Of a DNA stretch of 64,000 nt, positions 1 to 64,000 are shown one piece after another. The notes below the pieces were generated by a model, which searched no databases, was not told where the DNA came from, and saw only the letters and a program-made list of their open reading frames with translations. Source of the stretch: Halobacteriovorax sp. GB3 (lineage in GTDB: Bacteria > Bdellovibrionota > Bacteriovoracia > Bacteriovoracales > Bacteriovoracaceae); contig NZ_JAQSLN010000003.1 in the NCBI RefSeq assembly GCF_028649655.1, positions 620,001-684,000 of the forward strand, given 5' to 3'. The first letter of the stretch is position 1. Every line of letters begins with the position of its first letter. The translations under genes were made by a program, and so were the position numbers.

Positions 1-306
1 GGGCTCTTTTTTCAAAATGAATCGATTTATGACAAGTATCTCTTTCAAGCGAAGCAGAGGAAGTTGAATTTTCAGATGACTCATAGGCAAAGTGAGCAAG
101 AAAAAGAAATAGATCAACGCATTAATGAAATCCTCATAACGAAACGAATTCCAAAAAGCCTTTTACAAAAGTCTGAGCTCACACAATTGATGCTTCGTGA
201 CAAGGTCATCATTGAGTCTCAAAACGACTATCTCATCGATAGTTTCGGCCTCCACTTTCTCAAGTACATCCTAGAAGAGCTCACTCGCTCTTTAGCATCC
301 AAGTAG
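1..306 (+). CDS. C-terminal part of an unrecognised protein, cut by the window edge
   Basis: The frame is open from the first base to the TAA at 304-306, about 101 residues, so this is probably the 3' end of a longer gene that starts outside the window. Internal starts exist (TTG at 64, ATG at 76), but neither has a convincing Shine-Dalgarno sequence. The visible protein is charged and looks helical, rich in Glu, Gln, Lys and Leu, with no membrane segment and no motif that I recognise. An independent small gene starting at 76 is the alternative. No function is proposed. Confidence 0.6.
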   Translation, partial: GLFFQNESIYDKYLFQAKQRKLNFQMTHRQSEQEKEIDQRINEILITKRIPKSLLQKSELTQLMLRDKVIIESQNDYLIDSFGLHFLKYILEELTRSLASK

Positions 307-418
307 TAAAGTCAATTTTATCTTAAAAAGTAAGAAAGTATTTGTTTTTTGACATTTTAGCCCAAGAGAACATGTGTAAAAATAATAATAAGTTTTACAA
401 AAACCATGGAAGGTTCTC

Positions 419-1606
419 ATGAAATGGAATGGCCCATTGAAAACACTCATCAGCACATTTGCTCTAGCGACAACAGTTCTTTCTCACGCTGCACCACACT
501 ACATCAGTGTGGGTAATGACATGGCCAAAGACTTAATGAAGTCTAACAGTCATATTAAAGTGATCAAGGAAGATCATAATCACTCTCTTTTGGAAGTTAA
601 GCAATCTGACAAGCTTGAAGCTTCGTTACTTGCACACGAAAAATTTCACCGTTGCGGTGGTTTTTTTAGCTATGAAACATTAGAAGAAGCGATCTCTGAA
701 TTTGATAATCACGCTCACTTCCAACAGAGTATGCTCTCTTTTCAAGATTATACAATCAATCAAGAATCGACTGTCTCTAAGGCCATATCAATGGCAAAAG
801 AAGAAAATATCAGAAACGTTATTACAAAACTTTCTTCTTACCATAACCGTTACTACAAGAGTGAAACAGGTGTTCAAGCGAGTAACTGGATCTTTGATCA
901 GTGGAAATCTCTAACGGACCACAGAAGTGATGTCAGCGTAGAGCTTTTCAATCATAGCAATTGGCCACAACCATCAGTAATTCTAACAATCAAAGGGAAA
1001 TCGCCAGAAGTTGTTGTCATCGGTGGTCACGCAGATTCAATTGCAGGTTTTTGGGCCCGTCATAAAGCTCATGCTCCAGGAGCTGACGATAATGCTTCAG
1101 GTATTGCAACGATGACTGAAACAATTAGAGTTCTCATGGAAATGAACCATAGACCAGAAAAAACAATTGCATTCATGGCCTACGCTGCAGAAGAAGTTGG
1201 TCTTCTTGGATCAAAAGAAATCGCTAAAAAGTATAAGCAAGACAATGTGGAAATTGCAGGTGTTCTCCAACTTGATATGACAAATTTTAAAGGTCAAAAA
1301 TGGGATATCGTTCTCATGCAAGACTATACAAATGCTGAGCAAAACACATTTATTGGCAAGCTTATTGACACATACCTGACAGGACTTGAGTGGGGATATG
1401 ACAAATGTGGATATGGTTGTTCTGACCACGCCTCATGGCACCTCCAAGGTTTCCCAGCTTCGATTCCTTTTGAGTCTCGTATGAGTGAAAAAAATCACAA
1501 TATCCATACAAAGAATGACACACTTGAAAGTATGGGTGGAAATGCAAATCACGCCCTTAAATTTTCTAAGTTAGCACTATCTTACGCCATCGAATTGGCG
1601 AAATAA
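419..1606 (+). CDS. Secreted M28 family zinc aminopeptidase (Vibrio/Aeromonas AAP type)
   Basis: Exported di-zinc aminopeptidase that would release N-terminal residues from peptides outside the cytoplasm. A signal peptide covers about residues 1-25, ending Ser-His-Ala-Ala, followed by a propeptide-like stretch to about 115. The zinc ligands and catalytic residues expected from the Vibrio proteolyticus enzyme can be placed with identical spacing: H204, D224, catalytic E258, E259, D286 and H363. C330 and C334 match its disulfide. At 395 residues it lacks the C-terminal pre-peptidase domain of Vibrio AAP. It stands alone; its stop lies one base from the stop of the convergent kinase gene. A TTGACA is present at 349-354 but I see no good matching -10. 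A role in digesting prey or environmental peptides is inference. Confidence 0.9.
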   Translation: MKWNGPLKTLISTFALATTVLSHAAPHYISVGNDMAKDLMKSNSHIKVIKEDHNHSLLEVKQSDKLEASLLAHEKFHRCGGFFSYETLEEAISEFDNHAHFQQSMLSFQDYTINQESTVSKAISMAKEENIRNVITKLSSYHNRYYKSETGVQASNWIFDQWKSLTDHRSDVSVELFNHSNWPQPSVILTIKGKSPEVVVIGGHADSIAGFWARHKAHAPGADDNASGIATMTETIRVLMEMNHRPEKTIAFMAYAAEEVGLLGSKEIAKKYKQDNVEIAGVLQLDMTNFKGQKWDIVLMQDYTNAEQNTFIGKLIDTYLTGLEWGYDKCGYGCSDHASWHLQGFPASIPFESRMSEKNHNIHTKNDTLESMGGNANHALKFSKLALSYAIELAK

Positions 1607-1607
1607 T

Positions 1608-3311
1608 TTAAGCCCCGATCTGGCCGCGACTCTCAAAATCTAGCGCGGCCTTTTTGGGCAATTGAATAATAAAACGATACTCTTTCAACTGTCCTTCCCG
1701 TTTATCGCCTTTAGTCCATAATTTTCCACTGTGCATTTTAATAATTTTCTCAATCTGGTTGAAAGCAAAAATACTTTTCTTATCTACCAATGAGAAGTCT
1801 GCTGTATCTCGAATAAGAAAGAAAAGATTATTTCTATTGGCCATCACTCGTAGCCATATCACTTTTTTGGTTGAACCTGTTAAGCGTTTTTTTGAATCTT
1901 CCAAAAGAAGCATTATTGCTTGTTCTAATAAAATAAAGTGGCCATGAATTGTAAGTTCATCTATTTTTCCTGAAATATTGAAGATAATTCCCTCTTCTTT
2001 AAACTTCTGTTGCAATCCCTCGTAAATTGGCCTTAAAAAGTCCTCAACATTTTTTGTCTGAATCATCGAAGACGTATCTTCTTTTGTACCTTTCAATTCC
2101 CAAAGACTATCAAAGAGCTCAGTTATTTTTAAAACTTGTTTTTTGATACTCTCTATCGAATTATTCATTTCAACCTGTTGATTTGTTGAAATTGGAATTC
2201 TAGAAATGTGCTTGGCCTTGGCCAAAATGATAGCAAGGGGATTTCTTACTTCATGTGATAAACTCGATGCAATTTTAGAAAAGGAAATAACCTTTCCAGA
2301 ACGTTCCTGCTTACGCTCTAGTTTCAAAATGGTTTTCTCATAATCTCTAAGTGAAGATGTCAGATGCTCTAATTCTTTAATACCTTCTCCTTCATTAGGA
2401 TGAAGCCAATCTCTCTTAGGATCATAGAGATGACTCTGTATGCGATTGAGTGGTCTTTGAATTCGAAGAGAAAGCCGTAAAACGAGATAAATACTCAAAG
2501 CAACGAGAGCAACGAGAGAAAAAAGAGTAATGAAGCTCGTTAAGATCTCTCTTTCTTTACCTATACGATCAGAATCATCGAAAAGGCGGTTTGTAAGAAC
2601 TTTTGATCTTGATATTTTTGATAGAAATAATCTCATTGATTTATTTTGACCATCAATGGCCTCAGAAAGATGATCTAAAATTTTAATATATTCAGCAACT
2701 GAGGGGCTATTAATTTCTTTATTTAATCGTCGAAGCTTTTCTTTTGCCTCTAAAAGTACGGCATATTCATGATTATTAAGATAGTGACCCTTTAAACTTA
2801 GGATTTCTGAGAATTGTACAAATTGATTCCTAGAGAGTTGATTCTTTCGCACAATATCTTTTTCGATTTCACCAATTGAATAATAGATTCCAGTTTCTGA
2901 GTTTCCAATTTCTCTTCGTATACGTATAAGATTTCTCATATCATAGGCTGATTTATCGACAGCATTGTAGAGATCCTTTAAGACATCCTTATCCCTTGCA
3001 TACTCATAATTTAGTTTCGTTATATGATTTAAGAGTTGCATTTTAGATGTCTCAAAATGTTTCGTATTCATTAAGACAATATCTTTAAAAAAGCGTGGGT
3101 CTTTAAAATCAAAGAGTATTATACGAAATAAACTCTCCTCATACTCGACGATTGTATGATGAAGTTGTTCATAGGATTTAATTCGCTCCTTATTTTTCTT
3201 ATCAACGAGATCATTGAATAAGTAAAAAAGAACAAAACCACTAATAACAATGAAGATGGGTAAAATTCCAATAAAACGAATGTAGCGTGATAAGCTGGTT
3301 CTTTTAAACAC
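1608..3311 (-). CDS. Membrane sensor histidine kinase with an eroded ATPase domain
   Basis: Inner-membrane sensor protein of 567 residues. Transmembrane segments lie at about 11-33 and 257-281, enclosing a roughly 220-residue, largely helical periplasmic region; a HAMP-like linker follows, then a HisKA helix with the phospho-acceptor H353 in Ser-His-Glu-Val-Arg-Asn-Pro. The HATPase part (about 430-560) is poor: at the N-box (461-473) the asparagines are missing, at about 500-507 the usual DxGxG reads Asp-Thr-Ala-Asp-Phe, and no GLG box is visible. It may bind ATP weakly or act only as a phosphatase or scaffold. It is divergent from the phosphodiesterase gene. The FixJ-type regulator at 4733-5383 is a possible partner, but nothing in the sequence proves the pairing. 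Confidence 0.8.
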   Translation of the reverse strand: MFKRTSLSRYIRFIGILPIFIVISGFVLFYLFNDLVDKKNKERIKSYEQLHHTIVEYEESLFRIILFDFKDPRFFKDIVLMNTKHFETSKMQLLNHITKLNYEYARDKDVLKDLYNAVDKSAYDMRNLIRIRREIGNSETGIYYSIGEIEKDIVRKNQLSRNQFVQFSEILSLKGHYLNNHEYAVLLEAKEKLRRLNKEINSPSVAEYIKILDHLSEAIDGQNKSMRLFLSKISRSKVLTNRLFDDSDRIGKEREILTSFITLFSLVALVALSIYLVLRLSLRIQRPLNRIQSHLYDPKRDWLHPNEGEGIKELEHLTSSLRDYEKTILKLERKQERSGKVISFSKIASSLSHEVRNPLAIILAKAKHISRIPISTNQQVEMNNSIESIKKQVLKITELFDSLWELKGTKEDTSSMIQTKNVEDFLRPIYEGLQQKFKEEGIIFNISGKIDELTIHGHFILLEQAIMLLLEDSKKRLTGSTKKVIWLRVMANRNNLFFLIRDTADFSLVDKKSIFAFNQIEKIIKMHSGKLWTKGDKREGQLKEYRFIIQLPKKAALDFESRGQIGA

Positions 3312-3479
3312 GAATTGTCCTCACTTAGATATGATTCCATTCTAAGCTCTTTTAGCTGAAGTAATCCTTAATACTAGATAAATTTTTACTTTTGGAATAT
3401 TTAGAGTCTTTTTTTCAATTGAACCTTTAAGTGAGTTATTTATAATGAACAGAGATACAATTAATAACACAGGGAAATC

Positions 3480-4763
3480 ATGAAAAACTTAATCACTCTT
3501 ATTCTCGCGCTCTTTATTTTGCAAAGCTGTTCAACTTCTATGCTAGAGAAAATTAGTGAAAATGGAGAAACTGCAAAAAAGGCCCCCTACCTCCTTGTTA
3601 TTTCAATTGATGGCTACAGGCATGACTATACCCAAACCTATAGGCCAAGTTTTCTTTATGATTACATTACAAAGGGAGCTTCACGAGTAAAGTCTCTTAG
3701 GCCAAGCTTTCCAACCAAGACTTTTCCTAACCACCTGACGATAATGACCGGTCTCTATCCTGAAAAGCATGGCATTGTGGCCAACCACTTTTACAACAAA
3801 GAACTTAAAAGAGAATACCGCTTAAGTGACAAGAGTGCTGTGACAAATTCAAAATTTTATCGAGGTATCCCTTTATGGTCGCTTGCTGAGTCACAACAAA
3901 TGAGGAGTGCTATTTACTTCTGGCCGGGTTCTGAAGCAAAGATCGCTGGTCACCTCCCAAGCTTTTGGAGTTCTTATGATCCAAAGGCAACACATGAAAT
4001 GCGAGTAAAGAAAGTTAAAAAATGGCTTTCTATTGAAAAGAATAAACGCCCTCATCTCATGGCCCTTTACTTTAGCGATGTCGATACAGCTGGTCACCGT
4101 TTTGGGCCAAATTCATTAGAAGTAAAAGAAGCAATTACAAAAGTGGATCAGACACTTCTAGAAATTTTTCGAGTTATCAAAAAATCAAAGCTTCCTATTA
4201 ACTTAGTTATCACTTCTGATCACGGAATGGCGCCAATTTATAAGAAGGTCGTCTTAAAAGAGAAACTAAGTGCCAGATCTGTGAGTCTTCTTAAGAATTA
4301 CACAAGCTATGGCCATGGCCCACTCGTTCATTTTTATTTTAAGGAAGATCAAAAGCGTGATCAAAAATCTATGTCCATAGGCCTTGTACACTCTATGAAC
4401 TCAGAACAACTCCCCTTTAAGGCGTATTTAAGAGAAGATATCCCTAAGCGTTTTCACTTTTCAAAAGATCCAAATATTGGAGATATTGTTATCATTGCAA
4501 ACAAAGGCGTCAGTGTTTCTTTGGAAGATAAAGAGCTCCATCCAGGAAATCATGGGTATGACAACAATCATAAGACAATGCATGGAATCTTCTATGCCAG
4601 TGGTCCAAATATAAAAAAAGATGTAGAACTAGGGACTGTGGATAATATTCACATCTATCCATTTTTAGCAAAACTCTTAAATCTAGAAATCAATCATGAA
4701 ATAGATGGAGAGCTTCGCTACTTACTTCCACTTTACAAAGAATCTTTAAATTCAGAACAGTAG
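3480..4763 (+). CDS. ENPP-type nucleotide pyrophosphatase/phosphodiesterase lipoprotein
   Basis: Member of the alkaline-phosphatase superfamily that resembles ecto-nucleotide pyrophosphatases, which cleave phosphodiester or pyrophosphate bonds of nucleotides or lipids. The N-terminus has a lipobox, Leu-Gln-Ser-Cys17, so it should be membrane-anchored outside the cytoplasm. The metal and nucleophile signature is intact: D44 in Ile-Ser-Ile-Asp-Gly, the nucleophile T81 in Lys-Thr-Phe-Pro-Asn-His, the block Met-Thr-Gly-Leu-Tyr-Pro-Glu-Lys-His-Gly, then Asp-Xaa-Xaa-Gly-His, Ser-Asp-His-Gly-Met and a late Gly-Asn-His-Gly. Length (427) fits bacterial members. The 3' end overlaps the convergent regulator gene by 31 bp. 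Nucleotide scavenging is a reasonable inference; the substrate cannot be read from the sequence. Confidence 0.88.
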   Translation: MKNLITLILALFILQSCSTSMLEKISENGETAKKAPYLLVISIDGYRHDYTQTYRPSFLYDYITKGASRVKSLRPSFPTKTFPNHLTIMTGLYPEKHGIVANHFYNKELKREYRLSDKSAVTNSKFYRGIPLWSLAESQQMRSAIYFWPGSEAKIAGHLPSFWSSYDPKATHEMRVKKVKKWLSIEKNKRPHLMALYFSDVDTAGHRFGPNSLEVKEAITKVDQTLLEIFRVIKKSKLPINLVITSDHGMAPIYKKVVLKEKLSARSVSLLKNYTSYGHGPLVHFYFKEDQKRDQKSMSIGLVHSMNSEQLPFKAYLREDIPKRFHFSKDPNIGDIVIIANKGVSVSLEDKELHPGNHGYDNNHKTMHGIFYASGPNIKKDVELGTVDNIHIYPFLAKLLNLEINHEIDGELRYLLPLYKESLNSEQ

Positions 4764-5383
4764 AAATCTTCAAGAAGATTGGTTTTACTCAGAAAGTAAA
4801 TAAACTCACTCATTGAGCCGGCAGTCATTTTTTGGAGGATATTGTTCTTTCGTATTTCAATTGATCGCGTCGACAGACTAAGATGTGCTGCAATTTCTTT
4901 ATTGATCATCCCCTTAACGATTCCATGAACAATAGAGCGATCAATATCATCAAGTCCTTCAAAATCTTGCTCAATTTTTGAAACAATCGCTTTTTCTTTT
5001 TTAACCCTATCGCTCTCTCTAATCATGGCACTGACAGAATCCCAAAGAAGCTGTTCATCCAAAGGTTTTTCTAAGACATCGACGGCTCCAAGCTTCATGG
5101 CCTTAACGACAAGCCTAGTTAAGCAATAGGCAGAGATCACGACAAAAGGTAAATGAAACCCACGTTCACGAATCTCTTCAACCATTGTGACACCATTATC
5201 GCCTTTAAGTCGAATATCAGTGACGAGTCCATCAATGAGATCAAATTGATTCCACTGATAAAAGCTCTCAGCACTATCGAAATGAATGACCTTCACATCA
5301 AAAGGTAAAACAATGGCCTCAATAGAATTTCTTGAAATCTCATCATCATCGATGACTGCGATAGTATGGGTAAACTTAGTCAT
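4733..5383 (-). CDS. FixJ/NarL-type response regulator (receiver + LuxR HTH)
   Basis: Two-domain transcription regulator of 216 residues. The receiver domain occupies about 5-120, with the acidic pocket Asp-Asp-Asp near residues 12-14, the phospho-acceptor D56 and a Lys-Pro at the usual end position. A LuxR-type helix-turn-helix lies near 150-205 (Asn-Lys-Glu-Ile-Ala-Ala-His-Leu, then Arg-Ser-Ile-Glu-Ile-Arg-Lys). No kinase gene is adjacent in the same direction, so it is an orphan here; the kinase at 1608-3311 is the nearest candidate. It is divergent from the wHTH gene at 5542, and the shared 158-bp gap carries repeated TCGAATATA elements. Confidence 0.88.
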   Translation of the reverse strand: MTKFTHTIAVIDDDEISRNSIEAIVLPFDVKVIHFDSAESFYQWNQFDLIDGLVTDIRLKGDNGVTMVEEIRERGFHLPFVVISAYCLTRLVVKAMKLGAVDVLEKPLDEQLLWDSVSAMIRESDRVKKEKAIVSKIEQDFEGLDDIDRSIVHGIVKGMINKEIAAHLSLSTRSIEIRKNNILQKMTAGSMSEFIYFLSKTNLLEDFYCSEFKDSL

Positions 5384-5395
5384 AATTTATGGTAC

Positions 5396-5468
5396 TCGAA
5401 TATAAATAAAACATAAAGAGTTCTTAATTAAACATTTGTTCGTATTGCGAAACAGTAATTCGAATATA
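5396..5468. promoter_or_regulatory. Divergent promoter region with repeated and inverted TTCG/CGAA elements
   Basis: TCGAATATA occurs at 5396-5404 and again at 5460-5468. Between them TTCG and CGAA are arranged as an inverted repeat with a five-base spacer (5439-5451). The region separates two regulator genes that point away from each other, so these are candidate operators, possibly for one of the two products. No binding data; repeats in AT-rich DNA can arise by chance. Confidence 0.35.
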
Positions 5469-5541
5469 GAAATGGGAAGTTAATATTTGTGGATATAAAA
5501 TATTTATAAATATTAACTATAGATGGTAAGGATAGGATTAA

Positions 5542-5994
5542 ATGGGGAATTCAAAAGAATTAATTGTAAACTCAATTATTTCAGAAATTGAATTTTTAAA
5601 TGAATTTATAAGAAGAACTGTCGACGATAAGCAAATTAGCGAAACCATTATGCGCGGCCTATCAAAGATCAAAGATGATAGTTACGACTTAGCAAAAATC
5701 CCACGTACAGCTAATGATAAATCTCTTCTCTCTTTTAGAGAGTTTAGGCTAAATACAATTTCAAGAGAACTTGAAACTGTTGATGAAGTCTATAAACTGA
5801 CAGAAAAAGAATTTGATATCCTTTATCCACTATGTCAAAAACCTAATTGTGTTGTCGATATAGGCAAGAGATCGAGCTCAACAAATACTCACTTATCTAA
5901 TCTTAAAAAGAAAATTCCAGTTCTAAGAACATCACTTCAATCAAGACATGGACAAGGTCTCTATTTAAATGTCACACCAAATCAAGAGATGTAA
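5542..5994 (+). CDS. Stand-alone OmpR/PhoB-type winged-helix protein
   Basis: 150-residue predicted DNA-binding protein. Residues about 84-147 follow the OmpR/PhoB effector-domain pattern: Leu-Thr-Glu-Lys-Glu-Phe-Asp-Ile-Leu, then the Pro-Asn-Cys-Val-Val turn, a helix with His-Leu-Ser-Asn-Leu-Lys-Lys-Lys, and a terminal hairpin containing His-Gly-Gln-Gly-Leu-Tyr-Leu, where OmpR proteins have Gly-Xaa-Gly-Tyr-Xaa-Leu. There is no receiver domain; the first 80 residues look helical and may dimerise or bind a partner. It starts with ATG downstream of a GGTAAGGAT sequence and is divergent from the FixJ-type regulator. The family assignment is by pattern and could be wrong in detail. Confidence 0.6.
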   Translation: MGNSKELIVNSIISEIEFLNEFIRRTVDDKQISETIMRGLSKIKDDSYDLAKIPRTANDKSLLSFREFRLNTISRELETVDEVYKLTEKEFDILYPLCQKPNCVVDIGKRSSSTNTHLSNLKKKIPVLRTSLQSRHGQGLYLNVTPNQEM

Positions 5995-6073
5995 TTAGAT
6001 ATTTAATTTCATTAAGAATATTTGTCTCCCCGTTACCTCTAAGATAGAATAACAAAAAATTAGGAGGCTTATT

Positions 6074-6640
6074 ATGCTTAAGAAAATGATCGCTATATCT
6101 TCACTAATGATTTTAGCACCAATTGCATCAGCTAATTGTATTAGTTTTGATCAATCACAAACTTCTATTAACTGGAAGGCCTATAAAACACCTGCAAAAG
6201 TAGGAGTTGGTGGATCTTTCAAAGAGTTTACTCTTTCAACATCTAAAGAAGCAAAATCAATTAAAGACGCGCTTAAAAAAGCAACTTTCTCTATTGATAC
6301 AACTTCTGTTTTCACAAAAAACACAGCTAGAGATAAGAAAATTGCTACTTTCTTTTTCAAAACAATGGCCGATGGTGAAGTTATTAAAGGGAAAGTTGTT
6401 AATGTAACAGATAAGAAAGTAACTGTTGCTCTAACAATGAATGGAAAAACAGTAGAAGCTCCACTCGCTTATACTTTTGAGAATAACAAATTTGTTGCAA
6501 ACGGAGTTATCGATGTACTCGACTTTGCAATGAATGACGAGCTTAAGGCCATCAACAAAGCCTGCTACTCTCTTCACGAAGGGAAAACTTGGAGTGATGT
6601 AAATATTGAAATCACTTCAAACTTTAAAGCATGTAAATAA
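6074..6640 (+). CDS. Periplasmic YceI-like protein
   Basis: 188-residue exported protein with a signal peptide (about 1-20, ending Ala-Ser-Ala) and a YceI-like pattern: an opening Asp-Xaa-Xaa-Xaa-Thr-Xaa-Ile-Xaa-Trp strand, a Gly-Val-Gly-Gly-Xaa-Phe turn, then alternating beta strands. YceI proteins are lipocalin-like barrels that bind isoprenoid-type lipids; that role is family knowledge, not visible here. The start is fixed by a strong AGGAGG seven bases upstream of the ATG. It is monocistronic and ends at a strong bidirectional hairpin. Confidence 0.7.
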   Translation: MLKKMIAISSLMILAPIASANCISFDQSQTSINWKAYKTPAKVGVGGSFKEFTLSTSKEAKSIKDALKKATFSIDTTSVFTKNTARDKKIATFFFKTMADGEVIKGKVVNVTDKKVTVALTMNGKTVEAPLAYTFENNKFVANGVIDVLDFAMNDELKAINKACYSLHEGKTWSDVNIEITSNFKACK

Positions 6641-6645
6641 TTTCT

Positions 6646-6672
6646 AAGCGGCGCTTCTAGAGCGCCGCTTTT
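6646..6672. terminator. Bidirectional intrinsic terminator
   Basis: AAGCGGCGCT at 6646-6655 pairs perfectly with AGCGCCGCTT at 6661-6670 around a five-base loop, with T residues following. It lies between convergent genes and overlaps the stop codon of the HD-GYP gene. Confidence 0.8.
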
Positions 6673-7898
6673 GATATGGCAGTTTCTAAGGCCTGATAAG
6701 ACTTTTTAAAAACACCTTGCGTATAACTTTCCTTCATATCTTCTAAGACAATTTCAATAGACAAGGCACTGATTTCAAGTCGAAAAATTCGATGACAAAA
6801 ATCTTCGCAGACAATGAAAATAGCGGCCATAAGTGGTATTTGTGAAGCGACAAGACCTTTGGGATATCCACTTCCATCTTCTTTTTCATGATGATTCATT
6901 ATAATCATCTCAACATCTGGTGGAGCATTTGAGAACGACTTAACAATATTAACCGCTGCAAGAGGATGATTTTTAATTTTTTTAATCACCTGCCAGCTCA
7001 AGTGATCAAAACTATTTTCATTCATAGCATCGAGATATTTTTTTTCTTCATCAATCAGAGTGACATCGTGAAAAAGGGCCACAAAAACGATTTTCTCATT
7101 AAAAGACTTGGAATAAAGTCCAAGATTTTCCGCAATTAAAGGCGCCACATAGCTTATGAGTAGACAGTGTTCATAGAGATAGTCATTCCCTTTAATCTTT
7201 TGAATTAAATCAATCAAATGATCCTTTCTTTTATAGATAGAAGCAACGATTGCATCGACAACTAAATTAACATCTGAAACGACGTTCTCTCTAATACCTA
7301 ACTTTCGAACTTTTTCTTGGACAAGCTCAATTGAACTTTTTTGATAATTCATTTGCTCAGTCGTCGACTCTTTACTTAGAAGTTTTCTCTTAGTTGATTC
7401 AAGAAAGTAGCTAAAGTCTTCTTTATGAAGAAAGAAAAACTCTATCCCCTTTTGAAAATAATTTTCAATTGAATCTTTAAAATTGAGTCCATGGGCCGAG
7501 TGGATCTTAACATATTTATTATCAGAGATTTTTATGTAAATATCGTAATGGCCATCACTTAAAAGAATTGTATCTTTTTTTAAAGAGAACCAGCGCATGT
7601 TATCTTTATCTATCTTAAAAAAAGTTTGAATATTAAAAATGATGCTCTCACTCAGACCAAACTCTTCATAGGGAATTTTTATATAAGGAACTGTACTCTC
7701 TAGGACTTGTCCTTCAATTTTTTGAAAATAATCTTCATCATATTCAATTCCAACAATAATATCGTCCTTTTCTTTGTCTAAATGATCGAGTACTTCTTTG
7801 GGGGAGTAAACAAAAACTTCCGCACTAAGTGCTGCTTCGATACACACTTTCTCTATAAAGTTTATCTTTTCATTTTGATCGATAACAATAACTCTCAT
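6657..7898 (-). CDS. HD-GYP domain protein with a pseudo-receiver-like N-terminus
   Basis: 413-residue cytoplasmic protein. The C-terminal half has the HD-GYP arrangement of cyclic-di-GMP phosphodiesterases: H244, H277-D278, H311, H336-H337 and Asp-Gly-Ser-Gly-Tyr-Pro at 341-346. The usual Gly-Lys after the HD pair is absent (Asp-Val-Thr-Leu-Ile), so activity is likely but not certain. The first 120 residues resemble a receiver fold (Val-Ile-Val-Ile-Asp start) without a clear phosphorylation site. The gene starts two bases after the hybrid kinase-like gene ends, so the two are co-transcribed and may form one pathway. Confidence 0.75.
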   Translation of the reverse strand: MRVIVIDQNEKINFIEKVCIEAALSAEVFVYSPKEVLDHLDKEKDDIIVGIEYDEDYFQKIEGQVLESTVPYIKIPYEEFGLSESIIFNIQTFFKIDKDNMRWFSLKKDTILLSDGHYDIYIKISDNKYVKIHSAHGLNFKDSIENYFQKGIEFFFLHKEDFSYFLESTKRKLLSKESTTEQMNYQKSSIELVQEKVRKLGIRENVVSDVNLVVDAIVASIYKRKDHLIDLIQKIKGNDYLYEHCLLISYVAPLIAENLGLYSKSFNEKIVFVALFHDVTLIDEEKKYLDAMNENSFDHLSWQVIKKIKNHPLAAVNIVKSFSNAPPDVEMIIMNHHEKEDGSGYPKGLVASQIPLMAAIFIVCEDFCHRIFRLEISALSIEIVLEDMKESYTQGVFKKSYQALETAISKAAL

Positions 7899-7900
7899 AA

Positions 7901-10027
7901 TTACCTAGACTCTCTTATAATTAAGTATTTTTCAATCACACGCATAAGAGACAAGCGATCTACTGGCTTTGTTAAAAACTCACTCATGCCACTATTTAAA
8001 CAATCAAGACGAACCTTCTCATCTTCTTGTCCAGTCAAAGCGACAACAATGGGAGGTCTCCCCTGTCCATAGTGATCCATAATAACTCGTGTTGCATCTA
8101 TCCCATTCATCATGGGCATGATGAGATCCATAAAAACAAAGTCATAACTTTTATAACGAAAGGCCTCGATGGCCTCTTTTCCATTACACGCTTCATCAGG
8201 AGCGTAACCAAGCTTCTTTAAAAATTGAACGACAACATTGCGATTGATATGATTATCTTCAACAACGAGAATGTTTGAAGGAAAGGCCTTGGCAAAATCA
8301 GAATTCTCCATGGACTTCATTGATTTTCCATCATCATCACCTTTTGGCACATCGATCGTAAATTTAACAGTCGTCCCTTTACCCATTTGAGAATCGACAG
8401 AAATATCACCTCCCATCAATTGTATAATTTTTCGACATACAGATAGGCCGAGTCCAATTGTAGAATGTGTATTGTAGTCATGCGAACGAAGTGGATTAAA
8501 AAGATTTTTAAGTTGGTTCTTTGGAATTCCTCGTCCGGCATCTCTTATTTCAAATTCTAAAACATAGAAGCGTCCATCTAAACTTTCTTCTAAAACCTTT
8601 ACCGTTAAGACGATATCGCCATGATCAACATAGTGATATGCGTGAGAGATAAGTTTTTTAAGAACTTGTCTTAGTCGATCTTCATCTGTTCGAATACTGG
8701 CAGGAAGTTTTTCCATCTGCCTAACGACAAAAGAGACATCTTTACCATGAGAACTTAAATTAAAATAATCAACCAGGCTTGAAAGAAGATCGTGAACAGC
8801 AAAGCTTCTTTCTTTTAGTTTTAATTCACTCTCTTCGATTTTAGAAAAATCCATAACATCATTAATAACATCAAGAAGCGAGTTTGAAGAATCTCTAACC
8901 GTTTTAATGAGATTCTTTTGTACGACATCTAAGTTTGTATCACCAAGAATTTCAAGTGTTCCAATAATCCCATTCATAGGTGTTCTCATTTCGAGACCAA
9001 TATTTGATAGAAAGAGGTTTTTAGAGAAAATAAATTCTTCTTTCTTATCGTACTTATTCTTAATAATAACGTGATTGCGCTTATAGTTCTCTAATAAGAA
9101 AAAGAGTGTTCCAAGAACAATCGAGATGGAGAGGCTAAAGAGCAGGAGAATGAAAGAAAAGAGTATAAATTGATCTTGATCCAGTCTCTGAGTCGTCTTT
9201 AGACTAAAGAGATAGAAGGACATGATAAAGCTATAAAGGGATAGTCCAACTGTTAATGACAGACTCAAATAACGATTGTCATAAATATCCTGCTCCCCGC
9301 CTTTATAAACAGAAAAGAAGAAATAAAGAGCAAAAAAGCAAAAAATCAATGAAACCGCTTCAATACCTAAAAGAAAAATAACATCTTCATTGATATTAAA
9401 GACCAACGAATAAGATGAAAATAGAAAGAGGAAAAAGAAAACTAAGAGCGAGAGAATGAAGTCGACCCATCGAGGAAGCGATGGAAAGAATTCAGTACGA
9501 TTACTTATAATATAGTGAAAGATTGGTGCGAAAACAAAAACACTAAAAAATTCTGTTAGCCACATCCCCATAAAACATAACGGTGCATTGATAACTTCGA
9601 TAATATTAGACTGCACCATGAATATCGTAAAAAAGCACGACATAACAAGAGATGAGAAAATACTCATAAAAAAGAAATTAATAAACTCTCTTGTTTTAGA
9701 AAAAAGAGGGACTTTAACTCTGTAGTTACGATAGAAAACAACAAAAATAAGTGGCGAAATAATATAGCAAAGGGAAGTCCCTAAAAGAGATGTCAATGAA
9801 AAGGCCTCGACATTCATAGGAAGGTAGTGACTTAAAAGAGCTAAATAAGTTCCAAGCCAGATCAAAAAGAGAGTGATCTTTTCCCTATTTGCACAAATAG
9901 CAACCGCAAATCCGGCCAAAGGCCAAATCAGAGGAACCTTCTCGTGTCCGAGTTGAATTGTCATACCTAACTTAACAAGTACAAAGGCCATGATAAGGTA
10001 GGTCAAATACCGATAAACTTTAAACAT
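7901..10027 (-). CDS. Hybrid sensor kinase homologue lacking the phospho-acceptor histidine
   Basis: 708-residue protein. Residues 1 to about 320 contain about eight hydrophobic segments, resembling a MASE1-type membrane sensor. The HisKA block reads Ser-Asn-Ile-Gly-Leu345-Glu-Met-Arg-Thr-Pro-Met-Asn, with leucine (CTC, bases 8993-8995 read on the minus strand) where hybrid kinases have the phosphorylated histidine. The ATPase N-box (451-465) reads Lys-Lys-Leu-Ile-Ser-His-Ala in place of Asn-Leu-Xaa-Xaa-Asn-Ala, while the DxGxG (496-500) and GLGL boxes are kept. The C-terminal receiver (about 585-705) is intact: Glu-Asp 590-591, D634 and K687. It probably cannot autophosphorylate at the normal site and may act as a pseudokinase whose receiver is fed by others. 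It is the first gene of a two-gene unit with the HD-GYP gene. Confidence 0.85.
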   Translation of the reverse strand: MFKVYRYLTYLIMAFVLVKLGMTIQLGHEKVPLIWPLAGFAVAICANREKITLFLIWLGTYLALLSHYLPMNVEAFSLTSLLGTSLCYIISPLIFVVFYRNYRVKVPLFSKTREFINFFFMSIFSSLVMSCFFTIFMVQSNIIEVINAPLCFMGMWLTEFFSVFVFAPIFHYIISNRTEFFPSLPRWVDFILSLLVFFFLFLFSSYSLVFNINEDVIFLLGIEAVSLIFCFFALYFFFSVYKGGEQDIYDNRYLSLSLTVGLSLYSFIMSFYLFSLKTTQRLDQDQFILFSFILLLFSLSISIVLGTLFFLLENYKRNHVIIKNKYDKKEEFIFSKNLFLSNIGLEMRTPMNGIIGTLEILGDTNLDVVQKNLIKTVRDSSNSLLDVINDVMDFSKIEESELKLKERSFAVHDLLSSLVDYFNLSSHGKDVSFVVRQMEKLPASIRTDEDRLRQVLKKLISHAYHYVDHGDIVLTVKVLEESLDGRFYVLEFEIRDAGRGIPKNQLKNLFNPLRSHDYNTHSTIGLGLSVCRKIIQLMGGDISVDSQMGKGTTVKFTIDVPKGDDDGKSMKSMENSDFAKAFPSNILVVEDNHINRNVVVQFLKKLGYAPDEACNGKEAIEAFRYKSYDFVFMDLIMPMMNGIDATRVIMDHYGQGRPPIVVALTGQEDEKVRLDCLNSGMSEFLTKPVDRLSLMRVIEKYLIIRESR

Positions 10028-10095
10028 ATGTCCTCATTTAGAGGGTTTATCGGTATTTTAAAGCAAAACCCTAAGGTTCCTTCTTTAATTTTATT

Positions 10096-10947
10096 TTAAG
10101 TTAAAGGCAACTTAAGGTAAGAGACACCATTTTCCTCGGCCTTAGGCAGCTTTCCTGCATCAATATTAACCTGAATACTTGGAAGAAGAAGCTTTGGTGC
10201 TGAAAGTGTCGCGTCTCGAGCCTTTCTAAAGCTTACAAAATCCTCACGCGAAGTTTCACCCTTGAGCTGAATGTTGCTCTTTTTAGACTCTCCAATTGTC
10301 GTTTGATACATGAGCTCTCTTCCCCCTGGTTGATAGTCATGCCCAACATAGACCTTTGTCTCATCTGGTAGCTCATAGAGTTTTTCATGAACCGAGTGAT
10401 AAAGGTCCTCTGCACAGCCCTTTGGAAAGTCACAACGTCCAGTACCAAAATCAGGCATAAAAAGAGCATCTCCCGTAAAAAGTTGATCTTCAATTAGATA
10501 ACTAACACAGGCCGGAGTGTGCCCTGGAGTATTGATAACTTTAATTTCGATGGGACCAACGTTAAGAACTTCACCGTCTTTGAAAAGATGATCAAATTGC
10601 TCTCCCGTTATCTTTAAACCTTCAAGATTGAAAACACCTTTAAATGTTTCTTGAACCTCTTTTATATGTTCACCTATTCCAATTTTTACATTTGGATAGT
10701 GATCTTTAAAAATTTGAGAAGAACTCAAATGATCAGCATGAGCATGAGTTTCTAAAACATAGTGAAGATTTAGCTTGTTCTGTTGAATGAAATGATGAAC
10801 TCTTTCAAAACTTGTATGCGATAATTTACCAGCATATTGATCATAGTCCAAAACAGGATCAATAACGATGGCATCTTTTGTTTGTTCATCAAATACAAGA
10901 TATGTCAGTGTGAAAGTTGTTTTATCGTAAAAGACTTCTATTTTCAT
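10096..10947 (-). CDS. Persulfide dioxygenase (ETHE1/Blh-like MBL-fold enzyme)
   Basis: 283-residue iron-type metallo-beta-lactamase-fold protein. It has the metal motif H68-Xaa-H70-Xaa-D72-H73, a later Pro-Gly-His and the Gly-Thr-Gly-Arg-Cys-Asp-Phe-Pro block typical of persulfide dioxygenases, which oxidise glutathione persulfide to sulfite. The C-terminal extension (about 225-283) is longer than in ETHE1 and resembles the Blh/BigR-associated form. The start follows a GAGGTGA sequence. The gene is divergent from a Crp/Fnr regulator, with a perfect FNR-type box between them placed at -41.5 relative to a predicted start. With the TauE/SafE exporter nearby, sulfite formation followed by export is the likely job. 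Confidence 0.85.
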   Translation of the reverse strand: MKIEVFYDKTTFTLTYLVFDEQTKDAIVIDPVLDYDQYAGKLSHTSFERVHHFIQQNKLNLHYVLETHAHADHLSSSQIFKDHYPNVKIGIGEHIKEVQETFKGVFNLEGLKITGEQFDHLFKDGEVLNVGPIEIKVINTPGHTPACVSYLIEDQLFTGDALFMPDFGTGRCDFPKGCAEDLYHSVHEKLYELPDETKVYVGHDYQPGGRELMYQTTIGESKKSNIQLKGETSREDFVSFRKARDATLSAPKLLLPSIQVNIDAGKLPKAEENGVSYLKLPLT

Positions 10948-10968
10948 AAGTCACCTCGCTTTATATTC

Positions 10969-11010
10969 ATCATAAAAGATTCGCACCAAAAGAACTTTGA
11001 TGACGATCAA
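10969..11010 (-). promoter_or_regulatory. FNR-type box and -10 element of the persulfide dioxygenase promoter
   Basis: TTGAT-N4-ATCAA, a perfect match to the FNR/Crp-family consensus, lies at 10997-11010 (centre 11003.5). Read toward the dioxygenase gene, the minus strand of 10969-10974 is TATGAT, a five-of-six -10 match. A transcript start at 10962 would put the box at -41.5, the class II activator position. The box is also 60 bases upstream of the regulator start codon, so autoregulation is possible. Confidence 0.7.
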
Positions 11011-11069
11011 AATTCGAGCGATTTCTTTCATTTATTGCCAGAGAATTTTTTAATGTTAAGATAGATTAC

Positions 11070-11729
11070 ATGAATCATTTTGACTTTGGAAAAGAATTAT
11101 TTGATAGAATTCAAGAGCTTGCTCCTCAATCCTTAAAGCTTAGAACTTATCAAAAAGATGAGACGATTTATCATGTTGGTCACGAACCAGAGGGGCTCTA
11201 TTTCATAAAAAGCGGCCTTGTGGGACTAGTTGATATTGCAAAAAATGGTGATGAATCCCTCCTTCGTGTCTTTGGTCACGAACACTTCTTTGGCCATCGC
11301 TCTCTTATTAGTGAAGAGCCTTATCATGCGACAAGTATTGCTCTTAAAAAGACAAATATCCTCTTCATTAACAAAGAAGACCTCAAGAACTTGTGCCAAG
11401 ATAACAGCGAACTTCTTCTTTATATTGCCAAAGTTTTGGCAAAAGAACTTAGACGCTCGGAGATCCGTTTGAAAGATATGAGTTCAAAAAAGGTTGCTGA
11501 TCGAATCATTGAGTCTCTCATCTTTTTAAAGACCAGATACCCACATCACAAGTGGACGCGAAGAGAGATCGGAGAATTCTGTGGAGCTAAAACAGAAACG
11601 GTTTCTAGAACGTTAAGCTCTCTTGAACAACAAGGACTGATCAAAAGAGAGGGACGCTCAATCATGATTCCCGAGCCTCAATTACTTCTCGACTTCATTC
11701 ATAAAGAGGAAGAACGACACAAAATTTGA
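11070..11729 (+). CDS. Crp/Fnr family transcription regulator
   Basis: 219-residue regulator: a cyclic-nucleotide-binding-like beta-roll (about 20-120), a long dimer helix, and a C-terminal winged helix whose recognition helix reads Thr-Glu-Thr-Val-Ser-Arg-Thr-Leu. The Glu-Xaa-Xaa-Ser-Arg arrangement is the FNR type that contacts TTGAT half-sites, and such sites occur on both sides of this gene. The N-terminal cysteine cluster of oxygen-sensing FNR is absent, so iron-sulfur sensing is unlikely. Cysteines near 110 and 172 might react with sulfur species; that is speculation. Context points to control of the flanking sulfur genes. Confidence 0.85.
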   Translation: MNHFDFGKELFDRIQELAPQSLKLRTYQKDETIYHVGHEPEGLYFIKSGLVGLVDIAKNGDESLLRVFGHEHFFGHRSLISEEPYHATSIALKKTNILFINKEDLKNLCQDNSELLLYIAKVLAKELRRSEIRLKDMSSKKVADRIIESLIFLKTRYPHHKWTRREIGEFCGAKTETVSRTLSSLEQQGLIKREGRSIMIPEPQLLLDFIHKEEERHKI

Positions 11730-11767
11730 TCACGGTCATGTTTATAAAACCCCTCTTTCTATAGAAT
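11726..11767 (+). promoter_or_regulatory. Second, imperfect FNR-type site and -10 element upstream of tauE-like gene
   Basis: TTGAT at 11726-11730 is followed after four bases by GTCAT, three of five matches to the second half-site; centre 11732.5. TAGAAT at 11762-11767 matches the -10 consensus at five of six. A start at 11774 again puts the site at -41.5. The site overlaps the stop codon of the regulator gene. It is weaker than the divergent site, but the spacing agrees. Confidence 0.5.
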
Positions 11768-11791
11768 AATAAAAAAACGGGGATAGATATT

Positions 11792-12652
11792 ATGATTTTA
11801 GGATTCTCTCTTGCTCTTTTTATTGGATTAACCCTTGGACTCTTGGGCGGCGGAGGCTCGATTCTTACTGTTCCCATTCTCGTCTACGTTTTAAAAATGG
11901 ATGCAAAACTTGCCATCGCCCTTAGTCTAGCAATCGTTGGTATCACAAGTTTATTTGGCAGCCTTAGTCATTATAAAAAGAAAAATATCAATCTAAAAAT
12001 TGGAATTCTCTTTGGACCTTTTGCCATGATTGGAACTTTTGCTGGAGCAAGGATTGCGGCCTACCTTTCAGGTCAAACACAACTCATATTCTTTGCCATC
12101 ATTATGGTCATTGCCTCAGTTTTTATGTTCAAGGGAAGAAAAGACCAAAAGGCCGATGAGCAAAAAGCAATCCCTCACCTTCTCGTCATGACTCTGGCCA
12201 TGATCGTTGGAGTTATCACTGGAATCGTTGGTGTTGGCGGTGGTTTTATGATTGTTCCCGCCCTCGTTCTACTAGCAGGAATTTCCATGAAAGAGGCCAT
12301 CGGTACAAGTCTTTTGATCATTGCTTTTAACTCTCTTTCTGGGTTTCTTGGATACCTAGGTCAAATAGAAGTTCCTTGGAAGTTTCTCCTAAGCTTTAGC
12401 TTTATGACGACCGTTGGTATTTTTATTGGATCCTATTTTGTTCAATATGTTTCTCAGCAAAAGTTAAAAAAGATTTTTGCTATTTTTCTCATTTTCATGG
12501 GAAGTGCCATTCTCTACAAAAATAGAACGGCCTTTATGGATAAAAACGAGATGACTCCTCCTCATTCAAAAGTCGACACGTCTCACTCTTACCAAAAATG
12601 GAATAGCGAGACTTTGAAAGAAGCCCATAGCAAAAATCTCTCATCGCTCTAG
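11792..12652 (+). CDS. TauE/SafE family membrane exporter (probable sulfite export)
   Basis: 286-residue integral membrane protein with about eight hydrophobic segments and the two repeated glycine-rich motifs of the TauE/SafE family (Gly-Leu-Leu-Gly-Gly-Gly-Gly-Ser near residue 15-22 and Gly-Val-Gly-Gly-Gly-Phe near 150). Family members move sulfite, sulfoacetate or related anions; next to a persulfide dioxygenase, sulfite is the best guess. The last 37 residues are hydrophilic, begin beyond the final membrane segment, and are encoded antisense to the conserved C-terminus of the DCC-family gene. GGGGA precedes the ATG. Confidence 0.85.
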
Positions 12653-12980
12653 GGATCAACCAAAAGACTAAAATGAACTTATTAAATGAAGGAAGATGGG
12701 AAAAAATTCGAAGAACAGCATCAGAATGAGTGTGAATTTCTCCCCTCTCATAAAAACACACCGTGTCTAGATTTTGAATATAGTTGGAACTTAAGAGATT
12801 CTTGGCAAGTTCCCCCTGTAGTGGAGCGAATCTCAATTTTTTTTCTTGATCGGCCATTAAAAGATAGTCAACAAAGCCATTGCAAAGACCACAGTGCCCA
12901 TCAAAAAAGACGACAAGCTCTTTTTGCACTGCCTCTTTTTTGTCTAACTCAATTTGATCTTTATCGTTACTTTGATTCAT
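12534..12980 (-). CDS. DCC-family (DUF393) thiol-disulfide oxidoreductase-like protein
   Basis: About 148 residues. After a charged N-terminal stretch of about 20, the motif Phe-Phe-Asp-Gly-His-Cys-Gly-Leu-Cys-Asn identifies the DCC family, named for its Asp-Xaa-Cys-Xaa-Xaa-Cys, with a late Arg-Tyr-Xaa-Xaa-Phe-Gly-Lys and a conserved cysteine near the end. Family members are presumed redox proteins; the reaction is unknown. I prefer the second of two adjacent ATGs, because GAAGGAA is too close to the first. The 3' end overlaps the convergent exporter gene by 119 bp, and both ends look genuine. Confidence 0.75.
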   Translation of the reverse strand: MNQSNDKDQIELDKKEAVQKELVVFFDGHCGLCNGFVDYLLMADQEKKLRFAPLQGELAKNLLSSNYIQNLDTVCFYERGEIHTHSDAVLRIFSHLPSFNKFILVFWLIPRAMRDFCYGLLSKSRYSIFGKSETCRLLNEEESSRFYP

Positions 12981-13052
12981 CATTTCCTTCTTTATACCGA
13001 TAAAAAAGTAAATTTATAAATACGGTCTATTTTAACCTAAATTATACATTTT

Positions 13053-13116
13053 TTAGAATGGTCATCTTTAAAGAAAAAAGGCTTAACCATTCATTTTTAA
13101 TCGGTTAGAATGGTCA
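13053..13116 (+). promoter_or_regulatory. Repeated GAATGGT operator candidate upstream of sdhCAB
   Basis: TTAGAATGGTCA occurs twice, at 13053-13064 and 13105-13116, exactly 52 bases apart (about five helical turns). Between them the same core is inverted, ACCATTC at 13086-13092. Three copies of one seven-base core in a 64-base stretch just upstream of a respiratory operon suggest binding sites for a regulator. No matching regulator is evident. Confidence 0.5.
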
Positions 13117-13172
13117 AGAAATTCAATACATTATTTTTTTATTTCTCACCATTTCAAAGGGGTAAAATTCCT

Positions 13173-13847
13173 ATGGCATCTACACTGTGCACGTATTTAA
13201 AAACATCTGTTATGAAAAAACAGGTGATGGCCGTGACAGGACTCCTTCTTTGTGGCTTCTTAGTAACCCACTTAATCGGAAACTGTCTTCTCTATGTTGG
13301 ATCTGACGCATTCAATGCTTACGCTCATGCTCTAACAAGTAACAAGCTTATTTATGTTGCTGAAGCAATTCTAGCATCAATCTTTCTAAGTCACATTGGA
13401 CTTGCAATTCGCCTAACAGTTGAAAACAAAAAAGCAAGACCAGTTGGTTACTACATGTCTCAAATGACAGGAAATGGAGCAACATTCGCTTCAAGAACGA
13501 TGCCTTATACAGGTTTAATGATTCTTATCTTTCTTGTCCTTCACCTTTTCAACTTCAAGTTTGGTCCTGTTTACATGACAACTCTTGATGGTGTTGAAGT
13601 GAGAGATATCTACAAAACTGTTGTTGAGTACTTCCAGAGCCCACTAAACGTTCTTTGGTACATCGTAGCAATGATCGCTCTTGGTATTCACCTTTCTCAT
13701 GGATTTTGGTCAGCGTTCCAGTCACTTGGATTTAGCCATCCAAAATACAACTGTACTCTAAAACTAACTTCAAAACTTTTTGCAGTAGTTATTGCTGCTG
13801 GATACATCGCTCTTCCAATCTACTGCTACCTGATGGGGGGTAAATAA
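13173..13847 (+). CDS. sdhC: Succinate dehydrogenase cytochrome b subunit (b558 family)
   Basis: 224-residue di-haem-type membrane anchor that passes electrons from succinate oxidation to quinone. About five hydrophobic segments are visible, with histidines at candidate haem positions (Thr-His-Leu-Ile-Gly-Asn, Leu-Ser-His-Ile-Gly, Val-Leu-His-Leu-Phe, Ile-His-Leu-Ser-His-Gly). I chose the ATG at 13173, preceded by AAAGGGG; a longer frame starting at 13110 would run through the operator repeats and adds a non-conserved tail. The stop overlaps the sdhA start by one base. Confidence 0.9.
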
Positions 13848-15778
13848 TGACGGATATTAAAAAACTAGATGGTAAAATCCCTGAAGGCCCACTTAGAGAC
13901 AAGTGGACAAATCATAAGTTCAACATGAAGCTTGTTAACCCTGCTAACAAGCGTAAATATAGCGTAATCGTTGTAGGAACTGGTCTTGCCGGTGCCTCAG
14001 CTTCAGCAACACTTGCTGAACTTGGTTACAACGTTAAAACATTCTGTATTCAAGATTCTGGTCGTCGTGCTCACTCAATTGCCGCTCAAGGTGGTGTGAA
14101 CGCTGCGAAGAACTACCCTAACGATGGTGACTCAGTGTGGAGACTTTTCTACGACACAATCAAAGGTGGAGACTACAGAGCAAGAGAAGCTAACGTTTAC
14201 CGTCTAGCTGAAGTTGCCAATAACATCATCGACCAATGTGCAGCTCAAGGTGTTCCTTTTGCTCGCGAATACGGTGGAACTCTTTCTAACCGTTCATTTG
14301 GTGGAGCTCAAGTATCTCGTACATTCTACGCTCGTGGACAAACGGGACAACAACTCCTTCTTGGTGCTTACCAAGCAATGATGAAAGAAGTTGGAAAAGG
14401 TAAAGTTAAAGTTTACACAAGACGTGAAATGGTTGAACTCGTTGTTGTTGACGGGAAGGCCAGAGGGATCATTACAAGAAACCTCATCACTGGTGAATTT
14501 GAAAAATACTCTGCTGATGCTGTTCTTCTCTGTACTGGTGGATATGGAAACACTTACTTTCTTTCTTCAAACGCTATGGCCTCTAACGGTTCAGCGGCTT
14601 GGAAAGCTTATAAGAAAGGGGCCATGTTTGCTAACCCATGTTTCACTCAGATTCACCCAACGTGTATTCCACAACACGGTGAATTCCAATCAAAGCTTAC
14701 ACTCATGTCAGAGTCTCTAAGAAACGACGGACGTGTTTGGGTTCCAAAGAAAGAGGGAGACAAACGTCACCCTAACGAAATTCCTGAAGAAGAAAGAGAT
14801 TACTACCTAGAGAGAAAATACCCATCTTTTGGTAACTTAGTACCTCGTGATGTTGCTGCTAGAAACGCAAAGCAAGCTGTTGATAGTGGTTGTGGTGTTG
14901 GATCAACTGGTGTTGCCGTTTACCTCGACTTTGCTGATGCCATTCAAAGAGATGGTCTTGATGCCATTAAAGCTCGTTACGGTAACCTCTTTGATATGTA
15001 CGAAAGAATTACTGATGAAAACCCTTACGAAGTTCCAATGAGAATTTATCCAGCTGTTCACTATACAATGGGTGGACTATGGGTAGATTACAACCTTATG
15101 ACGACAGTTCCAGGTTGTTTTGCTCTTGGTGAAGCAAACTTCTCTGATCACGGCGCTAACCGCCTTGGAGCTTCAGCTCTTATGCAAGGTCTGGCCGATG
15201 GTTACTTCGTTATTCCATACACTCTTGGTGATTACCTTGCCAGTCAGAACCTCATCAACTTAAAAGTTGACGAAACAAATCCTGAGTTTGACAAGGCCAT
15301 GTCTGATTCAAAAGAGAGATTCTCTAAACTTCTTGGAGTTAACGGAACTCGCTCTGTAGACTCTTTCCACAAAGAGCTTGGTAATATCATGTGGGAATAC
15401 GTTGGTATGGCAAGAACAAAAGAAGGTCTTGAAAAAGCTGTTAAGCAAATTAAAGAACTTCGTGCAGAATTTTGGAAAGACGTTAAAGTTACTGGTTCTG
15501 CTGATGGGATCAACGTTGAGCTTGAAAAAGCAAACCGCGTTGCTGACTTCCTAGAAATCGGTGAACTTATGGCAAGAGATGCTCTTACAAGAGAAGAATC
15601 TTGTGGTGGTCACTTTAGAGATGAGTATCAAACAGAAGAAAATGAAGCGAAACGCGATGACGTTAACTTCATCCACGCTGCTGTTTGGGAATACGCTGGT
15701 GACGAGGTTGACCCAATTAGAAACATTGAAGAACTTAACTTTGAAAACGTTAAGCTAACTCAAAGATCATACAAGTAA
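13847..15778 (+). CDS. sdhA: Succinate dehydrogenase/fumarate reductase flavoprotein subunit
   Basis: 643-residue FAD subunit that oxidises succinate to fumarate on the cytoplasmic face. The dinucleotide fold Val-Gly-Thr-Gly-Leu-Ala-Gly-Ala is near residue 45; the FAD-linking histidine lies in [12 protein letters not shown] near 84; the Gln-Ile-His-Pro-Thr block and the late His-Gly-Ala-Asn-Arg-Leu-Gly-Ala are present. Length and style match the subunits that accompany b558-type cytochromes. It is translationally coupled to sdhC and followed by sdhB after 13 bases. Confidence 0.95.
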
Positions 15779-15791
15779 TTTGGAGTAAAAT

Positions 15792-16571
15792 ATGAGTTCA
15801 GATAACCTAATGACATTAAACCTAAAAATTTGGAGACAGAAGAACTCCAAAGATAAAGGGTCAATGGAAGATTACGTCATTGAAAACGTAACTCCAGATG
15901 CATCTTTTCTTGAAATGCTTGACCTTTTAAATGAAAAACTTGTTGCTGAAGGAATCGACCCAGTTGCCTTTGATCACGATTGTCGTGAAGGTATTTGTGG
16001 GATGTGTTCTTTAATGATCAATGGTCAAGCACACGGTCCAGAAGCAGAGACGACGACTTGTCAGCTTCACATGAGAAAGTTCAAAGACGGTGACACTGTT
16101 GTTATCGAACCTTTTAGAGCGAAGGCCTTCCCTGTTCTTAAAGACCTTATGATCGATAGAACTGCATTTGATGATATCATCGCCGCTGGTGGTTTTGTTT
16201 CAGTCAACACAGGAAATGCACAAGATGCAAACTCTATTCTAATCCCACAATCAGATGCTGAACTTTCAATGGATGCAGCTGCTTGTATTGGATGTGGAGC
16301 TTGTGTAGCTAGCTGTAAGAACGCTTCGGCCATGCTCTTTGTTTCGGCCAAAGTTTCTCAACTTGCTCTTCTTCCACAAGGACAAGTTGAATCTGAGCAA
16401 CGTGTTCAAAACATGGTTGCTAAAATGGATGAGCTAGGATTTGGTAACTGCACTAACGAAGCTGAGTGTGAGGCCTCATGTCCAAAAGGAATTGAGATTT
16501 CAAACATTGCACGTATGAACAGAGACTTCCTCTCTGCTGCTGTAAAATCAAAAGCAACACCAAAGAAATAA
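15792..16571 (+). CDS. sdhB: Succinate dehydrogenase iron-sulfur subunit
   Basis: 259-residue electron-transfer subunit. It holds the [2Fe-2S] ferredoxin motif Cys-Arg-Glu-Gly-Ile-Cys-Gly-Met-Cys with a distal Cys, then Cys-Ile-Gly-Cys-Gly-Ala-Cys and a later cysteine set ending Cys-Glu-Ala-Ser-Cys-Pro-Lys-Gly for the [4Fe-4S] and [3Fe-4S] centres. AGTAAAATATG gives only a weak ribosome site (TGGAG), consistent with coupling to sdhA. A strong terminator follows, closing the operon. Confidence 0.95.
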
Positions 16572-16577
16572 TCGAGG

Positions 16578-16603
16578 GCCCCTCAATCGAGGGGCTTTTT
16601 TTT
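16578..16603 (+). terminator. Intrinsic terminator of sdhCAB
   Basis: GCCCCTC at 16578-16584 pairs with GAGGGGC at 16589-16595 around a four-base loop and is followed by eight T residues. Confidence 0.9.
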
Positions 16604-16889
16604 GCCTAATTTTCACAATATTTTTTACACACACCAAATTACACACCGTGAAATTAATATAAGCATATGAAATTACAAGAATTATGCTTTACCATTTCTT
16701 ACATCTCAAATGTTGGCCAACACTCCCCCTTACCCGACCTTTTTGCACCACTTTTCCCGTACTTTCGGCCCATTTCTTACTTCGTTCTAACTTTTTCTTA
16801 CATTGTGGGTGGTTTTCTCCATTGTTGACAAAGACGCCATGACTTCCTCCAGTTTTCTCCCTATTATTCCCCAACTTAATGGGGAGAAT
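16604..16889. promoter_or_regulatory. Leader/promoter region with a perfect 12-bp palindrome
   Basis: This 286-base gap holds no gene I can support. It has a perfect palindrome, TGTTGGCCAACA, at 16711-16722, and three copies of the string TTTCTTAC at 16695-16702, 16773-16780 and 16794-16801. The plus strand from 16680 is pyrimidine-rich. The palindrome is a plausible operator for the following outer-membrane protein and metalloprotease genes. A 53-codon frame at 16667-16828 lacks a ribosome site. Confidence 0.35.
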
Positions 16890-17735
16890 ATGAAGAAACT
16901 ACTACTTATCGCATTGACTACAACTCTTGCTACTAGCTCTCTGGCCCAGTCCACTGCTACGACACTCTCAGGCTCACTTGAAAGTGAATCGACAAGTGCT
17001 GTTAAAAATTGGAATGTTTCAGTTAGCTCGACAACTTCTGCAAGTGTTGTTGAGGCCGACAGCTATGATAACTACGTGAACTCATCACTATCAGCTAGGC
17101 TTTCCTACAAGTTAAACGACAGACTCACTGCTCAGTCTTCAGTGGCCGCAGCAAAAGAGATGAAAGGAGCAAGAAAACAGTACTTCTCAAGTGCTTATCT
17201 TGGACTTTCTGGTCTTATTAAGAGCTTTAACTCAGATATCTCACTCTCTGGTCTTACTCGCGTCTATTTGCCAGTAAACGCTAATTCGAGAAGAGATACA
17301 ACGTTCAATGGTAGAGTTATGGCGGGTCTTTCAGGATCATTCAATCTTGCGAAACTAGGGCTTAAATATGTAAGTCTTACATTGAGCTCAACTGGTGCGA
17401 AAAATTTTCATGAATTTAAAAGAACCCGCACCAATAGTCCAAATACAAACTACTATGTCACAAATACGGCCGCCCTAGGTTATGCACCTTTTAAGAAAGT
17501 TAGTTTCTCATTTTACTTTTCTAACACTTCTAGATGGGATTATGAGAACAAGACAAAAGGTGACACTTTTTCAATGGGACAAAGTGTTTACTGGGCGCTT
17601 GAGCAAGGTTTCAGCATTAGTGCTGGTCACGACCTAGGTGGACTCACTTACGGTTACACAGGTGACAGTTTAGACGTTGCTCTATTTGATAAAAATAAAT
17701 CAAGTGTTTATACGAGCGTTAGCTACGTGTATTAA
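16890..17735 (+). CDS. Predicted outer-membrane beta-barrel protein
   Basis: 281-residue exported protein. The signal peptide covers about 1-20 (Leu-Leu-Ile-Ala core, Ser-Leu-Ala-Gln end). The rest is rich in Ser, Thr, Tyr and alternating hydrophobic residues, consistent with a beta barrel, and it ends in Val-Ser-Tyr-Val-Tyr with an aromatic residue last, as barrel proteins often do. I do not recognise the family. The start at 16890 is chosen because GGGGAG precedes it and the signal peptide begins there; a longer frame upstream crosses the regulatory region. The metalloprotease gene follows after 19 bases, so the two may act together. Confidence 0.65.
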   Translation: MKKLLLIALTTTLATSSLAQSTATTLSGSLESESTSAVKNWNVSVSSTTSASVVEADSYDNYVNSSLSARLSYKLNDRLTAQSSVAAAKEMKGARKQYFSSAYLGLSGLIKSFNSDISLSGLTRVYLPVNANSRRDTTFNGRVMAGLSGSFNLAKLGLKYVSLTLSSTGAKNFHEFKRTRTNSPNTNYYVTNTAALGYAPFKKVSFSFYFSNTSRWDYENKTKGDTFSMGQSVYWALEQGFSISAGHDLGGLTYGYTGDSLDVALFDKNKSSVYTSVSYVY

Positions 17736-17754
17736 TAGGATGAGGAGAAAGGGA

Positions 17755-20700
17755 ATGAAAAAACTTACGATGCTTGCCACACTTACAATGAGTGCTTTAG
17801 TGCTTGTTGGATGTGCTAAGGACAAGCCTTACGATGAAGTTTACAAAGCTCCTGAGGTTGGTAGTAAAGGACTCTATCAAATCACTCAGAAGGTAACTCA
17901 AAAAAATGGATCTGTTTCAGATGAACCTGTAAAGTATCTTTACGTTCCAATGACAATGGGAACTCCAAGAGAAGTTCCTGAAGCAATGCCATTCTATCAA
18001 GGGCAAGAAAAAATTGTTCGTCTTCAATGGTCAAAAGATGGTCTTGAAGTTCTAGAAGTAGAAAAAGATGAGCGTTTTTCTGACAATGATCTTAACGACA
18101 CACCAGTATTAACGATTCCAGGTAATCAATTATCTTACCGCTGTCGTGAAGATGCTTATGGTGAGTGTACAAATAATGAGGAAGTAAACTCTGAGCAAGA
18201 GTGGTACGACACAACTCACTTCAAACCAGATTTTGAAGGTCTAAAAGTTAAAGAAGTTAACGAACTTGACGTCTTTGCTCTTAGAAGTAGCTGTCTATCT
18301 CCAAACGGAACAAAACTTGTAGACTATGAAGTTCAACCTGGTGTTATCAACGTTGAACTTGAAAAAACTTATAAAGTTAACAAGTCTTGGAACTGTCTAT
18401 GGACGAACTACATTAGAGATAATTTCTCTTACAATGGTTTCAAAGTTAGATTTTTCTATTCTCTCGTACGTCTTGATAAACTTGCTAGCCCAGGTTACAA
18501 GGCCGTTGACTACCCAACTCCTGACCATGATGAATTCGGTTACTTTAAAAACGAAGAACTTGTTCTTAAAGATGACTTTGATTCTCAAAGAAAAGAAAGA
18601 AAAATCCTTCTTAACCGTTGGAATCCAGAGAGAAATAATGGTGAACTCGTTTACCACCTTTCAGATTCATTCAACAAGCCAGAGAATGCACTTTTAAAGA
18701 AAGCAACTTACGATACAATTGAGGCCATGAACAATGGACTTAAAAAGATCGGAAGTCCTTTTACAATTAAATTAGAGGAGCCTTCTGGTAAGAAATCTGG
18801 AGACCTTCGCTATAACATGGTCGTTCTAATTGACGATCCACTAGCAAACGGACTTCTTGGATATGGGCCAACAGTAACAAACCCACAAACAGGTGAGATT
18901 GTTCAAGGTCACGTTAATATGTACGGTGGTGTTCTTAAGGCAATGACTCGCTCTGTTTATGAGTCAGCTGTAGATATTTCTATTGATGAAGTTAATGAGA
19001 AAAAAGGTGAATCAGTAGCACAAGTTCGCTTTGCTGTTGCACCATCTGCACTTGGTAACCTACCTGAGTCACTTGCTGTAAGTAATATTCAAACTCAAAA
19101 GGTACCACTACCAAGTCAAATTCAACCACTACCTACAAAGCAAGCTCCAGCAGTAGCATCAAAAAATGCTGAAGTTGCAAGTAGCAAAATGAATGTTCAT
19201 GCACACTCGCATGCACTTAAAGGTAAATTACACAATCATGACCACCATGCCTTTGAAAGAAGAGCTCAAGAGCGTATTTCTACAACAAGAGATATGAGAC
19301 TTGATATCGCTCAAAGCATGAACAAAGAAGAGCTTGATGACTTCCAAAAAGAAGTTCAAAAAGAACAAGAGCGTCTTAACCATTATGCAGAAAATAATGC
19401 TTATGCGACAGAGTTCTTCCAAGTTGGTGGTACAGCAAAAGTTATCTACCCAGAGCTTCTTGCTATCGCAGACATTAAGAATGAAGATGGAACACTTAAA
19501 AGATGGAACGAGCTTAGCGCTTCTCAAAAGAGCAAAGCTACAGATATCATTCTAGTTAAGTCTTACCGTTCAACTCTTGTTCACGAATTTGGACACAACC
19601 TTGGTCTACGTCACAACTTCATGGGATCATGGGACAAGGAAAACTTCTATACAAAAGAAGAAGCTAAAACAGAACTTGGTCTAGATGATGCTCCAGCATA
19701 CTCTTCGATCATGGACTACGGATTTAGCCAATTCAACGAGCTTAATGCTTTTGGTAAATACGACCTAGCAGCACTTCGTTTTGCTTACAAAAGAGAAGTT
19801 GAAACAAAAGATGGTTCAATTGTAAAAGTTAAAGGGGCCGTTTCAGATCTAGAAAAAGAGCTTAAGGCCAATGGTCAAGAGCTTAAGTCATACCAATACT
19901 GTACAGATGAAAACGCTGGTCTTTCTTCTATGTGTAACCGTTTTGACGAAGGGACAAGCCTTGTTGAAATTGCTAACCACAGAATTAAGCGTTACAAAGA
20001 TTACTACAAATACAGAAACTTCAGAGATGAGCGTCTTAACTTCTCTACTTACGGACTTGGTTCATACGTAGTATGGAGATACATCGAGCTCTCTGGAATT
20101 CGTGATATCTTTGAAGAGTATGAATTCTTCACAACATTCTTTGGAAAAGACCTTATGGCCCAAGGATGTTCACCACAAGATACGGCACAGTATCCAGTGT
20201 GTAAGCAAATCAACGACCGTCTAGAAGCGACTAAAATTGTTGGTAACTTCTTCATGGACGTATTAAAGACTCCAGATCACCTTTGTGCTGTTGTTAACAC
20301 AGCTGATCCAAGAGTTGTTACTGAGTACAAGAAGCTTTCTGAAATCTATGATGACATTAAGTACACAATGTCTGACAAAGGTCGCTACGATGTTGTAACA
20401 AGCTGTTTCGATGAAGAAGTTGTTGCAAAACTTGCAGAAGATAGCCTCGTTCCTGTTGCAGAAAATGGAAAATTCCTAAACAGCTTCAGAGACACAAACC
20501 CAGAATACAAGTACTCATCAGACATCGCTGTTCGTGGATACTGGGTTGATAAAGTTATGGCAATGAGAATGCTTTTCAAAAGAGAGTGGTATAGACCATC
20601 AACTGACGATGAGCACATGGCCCTTGTTGATCTTCCATTTATTTATGAAGACGCTAAAAATGTAATTAATCACTTAGCAATGGGTGAACCAATGAATGCT

Positions 20701-21540
20701 CCTCTACCATTTACAATGGCAGATGGTCAGAAAGTTGTTCTTCCTTACGCTATTGCGAAAGACTACAAAATCAACAACCCAGAAGATGCTTTTGTATGGG
20801 TAAAGATGTTCCTAGGACTACCACTAACAGGTAAAGGAAACCTTATCGATACAACGCTTGCACAAATTGAGAAATCTGGTGTTGATTATGGTGAAGACTA
20901 TAGAGATCAAGCTTACTTAACAGCTAACTACGCTTCAATTAGAAGACTAAACATCTACCTCTCTCTTGATCAAAGACCTGAGGGATTCTCTTACCTGAGA
21001 ACAAATGATGATAGAGTTTATGCTGCTAATGAGAATAACACTGTTGCTTACTCGATGCTTTCAACTATCAATGGAAAAGAAGTTCTAGACAGTGCAAATA
21101 GCGAACTCATTACAAAAGTGCTTGAGCAAAGAATGAATCCACAAGCACCAGCAGAGTTAACAGATGCTCAAAAAGCATACTTCTCACTAGACGAATCTTG
21201 GCAAGTAGCTCTTATTAACTACGCAAACCAGGGTGCGCAGTTCACACTAGAGATCTTTTCTCAGCAATTTGGTGCTGAACAAGGACCACTACTGTTTGAG
21301 ATCTACACAGCTGGAGCACAAGCGATGAGTGAAGTTGTTACAATCAAAGATCAGATTGCAAACACACCAAGCTCAGATGAAGAAAAACCACTCTTTGATC
21401 TACCTATTGCACTACTTTATAACTATGCAAATGGGTTTATCACTGATGCGCTTGTAGATTACTACAAAGCACAACTAAGAGTTCTTCCACGTCACCGTTA
21501 CAGAAATGACGATGGAACAAGTGTCTTCTCTTTTCTATAG
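17755..21540 (+). CDS. Large zinc metalloprotease lipoprotein (metzincin, DUF4953/5117-like)
   Basis: 1261-residue exported lipoprotein with a lipobox Leu-Val-Gly-Cys near residue 18. The extended zinc site is complete: H610-E611-Phe-Gly-H614-Asn-Leu-Gly-Leu-Arg-H620, followed by a Met-turn Ser-Ile-Met653-Asp-Tyr-Gly, as in metzincins and the PF16313-type zinc-dependent proteases. A histidine-rich segment at about 481-498 precedes the catalytic domain. The long C-terminal region (about 700-1261) has no motif I recognise. The start is set by the lipoprotein signal and GGAGAAAGGG. A protein-digesting role at the cell surface is inferred. A terminator follows. Confidence 0.85.
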   Translation: MKKLTMLATLTMSALVLVGCAKDKPYDEVYKAPEVGSKGLYQITQKVTQKNGSVSDEPVKYLYVPMTMGTPREVPEAMPFYQGQEKIVRLQWSKDGLEVLEVEKDERFSDNDLNDTPVLTIPGNQLSYRCREDAYGECTNNEEVNSEQEWYDTTHFKPDFEGLKVKEVNELDVFALRSSCLSPNGTKLVDYEVQPGVINVELEKTYKVNKSWNCLWTNYIRDNFSYNGFKVRFFYSLVRLDKLASPGYKAVDYPTPDHDEFGYFKNEELVLKDDFDSQRKERKILLNRWNPERNNGELVYHLSDSFNKPENALLKKATYDTIEAMNNGLKKIGSPFTIKLEEPSGKKSGDLRYNMVVLIDDPLANGLLGYGPTVTNPQTGEIVQGHVNMYGGVLKAMTRSVYESAVDISIDEVNEKKGESVAQVRFAVAPSALGNLPESLAVSNIQTQKVPLPSQIQPLPTKQAPAVASKNAEVASSKMNVHAHSHALKGKLHNHDHHAFERRAQERISTTRDMRLDIAQSMNKEELDDFQKEVQKEQERLNHYAENNAYATEFFQVGGTAKVIYPELLAIADIKNEDGTLKRWNELSASQKSKATDIILVKSYRSTLVHEFGHNLGLRHNFMGSWDKENFYTKEEAKTELGLDDAPAYSSIMDYGFSQFNELNAFGKYDLAALRFAYKREVETKDGSIVKVKGAVSDLEKELKANGQELKSYQYCTDENAGLSSMCNRFDEGTSLVEIANHRIKRYKDYYKYRNFRDERLNFSTYGLGSYVVWRYIELSGIRDIFEEYEFFTTFFGKDLMAQGCSPQDTAQYPVCKQINDRLEATKIVGNFFMDVLKTPDHLCAVVNTADPRVVTEYKKLSEIYDDIKYTMSDKGRYDVVTSCFDEEVVAKLAEDSLVPVAENGKFLNSFRDTNPEYKYSSDIAVRGYWVDKVMAMRMLFKREWYRPSTDDEHMALVDLPFIYEDAKNVINHLAMGEPMNAPLPFTMADGQKVVLPYAIAKDYKINNPEDAFVWVKMFLGLPLTGKGNLIDTTLAQIEKSGVDYGEDYRDQAYLTANYASIRRLNIYLSLDQRPEGFSYLRTNDDRVYAANENNTVAYSMLSTINGKEVLDSANSELITKVLEQRMNPQAPAELTDAQKAYFSLDESWQVALINYANQGAQFTLEIFSQQFGAEQGPLLFEIYTAGAQAMSEVVTIKDQIANTPSSDEEKPLFDLPIALLYNYANGFITDALVDYYKAQLRVLPRHRYRNDDGTSVFSFL

Positions 21541-21564
21541 AAAAAATTGACATACAATTGACAC

Positions 21565-21591
21565 AAAGGGCGGCTTAGGTCGCCCTTTTTT
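21565..21591 (+). terminator. Intrinsic terminator of the metalloprotease gene
   Basis: AAAGGGCG at 21565-21572 pairs with CGCCCTTT at 21581-21588 around an eight-base loop, followed by more T residues. Confidence 0.85.
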
Positions 21592-21607
21592 ATGCTAGAA
21601 TTTTAAT

Positions 21608-22201
21608 ATGAAAAAACTAGCAACAATCACCTCTCTCTTTCTAACTCTTCAATCTCTTGCCATCTCTCCAGGACAAAAGGCCCCCTCTTTTACACTTATT
21701 GACCAAAACAACAAAGAAGTCACACTAAGTAACTTCAAGGGGAAAACGGTCGTTTTAGAGTGGTATAACAAAGGTTGCCCTTTTGTTAGAAAGCACTATG
21801 ATTCAAGTAATATGCAAAAGTCTCAAGAACTAGCAAAAGAGAAAGGAATTGTTTGGCTAAGTATTGTCTCTTCTGCAGAAGGTAAACAAGGCCATCTCAC
21901 AGATGCAAGTGAAGCTCTATCTCAACTTAACAAAGAGAAATCCAAGGCCTCTCACCTTCTCTTAGATACTACAGGTAGTGTTGGAAAGGCCTATGGAGCA
22001 GTGACAACGCCACAGATGGTCCTCATTGATAAAAATGGTATTGTCCAATACCAAGGGGCAATAGATAGTATCCCAAGCGCTAACCCTGCTGATATAAAGG
22101 ATGCGACAAATTATATTGAAAGAGCAATGCTGGCTAACCTTGATGGCAAGGAGATTAGACCATCAAAAACAAAGCCTTATGGGTGTAGTGTAAAATACTA
22201 A
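21608..22201 (+). CDS. Exported thioredoxin-fold (AhpC/TSA-like) protein
   Basis: 197-residue redoxin. A signal peptide covers about 1-18. The fold pattern is Pro-Gly-Xaa-Xaa-Ala-Pro-Xaa-Phe, Asn-Phe-Lys-Gly-Lys, then Asn-Lys-Gly-Cys-Pro-Phe-Val-Arg-Lys-His-Tyr with a single active cysteine where classical thioredoxins have CxxC, and a cis-Pro in Thr-Thr-Pro-Gln-Met. The end Tyr-Gly-Cys-Ser-Val-Lys-Tyr is typical of a periplasmic subfamily I know only as thioredoxin family proteins. Thiol peroxidase or thiol exchange activity is possible. No clear partner is adjacent. Confidence 0.8.
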   Translation: MKKLATITSLFLTLQSLAISPGQKAPSFTLIDQNNKEVTLSNFKGKTVVLEWYNKGCPFVRKHYDSSNMQKSQELAKEKGIVWLSIVSSAEGKQGHLTDASEALSQLNKEKSKASHLLLDTTGSVGKAYGAVTTPQMVLIDKNGIVQYQGAIDSIPSANPADIKDATNYIERAMLANLDGKEIRPSKTKPYGCSVKY

Positions 22202-22247
22202 TAAGCGAAATTGTCCACTTGTATGCTTTTTGCTATAGTTGAACACT

Positions 22248-23351
22248 ATGTTTATCTACAACTCTACGACACTTTCTTTTCAAAAAAAATGTAAGACTTA
22301 TGCGCGAGAAATCATGCATAAGGAAATGAATCTCACTCTTAAAAGAGATCGCTTTTTGTGGAAAAATCACTTAATCCCCATTTCATTTGTCGTCTTTGAA
22401 GATGAAAAAAAACTAGGATATTTCAACTCCCATCTCTATCAAGTGGCCTTTAACAAAACACTCATGTTCAACGCGAAGGATAGTGTTTTAAAAGATATCA
22501 TCCGCCATGAACTGGCCCACTTTATATGCCACTTAATCTATAAAAATACGGCCGATGCCCATGGAGTCGAATATCGAAAGATATGCCAATCTTATGGTTG
22601 GGGTGAAGAGGTTTATCGCGCCTATATGAGTATCTCTCTTGCCAATGATAAAAAGGAGGGAGATTTAAAAGGTGAAAGAATTCTTCAAAGAATTCAAAAA
22701 CTCATGAATCTTGCAAGTTCTGATAATGAAAATGAATCAGCTCTAGCTACAATGAAGGCCAACGAGCTTCTGTTAAAATACAACCTTCAATCAATTGCCT
22801 CCTATGAAGAGGATGACAATCAAGAAGCTTATCTAGAACGAGTCCTTAGCGGGAAAAGAAAAAATGCCAAGGCCCAGGCAATCTATGAAATTCTAACAAC
22901 TTTCTTTGTCCAACCAGTTTTCAATCATGGACAAGGTCAATTCTATCTCGAAGTGATTGGTCAAAAGGTAAATGTCGAGATCGCTTCCTATGTGGCAGGC
23001 TTTCTCGATACGGAATTAGAAAGATTATGGGAGAGGGCCAAAAGAGAGAACTCCAATCTTAAAGGACAGGCCTCAAAGAATACATTTATGAAATCTGTGG
23101 CCAAGGGCTACGTTTCAAAAATTAATGAACAGAAAAGTCATTCAGGTGATTCTAGGGCCTTAATTGTTCTTGAGAAGGACCTCAAGGATAAAACGGCCAT
23201 GGTTCATGGGAAAATGGGATTCAGCTACTCAAAAGGCTCAAAATATTGTCCTGACAGTGCCAAGATTGGCAATAAAATGGGTAAATCGCTTTCATTTAAG
23301 AAAGGACTGCAACAAAGTGCCAACTCGCTTAAAAAGCTCTTAAGCTACTAG
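22248..23351 (+). CDS. SprT-like zinc peptidase domain fused to DUF2786
   Basis: 367-residue cytoplasmic protein. Residues about 15-120 match the SprT pattern: H87-E88-Leu-Ala-H91 with a third ligand H105 in Ala-His-Gly-Val-Glu-Tyr, as in the Spartan/SprT zinc proteases that act on DNA-bound proteins. Residues about 140-185 match DUF2786 (Ile-Gln-Lys-Leu-Met-Asn-Leu-Ala-Ser, then Ala-Met-Lys-type helix). The remainder is basic and unrecognised. I use the ATG at 22248; a TTG lies three codons upstream and no strong ribosome site is visible for either. A role in DNA-protein crosslink repair is possible by analogy only. Confidence 0.7.
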   Translation: MFIYNSTTLSFQKKCKTYAREIMHKEMNLTLKRDRFLWKNHLIPISFVVFEDEKKLGYFNSHLYQVAFNKTLMFNAKDSVLKDIIRHELAHFICHLIYKNTADAHGVEYRKICQSYGWGEEVYRAYMSISLANDKKEGDLKGERILQRIQKLMNLASSDNENESALATMKANELLLKYNLQSIASYEEDDNQEAYLERVLSGKRKNAKAQAIYEILTTFFVQPVFNHGQGQFYLEVIGQKVNVEIASYVAGFLDTELERLWERAKRENSNLKGQASKNTFMKSVAKGYVSKINEQKSHSGDSRALIVLEKDLKDKTAMVHGKMGFSYSKGSKYCPDSAKIGNKMGKSLSFKKGLQQSANSLKKLLSY

Positions 23352-23467
23352 ATAAGTAATTACAATCATTTACTCCATTACTTTTTAACCAATTTTAACT
23401 TTATTGCTTTTAGTCCAAAGCCGATAATAAAATATGAACATTCTTTAACATATTCGAAGGACGGCAC

Positions 23468-23839
23468 ATGTCAAAAAAGAGGACCATTCAAGACTTTATC
23501 GACTCTTGTAGCCTCGTATTTAAAACATACGAATACGAAGTTACAGTCTCTAAGAGTAGAACAAACCTCTGGCATTTCAGTGCGAAAAGAGATGATAAGA
23601 AATATGTGATCTACTGTGCTCCTCAATATGCAAAGACAAAAGGAATCATCAAAGTCGCTTTAAAGAAAATCCCAAGAGACGCTAGACTAGTTGTTGTCTG
23701 TCTTAAAACAGGTGCTACTGAAAAGATGGAAGCAGAAGACTTAGGCTATAGTCTCATAGAGCATAGAAGATTAGAAAAATATGGAATTGAAATGATTGAA
23801 GCAAAAGAGAGACAAGCGCTCCTTATGCAAGTCGTTTAA
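23468..23839 (+). CDS. Hypothetical protein, basic, 123 residues
   Basis: Small cytoplasmic protein without signal or membrane segment. It has an alpha-beta pattern with alternating strands (Trp-His-Phe-Ser-Ala-Lys, Lys-Tyr-Val-Ile-Tyr-Cys, Leu-Val-Val-Val-Cys-Leu) that could suit a small nuclease-like or restriction-endonuclease-like fold, but no catalytic motif is convincing. AAGGACGGCAC precedes the ATG. Its 3' end overlaps queE on the other strand by four bases. Function unknown. Confidence 0.6.
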   Translation: MSKKRTIQDFIDSCSLVFKTYEYEVTVSKSRTNLWHFSAKRDDKKYVIYCAPQYAKTKGIIKVALKKIPRDARLVVVCLKTGATEKMEAEDLGYSLIEHRRLEKYGIEMIEAKERQALLMQVV

Positions 23840-24540
23840 CACTGCTTTTTCTTAGGCCCAAAAATCCATTTATGCTGTTGACCAATGACACGAAACATTC
23901 CACCGAATGCTTCATTCCATTTTAAAACTTCAATAAATCGAGCTTCAGGAAACTCTTCCTCAGTATTATAACTAGGCGTTAAACACCATGGAAACGTCAT
24001 ATGATCGACTTGAGAGAGAACTTCATTATAAGCTAGAACCGTCTGATCGAAGTCTTCTCTTGTTTCTATGACTGACTTAATTTGAAATTTATTTTGATAT
24101 TGATTAGCGAGCTTTACAATCAAAGCAGGGTTTGTGCGAACACCAGTCGAAGGTGTTTTATAGTCAAAACTGATATAATCAACAAGTTCAAAGATCTCTG
24201 GTACAACTCGTGTTCCGGCCGCTTCAATATTTACAAAGTAACCTTGATCTTTAAGTTTCTTTGTTAACTCTAAAACGTAAGGAACATGCTTAGGATGAAG
24301 AGGGTCTCCACCAGTGATTGAAACACGTTTGATCTTTCCTTGAAACGTCTCTTGATAAACAGAAAGCATAATCTCTTCAAGATCCATCAACTCACCGTCA
24401 AAGTCCCATGTATCTTTGGAGTCACAATTAAGACAACCAATAGCACAACCTTGAAAACGAACGAAAACTTGTGGTGATCCAATAAGGACCCCTTCCCCTT
24501 CCGTTGCTCGATAAATTGAATTGATAAGATAATCTTTCAT
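23836..24540 (-). CDS. queE: 7-carboxy-7-deazaguanine synthase
   Basis: Radical SAM enzyme of queuosine biosynthesis that converts 6-carboxytetrahydropterin to 7-carboxy-7-deazaguanine. The 234-residue protein opens with the QueE signature Ile-Xaa-Xaa-Glu-Gly-Glu-Gly-type block (Ala-Thr-Glu-Gly-Glu-Gly), followed by the cluster motif Cys-Ala-Ile-Gly-Cys-Leu-Asn-Cys-Asp (CxxxCxxC) and the Gly-Gly-Asp-Pro SAM-binding motif. I chose the ATG at 24540; two upstream ATGs give 4 or 13 extra residues. tgt, the enzyme that puts the queuosine precursor into tRNA, is about 12 kb away. Confidence 0.88.
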   Translation of the reverse strand: MKDYLINSIYRATEGEGVLIGSPQVFVRFQGCAIGCLNCDSKDTWDFDGELMDLEEIMLSVYQETFQGKIKRVSITGGDPLHPKHVPYVLELTKKLKDQGYFVNIEAAGTRVVPEIFELVDYISFDYKTPSTGVRTNPALIVKLANQYQNKFQIKSVIETREDFDQTVLAYNEVLSQVDHMTFPWCLTPSYNTEEEFPEARFIEVLKWNEAFGGMFRVIGQQHKWIFGPKKKQC

Positions 24541-24690
24541 ATTTTTGTCCATTAAATAACTAGCCTTTGTATAACACAAATTAAAAATCTGTGGTACATA
24601 TTGAGTAACCTTTTTACAAAAACTTGCCAGATTTTAGACACTCTAGACTACTGAAAAGAGGCTAAATTCAAAGATCAGGACAAATTCACC

Positions 24691-26478
24691 ATGCAAGCAA
24701 AACAAAATGGCCTAAATAGACTCTGGAATCACAATAAGCACCTTCGCCAAAAAATAACGAAGGCCTGCCTCTACTCAATACTCAATAAGATTTTCGACCT
24801 TGCCCCACCTCTTCTCATCGGTCTATCCGTTGATATTGTCGTGAAAAAAGAGAGTTCTTTTTTAACGAGATTTATCCCTGTTGAAACAGTTATGGAACAA
24901 CTTTTTGTTGTCGCTTTTTTAACGTTGATCATCTGGGGACTTGAATCTTTTTTTGAATACTTATTAAAAATTATGTGGAGAAATCTTGCCCAAACAATAC
25001 AGCATGAACTTCGCATTGAGGCCTTTTCTCATGTACAGCACCTAGAAATGGCCTATTTTGAAGATAAGAGTACGGGGAATTTAATTTCTATCTTAAATGA
25101 CGATGTTAACCAATTAGAGCGCTTTTTAAATATAGGAGCAAACTCTCTACTACAGGTCATGACCACAGTGATCATCATTGGTTGTATCTTCTTTAGTATC
25201 TCGCCTCTTGTTGCGGCCTTTTCCTTTCTTCCCATCCCACTTATTCTTTGGGGTTCTTTTTATTTTCAAAAGAAAATTCAACCGCTTTACAAAGACGTGC
25301 GAAACGAAGTTGGTCTCTTAAGCAGTATCCTTACCAATAACCTAGGTGGAATGAGTACAGTTAAAAGTTTTGTAAGAGAAAAATTTGAAATTGAAAGACT
25401 TGAAAAACAGTCAATTGATTATGCAAAAGCTAATTCAAAGGCCATTAAAGTATCTTCTAGTTACTCTCCTTTAATTAGAATGGTTATTCTTTGTGGTTTT
25501 ATCGCAACGACACTTCTTGGAGGATGGCTTACTGAAAAGGGAACATTAGAAGTAGGCTCCTACTCTATTCTTATTTTCATGACACAAAGACTTCTTTGGC
25601 CTCTAACTGGACTCGCTGAAACTTTTGATCTCTATCAAAGGTCCATGGCCTCTATTGATCGCATATTTCAATTAATTGATACGCCTATTCAAATAACTGG
25701 TGGAGAAAATAACCACACTAAAAACCTGAGTGAAACGGGAATTAGTATTAAAGATTTAACTTTTTCTTATAATGATTCAGGAGCTATCTTAAAGAATCTC
25801 AATATTGAGATCGCCCCTGGTGAAACGGTTGCCTTTGTTGGTGCAACAGGTTCAGGAAAAAGTACGCTTGTTAAGCTACTTCTACGTTTCTACGATCCTC
25901 AAGTTGGTTCAATTAAAATCAATAATGACGATATTAAGAATCTCTCCCTATCCGAGTTGAGATCTCTTTTTAGTTATGTTGGACAAGATACTTATCTTTT
26001 TCACGGAACTGTTCTCGAAAATATTCGCTATGGAAATCCCAAAGCAACGGATGAAGAAGTTCTTGTCGCCTCTAAACTTGCAGAGGCCCATGACTTCATT
26101 TCCAAGCTTCCACAGGGGCTTAACACCGTTGTTGGAGAGCGCGGACAGAAACTCTCAGGCGGTCAAAGACAAAGAATCTCTTTAGCGCGAGCGATCTTAA
26201 AAGAAGCTCCTATTTTTATTTTTGATGAGGCCACAAGTGCAGTCGACAACGAAACAGAAGCGGCCATTCAACGCTCGCTCGATAGAATTACAAAAGAGCG
26301 AACAACAATAATGATTGCCCACAGACTTTCTACAGTCGTCGGTGCAGATCGAATTTTTGTTCTTAAAGATGGGCAAATTATTGAGGCCGGTAACCACCAT
26401 GAACTCCTTGCTAACCGCCTATCCTACTTTGAACTTTGGAATGTTCAAACCGGTGCTCTCCATGAGGCACTAAGCTAG
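24691..26478 (+). CDS. ABC exporter, fused membrane and ATPase domains (MsbA-like half transporter)
   Basis: 595-residue inner-membrane exporter that would act as a homodimer or heterodimer. Six hydrophobic segments occupy about 25-310. The ATPase domain follows with Walker A Gly-Ala-Thr-Gly-Ser-Gly-Lys-Ser-Thr near 390, the signature Leu-Ser-Gly-Gly-Gln-Arg-Gln-Arg near 490, Walker B Ile-Phe-Ile-Phe-Asp-Glu, a D-loop and a switch His in Ala-His-Arg-Leu-Ser. The cargo cannot be told from sequence: lipid, peptide or drug are all possible. Three short genes follow with small gaps and may share its transcript. Confidence 0.9.
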   Translation: MQAKQNGLNRLWNHNKHLRQKITKACLYSILNKIFDLAPPLLIGLSVDIVVKKESSFLTRFIPVETVMEQLFVVAFLTLIIWGLESFFEYLLKIMWRNLAQTIQHELRIEAFSHVQHLEMAYFEDKSTGNLISILNDDVNQLERFLNIGANSLLQVMTTVIIIGCIFFSISPLVAAFSFLPIPLILWGSFYFQKKIQPLYKDVRNEVGLLSSILTNNLGGMSTVKSFVREKFEIERLEKQSIDYAKANSKAIKVSSSYSPLIRMVILCGFIATTLLGGWLTEKGTLEVGSYSILIFMTQRLLWPLTGLAETFDLYQRSMASIDRIFQLIDTPIQITGGENNHTKNLSETGISIKDLTFSYNDSGAILKNLNIEIAPGETVAFVGATGSGKSTLVKLLLRFYDPQVGSIKINNDDIKNLSLSELRSLFSYVGQDTYLFHGTVLENIRYGNPKATDEEVLVASKLAEAHDFISKLPQGLNTVVGERGQKLSGGQRQRISLARAILKEAPIFIFDEATSAVDNETEAAIQRSLDRITKERTTIMIAHRLSTVVGADRIFVLKDGQIIEAGNHHELLANRLSYFELWNVQTGALHEALS

Positions 26479-26486
26479 AGGTTCAC

Positions 26487-26939
26487 ATGGCCAAAAGAAA
26501 AGAGATAAAATTAAACGAGATCGACCTAGAGGCCCTAAAGAGAAATGCCTCTTCAATACCAGGCCTTATTGATTATGCTCATGAAAAAGGTGGCGCAGTA
26601 GCAACACCAAATAATGAAGATCAAATAAAATCGCGCGCTCGCATGGCCATGATGGAGCAAACCCAACGCAAGCTCGATCAAATTTATGAACAAATGAAGC
26701 CGCTTATTGATCAAATGAACGAAATCAAAAAAAGACGCCACATTTCAAATATTGTCTACGACGCTGAAATTCGCTTTAAGCCAGTCATAGGAACGACTTA
26801 CTATCTCTACGAGAAAAAAAGTGAAGGGGCCATTCTCTCTATGGTTTCACCCAAGGAATGGGGTAAGAGTACTCCCTTTAAAGAATTTCTTGGGGCGGTA
26901 AAACTTCTTGCCGACCACACTTTTGAACTTGCTGAATAA
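26487..26939 (+). CDS. DUF2452-like protein
   Basis: 150-residue cytoplasmic protein. The C-terminal half has the pattern Phe-Lys-Pro-Val-Ile-Gly-Xaa-Xaa-Tyr-Tyr-Leu-Tyr-Glu-Lys and Leu-Ser-Met-Val-Ser-Pro-Lys-Glu-Trp-Gly, which I associate with DUF2452; the middle is a long charged helix rich in Met, Gln and Lys. Function unknown. It begins nine bases after the ABC exporter gene with AGAGG as ribosome site. Confidence 0.6.
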   Translation: MAKRKEIKLNEIDLEALKRNASSIPGLIDYAHEKGGAVATPNNEDQIKSRARMAMMEQTQRKLDQIYEQMKPLIDQMNEIKKRRHISNIVYDAEIRFKPVIGTTYYLYEKKSEGAILSMVSPKEWGKSTPFKEFLGAVKLLADHTFELAE

Positions 26940-26955
26940 ATGCTAAAATGAGTTC

Positions 26956-27486
26956 ATGAAAATTAACGAACTCTATCAATCAATAATCAATGATCTTAAA
27001 AATGGTAAGCGTCCTCTTGTAAAACTCAATGAGCAAGTACTTGATGACATTTACGAGTCCTACTCGCAGTGCTTATCACAAAGTGATCGAGAACTTCTTA
27101 TGAAAGTTCTGTGTATCTTAGATAACACTCAAACAACAACACGACGCTTTGAAGAGTTCATTTTAAAAAGCTTTGAAACATTCACTGATAGCGAGGCCAT
27201 CATTTTTCTACTTGGAACTTTTCAAAAGCAAGTGGCCGAAGCGAGATTCAAAGATGGCCATAGGTTAGAAATGTCTCACCTCCAGCTACTAGAGCGCCTT
27301 CTCGAGCACGATGATCCAGAAGTCGTCGAATGGACTCTCAGAATTATTGAATCCATTGGCTCTCAGGGCCTTTTTTTTAAAAAGAAGATCTTTGCCATGA
27401 AACCAAACTTCTTTGAAAGGTTTAATAAACACAGAAAGGCCATCTTTCAAATTATTGAGATGCTAGAAAAGAGATGGGGTCACTAA
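26956..27486 (+). CDS. Hypothetical helical-repeat protein
   Basis: 176 residues, predicted all helical with alternating Leu-rich helices of the HEAT-like kind (Leu-Leu-Glu-Arg-Leu-Leu-Glu, Glu-Trp-Thr-Leu-Arg-Ile-Ile). No signal peptide or catalytic motif. It lies 16 bases after the DUF2452-like gene, and its stop directly abuts the GTG of the following gene, so it belongs to the same unit. A scaffolding role is possible; the function is unknown. Confidence 0.55.
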   Translation: MKINELYQSIINDLKNGKRPLVKLNEQVLDDIYESYSQCLSQSDRELLMKVLCILDNTQTTTRRFEEFILKSFETFTDSEAIIFLLGTFQKQVAEARFKDGHRLEMSHLQLLERLLEHDDPEVVEWTLRIIESIGSQGLFFKKKIFAMKPNFFERFNKHRKAIFQIIEMLEKRWGH

Positions 27487-27858
27487 GTGAAAGATAAGGA
27501 CTTTGAAAACCAAATGATGTACGAGCGTCTCATGCGCGCAAAGAGTGCAACAGGACAAGCTCACTTTAAACAAAGCCCCGATGAAGTTGTCCAAGTAAAT
27601 ATTCGACCAGATAAGAGTATCTCACCTGCTAAATTTAAGGCCGACCCTCTTGTTCCAGGTGGCTATCTTGCCCACCCAACAACCATTCGCGCTGTAAGAG
27701 TTGACATCTTTGTTGGTGGCCAAGAGGTTTTTGAAGACTTGGAATACAATATTCAGTGTGAAGGCTGTAAGCGTCAAATTGACGTTCAATTCTGGAAATT
27801 CTGCCCTTACTGCGAAGCAAAATTCCCATCACCACTCCCTCCTCCGATACAAATGTAA
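27487..27858 (+). CDS. Small zinc-ribbon protein, GTG start
   Basis: 123 residues. A C-terminal zinc ribbon is visible: Cys-Glu-Gly-Cys near 94-97 and Cys-Pro-Tyr-Cys near 109-112. The N-terminal part is polar and unrecognised. The GTG at 27487 follows the upstream stop directly, suggesting translational coupling; the GATGGGG at the upstream gene's end may serve as ribosome site. Function unknown. Confidence 0.55.
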   Translation: MKDKDFENQMMYERLMRAKSATGQAHFKQSPDEVVQVNIRPDKSISPAKFKADPLVPGGYLAHPTTIRAVRVDIFVGGQEVFEDLEYNIQCEGCKRQIDVQFWKFCPYCEAKFPSPLPPPIQM

Positions 27859-28054
27859 GAAATGTAATTCATTGTAAGAATTATATCTTTTACGGAATGT
27901 TTATCGGCCAGTAATTTATCAATTAAAATTATCCAATGGATTAGCTTGGGTTAATGCAAGGAATTTCATTTAGGGACGAATGAAAGCGGTAAGCCTTAGT
28001 CATTGGAAAAAATATACTTACACACACAGACAACAACTAACAGGAGTAGGACTC

Positions 28055-28486
28055 ATGACCAGAGAAAACGAGTATCTGAGTGATGAACAAATCAAAAGCC
28101 TTAAGGACAAGCTTCTTGGGGACAAAGAAAGAATTCTCAACAACATCAGTGAAAAAGACACTTATCATCTCGACAAAAACGAATTGTCAGACCCTGTAGA
28201 CGAAGCGAGCATCAACGTGCAAACAGCACATGAAATTCGTTTCAAAAACAGAGAAAATTTCTATTTAAAGAAAATCAACAAAACTCTTACGAAAGTTGAA
28301 AACGGTACTTATGGTCTTTGCGAAGACTGTGATGCTGAGATTGCCTATGAAAGACTCATAGCAAGACCAACTGCAGAGCTTTGTATTTCATGTAAAGAAG
28401 AGTCTGAACTTAACGAGAAGAGTAACTTCTTCTTGAAAAGATCAAAGTCCCTTGGAAAGACTCTTTCAGAAATCGGTAAAAGATAA
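28055..28486 (+). CDS. DksA/TraR-type C4 zinc-finger protein
   Basis: 143-residue protein of the DksA/TraR/YocK group, which bind in the secondary channel of RNA polymerase or act on other targets. A coiled N-terminal helix pair (about 1-85) is followed by the zinc finger Cys-Glu-Asp-Cys near 90-93 and Cys-Ile-Ser-Cys near 112-115. The DksA tip Asp-Xaa-Xaa-Asp-Xaa-Ala reads Asp-Pro-Val-Asp-Glu-Ala at the expected place, so DksA-like activity is plausible. The start at 28055 is fixed by GGAGTAGGAC; a longer frame upstream has no ribosome site. A terminator follows. Confidence 0.85.
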   Translation: MTRENEYLSDEQIKSLKDKLLGDKERILNNISEKDTYHLDKNELSDPVDEASINVQTAHEIRFKNRENFYLKKINKTLTKVENGTYGLCEDCDAEIAYERLIARPTAELCISCKEESELNEKSNFFLKRSKSLGKTLSEIGKR

Positions 28487-28490
28487 AAAG

Positions 28491-28517
28491 AAAGGCCCAT
28501 TTAATTGGGCCTTTTTT
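28491..28517. terminator. Intrinsic terminator between convergent genes
   Basis: AAAGGCCCA at 28491-28499 pairs with TGGGCCTTT at 28506-28514, followed by T residues; AAAAAGAAA on the other side makes it usable from both directions. Confidence 0.85.
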
Positions 28518-28810
28518 TATTCGTCAGATTCTTGTTTGTTTCTTTGGCGATGCCTCTTTCCACCACCACTAGATTTTCGCATCTCTTTCATTTGCGACTT
28601 ATGACTCTTTCGACAGGCTTTCATCGCCGACTTGTCTTTAGCTCCTTGAATACAACTTTTTAACTCACTTAACATTTTTATATGCTTATCCAAACGAGAC
28701 ATGGCCTTTTCTTTTTTTTGATCAAAAGTCATTTTCTCTTCTTTTGCTGCGACACTAAAAGCAAGCGCACTCATGAGACATGAAGCAAATAATACTTTCT
28801 TAAGATGCAT
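28517..28810 (-). CDS. Small exported basic protein
   Basis: 97 residues with a signal peptide (about 1-22, ending Ala-Ala). The mature part is short, highly charged, with two cysteines about 16 residues apart and a Lys/Arg/Gly-rich tail. No family recognised. AAGGAGG precedes the ATG. It is downstream of, and eight bases from, the next exported-protein gene in the same direction, so they are probably one transcript. Confidence 0.6.
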   Translation of the reverse strand: MHLKKVLFASCLMSALAFSVAAKEEKMTFDQKKEKAMSRLDKHIKMLSELKSCIQGAKDKSAMKACRKSHKSQMKEMRKSSGGGKRHRQRNKQESDE

Positions 28811-28818
28811 AACCCTCC

Positions 28819-29469
28819 TTAAAATACTTGAGTTGTGAGATTTTCAAGTAAGTGAAATTCCCCGACGGGATGATTAATGATAACGCGTTCAATATACTTC
28901 ACTCCGTAGATACGACCTATCTCCTCAATGTCAAAACTCTCATTTACTCTTATGACTTTATAGAGAGTCTTTGTAAGGGCAATCAGCTTAAAGTCATGCT
29001 GATATTTTTTTTCTAAATGCTTAAGCACTTCTTCTCTTTTTTGCTCATCACTTGTTAGACCAAGAAGGAATTCGTTTTTCAAATAACCATCACAGGCACC
29101 AAGTTCATTCTTTTTTAAATAACCAACTTCATGACTTTCAATTCCACTTTCATCAAAATTTGTCCAAACACAAACTCTCCCTTGAGTCGATTCTAAATTC
29201 ATCACGAGTCTTGCTCCAAAACTTCCACAGTGAACAAAGAATTGATTATTCCCACTTGGGCCTATGAGATGGTCTTTCGCTGAAATGTCGCCAATGAGTT
29301 GACCGAGCATGGGATTTGATAAATTTGTAGAAATTGAATTATTGAAAGATGCAATTTTAATGGAATCTTCTAGCTCTTGAACCCAGCAAGAACCGCCGGC
29401 CACACTTTTTACCTCTAGAGCGAATGCTTGAAATGTAAAAAGCGAGATAGCAATGATTAGCTTCTTCAT
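28819..29469 (-). CDS. Exported protein of unknown function
   Basis: 216 residues with a signal peptide (about 1-17, Phe-Gln-Ala-Phe-Ala). Cysteines occur near 28, 75, 99 and 125 of the precursor and may form disulfides in the periplasm. No recognisable domain. It precedes the small basic exported protein in a two-gene unit. Confidence 0.6.
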   Translation of the reverse strand: MKKLIIAISLFTFQAFALEVKSVAGGSCWVQELEDSIKIASFNNSISTNLSNPMLGQLIGDISAKDHLIGPSGNNQFFVHCGSFGARLVMNLESTQGRVCVWTNFDESGIESHEVGYLKKNELGACDGYLKNEFLLGLTSDEQKREEVLKHLEKKYQHDFKLIALTKTLYKVIRVNESFDIEEIGRIYGVKYIERVIINHPVGEFHLLENLTTQVF

Positions 29470-29540
29470 AAGTGCCCCTTTGAAATACCCTAGTATTCCT
29501 ATCGGTCACTCTTTATCCGAGCTTTACAGTCTAGTTAAAA

Positions 29541-29568
29541 TAAAAAGGCCTTCCAGGGACGGAAGGCC
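29541..29568 (-). terminator. Intrinsic terminator of the small exported-protein gene at 29598
   Basis: Read on the minus strand, GGCCTTCC (29568-29561) pairs with GGAAGGCC (29554-29547), then T residues follow. Confidence 0.85.
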
Positions 29569-29597
29569 AAAACACAATACGAGATATGGAATTCTGA

Positions 29598-30017
29598 TTA
29601 CTTACAAGCTGGTACAGTGAATTCTACAGAGTAAAGATATTTTTTAACATCTCTTTCTCTTCCACGCTTAACTTCATAGTAATCAACTGTAGAAGTCATT
29701 GGGTATGTTTTGTAAACAGTTTCCCATGATTTACAGTTTTCTTTTCCATAATCAACACAAACTCTCTGAGTATAATCTACAGAAGTTGTAAGATATTTTT
29801 TTACAGTTGGGATATAAACATCATTGTTTTTCTTACGAATGATTTTGTACTGTTGAACTTTAAAGTTAGTTCTTAGATCACCATCAGCGTTTAAACAAGT
29901 GTCTGTGATTTTAACGATTGAACCAGGGAAAAGAACTGTGTTCGCTGAAGTTTCAACGAATGCCATTGCTTGAGTTCCAAGTACAAGAAGTGCTACTGCC
30001 ATAATTTTTTTCATCAT
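29598..30017 (-). CDS. Small exported protein of unknown function
   Basis: 139 residues. The signal peptide covers about 1-19 (Leu-Gly-Thr-Gln-Ala-Met-Ala). The mature protein is rich in Lys, Tyr, Thr and Val with four cysteines, likely two disulfides, in a beta pattern. No family recognised. AGGAGATTT before the ATG at 30017 fixes the start; a longer frame adds 25 residues without a ribosome site. Confidence 0.65.
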   Translation of the reverse strand: MMKKIMAVALLVLGTQAMAFVETSANTVLFPGSIVKITDTCLNADGDLRTNFKVQQYKIIRKKNNDVYIPTVKKYLTTSVDYTQRVCVDYGKENCKSWETVYKTYPMTSTVDYYEVKRGRERDVKKYLYSVEFTVPACK

Positions 30018-30208
30018 AAATCTCCTGTTGATTTCGATTGTTGTTGTAAAAAGTGATGAGGCATTTATGCATTCAAGAAAAAGGACTTTCAAAAAAAATG
30101 AGAAATTTGCTCATTTAAAGAGACATTGTCCTAAGTGTTCACAAATTCTGTGGACAAATTTCAAATTTGTCCGTCGTTTTTAAGTGGCCCAAATGATAAA
30201 GTATTAAA

Positions 30209-30631
30209 ATGAACGAAAAAGAGCTGATAAAAGACGTTGTTTATCGATTTTACGAAAAGGCCACGGCTGATTTCCTTATAGGGCATCACTTTAGAAAGAT
30301 TCAAGAATTTCAAGGTGAAAATATCCTAAAACCACCAATGGAGGCCTTCGCTTCTCACCTTCCAATCATTGAGCGCTTTTGGAGAATGCAACTTCTAGGT
30401 GAAAAACTTCAGGAAAATGAAAGGCCTTTTAATCTTATAAAGAAGCATGAGTACTTAAAGATACGCCAAGGCGAGCTCGGTCGCTGGGTTGTTTTATTTA
30501 AAGAAACGCTAAGTGAACTAGAAAAAGAACAAAGAGAATCTAGTGAATTGATAAAAGAGTGGGAAAAGAGAATAGATCTATTTGAATCTATTTTTAAAAA
30601 GTCCCCTATTCTTTTAGGAAATCATCTTTAG
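30209..30631 (+). CDS. Truncated haemoglobin-like protein (group III type)
   Basis: 140-residue small globin. The pattern fits group III truncated haemoglobins: Tyr-Arg-Phe-Tyr near 12-15, Phe-Leu-Ile-Gly near 22-25, His50-Leu-Pro-Xaa-Xaa-Xaa-Xaa-Phe-Trp, the predicted proximal haem ligand H80 in Lys-Lys-His-Glu-Tyr-Leu, and Trp93 in Arg-Trp-Val-Val-Leu-Phe. Such proteins bind oxygen, nitric oxide or peroxide; the ligand is not known here. The C-terminal helix is longer than usual. Its 3' end overlaps the convergent lipoprotein gene by 26 bp. Confidence 0.7.
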   Translation: MNEKELIKDVVYRFYEKATADFLIGHHFRKIQEFQGENILKPPMEAFASHLPIIERFWRMQLLGEKLQENERPFNLIKKHEYLKIRQGELGRWVVLFKETLSELEKEQRESSELIKEWEKRIDLFESIFKKSPILLGNHL

Positions 30632-31007
30632 TGGGCCTCTGTGCTTTGAAGGCATCTGTTACAAAGTGCTCCAGTACTGGCTCTCCAGCAACATCATCGA
30701 AAAGCCAATTTCTCACATAATATTGTCCGACTTTAAAAGCGGCCTTCTTAGCATTCTCTTGGGTATCAAACATGATGACGGACATTTCAACTTTTCTGAC
30801 TTTATAGCGAAATACAAAATCCTGAATGCAGCCTTCTGAGTACTCAAGACAATTGGGTCTATTTAAATCATTTAAACGTACCTGTGAAATTTCGGAATCA
30901 TACTTTACGGCAATGTCGTAGAGCTCTAGCGGCGTATAGGTGGGAGAATCTTCAGAACAACTGATACAGGTATTTAAAATAAAAAAGGCCATGATTAATT
31001 TTCTCAT
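30606..31007 (-). CDS. Small lipoprotein whose start codon lies in a terminator hairpin
   Basis: 133 residues with a lipoprotein signal (Cys-Ile-Ser-Cys17). The mature part is mixed alpha-beta and unrecognised. The ATG at 31007 has only AAGG two bases upstream, a poor ribosome site, and both it and the in-frame ATG at 30992 are buried in a 10-bp stem that has the form of an intrinsic terminator for the helicase gene just upstream. Expression therefore needs read-through or unfolding of the hairpin. Confidence 0.6.
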   Translation of the reverse strand: MRKLIMAFFILNTCISCSEDSPTYTPLELYDIAVKYDSEISQVRLNDLNRPNCLEYSEGCIQDFVFRYKVRKVEMSVIMFDTQENAKKAAFKVGQYYVRNWLFDDVAGEPVLEHFVTDAFKAQRPTKDDFLKE

Positions 31008-31013
31008 GGCCTT
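30975..31013 (-). terminator. Intrinsic terminator of the DEAD-box gene overlapping the next start codon
   Basis: On the minus strand AAGGCCATGA (31013-31004) pairs perfectly with TCATGGCCTT (30994-30985) around a nine-base loop, followed by TTTTATTTT. The stem begins 15 bases after the helicase stop codon and includes the start codon of the lipoprotein gene. Confidence 0.75.
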
Positions 31014-31027
31014 ATTTTATCAAAGTC

Positions 31028-32332
31028 TTATTTTCTTTTGTAGCGTGGGCCTTTTTTAACCCTCTTAACCTTTTGATCGACAAATCTTAGGTCTTTTTTC
31101 TTTCTCATCTTTTTCTTAGGCGGTGCCTTAGGAGCCGTTGTTGTCTTTTTCTGTGGCTTCTTTTGGGGACCTTTATTTTCCTTCAGAGCACTTAATTTAA
31201 GAGCAGTTTGATTCCTAATCGATTCGTTAATTCTCTTAATCAGAGCAAAGTCTTTTGAAGTGATAAAGTTATAAACAAGCCCTTTTGCAGCGGCACGTCC
31301 AACACGACCAGCTCTGTGGATGTAGTAAACAGCTTCAAAAGGAAGGTCATAGTTAAGAACCCAGCAAAGCTTCTTAATATCAAGACCGCGAGCAACGATA
31401 TCTGTTGCAATCAGTACTCCACCTGTTTTTCTAAATTCTTTAATACTATCTTCTCTTTCTTTAAGCGACATATCACCATGGATTAGAGAGAGATTCATTT
31501 TTGGAAGTTTACTAACAAGTGTTCCATGAAGGGCCTCGGCCTGCTCTTTTCTATTTAAGAAAATAATCCCACTACCCTTGGCTTCTTTTTGTAAGAACAT
31601 TTCTGTCATGGCCACTTTTTCATTAAAGGCCAAATGAATATTGAACGTCTCATGACTTTGTTTTATTGAGTGAGCATCTGAGAGTTCAACATCGTAGAAG
31701 TCGACTTTTCTAAATGTCGCTTCAACAAATTCATCAAAGTTAGCAGGTCTTGTGGCACTGATTAGTCCAACGAGTGTGTCCGACCATTCAAAGTGAGAAT
31801 AAATCTCATTAATATCTCTTGTAAAACCCATATCAAGTAATTGATCGGCCTCATCGAGGATGAGATACTTACAATCTTTTGCTGAAATTTCACCCTTAGC
31901 AAGGGCCTGTCTAATCTTTCCAGGACCACCAACGAGAATATCGACGAATTCATCTTTCATATTCGATGTTCTTTTGGACTTATCCATCCCAACCATTGTT
32001 CTGATTCGTAATTTAGCGTGATGAGAAATCTCTTTTAAAACGCCTTGAACCTGAAACGTTAGCTCTTTTGTTGGAAGTAAAATAATGGCACGAGGTGATG
32101 CCTTTTTTTGCTCTAAACCCTTCTCTGTAAGCTTGAGTCGCTCAACAACTGGCAAAGCATAAGAGAGAGTTTTCCCCGTTCCCGTTTGTGCGAGAACGCA
32201 AACAGATTTATTCTCGCCAATAAGCGGAATAACTTTCTGTTGAACCTCTGTTGGAGTTTTAAAACCATATTCTTTCAAATAGGCCTTTAGTTCTTCGATT
32301 TTTAGAAGATCTGAAAAGCTTTTCATATACAT
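31028..32332 (-). CDS. DEAD-box RNA helicase
   Basis: 434-residue ATP-dependent RNA helicase. The motifs are in order: Q-motif region Gly-Phe-Lys-Thr-Pro-Thr-Glu-Val-Gln, motif I Ala-Gln-Thr-Gly-Thr-Gly-Lys-Thr near 50, Asp-Glu-Ala-Asp near 160, Ser-Ala-Thr near 192, and motif VI His-Arg-Ala-Gly-Arg-Val-Gly-Arg near 342. The last 60 residues are a Lys-rich, disordered tail of the kind that binds RNA. An ATG two codons downstream of the first is an equally good start. Ribosome assembly or mRNA turnover is the usual role; the exact subtype (RhlE-like, CsdA-like) cannot be decided here. Confidence 0.9.
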   Translation of the reverse strand: MYMKSFSDLLKIEELKAYLKEYGFKTPTEVQQKVIPLIGENKSVCVLAQTGTGKTLSYALPVVERLKLTEKGLEQKKASPRAIILLPTKELTFQVQGVLKEISHHAKLRIRTMVGMDKSKRTSNMKDEFVDILVGGPGKIRQALAKGEISAKDCKYLILDEADQLLDMGFTRDINEIYSHFEWSDTLVGLISATRPANFDEFVEATFRKVDFYDVELSDAHSIKQSHETFNIHLAFNEKVAMTEMFLQKEAKGSGIIFLNRKEQAEALHGTLVSKLPKMNLSLIHGDMSLKEREDSIKEFRKTGGVLIATDIVARGLDIKKLCWVLNYDLPFEAVYYIHRAGRVGRAAAKGLVYNFITSKDFALIKRINESIRNQTALKLSALKENKGPQKKPQKKTTTAPKAPPKKKMRKKKDLRFVDQKVKRVKKGPRYKRK

Positions 32333-32446
32333 TTCCTTACTGATAAGTCTTTAAATTCAAAGGGAGGAGTATCAAGAATTTAGGCATTTATCAATGATTA
32401 AAATGCACTGCAAAAGAATTACTTGTCCTAAACACCTGAAATAGGC

Positions 32447-32473
32447 AAAAAAAAGGGACCAACGAGGTCCCTT
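32447..32473 (-). terminator. Intrinsic terminator of the outer-membrane protein gene
   Basis: On the minus strand AAGGGACC (32473-32466) pairs with GGTCCCTT (32460-32453) around a five-base loop, followed by T residues. Confidence 0.85.
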
Positions 32474-32491
32474 CCACAATATTTATTTTAT

Positions 32492-33757
32492 TTAAAAGAA
32501 AAAGCGTACGTTCACCGAGTGCATAGTACTTGTCTTTACATCATCAACAGTTGAACTGATTGGTTGTTTAAGAGAGTACTGGAATTGCATGAACCAAAGC
32601 TTTAACTGCGGAGACAATGTAATGTGCTCATTATCTAGGATCGTTCTAAAAGTAATACCTAAGCGATCTCCCCATACGTGGGCACCAAGATCAGTACCGG
32701 CATAAAGGCCATCAGCAAATCCATAGCCAGATCTCTTGTGAACTCCTAAAAAAGGCATAAGAGAGAGACCTTTCCAAGAAAAGCGCGCATCGGCGTGTAG
32801 TCTAATTAGTGGGTCGAGTTCATAAGTAAGTTCACCGGCCTTATCAACATTATCAGAGAGTCTTGCAATCTCAATTTCTTCAATAGCAAGATAGGCGCGG
32901 TATGTTTCTAAAAATGACTTTCCAACCATTAAGTCAGTTGCAAGGAAGACCTGTGAGTTTAGTTCATCTTGTCCACCTAGAACATCGTCACCGTTAACGA
33001 TCGTCTTAGCATCAAGTCTTCTAAAAAAGTCTGTTCTATGAAGTCCGTAAAGATTCCAATGACCAAACCACTCATTTTTGAAAACATTAAAAAGAAGTCC
33101 GGCCTTTACATCTAGTTTAGTGAAGACGGCTAAGTTTGGAACACTTGAAGTTCCAGAACCTGGAACTTGGTCTCCGTCAAACTCTGCAGCGATACGAGAG
33201 TCAACACCTAGATCGAGAAGAAGGTCTTCAACATCTGTATAAGTACCGTTTTTCAACTTCGTAAATTGAGTATCATCCATGGCGAGGATTTTTTCTTCAA
33301 TTTCAGGTGAAAGGTCGAAGAGATCAACAAGTAGTTGACGAGAAAGCTCATCAGAGCGAATTCCGATATTAGCACCAAATTGAGCACCAAATCTGAAATC
33401 AGGAACAATCTTTGCTCCAAAAGCATGGAACGTAAAAAGTGGAATTCCAAATTGTGCATTCAAACGAAGTGATTGCTCTGTTTTGTCATATTTTTCTAGA
33501 ACGCGATTGGCCTCATTAAGCTGAGCATTCGTATCGCCCGCATCCCCTACTGAGTCAACATCATCAACGAGATCAAGAAGGTTTTTATTAGCATAGGCAC
33601 TAATGTCAAAGAGAAAGTCATGACCATAAGGACGTAGCATTTCTTCCGTTTTAAACTTGTCTTCTAATAATTTGTAGCGATCAACTACATCATAAGAGAG
33701 TGTTTGTGTTGACAACAAAAGGGCCCCACCGAGAGCGAGGTTCTTCCAATTTCTCAT
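32492..33757 (-). CDS. Predicted outer-membrane beta-barrel protein
   Basis: 421 residues with a signal peptide (about 1-21). From about residue 95 alternating hydrophobic/polar strands with many aromatic residues indicate a barrel, and the protein ends Arg-Phe-Phe-Phe with the terminal phenylalanine that is typical of BAM substrates. Residues about 25-95 and 140-200 are acidic and may be periplasmic or loop insertions. It resembles a conserved family of predatory delta-like bacteria only in style; I cannot name it. It is monocistronic with its own terminator. Confidence 0.65.
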   Translation of the reverse strand: MRNWKNLALGGALLLSTQTLSYDVVDRYKLLEDKFKTEEMLRPYGHDFLFDISAYANKNLLDLVDDVDSVGDAGDTNAQLNEANRVLEKYDKTEQSLRLNAQFGIPLFTFHAFGAKIVPDFRFGAQFGANIGIRSDELSRQLLVDLFDLSPEIEEKILAMDDTQFTKLKNGTYTDVEDLLLDLGVDSRIAAEFDGDQVPGSGTSSVPNLAVFTKLDVKAGLLFNVFKNEWFGHWNLYGLHRTDFFRRLDAKTIVNGDDVLGGQDELNSQVFLATDLMVGKSFLETYRAYLAIEEIEIARLSDNVDKAGELTYELDPLIRLHADARFSWKGLSLMPFLGVHKRSGYGFADGLYAGTDLGAHVWGDRLGITFRTILDNEHITLSPQLKLWFMQFQYSLKQPISSTVDDVKTSTMHSVNVRFFF

Positions 33758-33924
33758 AAAATCTCCAAAAAATTTGTTTTCTAACTTACCGTTTCATTAT
33801 CCGGCTAAAAAATCGTTAGTGCTAGGCGGAAAAATTCTCTTAAGAGCGTAAGATTACTTGTAAAAGAGGGGCTTTTTTGGAAAAATTAAAGAGTAGATCA
33901 CTCAAGGAAGAAGGTCATTAATTC

Positions 33925-36348
33925 ATGAATAGCGAACATTACGTTCTAGAAATACGTCTGCCTGGTCAAGCACCAGTTCGATATGAAATCGAAAAGAAAA
34001 TCGCTCTTGGAAGTGATGCCCGTTGCAAAATTCATTTAAGAGATTTTGCACTCTCTCCAATTCACTGTCTCTTTCTCAATAAGCAAGGAGTCCTTACCAT
34101 CCAGTGTGGAAGTGACAACCCTACAATCTATCTTGAAAAAACCGCCCTTGAAAAGGGTAAGAAATATGCACTCGATAGCGGTGATAAAATTAAGATTGAT
34201 AAGATTGATATTATTGTGCGAATCGAAGAGGAAGAAGAGCTACCAGATAGCACACTTGTTCGTAACCTCTTTCCAGAAGAACTACAACAACTAAAAGAAG
34301 AATCTATTGATCGGCCAATCGTTGATGATGAGCACGATCAATTGGAAGAGCAATCAGAAAGTTCAAGTGCTTTTACTGATGAGAATGAATTTGATGAAAC
34401 GGATGAACTTCCTAGAAATCTAAGTGAGGAAGATGAAGAAGATGAAATTCCTGTTAAAGCTCAAAGAACTGGCCCAACAAAGGCCACAAGCACGGGAGCA
34501 AATCTTCTAAAAAAAGCTGAAAAAGAAGTTGAAGATCGCCTAAGTGAGCCATCGATTCAACACGATTCAATCGATGATCAAGATGATGATGAGGACTACT
34601 CAAGCTCTACTTCATTTTTTGAATCGGTTACTTCAATCATTCACAAAGCTTTAAAGAAAGATCCTAAATCTAAGAAGAAAAAGAAGTCCGAAGAACCTGC
34701 AAAACCACTTGGTCTAAAAAATAGCAAGATTCCTTCTAAGGCCCGTCTCAAAAATATGAAGACCAGAGATGTGCCTAAGTTAGAAAAGAGCAATAAAAAA
34801 CCAAAAGTAGCTGAAGAAGTATTAGAAAATGCCGAAGTAACAAATGAACTTGATATCGTAGGTTTTATTCCTAGACTTCTTTCAATTTTAGCAAACTTCT
34901 CGCTTACACACTTGATGATTGGTGAGCTCGGTTTAAAGATTGATCAATCGACAATGAAAGAGCTCGTTAAAACCTCTCGCGGAGCACTTTCATCTCTAGG
35001 TTTTGAAGACCTTCTCCCGCAAGTTTTCTACAACACCTTATCAACAAAAGTTCTAAGTGAAGGTGTTTTACAATTTATCATCATATACTTCGCCTTAGAG
35101 CTTCTTTGGTCCCTACTCTTTGGAATTAGTCTTCCTTTAACTTTCTTTGGTGCAAAGACAAATGGCAGTGGTGTTTCAAAAAGAATTAAAGCATTCTTTA
35201 GAACATTCCTAGGCATGTTTACTTTCTTCTTTGTCATATTTGACTTACCAGCGATAATTAAAAAGAAGACGGTTAAAGAACTTGTCTCAGTAGCGCCAAT
35301 ATCTTTTAGTAACCTTCTCTTTAAATATCTTGGTTTTGTACCAGCAATTCTTGTTATCTTTCTACCACTAGAAATTCCATTTCTTTTAAACAATGGAATG
35401 AATTCTAAACCAGCAAAAATAAGAAACTTCAAAATGGTGCCTAGGAGTGAATTGCCAAACCGCCTCGAGATCCTCGATCTCACAAGTGCTTTTGAACTCG
35501 ATCAATACGAAGTCTTCCCTCGTGTCGGTAGAAGTCTTCAAACGACAGCTGGACTTGATTTTTACCGTAAAAATTCATTAAAAAGAGCCGGTATTAAAAA
35601 GAAGAACTCACTTGCCGTACTCAATACGATAAATAACTTTAAAGACGGAAACTTCTTTTTCTCTTTAACAAGCCCTAATCTTTCTGAGGCCATAGACCAG
35701 AATAGCTCATCGAAAGTTAGCGATCGTGAAATAGAAGAGATTATTTATAGTGCTTTTAATATTTCGATCGATTCACTAATTGATGTCATTCTTTCACAAG
35801 GTCCAGAACTCAAAAGGCTTTATGAATTAAAGAGCTCTATCCTTCAACTGATTGGTGTTTTCTCTGATTATGAATTAGAAGTCTTTCAAGCAAAGGGCTT
35901 CAAAGTCTTTTCTTTTTATATTAAGCAGGAGTCACAGTACTCAGTTTTCTTTGTTAGAAATAATAAAATTGAAAACTACACTCTCGACTACAGTATCAAT
36001 CCTGAGCATGCACTCTTGTTAGCAGAGCATCTCTTTGCCAATGCAGAACTCTATGCCAATAAAGCGCTTAAAACAGTTCAGATAACACCATTTAAACTCT
36101 CTCATCTTGTCTCTCTTTATAAAGAGAAGCAAGAGGAGCCAACGAGTGAAGAACTTCAACTTTTTGTTGAGTTTTATAAGGATAAAATGAAGTCCATTGA
36201 GTTTGCTAAAGAGCCTACTCGCAAACAAAAAATAGTTAAAGGGCATCTCAAAGAACTCATCTCTCTTTTTCAAGAGCTCTTTTCCGAGGGAGAAGTCATT
36301 AACTCTCCAGAATTTCAAGAACTCCAGGGACTTTTGGCCCTAGAGTAA
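33925..36348 (+). CDS. FHA domain + acidic linker + RDD-like membrane protein
   Basis: 807 residues. Residues about 1-100 fit an FHA domain, which reads phosphothreonine: Gly-Ser-Asp-Ala-Arg at 28-32, then Leu-Ser-Pro-Ile-His near 43-48. A strongly acidic, then basic, probably disordered linker runs to about 305. Residues about 310-500 hold several hydrophobic segments with an RDD-like opening (Gly-Phe-Ile-Pro-Arg-Leu-Leu). The last 300 residues are soluble and unrecognised. An inner-membrane signalling or anchoring role, docking a phosphorylated partner, is inference. The gene stands alone, and no Ser/Thr kinase is in the window. Confidence 0.65.
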   Translation: MNSEHYVLEIRLPGQAPVRYEIEKKIALGSDARCKIHLRDFALSPIHCLFLNKQGVLTIQCGSDNPTIYLEKTALEKGKKYALDSGDKIKIDKIDIIVRIEEEEELPDSTLVRNLFPEELQQLKEESIDRPIVDDEHDQLEEQSESSSAFTDENEFDETDELPRNLSEEDEEDEIPVKAQRTGPTKATSTGANLLKKAEKEVEDRLSEPSIQHDSIDDQDDDEDYSSSTSFFESVTSIIHKALKKDPKSKKKKKSEEPAKPLGLKNSKIPSKARLKNMKTRDVPKLEKSNKKPKVAEEVLENAEVTNELDIVGFIPRLLSILANFSLTHLMIGELGLKIDQSTMKELVKTSRGALSSLGFEDLLPQVFYNTLSTKVLSEGVLQFIIIYFALELLWSLLFGISLPLTFFGAKTNGSGVSKRIKAFFRTFLGMFTFFFVIFDLPAIIKKKTVKELVSVAPISFSNLLFKYLGFVPAILVIFLPLEIPFLLNNGMNSKPAKIRNFKMVPRSELPNRLEILDLTSAFELDQYEVFPRVGRSLQTTAGLDFYRKNSLKRAGIKKKNSLAVLNTINNFKDGNFFFSLTSPNLSEAIDQNSSSKVSDREIEEIIYSAFNISIDSLIDVILSQGPELKRLYELKSSILQLIGVFSDYELEVFQAKGFKVFSFYIKQESQYSVFFVRNNKIENYTLDYSINPEHALLLAEHLFANAELYANKALKTVQITPFKLSHLVSLYKEKQEEPTSEELQLFVEFYKDKMKSIEFAKEPTRKQKIVKGHLKELISLFQELFSEGEVINSPEFQELQGLLALE

Positions 36349-36444
36349 CTAAGCCTTTATCTAAGAGTATTTCCTACAAAAGTTGTGGCGAGCAAAGACA
36401 TTGCATGTTAATGTCTCGCCACAACTTATTGAAATGGATAGAAA

Positions 36445-37593
36445 ATGACCAAGATTCAAGACCAAGTAAAAGAACACTTTCGCTTTGAACTCGTTCACGT
36501 AGACAAGAACAGTGGTGCCAGAGCGGGGATTATTCACACTCCACATGGATCAATTCCTACACCTGTCTTTATGCCAGTTGGAACCCATGGGGCCATGAAA
36601 GCTCTTCAACCAAAAGAGCTCGAAGAAATGGATACGAAAATTATCCTTTCTAACACTTACCACCTTCACTTATCTCCAGGATCTAGCCTTATTAAAAAGG
36701 CCGGTGGACTTCATAAGTGGATGAGTTGGCCAAGACCAATTCTGACAGACTCAGGTGGATTTCAAGTATTCTCACTACAAAAGAAAAGCATCAAAGAAGA
36801 AGGTGCTGAATTCAGAGACCAGGCCGGTAAGAAAGTACTCCTTTCACCAGAAACGAGTATTGAAATTCAACAAAATCTCGGCTCTGATATTATGATGGCA
36901 TTTGATGAGTGCATTCCATTTCCTGCTACAAAAGAGTACACGAAGACTTCGATTGATCGAACTCACAGATGGCTTGACCGCTGTATTGAAGCTTGGACAA
37001 ATCCTAAGCAAGCGCTTTTTGGAATTATTCAGGGTTCGACGTATGATGAATACCGTAAAGAGTGTGTCAAAGAACTTATTGACCGCGACTTACCTGGGTA
37101 TGCCATTGGTGGTGTTTCTGTCGGTGAAGGCCCTGAGCTCATGGAAAAGATTGTCTCTTTCACTGCACCTCTTATGCCTGAGGATAAGCCACGATACGTT
37201 ATGGGTGTAGGGAATCCAGAAGACCTTCTCATGATTTGGGAAAATGGAATTGATATGAGTGACTGTATCATTCCAACGAAATTTGCTCGTGGTGGTACGC
37301 TCTTTACAAATAGAGGTAAAATTAGAATTCGTCACAAGAACTATCGTCGTGACTTCTTTCCAGTAGAACCAAATTGCAGCTGCTATACTTGCCAAAACTT
37401 TACGAGAAGTTATGTTAAGCACCTTTTCGACTCTAACGAGATCTTGGGAGCAACACTTACGACAACTCACAATATCGCCTTCTACAAAGGGCTAGCTGAA
37501 AAAGCGCGTGAAGCAATTTTAGAAGATAGATTTTTAGAATTTAAAAAAGAATTTCTAGAAGGATATCTCAAAGAAAATAACAAAGAAAAGTAA
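36445..37593 (+). CDS. tgt: tRNA-guanine transglycosylase
   Basis: 382-residue enzyme that exchanges guanine for a queuosine precursor at position 34 of GUN-anticodon tRNAs. The motifs are complete: Ser-Asn-Thr-Tyr-His-Leu, Asp-Ser-Gly-Gly-Phe-Gln-Val-Phe, Phe-Asp-Glu-Cys, the nucleophile Asp in Ser-Asp-Cys-Ile-Ile-Pro-Thr, Ala-Arg-Gly-Gly, and the zinc site Cys-Ser-Cys-Tyr-Thr-Cys with a later His. Length is normal. QueE in the same window supports a working queuosine pathway. A strong bidirectional terminator follows. Confidence 0.95.
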   Translation: MTKIQDQVKEHFRFELVHVDKNSGARAGIIHTPHGSIPTPVFMPVGTHGAMKALQPKELEEMDTKIILSNTYHLHLSPGSSLIKKAGGLHKWMSWPRPILTDSGGFQVFSLQKKSIKEEGAEFRDQAGKKVLLSPETSIEIQQNLGSDIMMAFDECIPFPATKEYTKTSIDRTHRWLDRCIEAWTNPKQALFGIIQGSTYDEYRKECVKELIDRDLPGYAIGGVSVGEGPELMEKIVSFTAPLMPEDKPRYVMGVGNPEDLLMIWENGIDMSDCIIPTKFARGGTLFTNRGKIRIRHKNYRRDFFPVEPNCSCYTCQNFTRSYVKHLFDSNEILGATLTTTHNIAFYKGLAEKAREAILEDRFLEFKKEFLEGYLKENNKEK

Positions 37594-37601
37594 GAATAAA
37601 A

Positions 37602-37630
37602 AAAGGCCCCAAAATAGGGGCCTTTGTTTT
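37602..37630. terminator. Bidirectional intrinsic terminator after tgt
   Basis: AAAGGCCCC at 37602-37610 pairs with GGGGCCTTT at 37617-37625; T-rich on the plus side, A-rich before it for the minus-strand gene. Confidence 0.9.
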
Positions 37631-37631
37631 T

Positions 37632-38213
37632 CTAGAAATCAAGTGGAAGAGAAACAGAAAGAAGAATTTCACTCATTCCAATCTCAGAATCTCCGCTAAG
37701 AGCAGTCGTTGTCCCTGCTGCTTTATCAAAAAATTCATCGTACGTCATATTACGGTATTCAAGGTTTAGAGAAACAAATGGAAGTCCTGTGAAACCAATT
37801 CCAAGTCCATAACCACTACCATTGAATTCATCTCCATTAACAGCTCCGCTATCACCTTCAAGCTTATTGCTCATCCAGTAAGTAACCCATGCTCTTAAGA
37901 GAATTGGAAGCTCATAACCAGCAAATAGTCCAAAAGAGCTTTGCGTATAATCATTTTTAGAAGTCCCAGAACTATCTTTTTGCTCTAACTCATAGGCTCC
38001 TAGTCCTCTTGAATAATCAAGACCACCCATGAAACCTAGAAATTGGTAACCAAGGCGTCCACCAATAACTGATCCATTGTAATCATATTCAGTTTTAGAT
38101 GAATTAGAATCTTCACCAGAAACTAAACGGTAACCTAGATAAGGCTCAACTAGAACACCAGCTTGCGCGTTAACCATCAACGTCGCACAAAGAACAAGTA
38201 ATAACTTTTTCAT
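37632..38213 (-). CDS. Small outer-membrane beta-barrel protein
   Basis: 193 residues with a signal peptide (about 1-18, Asn-Ala-Gln-Ala). The body shows eight or so amphipathic strands with Gly/Tyr-rich turns (Pro-Tyr-Leu-Gly-Tyr-Arg, Gly-Gly-Arg-Leu-Gly-Tyr) like OmpW/OmpA-type small barrels, and it ends Leu-Asp-Phe. Function unknown. GGAGGATAT before the ATG. Confidence 0.7.
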   Translation of the reverse strand: MKKLLLVLCATLMVNAQAGVLVEPYLGYRLVSGEDSNSSKTEYDYNGSVIGGRLGYQFLGFMGGLDYSRGLGAYELEQKDSSGTSKNDYTQSSFGLFAGYELPILLRAWVTYWMSNKLEGDSGAVNGDEFNGSGYGLGIGFTGLPFVSLNLEYRNMTYDEFFDKAAGTTTALSGDSEIGMSEILLSVSLPLDF

Positions 38214-38389
38214 ATATCCTCCATGAATATTAATTCTCTCTTCTAAGCTTTATTTTACCTTGAGAGTAAATCTTAGATAATAGGGGCCAATTTTGCTCTC
38301 TTTTATTCTAACACACTGAAATTACAAAACAACTCGTTTGCCAAATCAGTGATCATTTTCTATAAAGCTCTCAGTAAAAAGGAGAACTC

Positions 38390-38842
38390 ATGAAATTACT
38401 ATCTTTGTTAGCACTCTTAACATTTTCTACATATTCAAAGGCCATCACTTTCGAAGTAATTGGACCCTGTGAAGAGACTCCAATTTACACAGGCGAGATG
38501 GAGATCAACGATCTAAAAAAATCGATTGGACAAATAAGCGTTGAACTTTTCCAAAAATACAACGTCCCTTTTATAGGAAACGATGTGGGGATGAATTCTA
38601 TTCTAAACACACCCACAGGTCTTGATGCGATGGAAATTCTTAGTGATGAAACAATGAGATCTCATGGTTGGTGCTATAGTGTTGATGGAGAAATCCCAGA
38701 AGTACTCGCAAATGAAGTGTGGCCAAACACGAAGAAAACTCACATTAAATGGTTCTTTGGCTACTCATACTATGATCGCGGAGAATGGTATGGATACTGC
38801 GAACTTACAAATAAATTAAAACCAAAACAATTTTGCAAATAA
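38390..38842 (+). CDS. Exported protein, possibly DUF4430-like
   Basis: 150 residues with a signal peptide (about 1-18). The segment Met-Asn-Ser-Ile-Leu-Asn-Thr-Pro, then Trp-Cys-Tyr-Ser-Val-Asp-Gly and His-Ile-Lys-Trp-Phe-Phe-Gly-Tyr recalls DUF4430, a transcobalamin-like beta domain found in exported proteins, but the match is weak. Four cysteines probably form disulfides. AAGGAG precedes the ATG. Function unknown. Confidence 0.55.
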   Translation: MKLLSLLALLTFSTYSKAITFEVIGPCEETPIYTGEMEINDLKKSIGQISVELFQKYNVPFIGNDVGMNSILNTPTGLDAMEILSDETMRSHGWCYSVDGEIPEVLANEVWPNTKKTHIKWFFGYSYYDRGEWYGYCELTNKLKPKQFCK

Positions 38843-38874
38843 AAAAGGCCAGAATTAATCTGGCCTTTTTTTTA
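38842..38874. terminator. Bidirectional intrinsic terminator
   Basis: GGCCAGA at 38847-38853 pairs with TCTGGCC at 38859-38865, extended by A residues before and T residues after. It serves both converging genes. Confidence 0.88.
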
Positions 38875-39654
38875 TCGACAAAACTTCGCTACAGTTTTCT
38901 TTAGACGCGTTAACTCTTTTTCTTTTTCTAAGTAAGGGACAAAATTCCCATATTGAGCGTGAGTAAAGTACGTATCACCGTAATTATAAGTATATCTGAT
39001 CGGAGAATTGTAGAAATTACTATCAATGATATAGAGATCGTAACCATAGGCCCTCTTTTTCATATCAACAACTAACCAAGAGTGAGCATCAATTCCTTTA
39101 ATCTGAAGTTTTTGATAAGCAATATTTTTTCCACCGACAACATAAGAATAAAGCTCTTCCATCATACTTTGAAGCTTCTCTTCCTTAACCTCACTTTTAC
39201 CACTAAGTCCAACGACCCATTGCTGAGCAATCAAACCATCAAATAATTGCCACTTTTCAAGTTGCTTTTGAATCAAGTCTTCATACTCTCTTGAAAACTC
39301 ACGAAAGTCTCTAAAACCAGGAATCATAACAACTGATTTTCCTTTCCTAATTTTTTTGATTATTTTCTTGGCCTGTCTATCTGATGGCCTTGGTAGATCA
39401 GAGCGATAGTAAGTCAAATAAAGAGCATTTCTAACAAAACGAGAGTGCCACCAGCATACCCCAGCATTGCCGATTCCTCCGCGATTTATAAAAGACATAT
39501 TCGCTTTTCTTGTTTGAGCTAAACTTTTAATGTAATTACTTGATTTTCTATCTGAGCAAAAGGCCCTTTTATTTGTTGAAGTAGTACTTGCGTGCGAGTT
39601 AGAACTCAAAGATAAAAGAATGATAGCACTGAACAGATAAGCAGCTTTCAACAT
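38872..39654 (-). CDS. Exported protein with a possible papain-like Cys-His-Asp triad
   Basis: 260 residues with a signal peptide (about 1-22, Ser-His-Ala). C67 sits in Gly-Asn-Ala-Gly-Val-Cys-Trp-Trp at the start of a helix, H191 in Asp-Ala-His-Ser-Trp-Leu-Val-Val-Asp, and D211 (with N213) in Tyr-Ile-Ile-Asp-Ser-Asn. Order and spacing resemble papain-like or transglutaminase-like enzymes, where Cys-Trp opens the active-site helix. This is pattern reading only; no family is recognised. It is monocistronic. Confidence 0.5.
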   Translation of the reverse strand: MLKAAYLFSAIILLSLSSNSHASTTSTNKRAFCSDRKSSNYIKSLAQTRKANMSFINRGGIGNAGVCWWHSRFVRNALYLTYYRSDLPRPSDRQAKKIIKKIRKGKSVVMIPGFRDFREFSREYEDLIQKQLEKWQLFDGLIAQQWVVGLSGKSEVKEEKLQSMMEELYSYVVGGKNIAYQKLQIKGIDAHSWLVVDMKKRAYGYDLYIIDSNFYNSPIRYTYNYGDTYFTHAQYGNFVPYLEKEKELTRLKKTVAKFCR

Positions 39655-39796
39655 ATTCCCCCCTCAAAGAATAAATATTTATTAATAAATAAAAATTTAT
39701 TCATGAATAGAAAATCGACTTGTAATTTCTATCTGAAGTGACGCTGTGTAACTTACCGTTTGTACGTGTCTGTAAGAAAATGTTTGTTTAGTTTTT

Positions 39797-39827
39797 AAAC
39801 AGACTCTGTGTTTTCTTCAAACAGACT
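39797..39827. repeat. Direct repeat AAACAGACT upstream of the DUF3943 gene
   Basis: AAACAGACT occurs at 39797-39805 and 39819-39827, 22 bases apart (two helical turns), within a 229-base gap that is otherwise AT-rich. A possible regulator site; chance is not excluded. Confidence 0.3.
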
Positions 39828-39883
39828 GAACAAAACAAAAAAATCTTACAAAATAAACAAAACTCGAAGAAATGAGGATAATT

Positions 39884-40957
39884 ATGAAAGTGAAAGCACT
39901 CTTGGCCGGCCTTCTATTGGCCCAATCAATCACAGGTTTTTCCGCTGATTTAGACTTTAAATTTGGCTCTAAAGAGCATTTACAAGAGCTAGAAAAGCAA
40001 AGGCAAATCAAAGAACAACGTGAATGGATGTTTAATCCAATGTCTTCATTTGTCTCAAAAGAAAAATGGGAAGAAATTAACGACAATATCCAACAAGAGA
40101 ACGAACAAAAAAGAAAGTTCTCACAAGGTCGAGTCATCACTATTGATACTCGCGATCAAAAGGCCTGTCGTGCCATTCAAGAAGAATTAGAAAATAAAGG
40201 ACAAGCTCTCGCTCAAACTCAGAGCATGTGTGATCTCGATAAAGAGAACCCTTATAGTTCAGTTATTATAGTTGATGGTGAGCAACGTCGTCCGATTGAA
40301 TTTGGCGATATGAATCCTAAAACAAAAACGATGTTAAGACAGACAAGAAACTTCTCTGTCCTCGGTGCGGGGATGATTGGCTTTCTCTACCTCCTCCCAG
40401 AAAGTGTTACGAATTGGGATAAAGATGAGATGAATAATCTTGGCAATAAGTATAAAGAAAATATCAAAGAAGGACCAGTTCAAGACAAAGACCACTGGGC
40501 GATTAACTATATTGGTCACTCATACTCAGGTGCGATTTACTATGTTGTCGCAAGACACGCAGGATTAAATCAAATGCAATCATTTGGTTATAGTGTTCTT
40601 ATGTCTACTTTCTTTTGGGAATATGGACTTGAGGCCTTTGCTGAAGTTCCGTCTATTCAAGACCTTTTGATTACACCTATTCTTGGTTCTCTTCTTGGTG
40701 AAGCCTTCATCAAATGGGAAGAGAAGATTAAAGATAATAAAGGCGAACTTCTAGGATCAAAAAAGCTAGGCTCTGTAGCTCTTGGACTTATGGACCCTGC
40801 AGGTGCCCTTTTAGATAGTGTTAATGGACTATTTGAAGCGGAAATTTTTAAAGAGGCCAACACGCATTGGTTCTATAACCCTGGCCAGCAGTTTTATGAT
40901 GGGCAAAATAATCATTCCGAACCAGTTATCGGAGTTAGATTCGAATTAAAATTCTAA
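39884..40957 (+). CDS. Exported DUF3943 protein
   Basis: 357 residues with a signal peptide (about 1-21). Residues about 205-295 match DUF3943: His-Trp-Ala-Ile-Asn-Tyr-Ile-Gly-His, then Phe-Phe-Trp-Glu-Tyr-Gly and a Pro-Ser-Ile-Gln-Asp-Leu-type block. The family is found in outer-membrane or periplasmic proteins of unknown function. The C-terminus Phe-Glu-Leu-Lys-Phe suggests outer-membrane insertion. GAGG seven bases before the ATG at 39884 decides the start over an in-frame ATG four codons earlier. Confidence 0.75.
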   Translation: MKVKALLAGLLLAQSITGFSADLDFKFGSKEHLQELEKQRQIKEQREWMFNPMSSFVSKEKWEEINDNIQQENEQKRKFSQGRVITIDTRDQKACRAIQEELENKGQALAQTQSMCDLDKENPYSSVIIVDGEQRRPIEFGDMNPKTKTMLRQTRNFSVLGAGMIGFLYLLPESVTNWDKDEMNNLGNKYKENIKEGPVQDKDHWAINYIGHSYSGAIYYVVARHAGLNQMQSFGYSVLMSTFFWEYGLEAFAEVPSIQDLLITPILGSLLGEAFIKWEEKIKDNKGELLGSKKLGSVALGLMDPAGALLDSVNGLFEAEIFKEANTHWFYNPGQQFYDGQNNHSEPVIGVRFELKF

Positions 40958-40964
40958 AAAAATA

Positions 40965-40991
40965 AAAGGCCCATTAAATGGGCCTTTTTTA
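40965..40991. terminator. Bidirectional intrinsic terminator
   Basis: AAAGGCCCAT at 40965-40974 pairs with ATGGGCCTTT at 40978-40987; it lies between convergent genes. Confidence 0.88.
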
Positions 40992-42908
40992 TTTGTACTC
41001 GCTTAAACATTCTGGATTTGAGACAGCTTCAATATTCGTGAGCTCTTTACCATTAATCAGTCGACTAACAGCTAATTCCATTTTTTTACCACTTCTTGTA
41101 TAGGGAATTCCTTTCACAGGAAGAACAACCTTAGGCATGTGCCTTGGTGTCGTATTTTTTCTTATCAGCGTCTTAATCTCACCGATACGCTCATCTGTTA
41201 AGCTCTCTCCATCAATCATTTTAACGAAGAGATACACATCAACATCACCGTCAATCTGCTTACCAACACAAATAGAATCTTCTAAGTAAGAAAGCGTTTC
41301 AGTTTGTCTGTAAATCTCGGCAGTACCAATTCGAACACCACCAGGATTTAACGTTGCATCACTACGCCCATGAACAATAACAGTCCCTCTATTAGTTAAG
41401 GTAATAAAGTCACCATGGTGCCAAGTATCTTTGAAAGCGTTGAAGTAAGCATCTCTAATTCGCTCTCCCTTATCATCTCCTAAGAAGTAGAGAGGACGAC
41501 TTGGGAAAGTTTGACGACAAACAAGCTCCCCTTCTTTTTCAATAAGGGCCTTTCCATTTGAATCAAAGCAGGCCACATCCATTCCAAGACCTAAACATTG
41601 CAGCTCTCCTCGATAAACGGGAAGAATAGGACAACCAAGCATGAAACAACCAATGATATCAGTTCCCCCACTAATACTTGCAACTAAGATGTCACTTTTA
41701 ATTTTAGAATAAATGAAATCGTATTGATCACTAAGAAGTGGCGCACCTGTAGAAAGGATCGATTCGAGGGAATCAAATGTTGAAATCTCCTCACCGCTAT
41801 CTTCAAGGGCCCTTAGGAACTTAGGAGAGGTTCCAAAAATATGAATTTCCTCTCTATTAATAATATCTAAAAAACCACTAAGACTTGGTATTGCCGGAGA
41901 TCCCTCATAAAGAGTCGTTGTCGCTCCGAAATAGAGAGAGCTGACAAGCCAATTCCACATCATCCAACCACAAGTGGTAAAGAACATAATATTTTTATTT
42001 TCATTGAGATCACTATGAAGTCCCAACTCTTTTACGTGCTGTAGAAGAACACCACCAGTGCTATGAACGATACACTTTGGTTTTCCCGTTGTTCCACTTG
42101 AGTACATAATATAAAGTGGAGAATCAAAGCTGACATCAACGAACTTTAACTCCTTTTCTGTTTCAGCCAAAAAGTCTTCAAACATAATGGCATTTTCAAT
42201 ACCTGAAATATCGACTTCGCCGCCAGTAAAATTTACGAGAATAATTTTTTCAATGAAAGGAAGTTCACTTTGAATTCTTTTTATCTTATCAAGGCAATCG
42301 AAATACTTACCATTATATTCATAACCACAAGCAGCTACGAGAACTTTCGGCCTTGACTGGCCAAAACGATCCACAACACCTTCGACACCAAAATCAGAAG
42401 AAGTCGATGTGAATGTTCCACCTAAAGAAGTGGCCGCAAGCATAGAAATGACCGTTTCACTAATATTTGGCATGTAGCAGGCCAACACATCACCTTTATT
42501 AAAGAAAGGATCAAGCGCTTGTTGAAATCGAGAGACCTTCGATCGAAGTTCTTTGTAACTTGTTTTAACAGACTTTCCCGATTCATAAACGGCATTAAGA
42601 GCGATCTTTTCATCACGCCCCTTTTTAAGTAAGTTCTTTGCAAAATTGAGACTTGCTCCAGGAAACCAACTGTAGCTCTCAAAATTATCCTCACCTAAGA
42701 CTGAACCTTTTTCAAAGTTCATATCAATATCAAAGTACTCAATCAACTCCGTCCAAAAAGATTCTTTGTGCTCGACAGACCATGTATGCAAATCTTTATA
42801 ATCAAGAGTATCAACAAAACCTTTCTCTTTCATACGTTTTGCAAATTGGTACATTTGAGTTTTCTCGATCCTACTTTGACTAGGACTCCACAGGAGTTTT
42901 TCTTCCAT
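40989..42908 (-). CDS. Acetoacetyl-CoA synthetase
   Basis: 639-residue adenylate-forming enzyme that activates acetoacetate to acetoacetyl-CoA. The ANL motifs are in order: Tyr-Ser-Ser-Gly-Thr-Thr-Gly-Lys-Pro-Lys (P-loop), Gly-Gly-Thr-Asp-Ile-Ile-Gly, Trp-His-His-Gly-Asp, Gly-Arg-Ser-Asp-Ala-Thr-Leu-Asn-Pro-Gly-Gly-Val-Arg, and the catalytic C-terminal Lys in Arg-Ser-Gly-Lys-Lys. The N-terminal stretch and length are those of AACS rather than acetyl-CoA synthetase. GGAGAAACC before the ATG at 42908 fixes the start. It would consume acetoacetate from leucine and tyrosine degradation. Confidence 0.88.
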   Translation of the reverse strand: MEEKLLWSPSQSRIEKTQMYQFAKRMKEKGFVDTLDYKDLHTWSVEHKESFWTELIEYFDIDMNFEKGSVLGEDNFESYSWFPGASLNFAKNLLKKGRDEKIALNAVYESGKSVKTSYKELRSKVSRFQQALDPFFNKGDVLACYMPNISETVISMLAATSLGGTFTSTSSDFGVEGVVDRFGQSRPKVLVAACGYEYNGKYFDCLDKIKRIQSELPFIEKIILVNFTGGEVDISGIENAIMFEDFLAETEKELKFVDVSFDSPLYIMYSSGTTGKPKCIVHSTGGVLLQHVKELGLHSDLNENKNIMFFTTCGWMMWNWLVSSLYFGATTTLYEGSPAIPSLSGFLDIINREEIHIFGTSPKFLRALEDSGEEISTFDSLESILSTGAPLLSDQYDFIYSKIKSDILVASISGGTDIIGCFMLGCPILPVYRGELQCLGLGMDVACFDSNGKALIEKEGELVCRQTFPSRPLYFLGDDKGERIRDAYFNAFKDTWHHGDFITLTNRGTVIVHGRSDATLNPGGVRIGTAEIYRQTETLSYLEDSICVGKQIDGDVDVYLFVKMIDGESLTDERIGEIKTLIRKNTTPRHMPKVVLPVKGIPYTRSGKKMELAVSRLINGKELTNIEAVSNPECLSEYK

Positions 42909-42915
42909 GGTTTCT

Positions 42916-42949
42916 CCAAAAAAGAAGGCCCATCTCAAGGAGAAGGGCC
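42916..42949 (-). terminator. Terminator or attenuator between fumarase and acetoacetyl-CoA synthetase genes
   Basis: On the minus strand GGCCC-TTCTC (42949-42940) pairs with GAGAT-GGGCC (42936-42927) with one T-T mismatch and a three-base loop, followed by TTCTTTTTT. The synthetase ribosome site follows at once. Confidence 0.65.
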
Positions 42950-42966
42950 AATCAATATTTTATTTA

Positions 42967-43539
42967 TTAAAGGTATTTTTTAAGTTCAGTTTCGCTAGAG
43001 TCTTGAACTTTTGCGTGCAGAGAACCACCGTGAGAATCCATTGTCACAACAACAGGAAAGTCTTCTACCGTTAGTTCCCAAATGGCCTCAGGAGAACCGA
43101 GGTCTTCCCAATAAACATTATCAACAGACTTAATTTTTTCAGCGAGAACCTGAGCAGCTCCACCGATTGCATGAAAATATACCGCCCCATAGTCTTTACA
43201 ACCTTGAAGAGTTTTTGGTCCCATGCCACCTTTTCCAATGACACCAACAATTCCGTAATCTCTCATGACTTCCCATTGATAAGGCTCTTCACGAATTGAA
43301 GTTGTTGGACCAGCGGCCTTTACTTCAAAACCACCTTCTTTATCACCGATCACAACTGGACCACAGTGATAAATAATTTGATTTGATAGATCGACTGGAG
43401 GCTTAACACCTTCATGAAGTCTCTTATGAACAGCATCTCTACCTGTAAAGAGTTTACCTGAAATGAGAACCATATCTCCAACACGTAGGTCGAGAATCTC
43501 TTCTTTTTTAAATGGAAATTGTAATTTCTTCATCTTCAA
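42967..43539 (-). CDS. Class I fumarate hydratase, beta subunit
   Basis: 190-residue partner of the alpha subunit; together they interconvert fumarate and malate (or the related tartrate reaction). The family blocks are visible: Gly-Asp-Met-Val-Leu-Ile-Ser-Gly, Arg-Asp-Ala-Val-His, Ala-Gly-Pro-Thr-Thr-Ser-Ile-Arg, Gly-Lys-Gly-Gly-Met-Gly and Met-Asp-Ser-His-Gly. It lies three bases after the alpha gene. Fumarase is preferred over tartrate dehydratase because succinate dehydrogenase is also here, but the sequence alone does not exclude the latter. Confidence 0.85.
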   Translation of the reverse strand: MKMKKLQFPFKKEEILDLRVGDMVLISGKLFTGRDAVHKRLHEGVKPPVDLSNQIIYHCGPVVIGDKEGGFEVKAAGPTTSIREEPYQWEVMRDYGIVGVIGKGGMGPKTLQGCKDYGAVYFHAIGGAAQVLAEKIKSVDNVYWEDLGSPEAIWELTVEDFPVVVTMDSHGGSLHAKVQDSSETELKKYL

Positions 43540-43542
43540 TCC

Positions 43543-44814
43543 TTAGTATAACCAGTTGCTAATTTTGTTTTGCTTATTAAGAGTTACACCTTGTCTACGG
43601 AAGGCCCAACACATATAAGAAACTGAAACAAAGAATGAAGCCGGAAGACGGTTAAGTGTACCGATCTTACATCCAAGAAGAGTAGTTTTTCCACCAAATC
43701 CCATTGGACCAATTCCAAGTTTATTTGCTGTTTCTACAATATCTTCTTCAAGTTTCTTTAGCTCCTCTACTGGGTTTTGATCATCAAGTTTTCTAAGAAG
43801 TTGTTCTTTAGAAAATACATAGCCCGCACCACGGTCTCCACCAATAGTGACACCAAGAACACCTGGACCACATCCCTTTCCTTGTGCTTTTACAATGCAA
43901 TCTAAAATGGCCTTTCTAACACCATCTAAATCACGACCAGCACCTAAATCAGTGTTAGGAAGAGAATATTGAGCACCAACATTTTCACATCCACCACCTT
44001 TTAACATGAGTTTAACTTCAACAGTATTTTTACTGTGCTCGTGAAAGTGGATATCAGGATGACCTGGACCAATATTCATTGTTTCGTTCTTCCCAGTTAG
44101 TGAGTCAACTGAGTTTTGACGGAGGTATCCAACTTCAGTGGCCTTAACAACGGCTTTATGGACAACCTTAGTGAATGCAGTTTGATTAAATCCTACAGGA
44201 TGACTTACGTAGAAAAGAATTGTCCCAGTATCCTGACAAAGAGGTTGAGATTTTTTCTTAGCAAGTTCTATGTTTGCTTTGATAATATTCATTGCATATT
44301 CAGCTGTTGTATTTTTTTCTTCTCTATCAAGAGCTTCAAGAACTACTTTTTGAACATCGCTTGGAATCTCTGCAGAAGTTGAACGAATGAGTTCTAAGAG
44401 AGAATCAAAAAGGTTTTTACTATCATTTGATTTAGCGACAACTTTTTTCGTCGCTACTTTTTTTGCAACTTTTTTCGTCGCTACTTTTTTTGCAACTTTT
44501 TTCTTTGCTACTTTCTTAGCAACTTTTTTCTTTGCTACTTTCTTAGCAACTTTTTTCTTCGCTACTTTTTTAGTTGCTTTTTTCTTTGCTACTTTCTTAG
44601 CAACTTTTTTCTTTGCTACTTTTTTAGTTGCTTTTTTCTTTGCTACTTTTTTAGTTGCTTTTTTCTTCGCTACTTTCTTAGTAACTTTCTTCTTTGCTAC
44701 TTTTTTAGTTGCTTTTTTCTTTGCTACTTTCTTAGCAACTTTCTTCTTTGCAGTAGATTTTGCTGTTTTCTTCTTCGTTACTGTCTTCTTTTTCGTGGCC
44801 TTTTTCTTTGCCAT
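43543..44814 (-). CDS. Class I fumarate hydratase, alpha subunit, with histone-like lysine-rich N-terminal tail
   Basis: 423 residues. Residues about 129-423 form a complete [4Fe-4S] fumarase alpha subunit: C193 in Pro-Leu-Cys-Gln-Asp-Thr-Gly, C276 in Gly-Gly-Gly-Cys-Glu-Asn-Val-Gly and C382 in Leu-Leu-Gly-Cys-Lys. Residues 1-128 are almost only Lys, Ala, Val and Thr, with about eleven copies of a nine-residue unit (Val-Ala-Lys-Lys-Lys-Ala/Val-Thr/Ala-Lys-Lys), like the tails of histone H1-type bacterial proteins. The domain alone would be of normal length, so the tail is an addition. A perfect AGGAGG before the ATG at 44814 makes the tail part of the protein. Nucleic acid binding or self-assembly is inference. 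Confidence 0.9.
   Translation of the reverse strand: MAKKKATKKKTVTKKKTAKSTAKKKVAKKVAKKKATKKVAKKKVTKKVAKKKATKKVAKKKATKKVAKKKVAKKVAKKKATKKVAKKKVAKKVAKKKVAKKVAKKKVAKKVATKKVAKKVATKKVVAKSNDSKNLFDSLLELIRSTSAEIPSDVQKVVLEALDREEKNTTAEYAMNIIKANIELAKKKSQPLCQDTGTILFYVSHPVGFNQTAFTKVVHKAVVKATEVGYLRQNSVDSLTGKNETMNIGPGHPDIHFHEHSKNTVEVKLMLKGGGCENVGAQYSLPNTDLGAGRDLDGVRKAILDCIVKAQGKGCGPGVLGVTIGGDRGAGYVFSKEQLLRKLDDQNPVEELKKLEEDIVETANKLGIGPMGFGGKTTLLGCKIGTLNRLPASFFVSVSYMCWAFRRQGVTLNKQNKISNWLY
44431..44740 (-). repeat. About eleven imperfect 27-bp tandem repeats encoding the lysine-rich tail
   Basis: The coding strand repeats a 27-base unit that encodes nine residues. Copies differ mainly by Ala/Thr/Val exchanges and synonymous changes. 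The number could vary by slippage between strains. Confidence 0.85.
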
Positions 44815-45005
44815 GAAAACCTCCTGGATAGGAAGAGCACTCAATAAAAATTAAGCGTCAATTCCACTAATATTGGTAAACAAAATATTTAATTTGATCA
44901 GAAAAATTATAACAGGCCATTATTTCATTGTCAGGCAAAAATATGAGTGAAAAAGGTCCTCTTCTCAGTTGCCGGAGGACACTTTATTCGCTATTTTTAG
45001 GGGCT

Positions 45006-47051
45006 ATGATTTCTCTTGCCGGTCTCAATGACAAACAACGCGAAGCGGCTGAAACCATTGAAGGCCCCGTTCTTATTTTAGCGGGTGCTGGCAGTGGTAA
45101 AACCCGAACGCTTACCTATAGAATCGCCCATATGGTCGACAATTTAGGCATACCTCCAAAAAACATTTTGGCGGTTAGTTTTACAAATAAGGCAGCAAAA
45201 GAAATGAGAGAGAGAGTCCAGGCCCTCCTCTCGAAACGTCAGACCAAAGGAATGACTCTTGCGACATTTCACTCTCTAGGACTAAAGATTCTAAAAAAAG
45301 AGATTGAGAAGCTTGGTTATCACAAAAACTTTTCTATCTATGACACAAGTGACCAGTTAGCAATTTTACGCGATGCTCTTAAGCACTATAATGCTGATAA
45401 GAGTTTTAAAAGAGAAGATCTACTTTCAAAAATAGGTAATCTTAAAAACGCAGGAATTACGGCTGACGATTACGCCGATAGCAGTTTCTTCGATGATGAA
45501 GACCCCTATTGTCATGCAACTCTCTATTGCTATGAATACTATCAAGACAAATTGAAATTCTATAATGCAATCGATTTCGATGACATTCTTCTTTTAACTG
45601 TGCGACTCTTTGATGAAAATCCAGACATTGCAAAAGAATACTCTGAGCAATTTCAATATATCATGATCGATGAATACCAAGATACCAACACCCTTCAGTT
45701 TAATCTGGTCCTTCATCTTACATGCACTCATAACAACCTTTGTGTGGTTGGCGACGATGATCAGGCGATTTATTCTTTTAGAGGTGCCGATATTACCAAC
45801 ATCCTTTCTTTTGAAAAGAACTTCCAGGGTGCAAAAGTGGTTAAACTAGAGCAAAACTACCGCTCTATTTCTCCAATTTTACAACTGGCAAACAGAGTTA
45901 TCAAAGAAAATAAAAATAGAAGAGATAAATCTCTTTGGAGTGAATGGAAAAGTGATTTCAAACCACTTTTATGGAAGATGGCCGACACAGATCACGAAGC
46001 AGCAGTTGTCGTTGAGGAAATCGTAAAGCACCAATCCAAAGGTGGTCACCTTGGAGATATTGCGATTCTTTATCGTTCAAATACACAGGTTCAACCCTTC
46101 GAAGATGAACTTAGACTCTCGCAAGTACCTTATACGATTGTTGGTGGTCAAAAACTCTACGAGAAAAAAGAAGTTAAAGACCTAATGGCCTATCTCTTTG
46201 TGATTCTTAATCCCAAAGATCAAATGTCTCTTAGAAGAATTCTCAACGTTCCCAATAGAGGAATTGGAAATAGAACTCTCGAGAAGTTTTTAGAGAAAAT
46301 GGAACAAGAAGAAATCACACTCTACGAGGCCCTTAGAAGATTTCCTGATGTTGACCCCAACAGAAAGCAATATATTAAAGACTTCACTGATTTAATTGAT
46401 GAGTTTAAAGAGACTTTTAAACGTCATTCTCTCTCAGAGTCTATTTCACTTCTCGTTGAGAAGTTACATTACTTCGAATATATCGCTAAGAATTATGATT
46501 CTTTGAAACAGATTGATCGAAGAAAAAATGATGTGAACCAATTTATTGAATCCGCAGCACGCTTTAGTGAAAAGCAGGCAGAAAAGGCCGATTTAAAAAT
46601 GTTTGTTGAGCGACTTCTCTTACAAGATTCTCAAGATAAAAGAGATGAAGAAGATGAAGATGACGATGTCAGAAAGAATGAAGTTACTTTGATGACACTT
46701 CACTCATCAAAAGGCCTCGAGTTTAATACCGTCTTTCTCGTTGGGATGGAAGAAGAACTTCTCCCGCACAAGAAAACCGTTAAACAAGGCGAAGATGTTT
46801 CAGAAGAGAGAAGACTCTGTTATGTAGGAATTACAAGAGCTCAAAAAAAGCTCTATATGACCTACTGTAAAGAGCGAAAGCTCTATGGAGCCAAGACTCC
46901 TCGCTACCCATCGCGCTTTATTTTCGAATTAGACAAAGAGGATCTTCTCCAGATTCAAGATAGAACAAATTTTGGTCATATGAGTAAAGACGAGGCCGAA
47001 GAATACAAGAGTGATTTCTTTAAAGGCCTGATGAACCTATTGGATGAATAA
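45006..47051 (+). CDS. Rep/PcrA/UvrD-type superfamily 1 DNA helicase
   Basis: 681-residue 3'-5' DNA helicase. Motif Q/I is Leu-Asn-Asp-Lys-Gln-Arg-Glu-Ala then Ala-Gly-Ala-Gly-Ser-Gly-Lys-Thr; further on are Thr-Phe-His-Ser-Leu-Gly, Ile-Asp-Glu-Tyr-Gln-Asp-Thr-Asn, Gly-Asp-Asp-Asp-Gln-Ala-Ile-Tyr, Leu-Glu-Gln-Asn-Tyr-Arg-Ser and Thr-Leu-His-Ser-Ser-Lys-Gly-Leu-Glu, then Val-Gly-Ile-Thr-Arg-Ala. The start at 45006, just after AGGGG, fits family N-termini; an upstream in-frame ATG adds 26 non-conserved residues. It is divergent from fumarase and overlaps the next gene by 32 bp at the 3' end. Confidence 0.92.
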   Translation: MISLAGLNDKQREAAETIEGPVLILAGAGSGKTRTLTYRIAHMVDNLGIPPKNILAVSFTNKAAKEMRERVQALLSKRQTKGMTLATFHSLGLKILKKEIEKLGYHKNFSIYDTSDQLAILRDALKHYNADKSFKREDLLSKIGNLKNAGITADDYADSSFFDDEDPYCHATLYCYEYYQDKLKFYNAIDFDDILLLTVRLFDENPDIAKEYSEQFQYIMIDEYQDTNTLQFNLVLHLTCTHNNLCVVGDDDQAIYSFRGADITNILSFEKNFQGAKVVKLEQNYRSISPILQLANRVIKENKNRRDKSLWSEWKSDFKPLLWKMADTDHEAAVVVEEIVKHQSKGGHLGDIAILYRSNTQVQPFEDELRLSQVPYTIVGGQKLYEKKEVKDLMAYLFVILNPKDQMSLRRILNVPNRGIGNRTLEKFLEKMEQEEITLYEALRRFPDVDPNRKQYIKDFTDLIDEFKETFKRHSLSESISLLVEKLHYFEYIAKNYDSLKQIDRRKNDVNQFIESAARFSEKQAEKADLKMFVERLLLQDSQDKRDEEDEDDDVRKNEVTLMTLHSSKGLEFNTVFLVGMEEELLPHKKTVKQGEDVSEERRLCYVGITRAQKKLYMTYCKERKLYGAKTPRYPSRFIFELDKEDLLQIQDRTNFGHMSKDEAEEYKSDFFKGLMNLLDE

Positions 47052-47643
47052 AAGACCAGGGGTTGGACTCTTGATCATCATCAATAATCACTTGATCTCC
47101 CCCTCCCAAGCTCTCTTCGTGGCGATAAAGCCTTGAGTGGAATTTAAGTCGATCATTTTTTTTATTTAAAACTCGATAATCCGTATTCAAGTTCATTTCA
47201 TCATAAAATTCATAGCTTCCTTGTTCAAGGTCAAAAGTAAGTGACATCGATGACTTGGAATTTTGATTGTAAAGACTCTCCCTAACAGGAATCTCTAGAG
47301 AATTCATCATCGTCAAAACTTTTGAGTGAAGATCAATTGCAGAGCGCTCTTGGCCACCTAGAACAAGGGAAAAATCAACGCGATCAAGTAAGCGTGCTAA
47401 ATGAGAAATTTCCTTTTCAAGATCAACTGAAGCATCAAGATGAGCAAGGACAGCTTCTTTTCTAGTAGTATCATAAAGAAAAAGCGCCACACAGGTACTA
47501 AGTCCATAAGTCTGTATTTTCTTATGTTTTATATGCGAAGTATGAATATACTCTCTTTGAAAAACCTCTGGTTCAATCCCTAAGTCACGAGAATAAGAGA
47601 AGTAACTGAGGCAAAAGATAAATAGAACTAGCACTAATTTCAT
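47020..47643 (-). CDS. Exported CheD-fold protein (putative deamidase-type)
   Basis: 207 residues with a signal peptide (about 1-18). The mature protein follows CheD, a chemoreceptor glutamine deamidase of the CNF/CheD fold. T45, C51 and H68 match the catalytic T21, C27 and H44 of Thermotoga CheD with identical spacing; Leu-Ser-Thr-Cys replaces Leu-Gly-Ser-Cys and recalls the Leu-Ser-Gly-Cys of CNF-type toxins. Downstream Leu-Gly-Gly near 95-97 and Leu-Thr-Phe-Asp-Leu-Glu-Gln-Gly near 135-142 match CheD strands. CheD itself is cytoplasmic, so an exported version is unusual. The acidic C-terminus (about 175-207) is extra. The target is unknown; a secreted effector is one possibility. Confidence 0.65.
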   Translation of the reverse strand: MKLVLVLFIFCLSYFSYSRDLGIEPEVFQREYIHTSHIKHKKIQTYGLSTCVALFLYDTTRKEAVLAHLDASVDLEKEISHLARLLDRVDFSLVLGGQERSAIDLHSKVLTMMNSLEIPVRESLYNQNSKSSMSLTFDLEQGSYEFYDEMNLNTDYRVLNKKNDRLKFHSRLYRHEESLGGGDQVIIDDDQESNPWSFIHPIGSSGL

Positions 47644-47718
47644 GAGTCCAATATACCATGAACTAAAAAATTGAGCTTTTCAATTGTAAGGATTACTAAG
47701 TCTTAAGTGTGGATTTAA

Positions 47719-47743
47719 AAGAAAAGAAGGCCATCCTTGGCCT
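47719..47743 (-). terminator. Intrinsic terminator of the lipoprotein unit
   Basis: On the minus strand AGGCCA (47743-47738) pairs with TGGCCT (47733-47728) around a four-base loop, followed by TCTTTTC. Confidence 0.7.
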
Positions 47744-47778
47744 CCACCTATTCATCATGAATAAGGAAAATAGGCTGC

Positions 47779-48132
47779 CTAATCCCTGGCATTGATATCA
47801 TCCGTGAGTTTTTTAGATTCTCTTGTACCGTAAACTAAAGTCAGCGAGTGAGAATACACAAATGGAATTAAATTCAAGGTCACATCAATAACGTCTCTTG
47901 AAAGCAAGGCCTTTTCTACGACCAAATTCTGACAAGCCACTTCGTTACCATCAAAGACACTAGAAAACAGCAATTCTCTTTGTCCATTAAAAGAGAGAAA
48001 TCTCTTTGAAAGGACTCTAGGAGAATCAACTTTTCCAAATTTTATATTTTCACACTTTCCGACTTTCACATGAACTTCAGAAGCACATGAAACCAAAAAC
48101 AAAGTGAGCGCAATAGATAAAAACTTATTCAT
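47779..48132 (-). CDS. Small lipoprotein
   Basis: 117 residues with a lipobox Leu-Val-Ser-Cys16. The mature domain, about 100 residues with two further cysteines, ends in a hydrophobic Leu-Thr-Leu-Val-Tyr-Gly strand. Its layout resembles the next gene upstream, with which it forms a pair 11 bases apart. Function unknown. Confidence 0.65.
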   Translation of the reverse strand: MNKFLSIALTLFLVSCASEVHVKVGKCENIKFGKVDSPRVLSKRFLSFNGQRELLFSSVFDGNEVACQNLVVEKALLSRDVIDVTLNLIPFVYSHSLTLVYGTRESKKLTDDINARD

Positions 48133-48143
48133 GCTTAAATACC

Positions 48144-48500
48144 TTAGAAAGATAATTCACTTCGTTGGTCATTCACTCCATAGGCCTTGACTTCATACTG
48201 AGCAGGCATAATTAGTCCAAAGCTCAAATACAAAAGGGCCTTATCGAGGGCCGAATGAGAGAGAGTCAAGTTAACTGACCTTCCTCGCTCTAAACCTGTT
48301 TTCCTTAGTTCATTTTTAACTGAAACAACTTGTTTGGCGGGAGTCATTCCCCAAAGATATGTCTCTATTCTTCCTCTAGAACGACTTACTTTCGTTACTC
48401 TGTCGTTACCAGATTGGTTAAAACTCTGCGCTTCACTCAAGTCAAAAGTCATGCTTGAACATGAAACAAGGAGCAAACATAGAAGGTAGAGAGGTCTCAC
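48144..48500 (-). CDS. Small lipoprotein, GTG start
   Basis: 118 residues if translation begins at the GTG at 48500, which directly precedes a lipoprotein signal (Leu-Leu-Val-Ser-Cys near 14) and follows GGA at suitable distance. A longer frame from 48599 would put 33 residues before the signal, which is unlikely. The domain resembles in layout the neighbouring 117-residue lipoprotein, with Leu-Ser-Phe-Gly-Leu-Ile-Met-Pro near the end, so the two may be distant paralogues. Function unknown. Confidence 0.6.
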   Translation of the reverse strand: MRPLYLLCLLLVSCSSMTFDLSEAQSFNQSGNDRVTKVSRSRGRIETYLWGMTPAKQVVSVKNELRKTGLERGRSVNLTLSHSALDKALLYLSFGLIMPAQYEVKAYGVNDQRSELSF

Positions 48501-48602
48501 TGAACATCCATGTAAAATATTGTTTTCATTAAAATTTTTACGGTTAGACGACACTCTGTCAACAAAGATTAGAAAGTAATTTTTAAAAAAAACTAACATT
48601 TC

Positions 48603-48629
48603 AAAAGGGAGCTTTTGACACTCCCTTTT
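48603..48629 (-). terminator. Probable terminator of the leucine-degradation operon
   Basis: On the minus strand AAAAGGGAG (48629-48621) pairs with CTCCCTTTT (48611-48603) around a nine-base loop. It lies 16 bases beyond the last stop codon. Confidence 0.65.
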
Positions 48630-48644
48630 GTATAGAATTTAAAG

Positions 48645-49430
48645 TTATTTTTTGAATGACTCTAGGGCCTGTAGATGATCGTCACTTCTTTGAGCGATGC
48701 CTTGATACATTGAAAGAACCTCTAAATGAGAAGAGAGATCTTGTTTCATGGCCATTTTCATCGCCCTTTTAGTTAATTCAATTGCTGATATAGAAAGACT
48801 AGAAACATGAATAGCAAGTTCACGTGTTTTACTCTCTAAGTCCTCAGAAGAAACGAGACGAGTGAGAAGCCCCATTTGCTTTGCTTGCTCTCCCACATAG
48901 AGATCACCAGTTAGTATCATTTCCATTGCCTTAGAATAGCCGACGACTCTTTGAAGAAAGAATGTGCCACCATCACCAGGCACAAGACCAAGCTTAGCAA
49001 AAGTTTCTCCAAAGCGAGACTTCTCTGAACCAATTCGAAGATCACACATACAAGCGAGATCACAACCAGCACCAATTGCCGCTCCATTAACCATTGCAAT
49101 CAAAGGCTTTTGAAATCTCTCCATCGCCAGGGGAATTCTTTGAATAAACTTCTTATAATTCTTCCCAAGCTCCAAAGGTTCACCGGCGAACATTCCACTT
49201 TGCTCCAGCATGGCCTTAACATCGCCTCCAGCGCAAAAGTGCTTTCCTTCACCCTTTAAAATAACAACAGAAATAGACTGATCATTTTCTGCTTTTTCTA
49301 AAACCAACTCTAAAGAGTCGATCATATCACTTGTAATAGCGTTACTCATTTTAGAGTTATCAAGACTTAACCATAAAAGGTTATCTTCTTTAACAACTTT
49401 TAAATCTTTAAGATCTGAATACGTACTCAT
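48645..49430 (-). CDS. Enoyl-CoA hydratase/isomerase family protein
   Basis: 261-residue crotonase-fold enzyme. The oxyanion-hole segment Gly-Xaa-Gly-Lys-His-Phe-Cys-Ala-Gly-Gly-Asp-Val-Lys and the block Gly-Ala-Ala-Ile-Gly-Ala-Gly-Cys-Asp-Leu-Ala are present. The residues at the two catalytic glutamate positions are not both obvious, so isomerase or hydratase on an acyl-CoA cannot be told apart. GGAG six bases before the ATG at 49430 fixes the start. Last gene of the leucine operon; its specific step is unclear, as another hydratase gene precedes it. Confidence 0.8.
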   Translation of the reverse strand: MSTYSDLKDLKVVKEDNLLWLSLDNSKMSNAITSDMIDSLELVLEKAENDQSISVVILKGEGKHFCAGGDVKAMLEQSGMFAGEPLELGKNYKKFIQRIPLAMERFQKPLIAMVNGAAIGAGCDLACMCDLRIGSEKSRFGETFAKLGLVPGDGGTFFLQRVVGYSKAMEMILTGDLYVGEQAKQMGLLTRLVSSEDLESKTRELAIHVSSLSISAIELTKRAMKMAMKQDLSSHLEVLSMYQGIAQRSDDHLQALESFKK

Positions 49431-49440
49431 AGATACTCCT

Positions 49441-50361
49441 CTATGATTTTCTACCAAGGTAGGCATTATAAAACTTTGAACTCGAGTGCTTTTTTAAAGA
49501 ACTTAAAATATAAGTACTCGCCTCTGTTAAAAGCTCCATATCAACCCCAGTAGAAACGCCCATTGAATGAAGTAAATTGATAACATCCTCTGTAGCAACA
49601 TTTCCAGTGGCCCCTTTAGCATAAGGGCATCCCCCAAGGCCTGCCGAAGAAGAGTCAAAGGCCTTAATTCCATATTCAAGGGAAGTTAAAATATTGGCCA
49701 AGGCCGTTCCACTTGTATCGTGAAAGTGCATAGCGAAGAGAGAGATATCAAACTCTCTATCGAGCTCGCTAATTACGTTTTTAACGAGAACCGGGTGACC
49801 AACTCCGATGGTATCGCCTAACGAAATTTCATAACAGCCAGCTTTTTCTAGAAAGTGAGAAACTTTGAAAAGGTTTTCTAAGCTCGTCTCACCTTCATAA
49901 GGACAGCCAAAAACAGTCGAAATATAACCGCGGACTTTAAGTCCTTCACTTTTTGCCTTATCAATAACTGGAGCTAAGCGAGTGAGAGACTCATCGACAG
50001 AGGCATTGATATTCTTCATATTAAAAGTATCACTTGTGGCCGTAAAAACAGCAATTTCACCAACACCACACTCCAAGGCCAGGTCTAATCCTTTTAAGTT
50101 AGGAACTAAACAAGGAGTTGAAATCGAAGAGTCTAGAGAAAGCGACTGTACTCCTTCGTACAATGCTTTTGCATCTCCCATCTGGGGAATCTTATCAGCA
50201 CGAACAAAGCTAGTTGCTTCGATCGTTTTAAGCCCCGTTTTTGAGAGTAAACGAATATATTCAAGCTTCGTCTGAGTATCTAGGACCGTTTTTTCATTTT
50301 GAAGTCCATCGCGCGGACCAACCTCAATGATCTTCACTTCACTTGGAAGATGATTTAGCAT
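49441..50361 (-). CDS. Hydroxymethylglutaryl-CoA lyase
   Basis: 306-residue TIM-barrel enzyme that splits HMG-CoA into acetyl-CoA and acetoacetate, the last step of leucine breakdown. Signatures: Glu-Val-Gly-Pro-Arg-Asp-Gly-Leu-Gln-Asn-Glu at the N-terminus, Gly-Asp-Thr-Ile-Gly-Val-Gly, His-Phe-His-Asp-Thr and the cysteine loop Gly-Leu-Gly-Gly-Cys-Pro-Tyr-Ala-Lys-Gly-Ala-Thr-Gly-Asn. The start overlaps the stop of the biotin carrier gene by one base, so the two are coupled. Confidence 0.93.
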   Translation of the reverse strand: MLNHLPSEVKIIEVGPRDGLQNEKTVLDTQTKLEYIRLLSKTGLKTIEATSFVRADKIPQMGDAKALYEGVQSLSLDSSISTPCLVPNLKGLDLALECGVGEIAVFTATSDTFNMKNINASVDESLTRLAPVIDKAKSEGLKVRGYISTVFGCPYEGETSLENLFKVSHFLEKAGCYEISLGDTIGVGHPVLVKNVISELDREFDISLFAMHFHDTSGTALANILTSLEYGIKAFDSSSAGLGGCPYAKGATGNVATEDVINLLHSMGVSTGVDMELLTEASTYILSSLKKHSSSKFYNAYLGRKS

Positions 50362-50855
50362 TAGGCCTCCTTTTCTGGAAGAGAGCTTAACTCAACTAGT
50401 TGAGCACCAGCTTCGACCAGCTGACCTTCATTAAAAAAGAGCTTTAATACAGTACCATCATGAGATGCCTTAATAGCATGTTCCATTTTCATGGCCTCCA
50501 TTATAAGTAGTGTATCACCCTTTTTAACTTCATCTCCAACTTTAACATTTACTTTAAAAATACTGCCAGGCATTGGGGCATTCATTTCACTATCCTGATC
50601 TTGATTACCTTTTCGCCTCGACATATTAACATTGGATAGAGAAATCTCTGCTCCAGCAACAAGTGCTCGTTGCCCATCAAAGAAGATTCTCTGATTTTGA
50701 GCTTCTTTCTCTAAAACCATTTCATTTGTATGCTGGGATTTCAAATTAACGTTATATTCTTTCCCATTAAAAACAAAGTTTACATGATGAGCACTTCTAT
50801 CTTTAATAAGGACTTCTTCTTTATTTCCATTAACTATAATTGATTTTCTCATCAC
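50361..50855 (-). CDS. Biotin carboxyl carrier protein (separate subunit of methylcrotonyl-CoA carboxylase)
   Basis: 164 residues. The C-terminal domain (about 90-158) has the biotinylation site Glu-Ala-Met-Lys123-Met-Glu and the Gly-Asp-Xaa-Val-Xaa-Xaa-Gly-Asp turn. The first 90 residues resemble the BT (carboxylase-binding) region of acyl-CoA carboxylase alpha chains. In most methylcrotonyl-CoA carboxylases this domain is fused to the biotin carboxylase; here it is a separate gene four bases downstream. K123 would carry the biotin between the two active sites. Confidence 0.88.
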   Translation of the reverse strand: MMRKSIIVNGNKEEVLIKDRSAHHVNFVFNGKEYNVNLKSQHTNEMVLEKEAQNQRIFFDGQRALVAGAEISLSNVNMSRRKGNQDQDSEMNAPMPGSIFKVNVKVGDEVKKGDTLLIMEAMKMEHAIKASHDGTVLKLFFNEGQLVEAGAQLVELSSLPEKEA

Positions 50856-50859
50856 TCAC

Positions 50860-52341
50860 CTATACGTTTCTAAATCCAAAACTTGATTGCCAAACACTTT
50901 GTCCCGACTGGGCAGGTTTTTGCTTTCTTTCATTGATAAGAAAGGCCGCAATGGCCATTGCAATCTGATGCTCGGTCTCATCTTTTTTCAATAATTTATC
51001 TTTAAAGGTTTCAACAAAGTGGGTGTAAGTAATCCCTTTAGCAAATTCTTCTGTAGATAAAATTCTTTTTAAGTAATCTCTATTTGTTTTTACTCCAAGA
51101 AAAGGAATATCATCCAGAGAATTAAGAATCTTCTCTGTCGCACTTTCTCTGCTTTCTCCCCATGCAATGAGTTTAGCAAGCATAGGATCAAAATTAACTG
51201 TGACTTCATTTCCATCTACATAACCAGAGTCCAAACGTACTCCGTTTAAAAGTGGGTAACCGACGCAGCTGATTTTTCCCGTTGCAGGAAGAAAATTATT
51301 GTCTGGATCTTCAGAATAGAGACGTACTTCGATAGCATGCCCCTTTTGTTGAATCTCACTTTGTTTCATCTCGATACGCTGTCCACTTGCAGCGATAATC
51401 TGCATGCGAACAAGATCAACTCCAGTCACCATTTCAGTGACAGGATGCTCAACCTGAAGTCTTGTATTCATCTCAAGAAAGTAGAATCGACCATCATCAT
51501 CGAGGATATATTCAATCGTTCCAGCTCCGAGGTAATCAATACCACTTGATATGGCCACGGCACTCTCAGTGATTTCTTTTCTAAGTTCATCACTTAGTGC
51601 AACAGATGGAGTTTCTTCAACAATTTTTTGGTGCCTTCTTTGAATCGAGCACTCTCTTTCAAAGAAATGAAGATGATTACCATGAGAGTCACTCATGACC
51701 TGAACTTCTATATGGCGTGGATTAGTAATGTATTTTTCTATAAGTACGGTATCATCACCAAAAGCATTTTTGGCTTCTCGCATAGCTGATTGAAGGCCCT
51801 CGAGAAATTCTTCTTCCTTCCAAACGACCCTCATTCCCTTTCCACCACCTCCGGCAGAGGCCTTGACAAGAACGGGAAATCCTATTTTTACTGCTTGTTC
51901 ACGAAGGAAGTTCTCCTCTTGATTATCACCGTGGTAACCAGGAATAAGTGGAATTCCAAGTTCTTCCATTTTTTGCTTAGAAGTTTTCTTATCTCCCATA
52001 ATCAGCATTGACTCAGATCGAGGTCCAATAAAAATAATTCCCTCACTAATCACACGATCAGCAAACGTTCCATTCTCAGAGAGAAAACCATAACCAGGGT
52101 GAATGGCATCGGCACCAGATTTTTTAGCAATATCGATGATCTTCGCCTGATTGAGATACGTCTCACTCAAGGCCCCTTCACCTAAACAATAAGACTCATC
52201 ACCCATATAGCTATGAGGATAAGACTTTTCTTTTTCAGTGTAGATCGTGACTGTTTTAATGCCCATTTCTTTAGCTGTCTTAATAACTCGAAGAGCAATT
52301 TCACCACGGTTCGCAATTAAAATTTTCTTTATTTCTCTCAC
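50860..52341 (-). CDS. Biotin carboxylase subunit of methylcrotonyl-CoA carboxylase, GTG start
   Basis: 493 residues. ATP-grasp enzyme that carboxylates biotin. It opens Ile-Leu-Ile-Ala-Asn-Arg-Gly-Glu-Ile-Ala-Leu-Arg-Val, has the glycine-rich Lys-Ala-Ser-Ala-Gly-Gly-Gly-Gly-Lys-Gly-Met, Glu-Arg-Glu-Cys-Ser-Ile-Gln-Arg-Arg, and Glu-Met-Asn-Thr-Arg-Leu-Gln-Val-Glu-His. It stops at about the end of the carboxylase domain, without a biotinyl part. The GTG at 52341 lies three bases after the upstream stop and follows GGGAG, which decides it over a start seven codons earlier. Context (mccB, hydratase, HMG-CoA lyase) points to methylcrotonyl-CoA. Confidence 0.88.
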   Translation of the reverse strand: MREIKKILIANRGEIALRVIKTAKEMGIKTVTIYTEKEKSYPHSYMGDESYCLGEGALSETYLNQAKIIDIAKKSGADAIHPGYGFLSENGTFADRVISEGIIFIGPRSESMLIMGDKKTSKQKMEELGIPLIPGYHGDNQEENFLREQAVKIGFPVLVKASAGGGGKGMRVVWKEEEFLEGLQSAMREAKNAFGDDTVLIEKYITNPRHIEVQVMSDSHGNHLHFFERECSIQRRHQKIVEETPSVALSDELRKEITESAVAISSGIDYLGAGTIEYILDDDGRFYFLEMNTRLQVEHPVTEMVTGVDLVRMQIIAASGQRIEMKQSEIQQKGHAIEVRLYSEDPDNNFLPATGKISCVGYPLLNGVRLDSGYVDGNEVTVNFDPMLAKLIAWGESRESATEKILNSLDDIPFLGVKTNRDYLKRILSTEEFAKGITYTHFVETFKDKLLKKDETEHQIAMAIAAFLINERKQKPAQSGQSVWQSSFGFRNV

Positions 52342-52343
52342 GA

Positions 52344-53144
52344 TTAAACTCCCTCTAACCAATTTGGTTTACGCTTTGTAAGAAGGGCATCCATCCCCTC
52401 TTGACCTTCTTCGCTCGTTCTTTGTTTAGCAATCGTTTTACACGTGTAATCAATGACTGATTCAAATTGATTATCTAGTACTTTAGCATCAACATTTTGA
52501 ATGAGCTGTTTGCAAACCTGTTGTGCCCCAGGTGCGGCCATAAGAAATTTTGATACGACTTGTTCAACGTCTTTTTCGAAATATCGTTCAAGAGACACTT
52601 GATGAACAAGCTCCATTTCCATCGCTTTTTCAGGACCAAACTTCTCACCAGTTAAAAAGTAAGCTCTTGCCTTAGAGTGGCCAATTTTGGCCATAACATA
52701 AGGAGAAATAACAGCGGGAACTAATCCTAAAAGAACTTCGGTAAAGCCAATCTTTGCACCTTCTTTAGCGATGACATAGTCACATACGGCTACAAGACCG
52801 GTTCCTCCACCGAGGGCATGACCATTAACTTTTCCAATGACTGGTTTTGTAACACTATTGATGACTTCAAAGAGTCGAGAAAGCTTACGTGAATCTTCAT
52901 AGTTTTCACTATCAGAATAGTCTTTCATCTTTTTCATCCAATTAAGATCTGCACCAGCACAAAATGAGCGACCAGCACCAGTTAGGACAATAAGACGTAC
53001 CTTTTCATTTTTTTCGAGTTCAAGAAACTCGTTTGTTAACCCAACAATAAGTTCATCGTTGAAGGCATTGTGTAGTTCTGGTCGATTAAGAGTAACCGTG
53101 GCCACTCCTCTCGAATCGATATCTAATAAATATAAATCACTCAT
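52344..53144 (-). CDS. Enoyl-CoA hydratase family, probable methylglutaconyl-CoA hydratase
   Basis: 266-residue crotonase-fold enzyme. Ala-Gly-Arg-Ser-Phe-Cys-Ala-Gly-Ala-Asp-Leu and Gly-His-Ala-Leu-Gly-Gly-Gly form the oxyanion hole, and Glu residues in Gly-Phe-Thr-Glu-Val and Glu-Xaa-Val match the catalytic positions. Sitting between the two halves of methylcrotonyl-CoA carboxylase, it most likely hydrates 3-methylglutaconyl-CoA to HMG-CoA. AAGGAGAAGATA precedes the ATG at 53144; a longer frame would overlap mccB by 44 bases. Confidence 0.85.
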   Translation of the reverse strand: MSDLYLLDIDSRGVATVTLNRPELHNAFNDELIVGLTNEFLELEKNEKVRLIVLTGAGRSFCAGADLNWMKKMKDYSDSENYEDSRKLSRLFEVINSVTKPVIGKVNGHALGGGTGLVAVCDYVIAKEGAKIGFTEVLLGLVPAVISPYVMAKIGHSKARAYFLTGEKFGPEKAMEMELVHQVSLERYFEKDVEQVVSKFLMAAPGAQQVCKQLIQNVDAKVLDNQFESVIDYTCKTIAKQRTSEEGQEGMDALLTKRKPNWLEGV

Positions 53145-53154
53145 TATCTTCTCC

Positions 53155-54765
53155 TTACATTCTAAAAACGCCAAATTTCGACTCTTTAATCTCTTCATTT
53201 AAAGAGGCTGAAATGGCGAGTCCAAGAATTTCTCTCGTATGAGCAGGATCAATGATCCCATCATCCCAAAGTCTTGCTGTAGAATAGTAAGCAGAACCTT
53301 CTCGTTCATATTTTTCTAGAATTGGTTTTTGAAATTCCTTTACTTCCTCATCACTCATAGCTCCTTTAGAAGCTGCTTGCTTAACAGTCGTAAGTACTCC
53401 TGCTGCTTGCTCGCCGCCCATAACGGAGATACGAGCATTCGGCCACATCCATAGAAAACGAGGAGAATAAGCGCGTCCACACATTCCATAGTTTCCAGCA
53501 CCAAATGAACCACCAATGATCACAGTAAACTTTGGAACATCAACAGTTGAGACGGCCGTAACCATCTTTGCCCCGTGCTTAGCAATCCCTTCTGATTCAT
53601 ATTTTTTACCAACCATGAAACCAGTAATATTTTGCAAGAAAACAAGTGGGATTTTCCTTTGGCCACATAGCTCAATAAAGTGAGCACCTTTGACGGCCGA
53701 TTCAGAAAAGAGAATACCATTATTGGCGACGATTCCGACTTGTTGTCCGTGAATTTTGGCAAAGGCACAAACAAGAGTTGTCCCGTAGCGTTCTTTGAAT
53801 TCATGAAACTCAGAACCATCGACCAAACGAGCAATAATCTCACGAATATCAAAAGGCTTTTTAGAATCTTTATTTACAATTCCATAAAGCTCTTCTCTAT
53901 CGTAGAGAGGCTCTTTAATTTCACTAATATCTTTTTGCCCAAGAATTTTCCCCGGGCTTTTATAATTGAGATTCTCAACAATATTTCTCGTGATGATCAG
54001 TGCTTCACCTTCGTCTTCAGCAAAGTGGTCAGCAACACCACTATCACTTGTATGAACTTTAGCGCCTCCGAGCTCTTCTGCTGTAACTTCTTCACCTGTT
54101 GCGGCCTTAACAAGAGGAGGTCCCCCTAAGAAAATGGTTCCATTTCCTTTTACAATGACCGATTCATCGGCCATGGCCGGAACATACGCTCCTCCAGCAG
54201 TACAGGAACCTAGTACCACAGCAATTTGTGGAATTCCCATCGAAGACATTTGTGCTTGATTATAAAAGATTCTTCCAAAGTGATCGCGATCAGGAAAAAC
54301 TTCATCTTGCATCGGAAGAAAGGCTCCTCCAGAGTCAACAAGATAAATACATGGTAGACGATTTTCGCGAGCAATTTCTTGTGCGCGTAAGTGTTTTTTA
54401 ACAGTCATTGGAAAGTATGTTCCACCTTTAACAGTGGCATCGTTAGCTACGAACATACATTCAATTCCGTGAACTCTTCCCACACCACAGACAACACCAG
54501 CAGCAGGAACGTCAGTTCCATACATCCCATTGGCGGCCAGAGCACTAAGTTCAATAAATGGAGAGCCTTCATCTAAGATGCGCTCAATCCTTTCGCGAGC
54601 AAGGAATTTGCCACGCGAATGATGACGATCAACATACTTTTGACCACCACATTCTTTAACTTTAGATAATCTTTCTTTTAATTCGCTTCTCAACGAAAGA
54701 TGAAACTCTTGGTTCTCTTTGAAAACTTCTGAATTAACATCTATTTGTGAATGGTAAACATCCAT
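53155..54765 (-). CDS. mccB: Methylcrotonyl-CoA carboxylase, carboxyltransferase subunit
   Basis: 536-residue carboxyltransferase that moves CO2 from biotin to 3-methylcrotonyl-CoA. The family blocks are close to the known enzyme: Tyr-Leu-Val-Asp-Ser-Gly-Gly-Ala, [13 protein letters not shown], [12 protein letters not shown], [12 protein letters not shown] and [10 protein letters not shown]. First gene of a six-gene unit. The isovaleryl-CoA dehydrogenase that normally supplies the substrate is not in the window. Confidence 0.95.
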
Positions 54766-54899
54766 AGATTCCCCAGTGTAAGCGTTGTGTTAAGCCCGAG
54801 TATTTTAATTGGTTTATTTAAAATCGACAAGACATGGGCGGTCACTAACACAAGTTGTTAGGGAACTAAGATGATGAAATTAGATGAATTCTAGAAAGA

Positions 54900-54927
54900 G
54901 AAGGTCATAAATGGACTTATGTCCTTC
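54900..54927 (-). terminator. Imperfect hairpin, possible terminator
   Basis: GAAGG-T-CATAA at 54900-54910 faces TTATG-T-CCTTC at 54917-54927, ten pairs with one mismatch. It lies 16 bases beyond the stop of the gene at 54943. The T tract after it on the minus strand is interrupted, so this is tentative. The rest of the 54766-54942 gap probably carries the mccB promoter, which I could not pin down. Confidence 0.4.
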
Positions 54928-54942
54928 CCTTAGATCGTGAAA

Positions 54943-55983
54943 TTAGGGTTTCTTAGCCTGGGAGAATGCGTCAACATAACTCTGACACACCGATCCAAGT
55001 CCGTTAGCAAATTCTGTCCCAAAGCTAACTTTTGAACGTCTCGCTTGTAAGTAATAAAAGAAAAAGTCACGGGCCAAAAGGTTTACCATTTCATTTTGAT
55101 CCCATTTTACGAAGACATCGAATTTCTTTTTAAGCTTCTGATTTCCATGATTGAGATGACTAAGAGCTAAAATTAAAGGACGCTCCAGATATTGCTCTTG
55201 TGAAAGTGCAGTGAATCTCTTTTGGATTTGGCACTGATTAAAATAGGCCTTTGTAAAACTTTCTTTAGAGCTGGAAGGAAGGTTTCTAAGCATTCCAGCA
55301 ATTGCAGCTTCAATGACAATAGAGTTATTAAGATTAGAAATATGATCAATTGGATTAAAGTGCAAAACGACATGATGACCATAAAAGCTTGCAACAGGAG
55401 CGTTTGCCGAAGGCCACCAAACCATGTGTATATTGATATTTGGTTTTTTAACTCCCAAAAACTTCGCAATATCTTTTAAAACGCGGTTGACTTTATCTTT
55501 TGAAAAATTCTTTTTCAATAATTTCACCTTTGACTTAAAGGCGATGGATTCTTTGTACCACTCTTTAATATTTTCTTTGAAATACTTAATGGTTTCGGCG
55601 AGAAAGAGAATATCATCCTTCTTTAGCTTTGGACTTAATTTTCTTAAAGCTTCATCAACAGATTCAGATGTATAAAAGGCCTCAGAAATAATATCGAGAG
55701 GAACATCGAGTTCAGAAAACATTGAAGTTTCGCTAGAGGGAGACTTTTGTTTAAAACGCAATCGAAAGGAACGATAGAGTTGCAGTTTTTCAATATCGCG
55801 ATCACTAAGTCCAAATTTTTTCTGCCAGGCTACGCGATATTCGCGTTTAGAGGCAGGAAACCACTCAGAGAGATTATCTAAGATAGTAAAAACATCAGCA
55901 GCTTCAGTGTGGGAGAAAAATTCACTTTTTCTAGCATGACTTGAGAAGCTGAGCAGACAGACAACAATAACCAACCACTTCAT
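54943..55983 (-). CDS. Exported protein of unknown function
   Basis: 346 residues with a signal peptide (about 1-17, Ser-His-Ala). Mostly helical and basic. A stretch near 190-240 has the strand-strand-helix order of zinc metallopeptidases, but the helix reads Val-Ile-Glu-Ala-Ala-Ile-Ala where His-Glu-Xaa-Xaa-His would stand, so if related it is inactive. It follows the 923-residue exported protein after 12 bases and is likely co-transcribed. Confidence 0.6.
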   Translation of the reverse strand: MKWLVIVVCLLSFSSHARKSEFFSHTEAADVFTILDNLSEWFPASKREYRVAWQKKFGLSDRDIEKLQLYRSFRLRFKQKSPSSETSMFSELDVPLDIISEAFYTSESVDEALRKLSPKLKKDDILFLAETIKYFKENIKEWYKESIAFKSKVKLLKKNFSKDKVNRVLKDIAKFLGVKKPNINIHMVWWPSANAPVASFYGHHVVLHFNPIDHISNLNNSIVIEAAIAGMLRNLPSSSKESFTKAYFNQCQIQKRFTALSQEQYLERPLILALSHLNHGNQKLKKKFDVFVKWDQNEMVNLLARDFFFYYLQARRSKVSFGTEFANGLGSVCQSYVDAFSQAKKP

Positions 55984-55995
55984 AAAATCCCTTTG

Positions 55996-58767
55996 TTACT
56001 GATTAGCTTCGTCAATTTGACGATTCATTTCATCTAATCGGTAGATTTTACGAGATTTTTTAGGGGCCGCAATTGTCTTTTTCTTTCTTTCAGAAGCAAT
56101 CGCCCTCTCTTTATCTTTAACGAGAACTTTCTTAAATAATGGTTTACCATCTTTTATAACAACTTTCCCATCTTCTCCAAGAATTGGCTCGTACTTATAG
56201 AAAACACCTTTTTCAACTTCTTGAAAAACCGGCTCTCCTTTAGAATTCAAAAGAGCTTGAAAGAGATCGCCATCTTGACCAATGACAATGGAATCTTTTC
56301 CAATATCAGAACGAGAAAATGAAAGAGCACTAGATTGTGTCTTTCCATTTGTGCTCGCTGATCTTGAAAAAGAGCTCTCACCAGAAGATGAAGCAGATGA
56401 ATTTGCACTTGGTGCACTTAAGCTCGAGACGCCTGAAGACCCAGAAGAAGATGCGACAGATTCATTGATCACACCAGATCCTGGAGAGCTAGAAGCTCTT
56501 GAAACTCTAGAGCTATTTGATCGAGAAGGAGAAGTTCTACTAGAACCCACTTGTTTTGTTTGCTTATTTCCTTCACTAGAATCATCATCTGATGCAATCT
56601 CGCGAGACTTTGCCATCTTATCTTCTAATCTTTTAATTTGTGCTAAAAGGGAATCAACTCTCTCGTTGCCCTCGACACTAGGAGTAGACTCTTGAGTGGA
56701 ATTTGCACTTTTTAACTGAGCTTTTAAATCCGCAATTTCTTGAGCTAAAGCATCTCGTCCATCATCTTGCCTCAGTGAATTATCCTCTTCTCTTGCACTA
56801 ATGGCCTCTTTTTTGACCATTCCATCATAAAGAGGGACAAGGGACTGGTTTTGATAATTAGTATTTTGATAATCTGGAGTTGCCATTTTAGGGGCACTTG
56901 AGTTTTGTTCAGGTGTAACCTGTGCTTTCGTTGCTGCTGACAATTTTGTATTTTGAGGTTGAACGCTCCCGACCTGTACCAGCTCTGTGTCAGGATTTAG
57001 CAACCCATTTTTTCTCATATAACTATTAGAGTTGGATGTAATATTTTTCATTTTATCATCATCATAAATAAGATCAGAAACACTTAAAGGGTCTTTACCT
57101 CTTTCAAGAGCTTGAGAAAAAGCAACGCAGTAGTACTGAGCTGTTTTAATCCCCATTTCACCAGATGAATCAACATTGATTAAATCTTCAAGTCCAGTAA
57201 GCATTGGGTTTCCATCTTTATTATAAAAATCATCAATGGATATTTTATCAAATGTTTCAATTTCACCACAGACTCTAGAAAAGTCCTTTCCAATTTCACC
57301 ACATGTACTAATTAATTCTTCAATTCCCTCATCTTCTTTAGAGAAGACATAATCAGAAAAACTCATCTCGCCAAGGTCTTGCTCAAGAATCATCTTTTCT
57401 AAGAATTCAGAAATTCCCTCATCTTCACTTCCCTCTACCATCTCTCTGTATTCTTTACCAATAATTGGACTTCTAAGGATATAGCTTGAAAGGGCCATTG
57501 CATGCTCATAATAAGGTAAATGTTCTTTTGTGATCGCTCCCATAGGGGCTGGTGTTGAATTATTTAAAAGCAAGTTTGCATCACGTTGCTTGCTAGTAAA
57601 ATCCTCTCTGAGCCTTTCTTTTTCATAAGTATCAACTCTTTTAACGAAATCGATATTCGACATTTTTTCAAAGCCTTCATTTGAAAAGGCATTGAGAAGA
57701 TGAACAGTCTCCTTCTCATTTTCAATAAATCTCAAAAGCTCTTTTTGGAGATCTTTTGGTTTTGATTTAACAATTTCTGCATACTCAGAGCTATCTTTTA
57801 ATTTCTTCAGAGCTTGTTCAATATTACTATCGACGATTGTGAGAAGTGGTCGAGAAGCGTTTTCAAGTTCTTTTGTACTAATATCACTCATTTCACTAAA
57901 GGTCTTTAAAGGCTTACAAAGAGATCTCGAGTTTGAATTTCTATTACAATCTCTAGCAATTTCTTTTAAGGTATTACTCACATTATTAATCGTGCTTTTC
58001 TTACAACTACTCGCTTTCAATTTTCTTTTTGAAATACCTGGAAGACACCATTGAACTTCATTAGAACTTAGGAGCTTTTTTTTCTGCTCTTTTGTTCCAT
58101 GCTCTAAATAGTAATGAATTTTTGTAAAAATTGAGACCTGCTTAGAAGTGGCACCTAAAAGGGTCTTCACTTGCATCATCGATCGTAATTTATGTGAAAT
58201 ATCATCAATTTCTTTTTTACCGATGGCCTTTTGATTCCCTTTTGAAACTTGACTTTGAATGCATGAGCAAACTTTCTCAGGAGTTGCATTTACTAAACAC
58301 ATTCCAGATTTTGAGACATCTTGAAATAATGAATTCACAGGCGCTTTTTTCGAAGATCCATTTTCACAATCAATAATGTCATCGTCCTTATAATTTTCTT
58401 CATCAAAATTGAAGGACCTTAGAGTTCCATCTTCATTTTTCTTTGTTTTAAGCTCTTCATTTACCTCAAGCGAGTTTTCACGAATTCTTTTTAAGTTTTT
58501 ATCCTCATTAAGGAATGTATCATCGTTTGCAAAACACTTTAATTTTTGAGGAATAACACCTGAGCTTGAATAATCATTCTGACACTTTGTTGGATAAAGT
58601 AAGTTCATTTCAGAAGAAGTTATTGGGCTAACCTTTTTTGTAAAAAAACTAGCATTACTTGAAGATGGAGAAGAGGATGCAGAACCACTGAGCCCACCAA
58701 CAGCATACACATGGGAGCTTAATAGTAAAAAAGATGAAATTAATAGGGTCTTAATTGTTTTTAAAAT
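55996..58767 (-). CDS. Large exported serine-rich protein, probable AUU start
   Basis: About 923 residues. The first canonical start in frame (GTG at 58710) would leave no signal peptide, but the frame stays open to 58773 and encodes a classic one, with Lys-Thr-Ile-Lys-Thr, a Leu/Ser-rich core and a Val-Tyr-Ala cleavage site. The codon placed correctly after AGGTGA (six-base spacer) is ATT at 58767-58765. The mature protein has a helical, cysteine-containing N-terminal half, a coiled coil near 695-720, a disordered Ser-rich segment near 730-800 and a charged C-terminus. No family is recognised. It is followed by another exported protein gene. Confidence 0.6.
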   Translation of the reverse strand: MLKTIKTLLISSFLLLSSHVYAVGGLSGSASSSPSSSNASFFTKKVSPITSSEMNLLYPTKCQNDYSSSGVIPQKLKCFANDDTFLNEDKNLKRIRENSLEVNEELKTKKNEDGTLRSFNFDEENYKDDDIIDCENGSSKKAPVNSLFQDVSKSGMCLVNATPEKVCSCIQSQVSKGNQKAIGKKEIDDISHKLRSMMQVKTLLGATSKQVSIFTKIHYYLEHGTKEQKKKLLSSNEVQWCLPGISKRKLKASSCKKSTINNVSNTLKEIARDCNRNSNSRSLCKPLKTFSEMSDISTKELENASRPLLTIVDSNIEQALKKLKDSSEYAEIVKSKPKDLQKELLRFIENEKETVHLLNAFSNEGFEKMSNIDFVKRVDTYEKERLREDFTSKQRDANLLLNNSTPAPMGAITKEHLPYYEHAMALSSYILRSPIIGKEYREMVEGSEDEGISEFLEKMILEQDLGEMSFSDYVFSKEDEGIEELISTCGEIGKDFSRVCGEIETFDKISIDDFYNKDGNPMLTGLEDLINVDSSGEMGIKTAQYYCVAFSQALERGKDPLSVSDLIYDDDKMKNITSNSNSYMRKNGLLNPDTELVQVGSVQPQNTKLSAATKAQVTPEQNSSAPKMATPDYQNTNYQNQSLVPLYDGMVKKEAISAREEDNSLRQDDGRDALAQEIADLKAQLKSANSTQESTPSVEGNERVDSLLAQIKRLEDKMAKSREIASDDDSSEGNKQTKQVGSSRTSPSRSNSSRVSRASSSPGSGVINESVASSSGSSGVSSLSAPSANSSASSSGESSFSRSASTNGKTQSSALSFSRSDIGKDSIVIGQDGDLFQALLNSKGEPVFQEVEKGVFYKYEPILGEDGKVVIKDGKPLFKKVLVKDKERAIASERKKKTIAAPKKSRKIYRLDEMNRQIDEANQ

Positions 58768-58842
58768 AACCGATCACCTAAGAAAAATTAATATTCCCTA
58801 GACTTTTCGACAGGTTTACCCAAATTCTTTAACTGAGAGTTG

Positions 58843-60096
58843 CTATAGCAATGTTTTTATTCGATCTAAATGACAAGAAATGGTCTTTTTAGCATATTTT
58901 ATCAGCTCTTTTGGTAAATCAGCGTAAATAATCGCCAAAATTTCATCTTCACTCCTTCCTTCTAGGTAGAGTTCCTTAATGACTTTTTCACGTTGCTTTC
59001 TATGAGAGAGTGTTTGTTTTATTTTCCAAACACCACCAAGCCCTATGCCATGTGATGGAAAAATGACTTTTGGATTTAAAGAAATGACTTTTTCCATGCT
59101 TAAAAAATACTTAGTCATATCTCCTTCTTCATCCCCTACCACCACTGTTCCAATGGTTTGAATGAGATCACTGACTATGGCAAATCTCTTCTTTGAATCC
59201 ATGATCATGAGCTGGCCTTCATCATGCCCAGGAACGGCTACAACATGAAGTTCCTCTCCTAACCACTCTCCTAGTTTCATTCCTTCAAAAGCTTCTTTCC
59301 AAGTGATTTCATCAAAGTAGTTAGCATTCCATCTTTTTTCAATTCGCTCTTTCGTATCTAAGCTTGAATAGATGGGAATATTAAACTCCTTTGCCAATAG
59401 GTTGGCCTTTTCAATATGGTCTCTATGGTGGTGAGTTAAAAAAATTGATCGCGGTTTAAATTGGGCCAGAAGTCTTTTTAATTTCCCATACTCATTTTCA
59501 TCGCAGGGGGAAGGATCAACAATGATCGAATCCTCTTTGCCAATAACAAAACAATTAGTTCGACTTGCCGGAGGGAATGTATTAGATCTTGGGAAAAGAA
59601 CAAAGAGATTTTTGAGGCTTTCTAAAATAGGTATCTCATTATCAAAGTCAATCTCTAAATGACCCAAGAACTCTGGTGAATTAATTTTATCCGTTAAAAT
59701 TTTGATTGGGGGAATTGTAATAATTTCGCCTTGATCAAATAGCTTATAAAACTCTTTGTGACTAAGCCACAGCCCCTCTTTAATTTCACCATTAAAAATA
59801 AAATCAGGTCTCTTATTAACAACAACACGATAAAAATGAGTTTCAAAGCGATAGGGATTAAAGTCCGGCGTTATTGCAATGGCCCAAGGCTCGATAGATT
59901 CAACTATTGAATCATTTAAATTAAGGCCAAGTTCTTCGTGGATTTCTCTATAAAGGGCCTCTTTTAAGTTTTCGCCTCTATCAACTTTGCCTCCAACAAA
60001 AGAGAGATAACCTGGGAAAACAGATAACTTCTCACTTCTTTTAATATAAAAGAGTTGATCTTCAAATTGGATGGCAGCGACGACGGATTTTCTCAT
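58843..60096 (-). CDS. Nudix hydrolase fused to a LACTB2-like MBL-fold domain
   Basis: 417 residues. Residues about 1-150 are a Nudix domain with the complete box Gly-Gly-Lys-Val-Asp-Arg-Gly-Glu, seven residues, then Arg-Glu-Ile-His-Glu-Glu-Leu-Gly. Residues about 170-417 are a metallo-beta-lactamase-fold hydrolase with Thr-His-His-His-Arg-Asp-His and Pro-Gly-His-Asp-Glu-Gly and a winged-helix-like C-terminus, as in LACTB2. The pairing suggests a house-cleaning enzyme acting on nucleotide or CoA-like compounds; the substrate is unknown. ATG start; no clear ribosome site beyond AGA. Confidence 0.85.
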   Translation of the reverse strand: MRKSVVAAIQFEDQLFYIKRSEKLSVFPGYLSFVGGKVDRGENLKEALYREIHEELGLNLNDSIVESIEPWAIAITPDFNPYRFETHFYRVVVNKRPDFIFNGEIKEGLWLSHKEFYKLFDQGEIITIPPIKILTDKINSPEFLGHLEIDFDNEIPILESLKNLFVLFPRSNTFPPASRTNCFVIGKEDSIIVDPSPCDENEYGKLKRLLAQFKPRSIFLTHHHRDHIEKANLLAKEFNIPIYSSLDTKERIEKRWNANYFDEITWKEAFEGMKLGEWLGEELHVVAVPGHDEGQLMIMDSKKRFAIVSDLIQTIGTVVVGDEEGDMTKYFLSMEKVISLNPKVIFPSHGIGLGGVWKIKQTLSHRKQREKVIKELYLEGRSEDEILAIIYADLPKELIKYAKKTISCHLDRIKTLL

Positions 60097-60172
60097 AGAT
60101 CTATTATAACGATCTCAGCGATACATAACAATTGGAAATGAGATAACAAAAACGAGGGCTCAGCGCAGCATT

Positions 60173-60198
60173 ATGACCCGTCGCTCTTTACGAGTCAT
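60173..60198 (+). promoter_or_regulatory. Inverted repeat upstream of the hydroxyphenylpyruvate dioxygenase gene
   Basis: ATGACCCGT at 60173-60181 and ACGAGTCAT at 60190-60198 match at eight of nine positions around an eight-base spacer. It is 75 bases upstream of the start codon and could be an operator; no T tract follows, so it is not a terminator. Confidence 0.4.
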
Positions 60199-60273
60199 GA
60201 TTTGTAAGCAAGAATAGCCGCTCACCAAAACGACATAGATATTATTGATCATTTTATAATCTGGGAGACTTAC

Positions 60274-61353
60274 GTGAGATCACAAATTAGTGAAAAGAAC
60301 CCACTTGGGATTTTGGCCATTGACCACTTAGAGTTTACTTGTGAAACGCTCGAAACAGAAACGAAAGAGCTTTTCTACACTCTAGGTTTTTCTAAAACAG
60401 AAGAAAATAAAGACCTCAACACAGAATTATTTACTCAAGGACAAGTTCGTTTTCTAATGACTGCGAGCAAAGATGAAACATCACATCCTGCACGTTATTT
60501 TAAAGCGCACGGTGAAGGTGTTTCTAAAATGAGCTTCCTTGTGGAAGATTGTGAACATGCCATTAATGAAGCGAAAAAAAGAGGCGCTGAAGTTGTTGGT
60601 GAACTCGAGGTTAACGAATGCGAATTTGGTGTCTACAAAACAGCAACAATTCAAGGTTTTGGTGATGTTCTTAACGAATTTGTTGAAAGACCAAGACCTA
60701 ACTTTCGTCCTCATTATGTAAAAGTAGAGACTGATCCAAAAGCAAGGCCACTCTCTTCTCGTGTCGCAAGAATTGACCACCTTACAAATAATGTACCTAA
60801 GGGTGAAATGACAAAGTGGGTAGAATTCTACAAGCGCGTTTACGGTTTTGAAGTAACGAGATACTTTGATATTAAAGGTGTAAAAACAGGACTCCAATCA
60901 GAAGTTGTTCAACTTCCAAATGGAGCAGTTATTATTCCTATCAACGAGCCAGAAGCAGAAGGTGGAAAATCCCAAATTCAAGAATTTCTAGACCTACATA
61001 AAGGAGCTGGAGTTCAGCATATCGCACTAACTTGTGGAGATATAATCTCAACAGTTGGAGATCTTAGAGAGAGAGGAATTAAATTTCTAGATATCCCTCA
61101 CACTTACTATGAAGATATTCCTAAGCGCGACTTTGATGTAGAAGAAGATTTAGGAGTTCTAGAGGAAAGACAACTTCTTGTTGATGGAGACCCAGAAGGA
61201 TACCTCATCCAAAACTTTACTGAGACTTATGTTGGTCCCCTCTTTTTTGAATTCATTCAAAGAAAAAACCACAATGGATTTGGAGAAGGAAACTTCCAAG
61301 CACTTTTTGATGCCATTGAAAGAGATCAAATGAAAAGAGGTTACTTAGAATAA
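60274..61353 (+). CDS. hppD: 4-Hydroxyphenylpyruvate dioxygenase, GTG start
   Basis: 359-residue iron enzyme that turns 4-hydroxyphenylpyruvate into homogentisate in tyrosine degradation. Two vicinal-oxygen-chelate halves are visible. The iron ligands are His in Arg-Ile-Asp-His-Leu-Thr near residue 169, His in Gly-Val-Gln-His-Ile-Ala near 249, and Glu in Phe-Phe-Glu-Phe-Ile-Gln-Arg near 328. GGGAG seven bases upstream supports the GTG. No other tyrosine-pathway gene is beside it; a terminator follows. Confidence 0.93.
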   Translation: MRSQISEKNPLGILAIDHLEFTCETLETETKELFYTLGFSKTEENKDLNTELFTQGQVRFLMTASKDETSHPARYFKAHGEGVSKMSFLVEDCEHAINEAKKRGAEVVGELEVNECEFGVYKTATIQGFGDVLNEFVERPRPNFRPHYVKVETDPKARPLSSRVARIDHLTNNVPKGEMTKWVEFYKRVYGFEVTRYFDIKGVKTGLQSEVVQLPNGAVIIPINEPEAEGGKSQIQEFLDLHKGAGVQHIALTCGDIISTVGDLRERGIKFLDIPHTYYEDIPKRDFDVEEDLGVLEERQLLVDGDPEGYLIQNFTETYVGPLFFEFIQRKNHNGFGEGNFQALFDAIERDQMKRGYLE

Positions 61354-61365
61354 TCTTTCAAATAC

Positions 61366-61391
61366 AAAGGGCCTATTTTAGGCCCTTTTCT
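61366..61391 (+). terminator. Intrinsic terminator of hppD
   Basis: AAAGGGCCTA at 61366-61375 pairs with TAGGCCCTTT at 61379-61388, with T residues after. Confidence 0.85.
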
Positions 61392-61449
61392 TCTTTTATC
61401 CCCCCCACCCTTAAGGCATAATAAGAGAAAAACTAACAATGAGGATCAT

Positions 61450-62646
61450 ATGACTCGCGTTTTTCTTACCTATGCAAAAAGAACCCCAATTGGAAGAATT
61501 AATGGAGCGCTCTCTCACATGCGCCCAGATGATATGCTTGCTGCCCTTTTTTCAGACTTCAAAAAGAGCCACGACTTTGACATGAGCGAAATTGACGATG
61601 TGATTGTAGGTTGTGCCAATCAAGCCGGAGAAGATAATAGGAATATCGCAAGAATGAGCCTTGTTTTAGCAGGCTTTCCCTTTGAAGTTCCAGGTCTTAC
61701 TGTCAATCGCCTCTGCGCTTCTTCACTTGATGCCCTCATTGATGGTTGGGGAAGAATTTCTCTTGGACTTAATCAAGCCGTCCTCATTGGTGGTGTTGAA
61801 AGTATGACTCGCGCTCCTTTTGTCATGAGTAAACCTTCAAGCTCTTTTGGCCGCGATTCAAAAATGTATGACTCTACTTTTGGATGGCGTTTTCCAAATG
61901 AAAAAATGAAAAAGCTCTTTCCTCTATGGAGTATGGGAGAAACAGCTGAAGAACTTGCTACGATACATAATATCACTCGTGAAAAACAAGATGAATTTGC
62001 GCTATCATCGCACCAAAAGGCCATAAGTGCGATAATGAGTGGTAAGTTTAACGACGAAATTTTACCGCTAGAAATTAAATTGAAAAAAGAAAGTCTCATC
62101 GTTAATCAAGATGAAGGACCGAGAGAAGATACAAACTTAGAAAAGTTATCAAAACTAAGGGCCGTCTTTAGAGAAAATGGTTCAGTTACTGCAGGGAATG
62201 CATCAAGCATGAACGATGGCGCCTCATGCCTATTTTTAGCTAGTGAGGATTTTATTAAACGCCACAACCTGAGTCCACTAGTTGAGTTAACAGGTGCGGG
62301 TATCAGAGGTGTTCATCCAAATACAATGGGAATTGGTCCAGTTGAAGCGACAAAAGTTCTCCTTAAAAAGTTTAATAAAAAGATAACTGACTTTGACTTC
62401 TTTGAAATTAATGAAGCTTTTAGTGCTCAAGTTTTAAGTTGTACAAAAGAGCTCGATATCGACGAGAAGAAAGTAAATCTACGAGGAGGAGCCATTGCTC
62501 TTGGTCACCCGCTTGGCTGCTCAGGAGCAAGAATAGTTACGACACTCACTCATATAATGAAAGATCATCCAAGCTTTAATGAGGCCCTTGCCACAATGTG
62601 TGTCGGTGTGGGACAAGGAGTATCTGTTAGCTTTAAAAGGTGTTAG
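61450..62646 (+). CDS. Acetyl-CoA acetyltransferase/thiolase
   Basis: 398-residue thiolase. The acyl-accepting cysteine is in Asn-Arg-Leu-Cys-Ala-Ser-Ser near residue 88; the catalytic His is in Gly-His-Pro-Leu-Gly-Cys-Ser-Gly and the second Cys in Met-Cys-Val-Gly-Val-Gly-Gln-Gly near 388. It could make acetyl-CoA from acetoacetyl-CoA, or act on longer or dicarboxylic 3-oxoacyl-CoAs; the pattern Gly-Arg-Ile-Asn-Gly-Ala-Leu at the start also fits 3-oxoadipyl-CoA thiolases. The DUF523 gene begins three bases after the stop. Confidence 0.88.
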   Translation: MTRVFLTYAKRTPIGRINGALSHMRPDDMLAALFSDFKKSHDFDMSEIDDVIVGCANQAGEDNRNIARMSLVLAGFPFEVPGLTVNRLCASSLDALIDGWGRISLGLNQAVLIGGVESMTRAPFVMSKPSSSFGRDSKMYDSTFGWRFPNEKMKKLFPLWSMGETAEELATIHNITREKQDEFALSSHQKAISAIMSGKFNDEILPLEIKLKKESLIVNQDEGPREDTNLEKLSKLRAVFRENGSVTAGNASSMNDGASCLFLASEDFIKRHNLSPLVELTGAGIRGVHPNTMGIGPVEATKVLLKKFNKKITDFDFFEINEAFSAQVLSCTKELDIDEKKVNLRGGAIALGHPLGCSGARIVTTLTHIMKDHPSFNEALATMCVGVGQGVSVSFKRC

Positions 62647-62648
62647 TC

Positions 62649-63071
62649 GTGGAAAAGGAAACGAAATATATTGTCAGTGCATGTTTAGCAGGGCTTGAGT
62701 GTCGCTATGACTGTCAAAGTAAAGAAAGACAATTTGTTGTTGAGCTTGTTCAAAAGGGTCTTGCCACTCCAGTGTGCCCAGAGCAGCTTGGAGGACTTTC
62801 CACACCTCGAGACCCGGCTGAAATTGTTAATGGGAAAGTTCTTTCGATAAAAGGCAAAGACGTTACTTTTGAATATGAAAAAGGTGCAAGCGAGGCCTTA
62901 AAAATAGCCAAACTGACAGGAGCAACGAAAGCTCTCTTAAAAAGTAAATCTCCAATGTGCGGTCATGGTGAAATTTATGATGGAACCTACAGTGGCCAAA
63001 CGATCAAAGGCGAAGGCGTCTTATCAACGCTTCTTTTAAAAAATAATATTGAAATTGAAAGTGTAGAATAA
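62649..63071 (+). CDS. DUF523 protein, GTG start
   Basis: 140 residues of the DUF523 family: Val-Ser-Ala-Cys-Leu-Ala-Gly, Cys-Arg-Tyr-Asp, Pro-Val-Cys-Pro-Glu-Gln-Leu-Gly-Gly-Leu, Pro-Arg and Lys-Ser-Xaa-Ser-Pro-Met-Cys-Gly. The conserved cysteines suggest metal or cluster binding; the family function is unknown to me. AAAGG eight bases before the GTG at 62649 favours it over a GTG three codons upstream that overlaps the thiolase stop. Probably co-transcribed with the thiolase. Confidence 0.82.
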   Translation: MEKETKYIVSACLAGLECRYDCQSKERQFVVELVQKGLATPVCPEQLGGLSTPRDPAEIVNGKVLSIKGKDVTFEYEKGASEALKIAKLTGATKALLKSKSPMCGHGEIYDGTYSGQTIKGEGVLSTLLLKNNIEIESVE

Positions 63072-63097
63072 AAAAAGGCCCATCATTTGATGGGCCC
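63071..63097 (-). terminator. Intrinsic terminator of the flagellin gene
   Basis: On the minus strand GGCCCATCA (63096-63088) pairs with TGATGGGCC (63085-63077), followed by a T tract. The stem may also stop the converging DUF523 transcript. Confidence 0.82.
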
Positions 63098-63121
63098 TTC
63101 CTATCATAGCTATCTTACTGA

Positions 63122-63955
63122 TTAACCGATAAGTTTTAGTGCAGCTTGTCCTTGAGAGTTAGACTGAGCTAGAACTGAAGTACCTGCGTTAGTTAGGATG
63201 TCTAACTTAGTTTTTCTCGCAGTTTCAGCAGCAAAGTCAGTATCTCTAATACGAGAGTTCGCAGCAGAGAGGTTCTCAGAACTAATCTGTAGGTTCTGGA
63301 TTGTAGACGTTAGTCTGTTTTGCTTCGCACCTAGCTCCGCTCTTTGTCCAGATACCATTTGAATGGCCGTATCAATTGATTCTAAACCATTTTGAGCATC
63401 TTCTTTAGATCCTACTGAAAGTTCAGAAACACCTAGATTTCCAATTGATGCATTTAACTGCTGAGCATCAAACTTAATTCTATCTTGGAAATCATCATTG
63501 TTGATACCAATTTGAAAATCATAAGTATCACCTTGTCCATTAAGAAGCTTCTTACCGTTGAACTCAGTCACCTGAGAGATACGCTCCATTTCTTGCTTAA
63601 GGTTTTGATACTCAAGATTTGTAAACTTTCTTTCAGAATCACCTACTGTGTCTGAAGCTGATTGGATTGAAAGCTCTCTTAAACGAGTAAGAATGTTAGA
63701 AATCTCATTCAGACCACCTTCTGCAGTTTGAATCATTGAGATACCATCATTCGCGTTTCTTTCCGCTTGATTTGTTGATCTTACTTGTGCCTTCAATTTC
63801 TCAGAGATCGCAAGTCCTGCAGCATCGTCGGCCGACTTTACAATTCTTGTACCTGATGAAAGCTTCCCTAGAGTGTCTGCTTGTTTCGCGTTGTTGTTTC
63901 CTAACGTTCTTTGAGCAGATAGAGACGAGACGTTCGTGTTAATACGTAAACCCAT
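63122..63955 (-). CDS. fliC: Flagellin
   Basis: 277-residue filament protein. The N-terminal D0/D1 region (Gly-Leu-Arg-Ile-Asn-Thr-Asn-Val, Leu-Ser-Ser-Gly-Xaa-Arg-Ile, Ala-Asp-Asp-Ala-Ala-Gly-Leu-Ala-Ile) and C-terminal D0 (Ile-Arg-Asp-Thr-Asp-Phe-Ala-Ala-Glu, ending Ala-Leu-Lys-Leu-Ile-Gly) are complete; the variable centre is short, so the filament has little surface domain. A perfect AGGAGG precedes the ATG. Only 45 bases upstream are in the window, too few to see a promoter. Confidence 0.96.
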   Translation of the reverse strand: MGLRINTNVSSLSAQRTLGNNNAKQADTLGKLSSGTRIVKSADDAAGLAISEKLKAQVRSTNQAERNANDGISMIQTAEGGLNEISNILTRLRELSIQSASDTVGDSERKFTNLEYQNLKQEMERISQVTEFNGKKLLNGQGDTYDFQIGINNDDFQDRIKFDAQQLNASIGNLGVSELSVGSKEDAQNGLESIDTAIQMVSGQRAELGAKQNRLTSTIQNLQISSENLSAANSRIRDTDFAAETARKTKLDILTNAGTSVLAQSNSQGQAALKLIG

Positions 63956-64000
63956 TGAAATCCTCCTTGGTTCAACTCTCTCCTTACTGGAGATTAGTCC

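Follow-up and report, generated by a model that had tools for sequence, protein, structure and literature searches.

Lysine-rich regions in prokaryotic proteins have been associated with DNA binding (PMC6821194). The lysine repeats of the histone H1-like proteins AlgP and PhaF are thought to bind the nucleoid and to link granules to it, those of AlgP being built of KPAA units (PMC9239181). In the topoisomerase I of actinobacteria, a catalytic enzyme bears lysine repeats that are said to make it processive on DNA (PMC7398561). In eukaryotes and in Bacillus subtilis, published work assigns fumarase itself an additional role at damaged DNA, to which the enzyme moves as needed; the B. subtilis fumarase, a class II enzyme, accumulates on DNA once damage has occurred and is needed for the damage response (PMC5711358).

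The gene described here encodes the alpha subunit of a class I fumarase in Halobacteriovorax sp. GB3 and lies in a 64,000-nucleotide stretch of DNA that is referred to below as the window (Table 1). Its lysine-rich N-terminal tail resembles the H1-like tails of Hc2, AlgP and PhaF in being a long, low-complexity lysine arm with alanine, valine and threonine, but its units are of the KKKVAKKVA type rather than the KPAA type, and it stands at the N-terminus of a metabolic enzyme. The actinobacterial topoisomerase I offers a parallel for the joining of such repeats to an enzyme, although that protein acts on DNA itself and carries its tail at the C-terminus. B. subtilis likewise provides a fumarase on bacterial DNA, a role that is only predicted for the window's protein; whereas the B. 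subtilis enzyme is of class II and is recruited after damage, with no tail mentioned in the excerpted part of the report (PMC5711358), the window's enzyme is of class I and has its tail built in. Enzyme and tail are each of known kinds. A literature search of open-licence PMC papers found neither their union throughout a bacterial family nor any family-wide tail on a TCA-cycle enzyme.

Table 1. Features of the fumarase locus and of two other tailed genes. Positions are those of the window unless a locus (L) or a contig of the window's assembly (G000) is named.
Feature	Position	Strand	Basis
Fumarase alpha subunit CDS, class I, 423 aa including tail	43543..44814	(-)	ORF and sequence; PF05681
Lysine-rich N-terminal tail, residues 1-129	44428..44814	(-)	translation; net charge +67
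Tandem array within the tail: 27-base (9-codon) unit, 11.6 copies	44439..44751	(-)	Tandem Repeats Finder
Fumarase alpha domain PF05681, residues 139-410	43585..44400	(-)	hmmscan; predicted fold matches 7xky_A
Shine-Dalgarno AGGAGG, 5 bases 5' of the ATG	44820..44825	(-)	sequence
Fumarase beta subunit PF05683, start set at ATG, without tail	42967..43533	(-)	hmmscan
AMP nucleosidase with tail	L081:1035-2117 (G000:C4, near 350034-351134)		profile match
Bacterial histone-fold protein with tail	L070:1742-2023 (G000:C1:622241-622522)		PDB matches

The initial annotation of this DNA placed the gene at 43543-44814, which is the extent of the open reading frame, with its ATG at 44814-44812 and its stop codon at 43545-43543 on the minus strand. 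The lysine-rich repeat tail that it described ahead of the fumarase domain is confirmed as well, over 129 residues, and the copies of the 27-base unit show 88% matches with indels absent. The tail contains 67 lysines and no aspartate or glutamate, giving a net charge computed from the translation of +67, versus +3 for the alpha domain and -4 for the beta subunit. The tail is no mere chance enrichment: among the 58 non-overlapping open reading frames of at least 100 aa in the window, that of the alpha subunit has the highest N-terminal lysine plus arginine fraction (0.44; the next is 0.28 and the median 0.17) and the most lysines in any 30 residues (18, followed by 13). A strong ribosome site, a perfect AGGAGG, precedes the tail, which is read in frame with the domain, and the frame remains open for ten codons 5' of the ATG, up to a TTG. 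No in-frame ATG, GTG or TTG occurs between Met1 and Met175, and because Met175 is the next in-frame start codon and lies 36 residues inside the PF05681 domain, a start 3' of the repeats would cost that many residues of the domain. The claim of the initial annotation that the ribosome site places the tail in the protein is upheld by this arrangement. Its description of the tail as histone-like holds for the H1-like composition and not for membership of a histone-like family: the Hc2 model (NF038052, NCBIfam) weakly matches tail residues 3-127 with 21.2 bits against a cut-off of 135, and assignment to Hc2 was rejected.

The enzymatic part of the protein is ordinary. The alpha gene is the single PF05681 gene in a profile search of the genome, with 238.2 bits in that search and 236.6 bits in hmmscan (cut-off 25), and residues 139-410 cover profile positions 4-269 of 270. 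A beta subunit gene lies in the same operon (PF05683, 191.5 bits by hmmscan, cut-off 22.2), so that the "complete class I fumarase domain" noted at the outset is a complete alpha subunit and not a complete enzyme, the beta subunit being the next gene. The subfamily model TIGR00722, common to fumarate and tartrate enzymes, is matched with 209.2 bits, above its cut-off of 100.65, and the alpha subunit falls below the cut-offs of both the fumarate hydratase equivalog (214.1 bits; cut-off 276) and the tartrate dehydratase equivalog (161.6 bits; cut-off 365). The protein is thus assigned by family to the class I two-subunit fumarases, with fumarase activity, as against tartrate dehydratase activity, a prediction. 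Among solved structures the predicted alpha model best matches 7xky_A (E 1.3e-25), with Leishmania class I fumarases next. The two-subunit fumarase of Methanocaldococcus jannaschii (PDB 7xky) shares the alpha fold, the three aligned cysteines and a separate beta subunit, but its match begins at residue 134 of the window's protein, and it has no counterpart of the 129-residue tail. Cysteines C193, C315 and C402 align with cysteines of 7xky and are invariant in 34 aligned rows; we take cysteines of this type to be the holders of the [4Fe-4S] cluster in class I fumarase. The domain is modeled with pLDDT of 80-97 in most 10-residue blocks, falling to 59-69 at residues 231-250 and 271-280. AlphaFold draws most of the tail as one helix of medium confidence from residue 4 to 109, with pLDDT below 50 at residues 103-128; we set this helix aside as evidence, as tracts rich in lysine and alanine may be modeled as helical without being so.

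The nearest named matches of the alpha subunit belong to Bacteriovoracaceae and Halobacteriovoraceae. The Bacteriovoracaceae, to which the window's genome belongs, include predators of other bacteria, and PF05681 is present in 107 of the 129 genomes of the family as delimited in the genome collection searched; 104 alpha genes were read, the copies in G085, G088 and G140 being fragments that were left out. A gene was scored as tailed if it began with at least 20 aa containing at least 30% lysine plus arginine, thresholds that were chosen after the first 27 N-termini and 80 named ones had been viewed. By this measure 87 of the 104 genes have a tail, and the presence of such tails in related fumarases, for which the initial annotation proposed a search, is established. 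The tails have a median length of 50 aa and a range of 20-154 aa, where scripted lengths are about three residues too long (132 rather than 129 for the window) and where some genes, such as that of G097 beside its named copy L089, appear to have shorter tails than they do, a later start having been picked; in G083 the script misplaced the start. Three of the 87 genes are cut by a contig end, leaving 84 uncut. The other 17 comprise 14 genes without a long tail, two of a different alpha type in long frames (G026 and G002, 542 and 560 aa), and one, in G113, in which Ns mask a visibly lysine-rich start. The beta gene lies directly 3' of the alpha gene in all 100 family loci with enough flank, and no comparable tail was seen in the beta N-termini read (up to 40 residues), the richest, that of G030, having nine lysines that are not repeat-like. 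Being confined to the alpha subunit, the tail does not characterize the operon as a whole, and since most relatives keep it, it probably serves a function.

What is kept is composition alone: the family tails are not confidently alignable, and both sequence and length change fast. Their 87 representatives, 4915 residues in all, contain 2336 lysines and 14 aspartates or glutamates. Among 4828 tail codons, 2334 encode lysine (1432 AAA, 902 AAG) versus four for glutamate, while the 23925 domain codons of the same genes include 2048 for lysine and 1352 for glutamate. Because AAR to GAR is a single transition, the same type of change as AAA to AAG, glutamate is being eliminated from the tails. Within the window's gene the 11 full repeat units differ pairwise at 122, 38 and 30 places at codon positions 3, 2 and 1, respectively; differences mostly at the third position, together with the scarcity of glutamate, favor selection on the protein over a DNA repeat. 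These patterns argue for selection on positive tail charge across the family. There is a weak tendency for genes of lower GC3 to have longer tails (rho -0.28, p 0.004, 98 genes), so that base composition may contribute to tail growth.

A quick tree of 128 domain sequences, many of whose forks are weak, requires at least eight changes of tail state, a figure that pools gains and losses. Of the 87 tailed family genes, 83 fall together in a single group, whose 89 family rows also include five genes without a long tail and the masked gene of G113. Close relatives without a tail had been named initially as grounds for doubting it: the five rows nearest the window's gene are all tailed, and yet a long tail is absent from 14 of the 104 genes of the family. 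Outside the family, a 'Candidatus Eisenbacteria' MAG has a fumarase alpha gene (L113:1492-1914) that begins with a tail of about 140 residues; this tail is rich in lysine, arginine, alanine and proline, includes a few acidic residues, and is preceded by an SD-like AGGAGA. Because this gene sits among outgroup rows on a long branch, its tail was probably gained separately, as far as such a tree can tell; its genome holds one further, weak match to this tail (E 0.02). Candidate tailed fumarases in Verrucomicrobia (L101, L122, L125 and L127), which arose from long query coverage, were rejected: their N-termini are open frame upstream of a short start and have no lysine tail.

Similar tails occur on other proteins, so that the fumarase is one of a set; DNA proteins figure prominently in it, alongside others. 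A codon scan of the window's genome for KKxxKKxxKK-type sequences found 82 places, versus 21 in a reversed control; 17 stretches around scan matches were read, about ten scattered single matches being left out, and they contain 11 open reading frames besides the fumarase with at least 14 lysines in 30 residues. Family and structure searches identified a topoisomerase I with an N-terminal lysine-rich tail, a GyrB/ParE-like subunit with a C-terminal tail, and a ParC-like neighbor of the latter with a short C-terminal lysine stretch. Lysine-rich N-terminal tails are found also on an AMP nucleosidase (307 bits, cut-off 264) and on a bacterial histone matching structures 9qt0, 8cmp and 8fvx; eukaryotic histones likewise have lysine-rich N-terminal tails. 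Initiation factor IF-2, a TonB-like protein, two phasin-like proteins and a 182-residue H1-like protein are lysine-rich and were named by reading alone. The two phasin-like proteins, the H1-like protein and the protein of locus L080 gave no Pfam or NCBIfam match. This last protein (L080:1156-2265; G000:C3:1287000-1291500), to which no family is assigned, begins with a long arm rich in lysine that leads into an acidic stretch and then a conserved C-terminal domain, and a relative of it was found in locus L342 of genome G003.

Some of these tails extend through the family. Topoisomerase I has a lysine-rich N-terminal tail in 19 of the 21 family rows read, a count that excludes six family genomes without a locus; of eight rows from outside the family, five have hardly any N-terminal lysine and the other three show a weak stretch. 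The AMP nucleosidase was read at 30 loci and judged by eye, family genomes with weak matches alone being left out, and a lysine-rich start, in some cases short, was seen in 20 of 24 family copies and in none of six from outside. Histone relatives are more variable: the protein was seen at 15 of 17 relatives' loci read, about six with a long tail and the rest with a short one or none.

We propose that the tail is a selected polybasic tether on nucleoid DNA that holds fumarase there, and we give this reading a probability of about 0.5. An ordinary two-subunit [4Fe-4S] fumarase would have an alpha subunit beginning with a flexible, polylysine-type arm, whose 67 positive charges would bind a polyanion independently of sequence; the polyanion would most likely be chromosomal DNA, perhaps with RNA on it, so that the enzyme would be held on the nucleoid. 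The tail would stay on the mature protein and bind DNA in the cell, and the benefit might lie in turning over fumarate and malate close to DNA, or in keeping a store of the enzyme at that site. The nucleoid is the best guess because the same kind of tail is found on the topoisomerase I and the histone of this genome. The tail is not proof of a role at DNA, because AMP nucleosidase and proteins without known role are also tailed, and the 14 family fumarase genes that work without a long tail speak against the tether. That fumarase has retained, in most members of a bacterial family, a built-in tail like those of the family's topoisomerase I and histone suggests a simple route by which bacteria may place metabolic enzymes by charge alone. 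A broader proposal, that a shared and interchangeable lysine-tail signal places Bacteriovoracaceae proteins on chromatin, with fumarase and AMP nucleosidase enrolled, is more tentative and on balance doubtful; if it is true, production or consumption of fumarate, malate and adenine would take place at DNA, and the fumarase would be a bacterial counterpart of nuclear fumarase with its targeting built into the protein.

The charge of the tail would equally suit polyphosphate, RNA or membranes, and other readings must be weighed against the nucleoid tether. Fumarase may be parked on polyphosphate granules or in ribosome-rich regions through binding of the tail to polyphosphate or RNA, as AlgP, a protein whose lysine repeats are H1-like, is located on the polyphosphate granules of Pseudomonas aeruginosa (PMC9239181) and IF-2, a translation factor, is among the lysine-rich proteins named here by reading; we consider this unlikely, given that the tailed proteins nameable by family or structure searches are mostly DNA proteins. 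Charge alone would also let the tail clamp the enzyme electrostatically to a membrane or to an acidic protein partner, for instance to bring fumarase close to succinate dehydrogenase, and the beta subunit is mildly acidic, but a site for a partner should conserve some sequence, whereas the tails keep only their composition, and this reading seems to us decidedly unlikely.

Two further readings deny the tail a function or a place in the protein. It may be a by-product, a short lysine-rich start that replication slippage lengthened and that the cell tolerates, acidic changes being purged as generally harmful. The 27-base tandem array, the spread of tail lengths and their unalignable sequence, the weak relation of length to GC3 and the 14 genes without a long tail all fit such an origin; four glutamate against 2334 lysine codons and the presence of tails on 87 of 104 genes are hard to obtain from tolerance alone, the beta subunit has no such start, and we regard the by-product as very unlikely. 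It is extremely unlikely that translation begins 3' of the repeats and the tail is absent from the protein. This idea draws on the 67 of 84 uncut tailed genes with an in-frame ATG, GTG or TTG in the tail or the first 15 domain residues, ten of them having such a codon close to where the domain begins together with an SD match of four bases, but an internal start is rejected for the window's gene, which has no start codon before Met175 and has the perfect AGGAGG 5' of its tail; such a start, which the initial annotation had listed as counter-evidence, is thus improbable from the sequence. SD matches of at least four bases precede the chosen starts in 82 of the 84 uncut tailed genes, a biased figure, as the script preferred starts with an SD.

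Other lysine-rich repeats were encountered in the course of these searches. Genome G003 has four further repeat clusters, belonging to a SWIB-domain protein, an H1-like protein, the L080 relative mentioned above, and a protein whose second half is acidic; the first of these (L340; G003:C1:2075800-2078600) is a SWIB/MDM2-domain protein (PF02201, E 2.8e-28) whose N-terminal 150 residues or so form a lysine-rich arm. In the window's own assembly, contigs end inside KKxxKK-type repeats at G000:C1:1-42 and G000:C2:327950-327980, and because two contigs do so, repeats of this type may break assemblies and leave a tailed gene split at contig ends.

Follow-up and report, generated by a model that had tools for sequence, protein, structure and literature searches.

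To our knowledge, very few AUU starts have been proven in bacteria. Gene callers accept ATG, GTG and TTG only, so that genes beginning with AUU are truncated, and any exported products, stripped of the signal peptide, are wrongly placed in the cytoplasm. In E. coli, AUU is the start codon of infC and pcnB (PMC9410913). In S. aureus, an extended Shine-Dalgarno sequence (SD) accompanies both the AUU start of cvfC1 and the AUA start of ccpN, with expression in poor medium about 10% of that from AUG; cvfC1 is conserved among staphylococci and ccpN between S. aureus and B. subtilis, with proof of the starts from Ribo-Ret and reporters (PMC13009471). The pncA gene (BBE22) of Borrelia burgdorferi, for which an AUU start was proven experimentally, had been annotated 24 residues short (PMC13398362), and Streptomyces sigR has a GTC start that is repressed by IF3 (PMC5472188). 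Switches to AUU are reported at 1 in 61,358 from AUG and 1 in 5,080 from GUG, with none reported from UUG (PMC5622118). In vitro, Watson-Crick pairing under IF3 is needed at the first two codon positions while departures at the third position are tolerated, and fMet initiation on AUU/CAU falls as IF3 rises (PMC10158994).

We analysed a 64,000-nucleotide stretch of the genome of Halobacteriovorax sp. GB3 (hereafter the window), in which the gene of a 923-aa exported protein very probably starts, judging from its sequence context, at the AUU codon at 58767-58765 on the minus strand, with an extended SD compensating for the weak codon. The proposed full gene, from ATT to TAA, occupies 55996..58767 (minus strand) and is delimited by its open frame and by a full-length homologue in Bacteriovorax sp. 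BSW11_IV. The ORF found by a default caller is 904 aa long (55996-58710) and begins with the GTG at 58708..58710 (minus strand). Upstream of this GTG, the coordinates and translation given in the first-pass annotation proved correct: the frame is open up to 58773 and is bounded by an in-frame TGA (58776-58774, minus strand) that overlaps the SD. The open frame extended upstream in this way comprises 925 aa, with the translation SVILKTIKTLLISSFLLLSSHVYA-VGG..., that is, S-V-I-L-K-T-I-K-T-L-L-I-S-S-F-L-L-L-S-S-H-V-Y-A-V-G-G. The minus strand reads TAGGTGATCGGTT-ATT-TTAAAAACAATTAAGACCCTATTAATTTCATCTTTTTTACTATTAAGCTCCCAT-GTG-TATGCT around the start and TAGGGAATATTAATTTTTCTTAGGTGATCGGTTATTTTAAAAACAATTAAGACCCTATTAATTTCATCTTTTTTACTATTAAGCTCCCATGTGTATGCTG from 58800, and no in-frame ATG, GTG or TTG occurs in it between 58773 and 58711. 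The GTG at 58710, the first canonical in-frame start, lacks an SD (-2.7 kcal/mol), is codon 20 of the proposed gene and lies inside the signal peptide, so a gene caller would drop 19 codons, just as the first-pass annotation had anticipated, and with them the export signal.

On either side, the gene is flanked by neighbours on the same strand. A protein with NUDIX and metallo-beta-lactamase-fold parts is encoded upstream (58843..60096, minus strand), 75 nt before the ATT, and the gene of a 346-aa exported protein (54943..55983, minus strand) starts 12 nt past the stop of the large gene. Between the large gene and its neighbour no terminator was found, nor was there a promoter-like match on the minus strand between the genes.

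The 3' end of the 16S rRNA in this genome is GGATCACCTCCTTTTA, and the octamer AGGTGATC at 58779-58772 (minus strand) is a perfect 8-nt complement of this tail (GGATCACCTCCTTT). A clear SD had been noted here before, as AGGTGA; the SD is indeed present, but that motif is too short, the full one being the octamer. Genome-level comparisons rest on a 464-kb sample plus genome-wide pattern searches. Within the sample, 5 of 342 genes reach or exceed the SD duplex strength of -13.1 kcal/mol (the median being -6.6), and a contiguous SD match of at least 8 bases occurs in just 5 of 375. The aligned spacing is 8 nt for the ATT at 58767 and 5 nt for the GTT at 58768..58770 (minus strand), the sole rival in-frame codon at SD distance. 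Aligned spacings in the genome are most often 3-5 but extend as far as 10, and of the 185 genes whose SD is 5 or longer, 9 have a spacing of 8, which places the ATT on the long side. Its spacing is workable, though the earlier description of it as uniquely well spaced goes slightly too far, as the GTT sits at the more typical 5. Two further ATT codons of the frame, at 58755 and 58740, lie beyond the reach of the SD. The SD itself contains a GTG (58777-58775, minus strand), a possible decoy start whose frame closes after 8 codons. RNA folding around the start was no better than in shuffles (z 0.75), and a possible stem over the AGG, considered as a regulatory RNA structure, was dropped on that result.

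For the 399 genes of the sample (464 kb), we scored all codons ahead of the first canonical start by whether an SD, 6 bases long or longer, lies at a spacing of 3-9. Only the large exported gene and infC have an ATT there that follows an SD of 7 nt or longer. Genome-wide searches with the patterns AGGAGGT-N3-7-ATT or AGGTGATC-N1-5-ATT listed 46 places. These SD-plus-ATT patterns are not clearly commoner than in the reversed control (25 versus 52 and 21 versus 15), and their counts carry meaning solely after the frame is taken into account: just one of the 46 listed places, the ATT at 58767, begins a frame of 60 aa or more that has no canonical start in frame further upstream. A frame-blind count of SD matches of at least 7 nt was uninformative because GGTGATC is common inside genes.

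The 22 codons that begin with the ATT encode a predicted signal peptide, (M)LKTIKTLLISSFLLLSSHVYA (58702..58767, minus strand), with a positive n-region (KxxK), a hydrophobic core (Kyte-Doolittle 2.05 over 12 residues) and V-Y-A before the cut, features by which it classes as Sec type I without recourse to a trained predictor. Stop-free 22-mers with the same features make up 5e-4 of six-frame space (163/318,802), and the occurrence of a complete signal peptide ahead of the GTG at 58710 exceeds chance. The signal peptide ending in Val-Tyr-Ala that had been reported upstream of the GTG is present in full, and both its length and its ending are kept in BSW11_IV.

We built a profile from two sequences and searched it against 129 family genomes, among which Bacteriovorax sp. 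BSW11_IV (Bdellovibrionota, Bacteriovoracia) was the only other genome with a full-length homologue, at 28% identity across the full length. A single-sequence protein scan of the genome contigs gave no match, and the alignment query returned BSW11_IV only. The gene order there is the same, with the NUDIX/metallo-beta-lactamase-fold gene upstream and an exported protein of the 346-aa type downstream; further downstream, both genomes carry an acyl-CoA carboxylase and enoyl-CoA hydratase cluster (names taken from the translations, without a family search). The BSW11_IV homologue starts with TTG (L002:1369) behind its own SD, AAGGAT, and its signal peptide, (M)LKLLTHLTLIFQLILCSNVYA, is likewise exactly 22 residues long and ends in V-Y-A, which brings the TTG opposite the ATT in an ungapped alignment. 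Across these 22 codons, the two proteins share 9 of the 21 residues that follow the start, and 6 of the 9 are encoded by different synonymous codons; permuting the residues gave p = 2e-4, and agreement was poor in the other two frames. At the level of sequence, the N-terminal segment bears the signature of translation and conservation. Conservation of the signal peptide and of the ATT had been proposed as a check, and the two parts fared differently: the signal peptide is conserved in the sole full-length relative, but the ATT is not, the sister species having TTG (two genomes of the genus compared). With TTG in the relative, the ATT codon would be specific to the GB3 species or strain.

More distant large exported proteins occupy the same slot in three other genera, with the match confined to the C-terminal part or less. 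The six of them with a readable 5' end all have ATG and a signal peptide. Among the relatives examined, we found no conflicting start position and none with ATG at a different position. Wherever that side is readable in other genomes, the large protein and the 346-aa exported protein adjoin. As an observation on the slot itself, the place next to the 346-aa gene, or else following the NUDIX/metallo-beta-lactamase-fold gene, is occupied in several family genera (L059-L066) by a large exported protein of some 850-1220 aa, and this protein diverges very fast apart from possessing a signal peptide and the C-terminal segment. The 346-aa protein, which has no known family, is 57% identical in BSW11_IV versus 28% for the large protein.

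Besides its signal peptide, the large protein of GB3 has by sequence an N-terminal region that contains cysteines, a stretch resembling a coiled coil, a linker rich in Ser and, at the C terminus, the short segment VFYKYEPIL..DGKPLFKK..RKIYRLDE.NR.ID; most of the distant relatives have the C-terminal part in common. Searches of Pfam, NCBIfam and PHROGs found no family for the GB3 protein, a PDB search gave no significant hit, and its AlphaFold model, with a mean pLDDT of 34, is unusable for fold comparison. Its likeliest role would be that of a family-specific envelope or secreted protein working with its downstream neighbour.

The use of AUU in this lineage was also apparent in infC. In the infC gene of GB3, CCGGAGGTGGATTATTAGAGATAGACGT, GGAGGT is followed by a pair of adjacent ATT codons. 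Among 12 readable start regions of infC in the family, read by eye, 10 have ATT, one ATA and one ATC. By this evidence, the translation machinery of the group appears to initiate at AUU, at least on infC. The GB3 copy lies outside the window, on the minus strand at L047 5836 (G000:C3:605836), where the sequence is GGAGGTGG-ATT-ATT-AGA.

In the mechanism that we propose for the large gene, the AUU at 58767-58765 would be read as fMet by the normal initiator tRNA, with an anticodon mismatch at the third base only. The extended SD AGGUGAUC would pair with the 3' end of 16S rRNA and anchor the start region to the 30S subunit, offsetting the poor codon. Initiation at the AUU would proceed at reduced efficiency and, by analogy with S. 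aureus, the yield may be low, about a tenth of that from AUG. The nascent chain would bear the 22-residue Sec-type signal peptide, which would be cut after V-Y-A, and the product would be exported. IF3 levels could modulate initiation at this AUU.

Comparative data show switches to AUU to be so extremely rare that even a small error rate would compete with them, which makes a wrong base in the assembly a serious rival to this reading (PMC5622118). The ATT could be a miscalled base, or a nearby indel could hide a canonical start, for example the TTG that stands at this position in BSW11_IV; if TTTT or AAAAA were one base too long, the GTG at 58777 would likewise belong to the frame. That GTG, however, lies inside the SD and has none of its own, the assembly has 9 contigs and is 99.8% complete, and the 923-codon frame is intact. 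We prefer a genuine AUU mainly because the unusually strong SD (matched in 5 of 342 genes) is expected of a weak start that has been compensated but not of an error, and we regard the error as unlikely. An intact frame and an SD that is unusually strong rather than decayed speak against a recent natural mutation (TTG or ATG to ATT) that damaged the start and left a hardly translated gene heading to silence. Such damage would agree with an ATT that is not common to the sister species, and the idea overlaps with our main reading because AUU would remain the start; as an account of a failing gene, we find it very unlikely.

Two other codons of the frame might serve as the start in place of the AUU. 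The GUU at 58770, one codon upstream, has the aligned spacing of 5 that is more typical of the genome and of the family infC genes, and the GTC start of Streptomyces sigR is a proven one (PMC5472188). Paired with the initiator tRNA, it would have a first-base wobble and a third-base mismatch, two non-Watson-Crick positions set against the requirement at the first two, whereas the mismatch of AUU at the third base only is of the kind tolerated in vitro, which favours AUU over its neighbour (PMC10158994). The gap-free alignment moreover pairs the TTG of the relative with the ATT and not with the GTT, and ATT has the start role in infC of GB3; initiation at the GUU is accordingly judged quite unlikely. 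The GTG at 58710 has in its favour that it is the first canonical in-frame start, and if it were the real one the protein would not be exported via the signal peptide. It is hardly credible in that role, having no SD and falling inside a signal peptide that is conserved in a relative with a start further upstream, and signal peptides are found on the other large proteins of the same slot. We infer that initiation truly takes place at the AUU at 58767. The earlier proposal of this ATT (58765..58767, minus strand) as the probable start is thus supported by its position 3' of the SD, by the TTG of the homologue at the aligned position and by the lack of canonical starts.

The GB3 gene likely joins, by its sequence features, the short list of known AUU-started bacterial genes (infC, pcnB, Borrelia pncA and S. 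aureus cvfC1). It shares the AUU initiator with E. coli infC and pcnB, and infC in GB3 and in most of the family also has ATT behind a strong SD. In contrast to the two E. coli genes, it encodes a large exported protein and not a translation or RNA-processing factor, it has no evident feedback loop, and the sister species does not share its AUU. As in cvfC1 and ccpN of S. aureus, the near-cognate start differs from AUG at position 3 only and has an extended SD close by, but those starts are conserved and were shown by Ribo-Ret and reporters, whereas that of GB3 is proposed from its sequence. The resemblance to Borrelia pncA (BBE22) lies in an annotation that falls short because of an AUU start; the part missing there is functionally needed and belongs to the enzyme fold, as has been proven, while in GB3 it is the signal peptide. 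Streptomyces sigR offers the parallel of a GTG inside the SD acting as a decoy, taken up in its old annotation, with the non-canonical start just downstream; the codon there is GTC, and IF3 control has been shown for sigR.

The GB3 gene provides a homologue-anchored example of a probable AUU start in Bdellovibrionota, in a predatory bacterium, and fits the observation in S. aureus that near-cognate starts are paired with extended SDs. It also suggests a simple screen for near-cognate codons that follow an orphan extended SD and precede a conserved N terminus; at an SD of at least 7 bases, such a screen recovered infC and the large exported gene, with no further ATT, in 399 genes. A more speculative and rather doubtful idea is that the AUU places a large envelope or secreted protein under IF3-dependent translational control, which would tie its export to the state of the translation machinery in the predatory life cycle. 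If true, an exported protein under AUU control would stand apart from the known list, which consists mostly of regulatory and RNA-metabolism genes.
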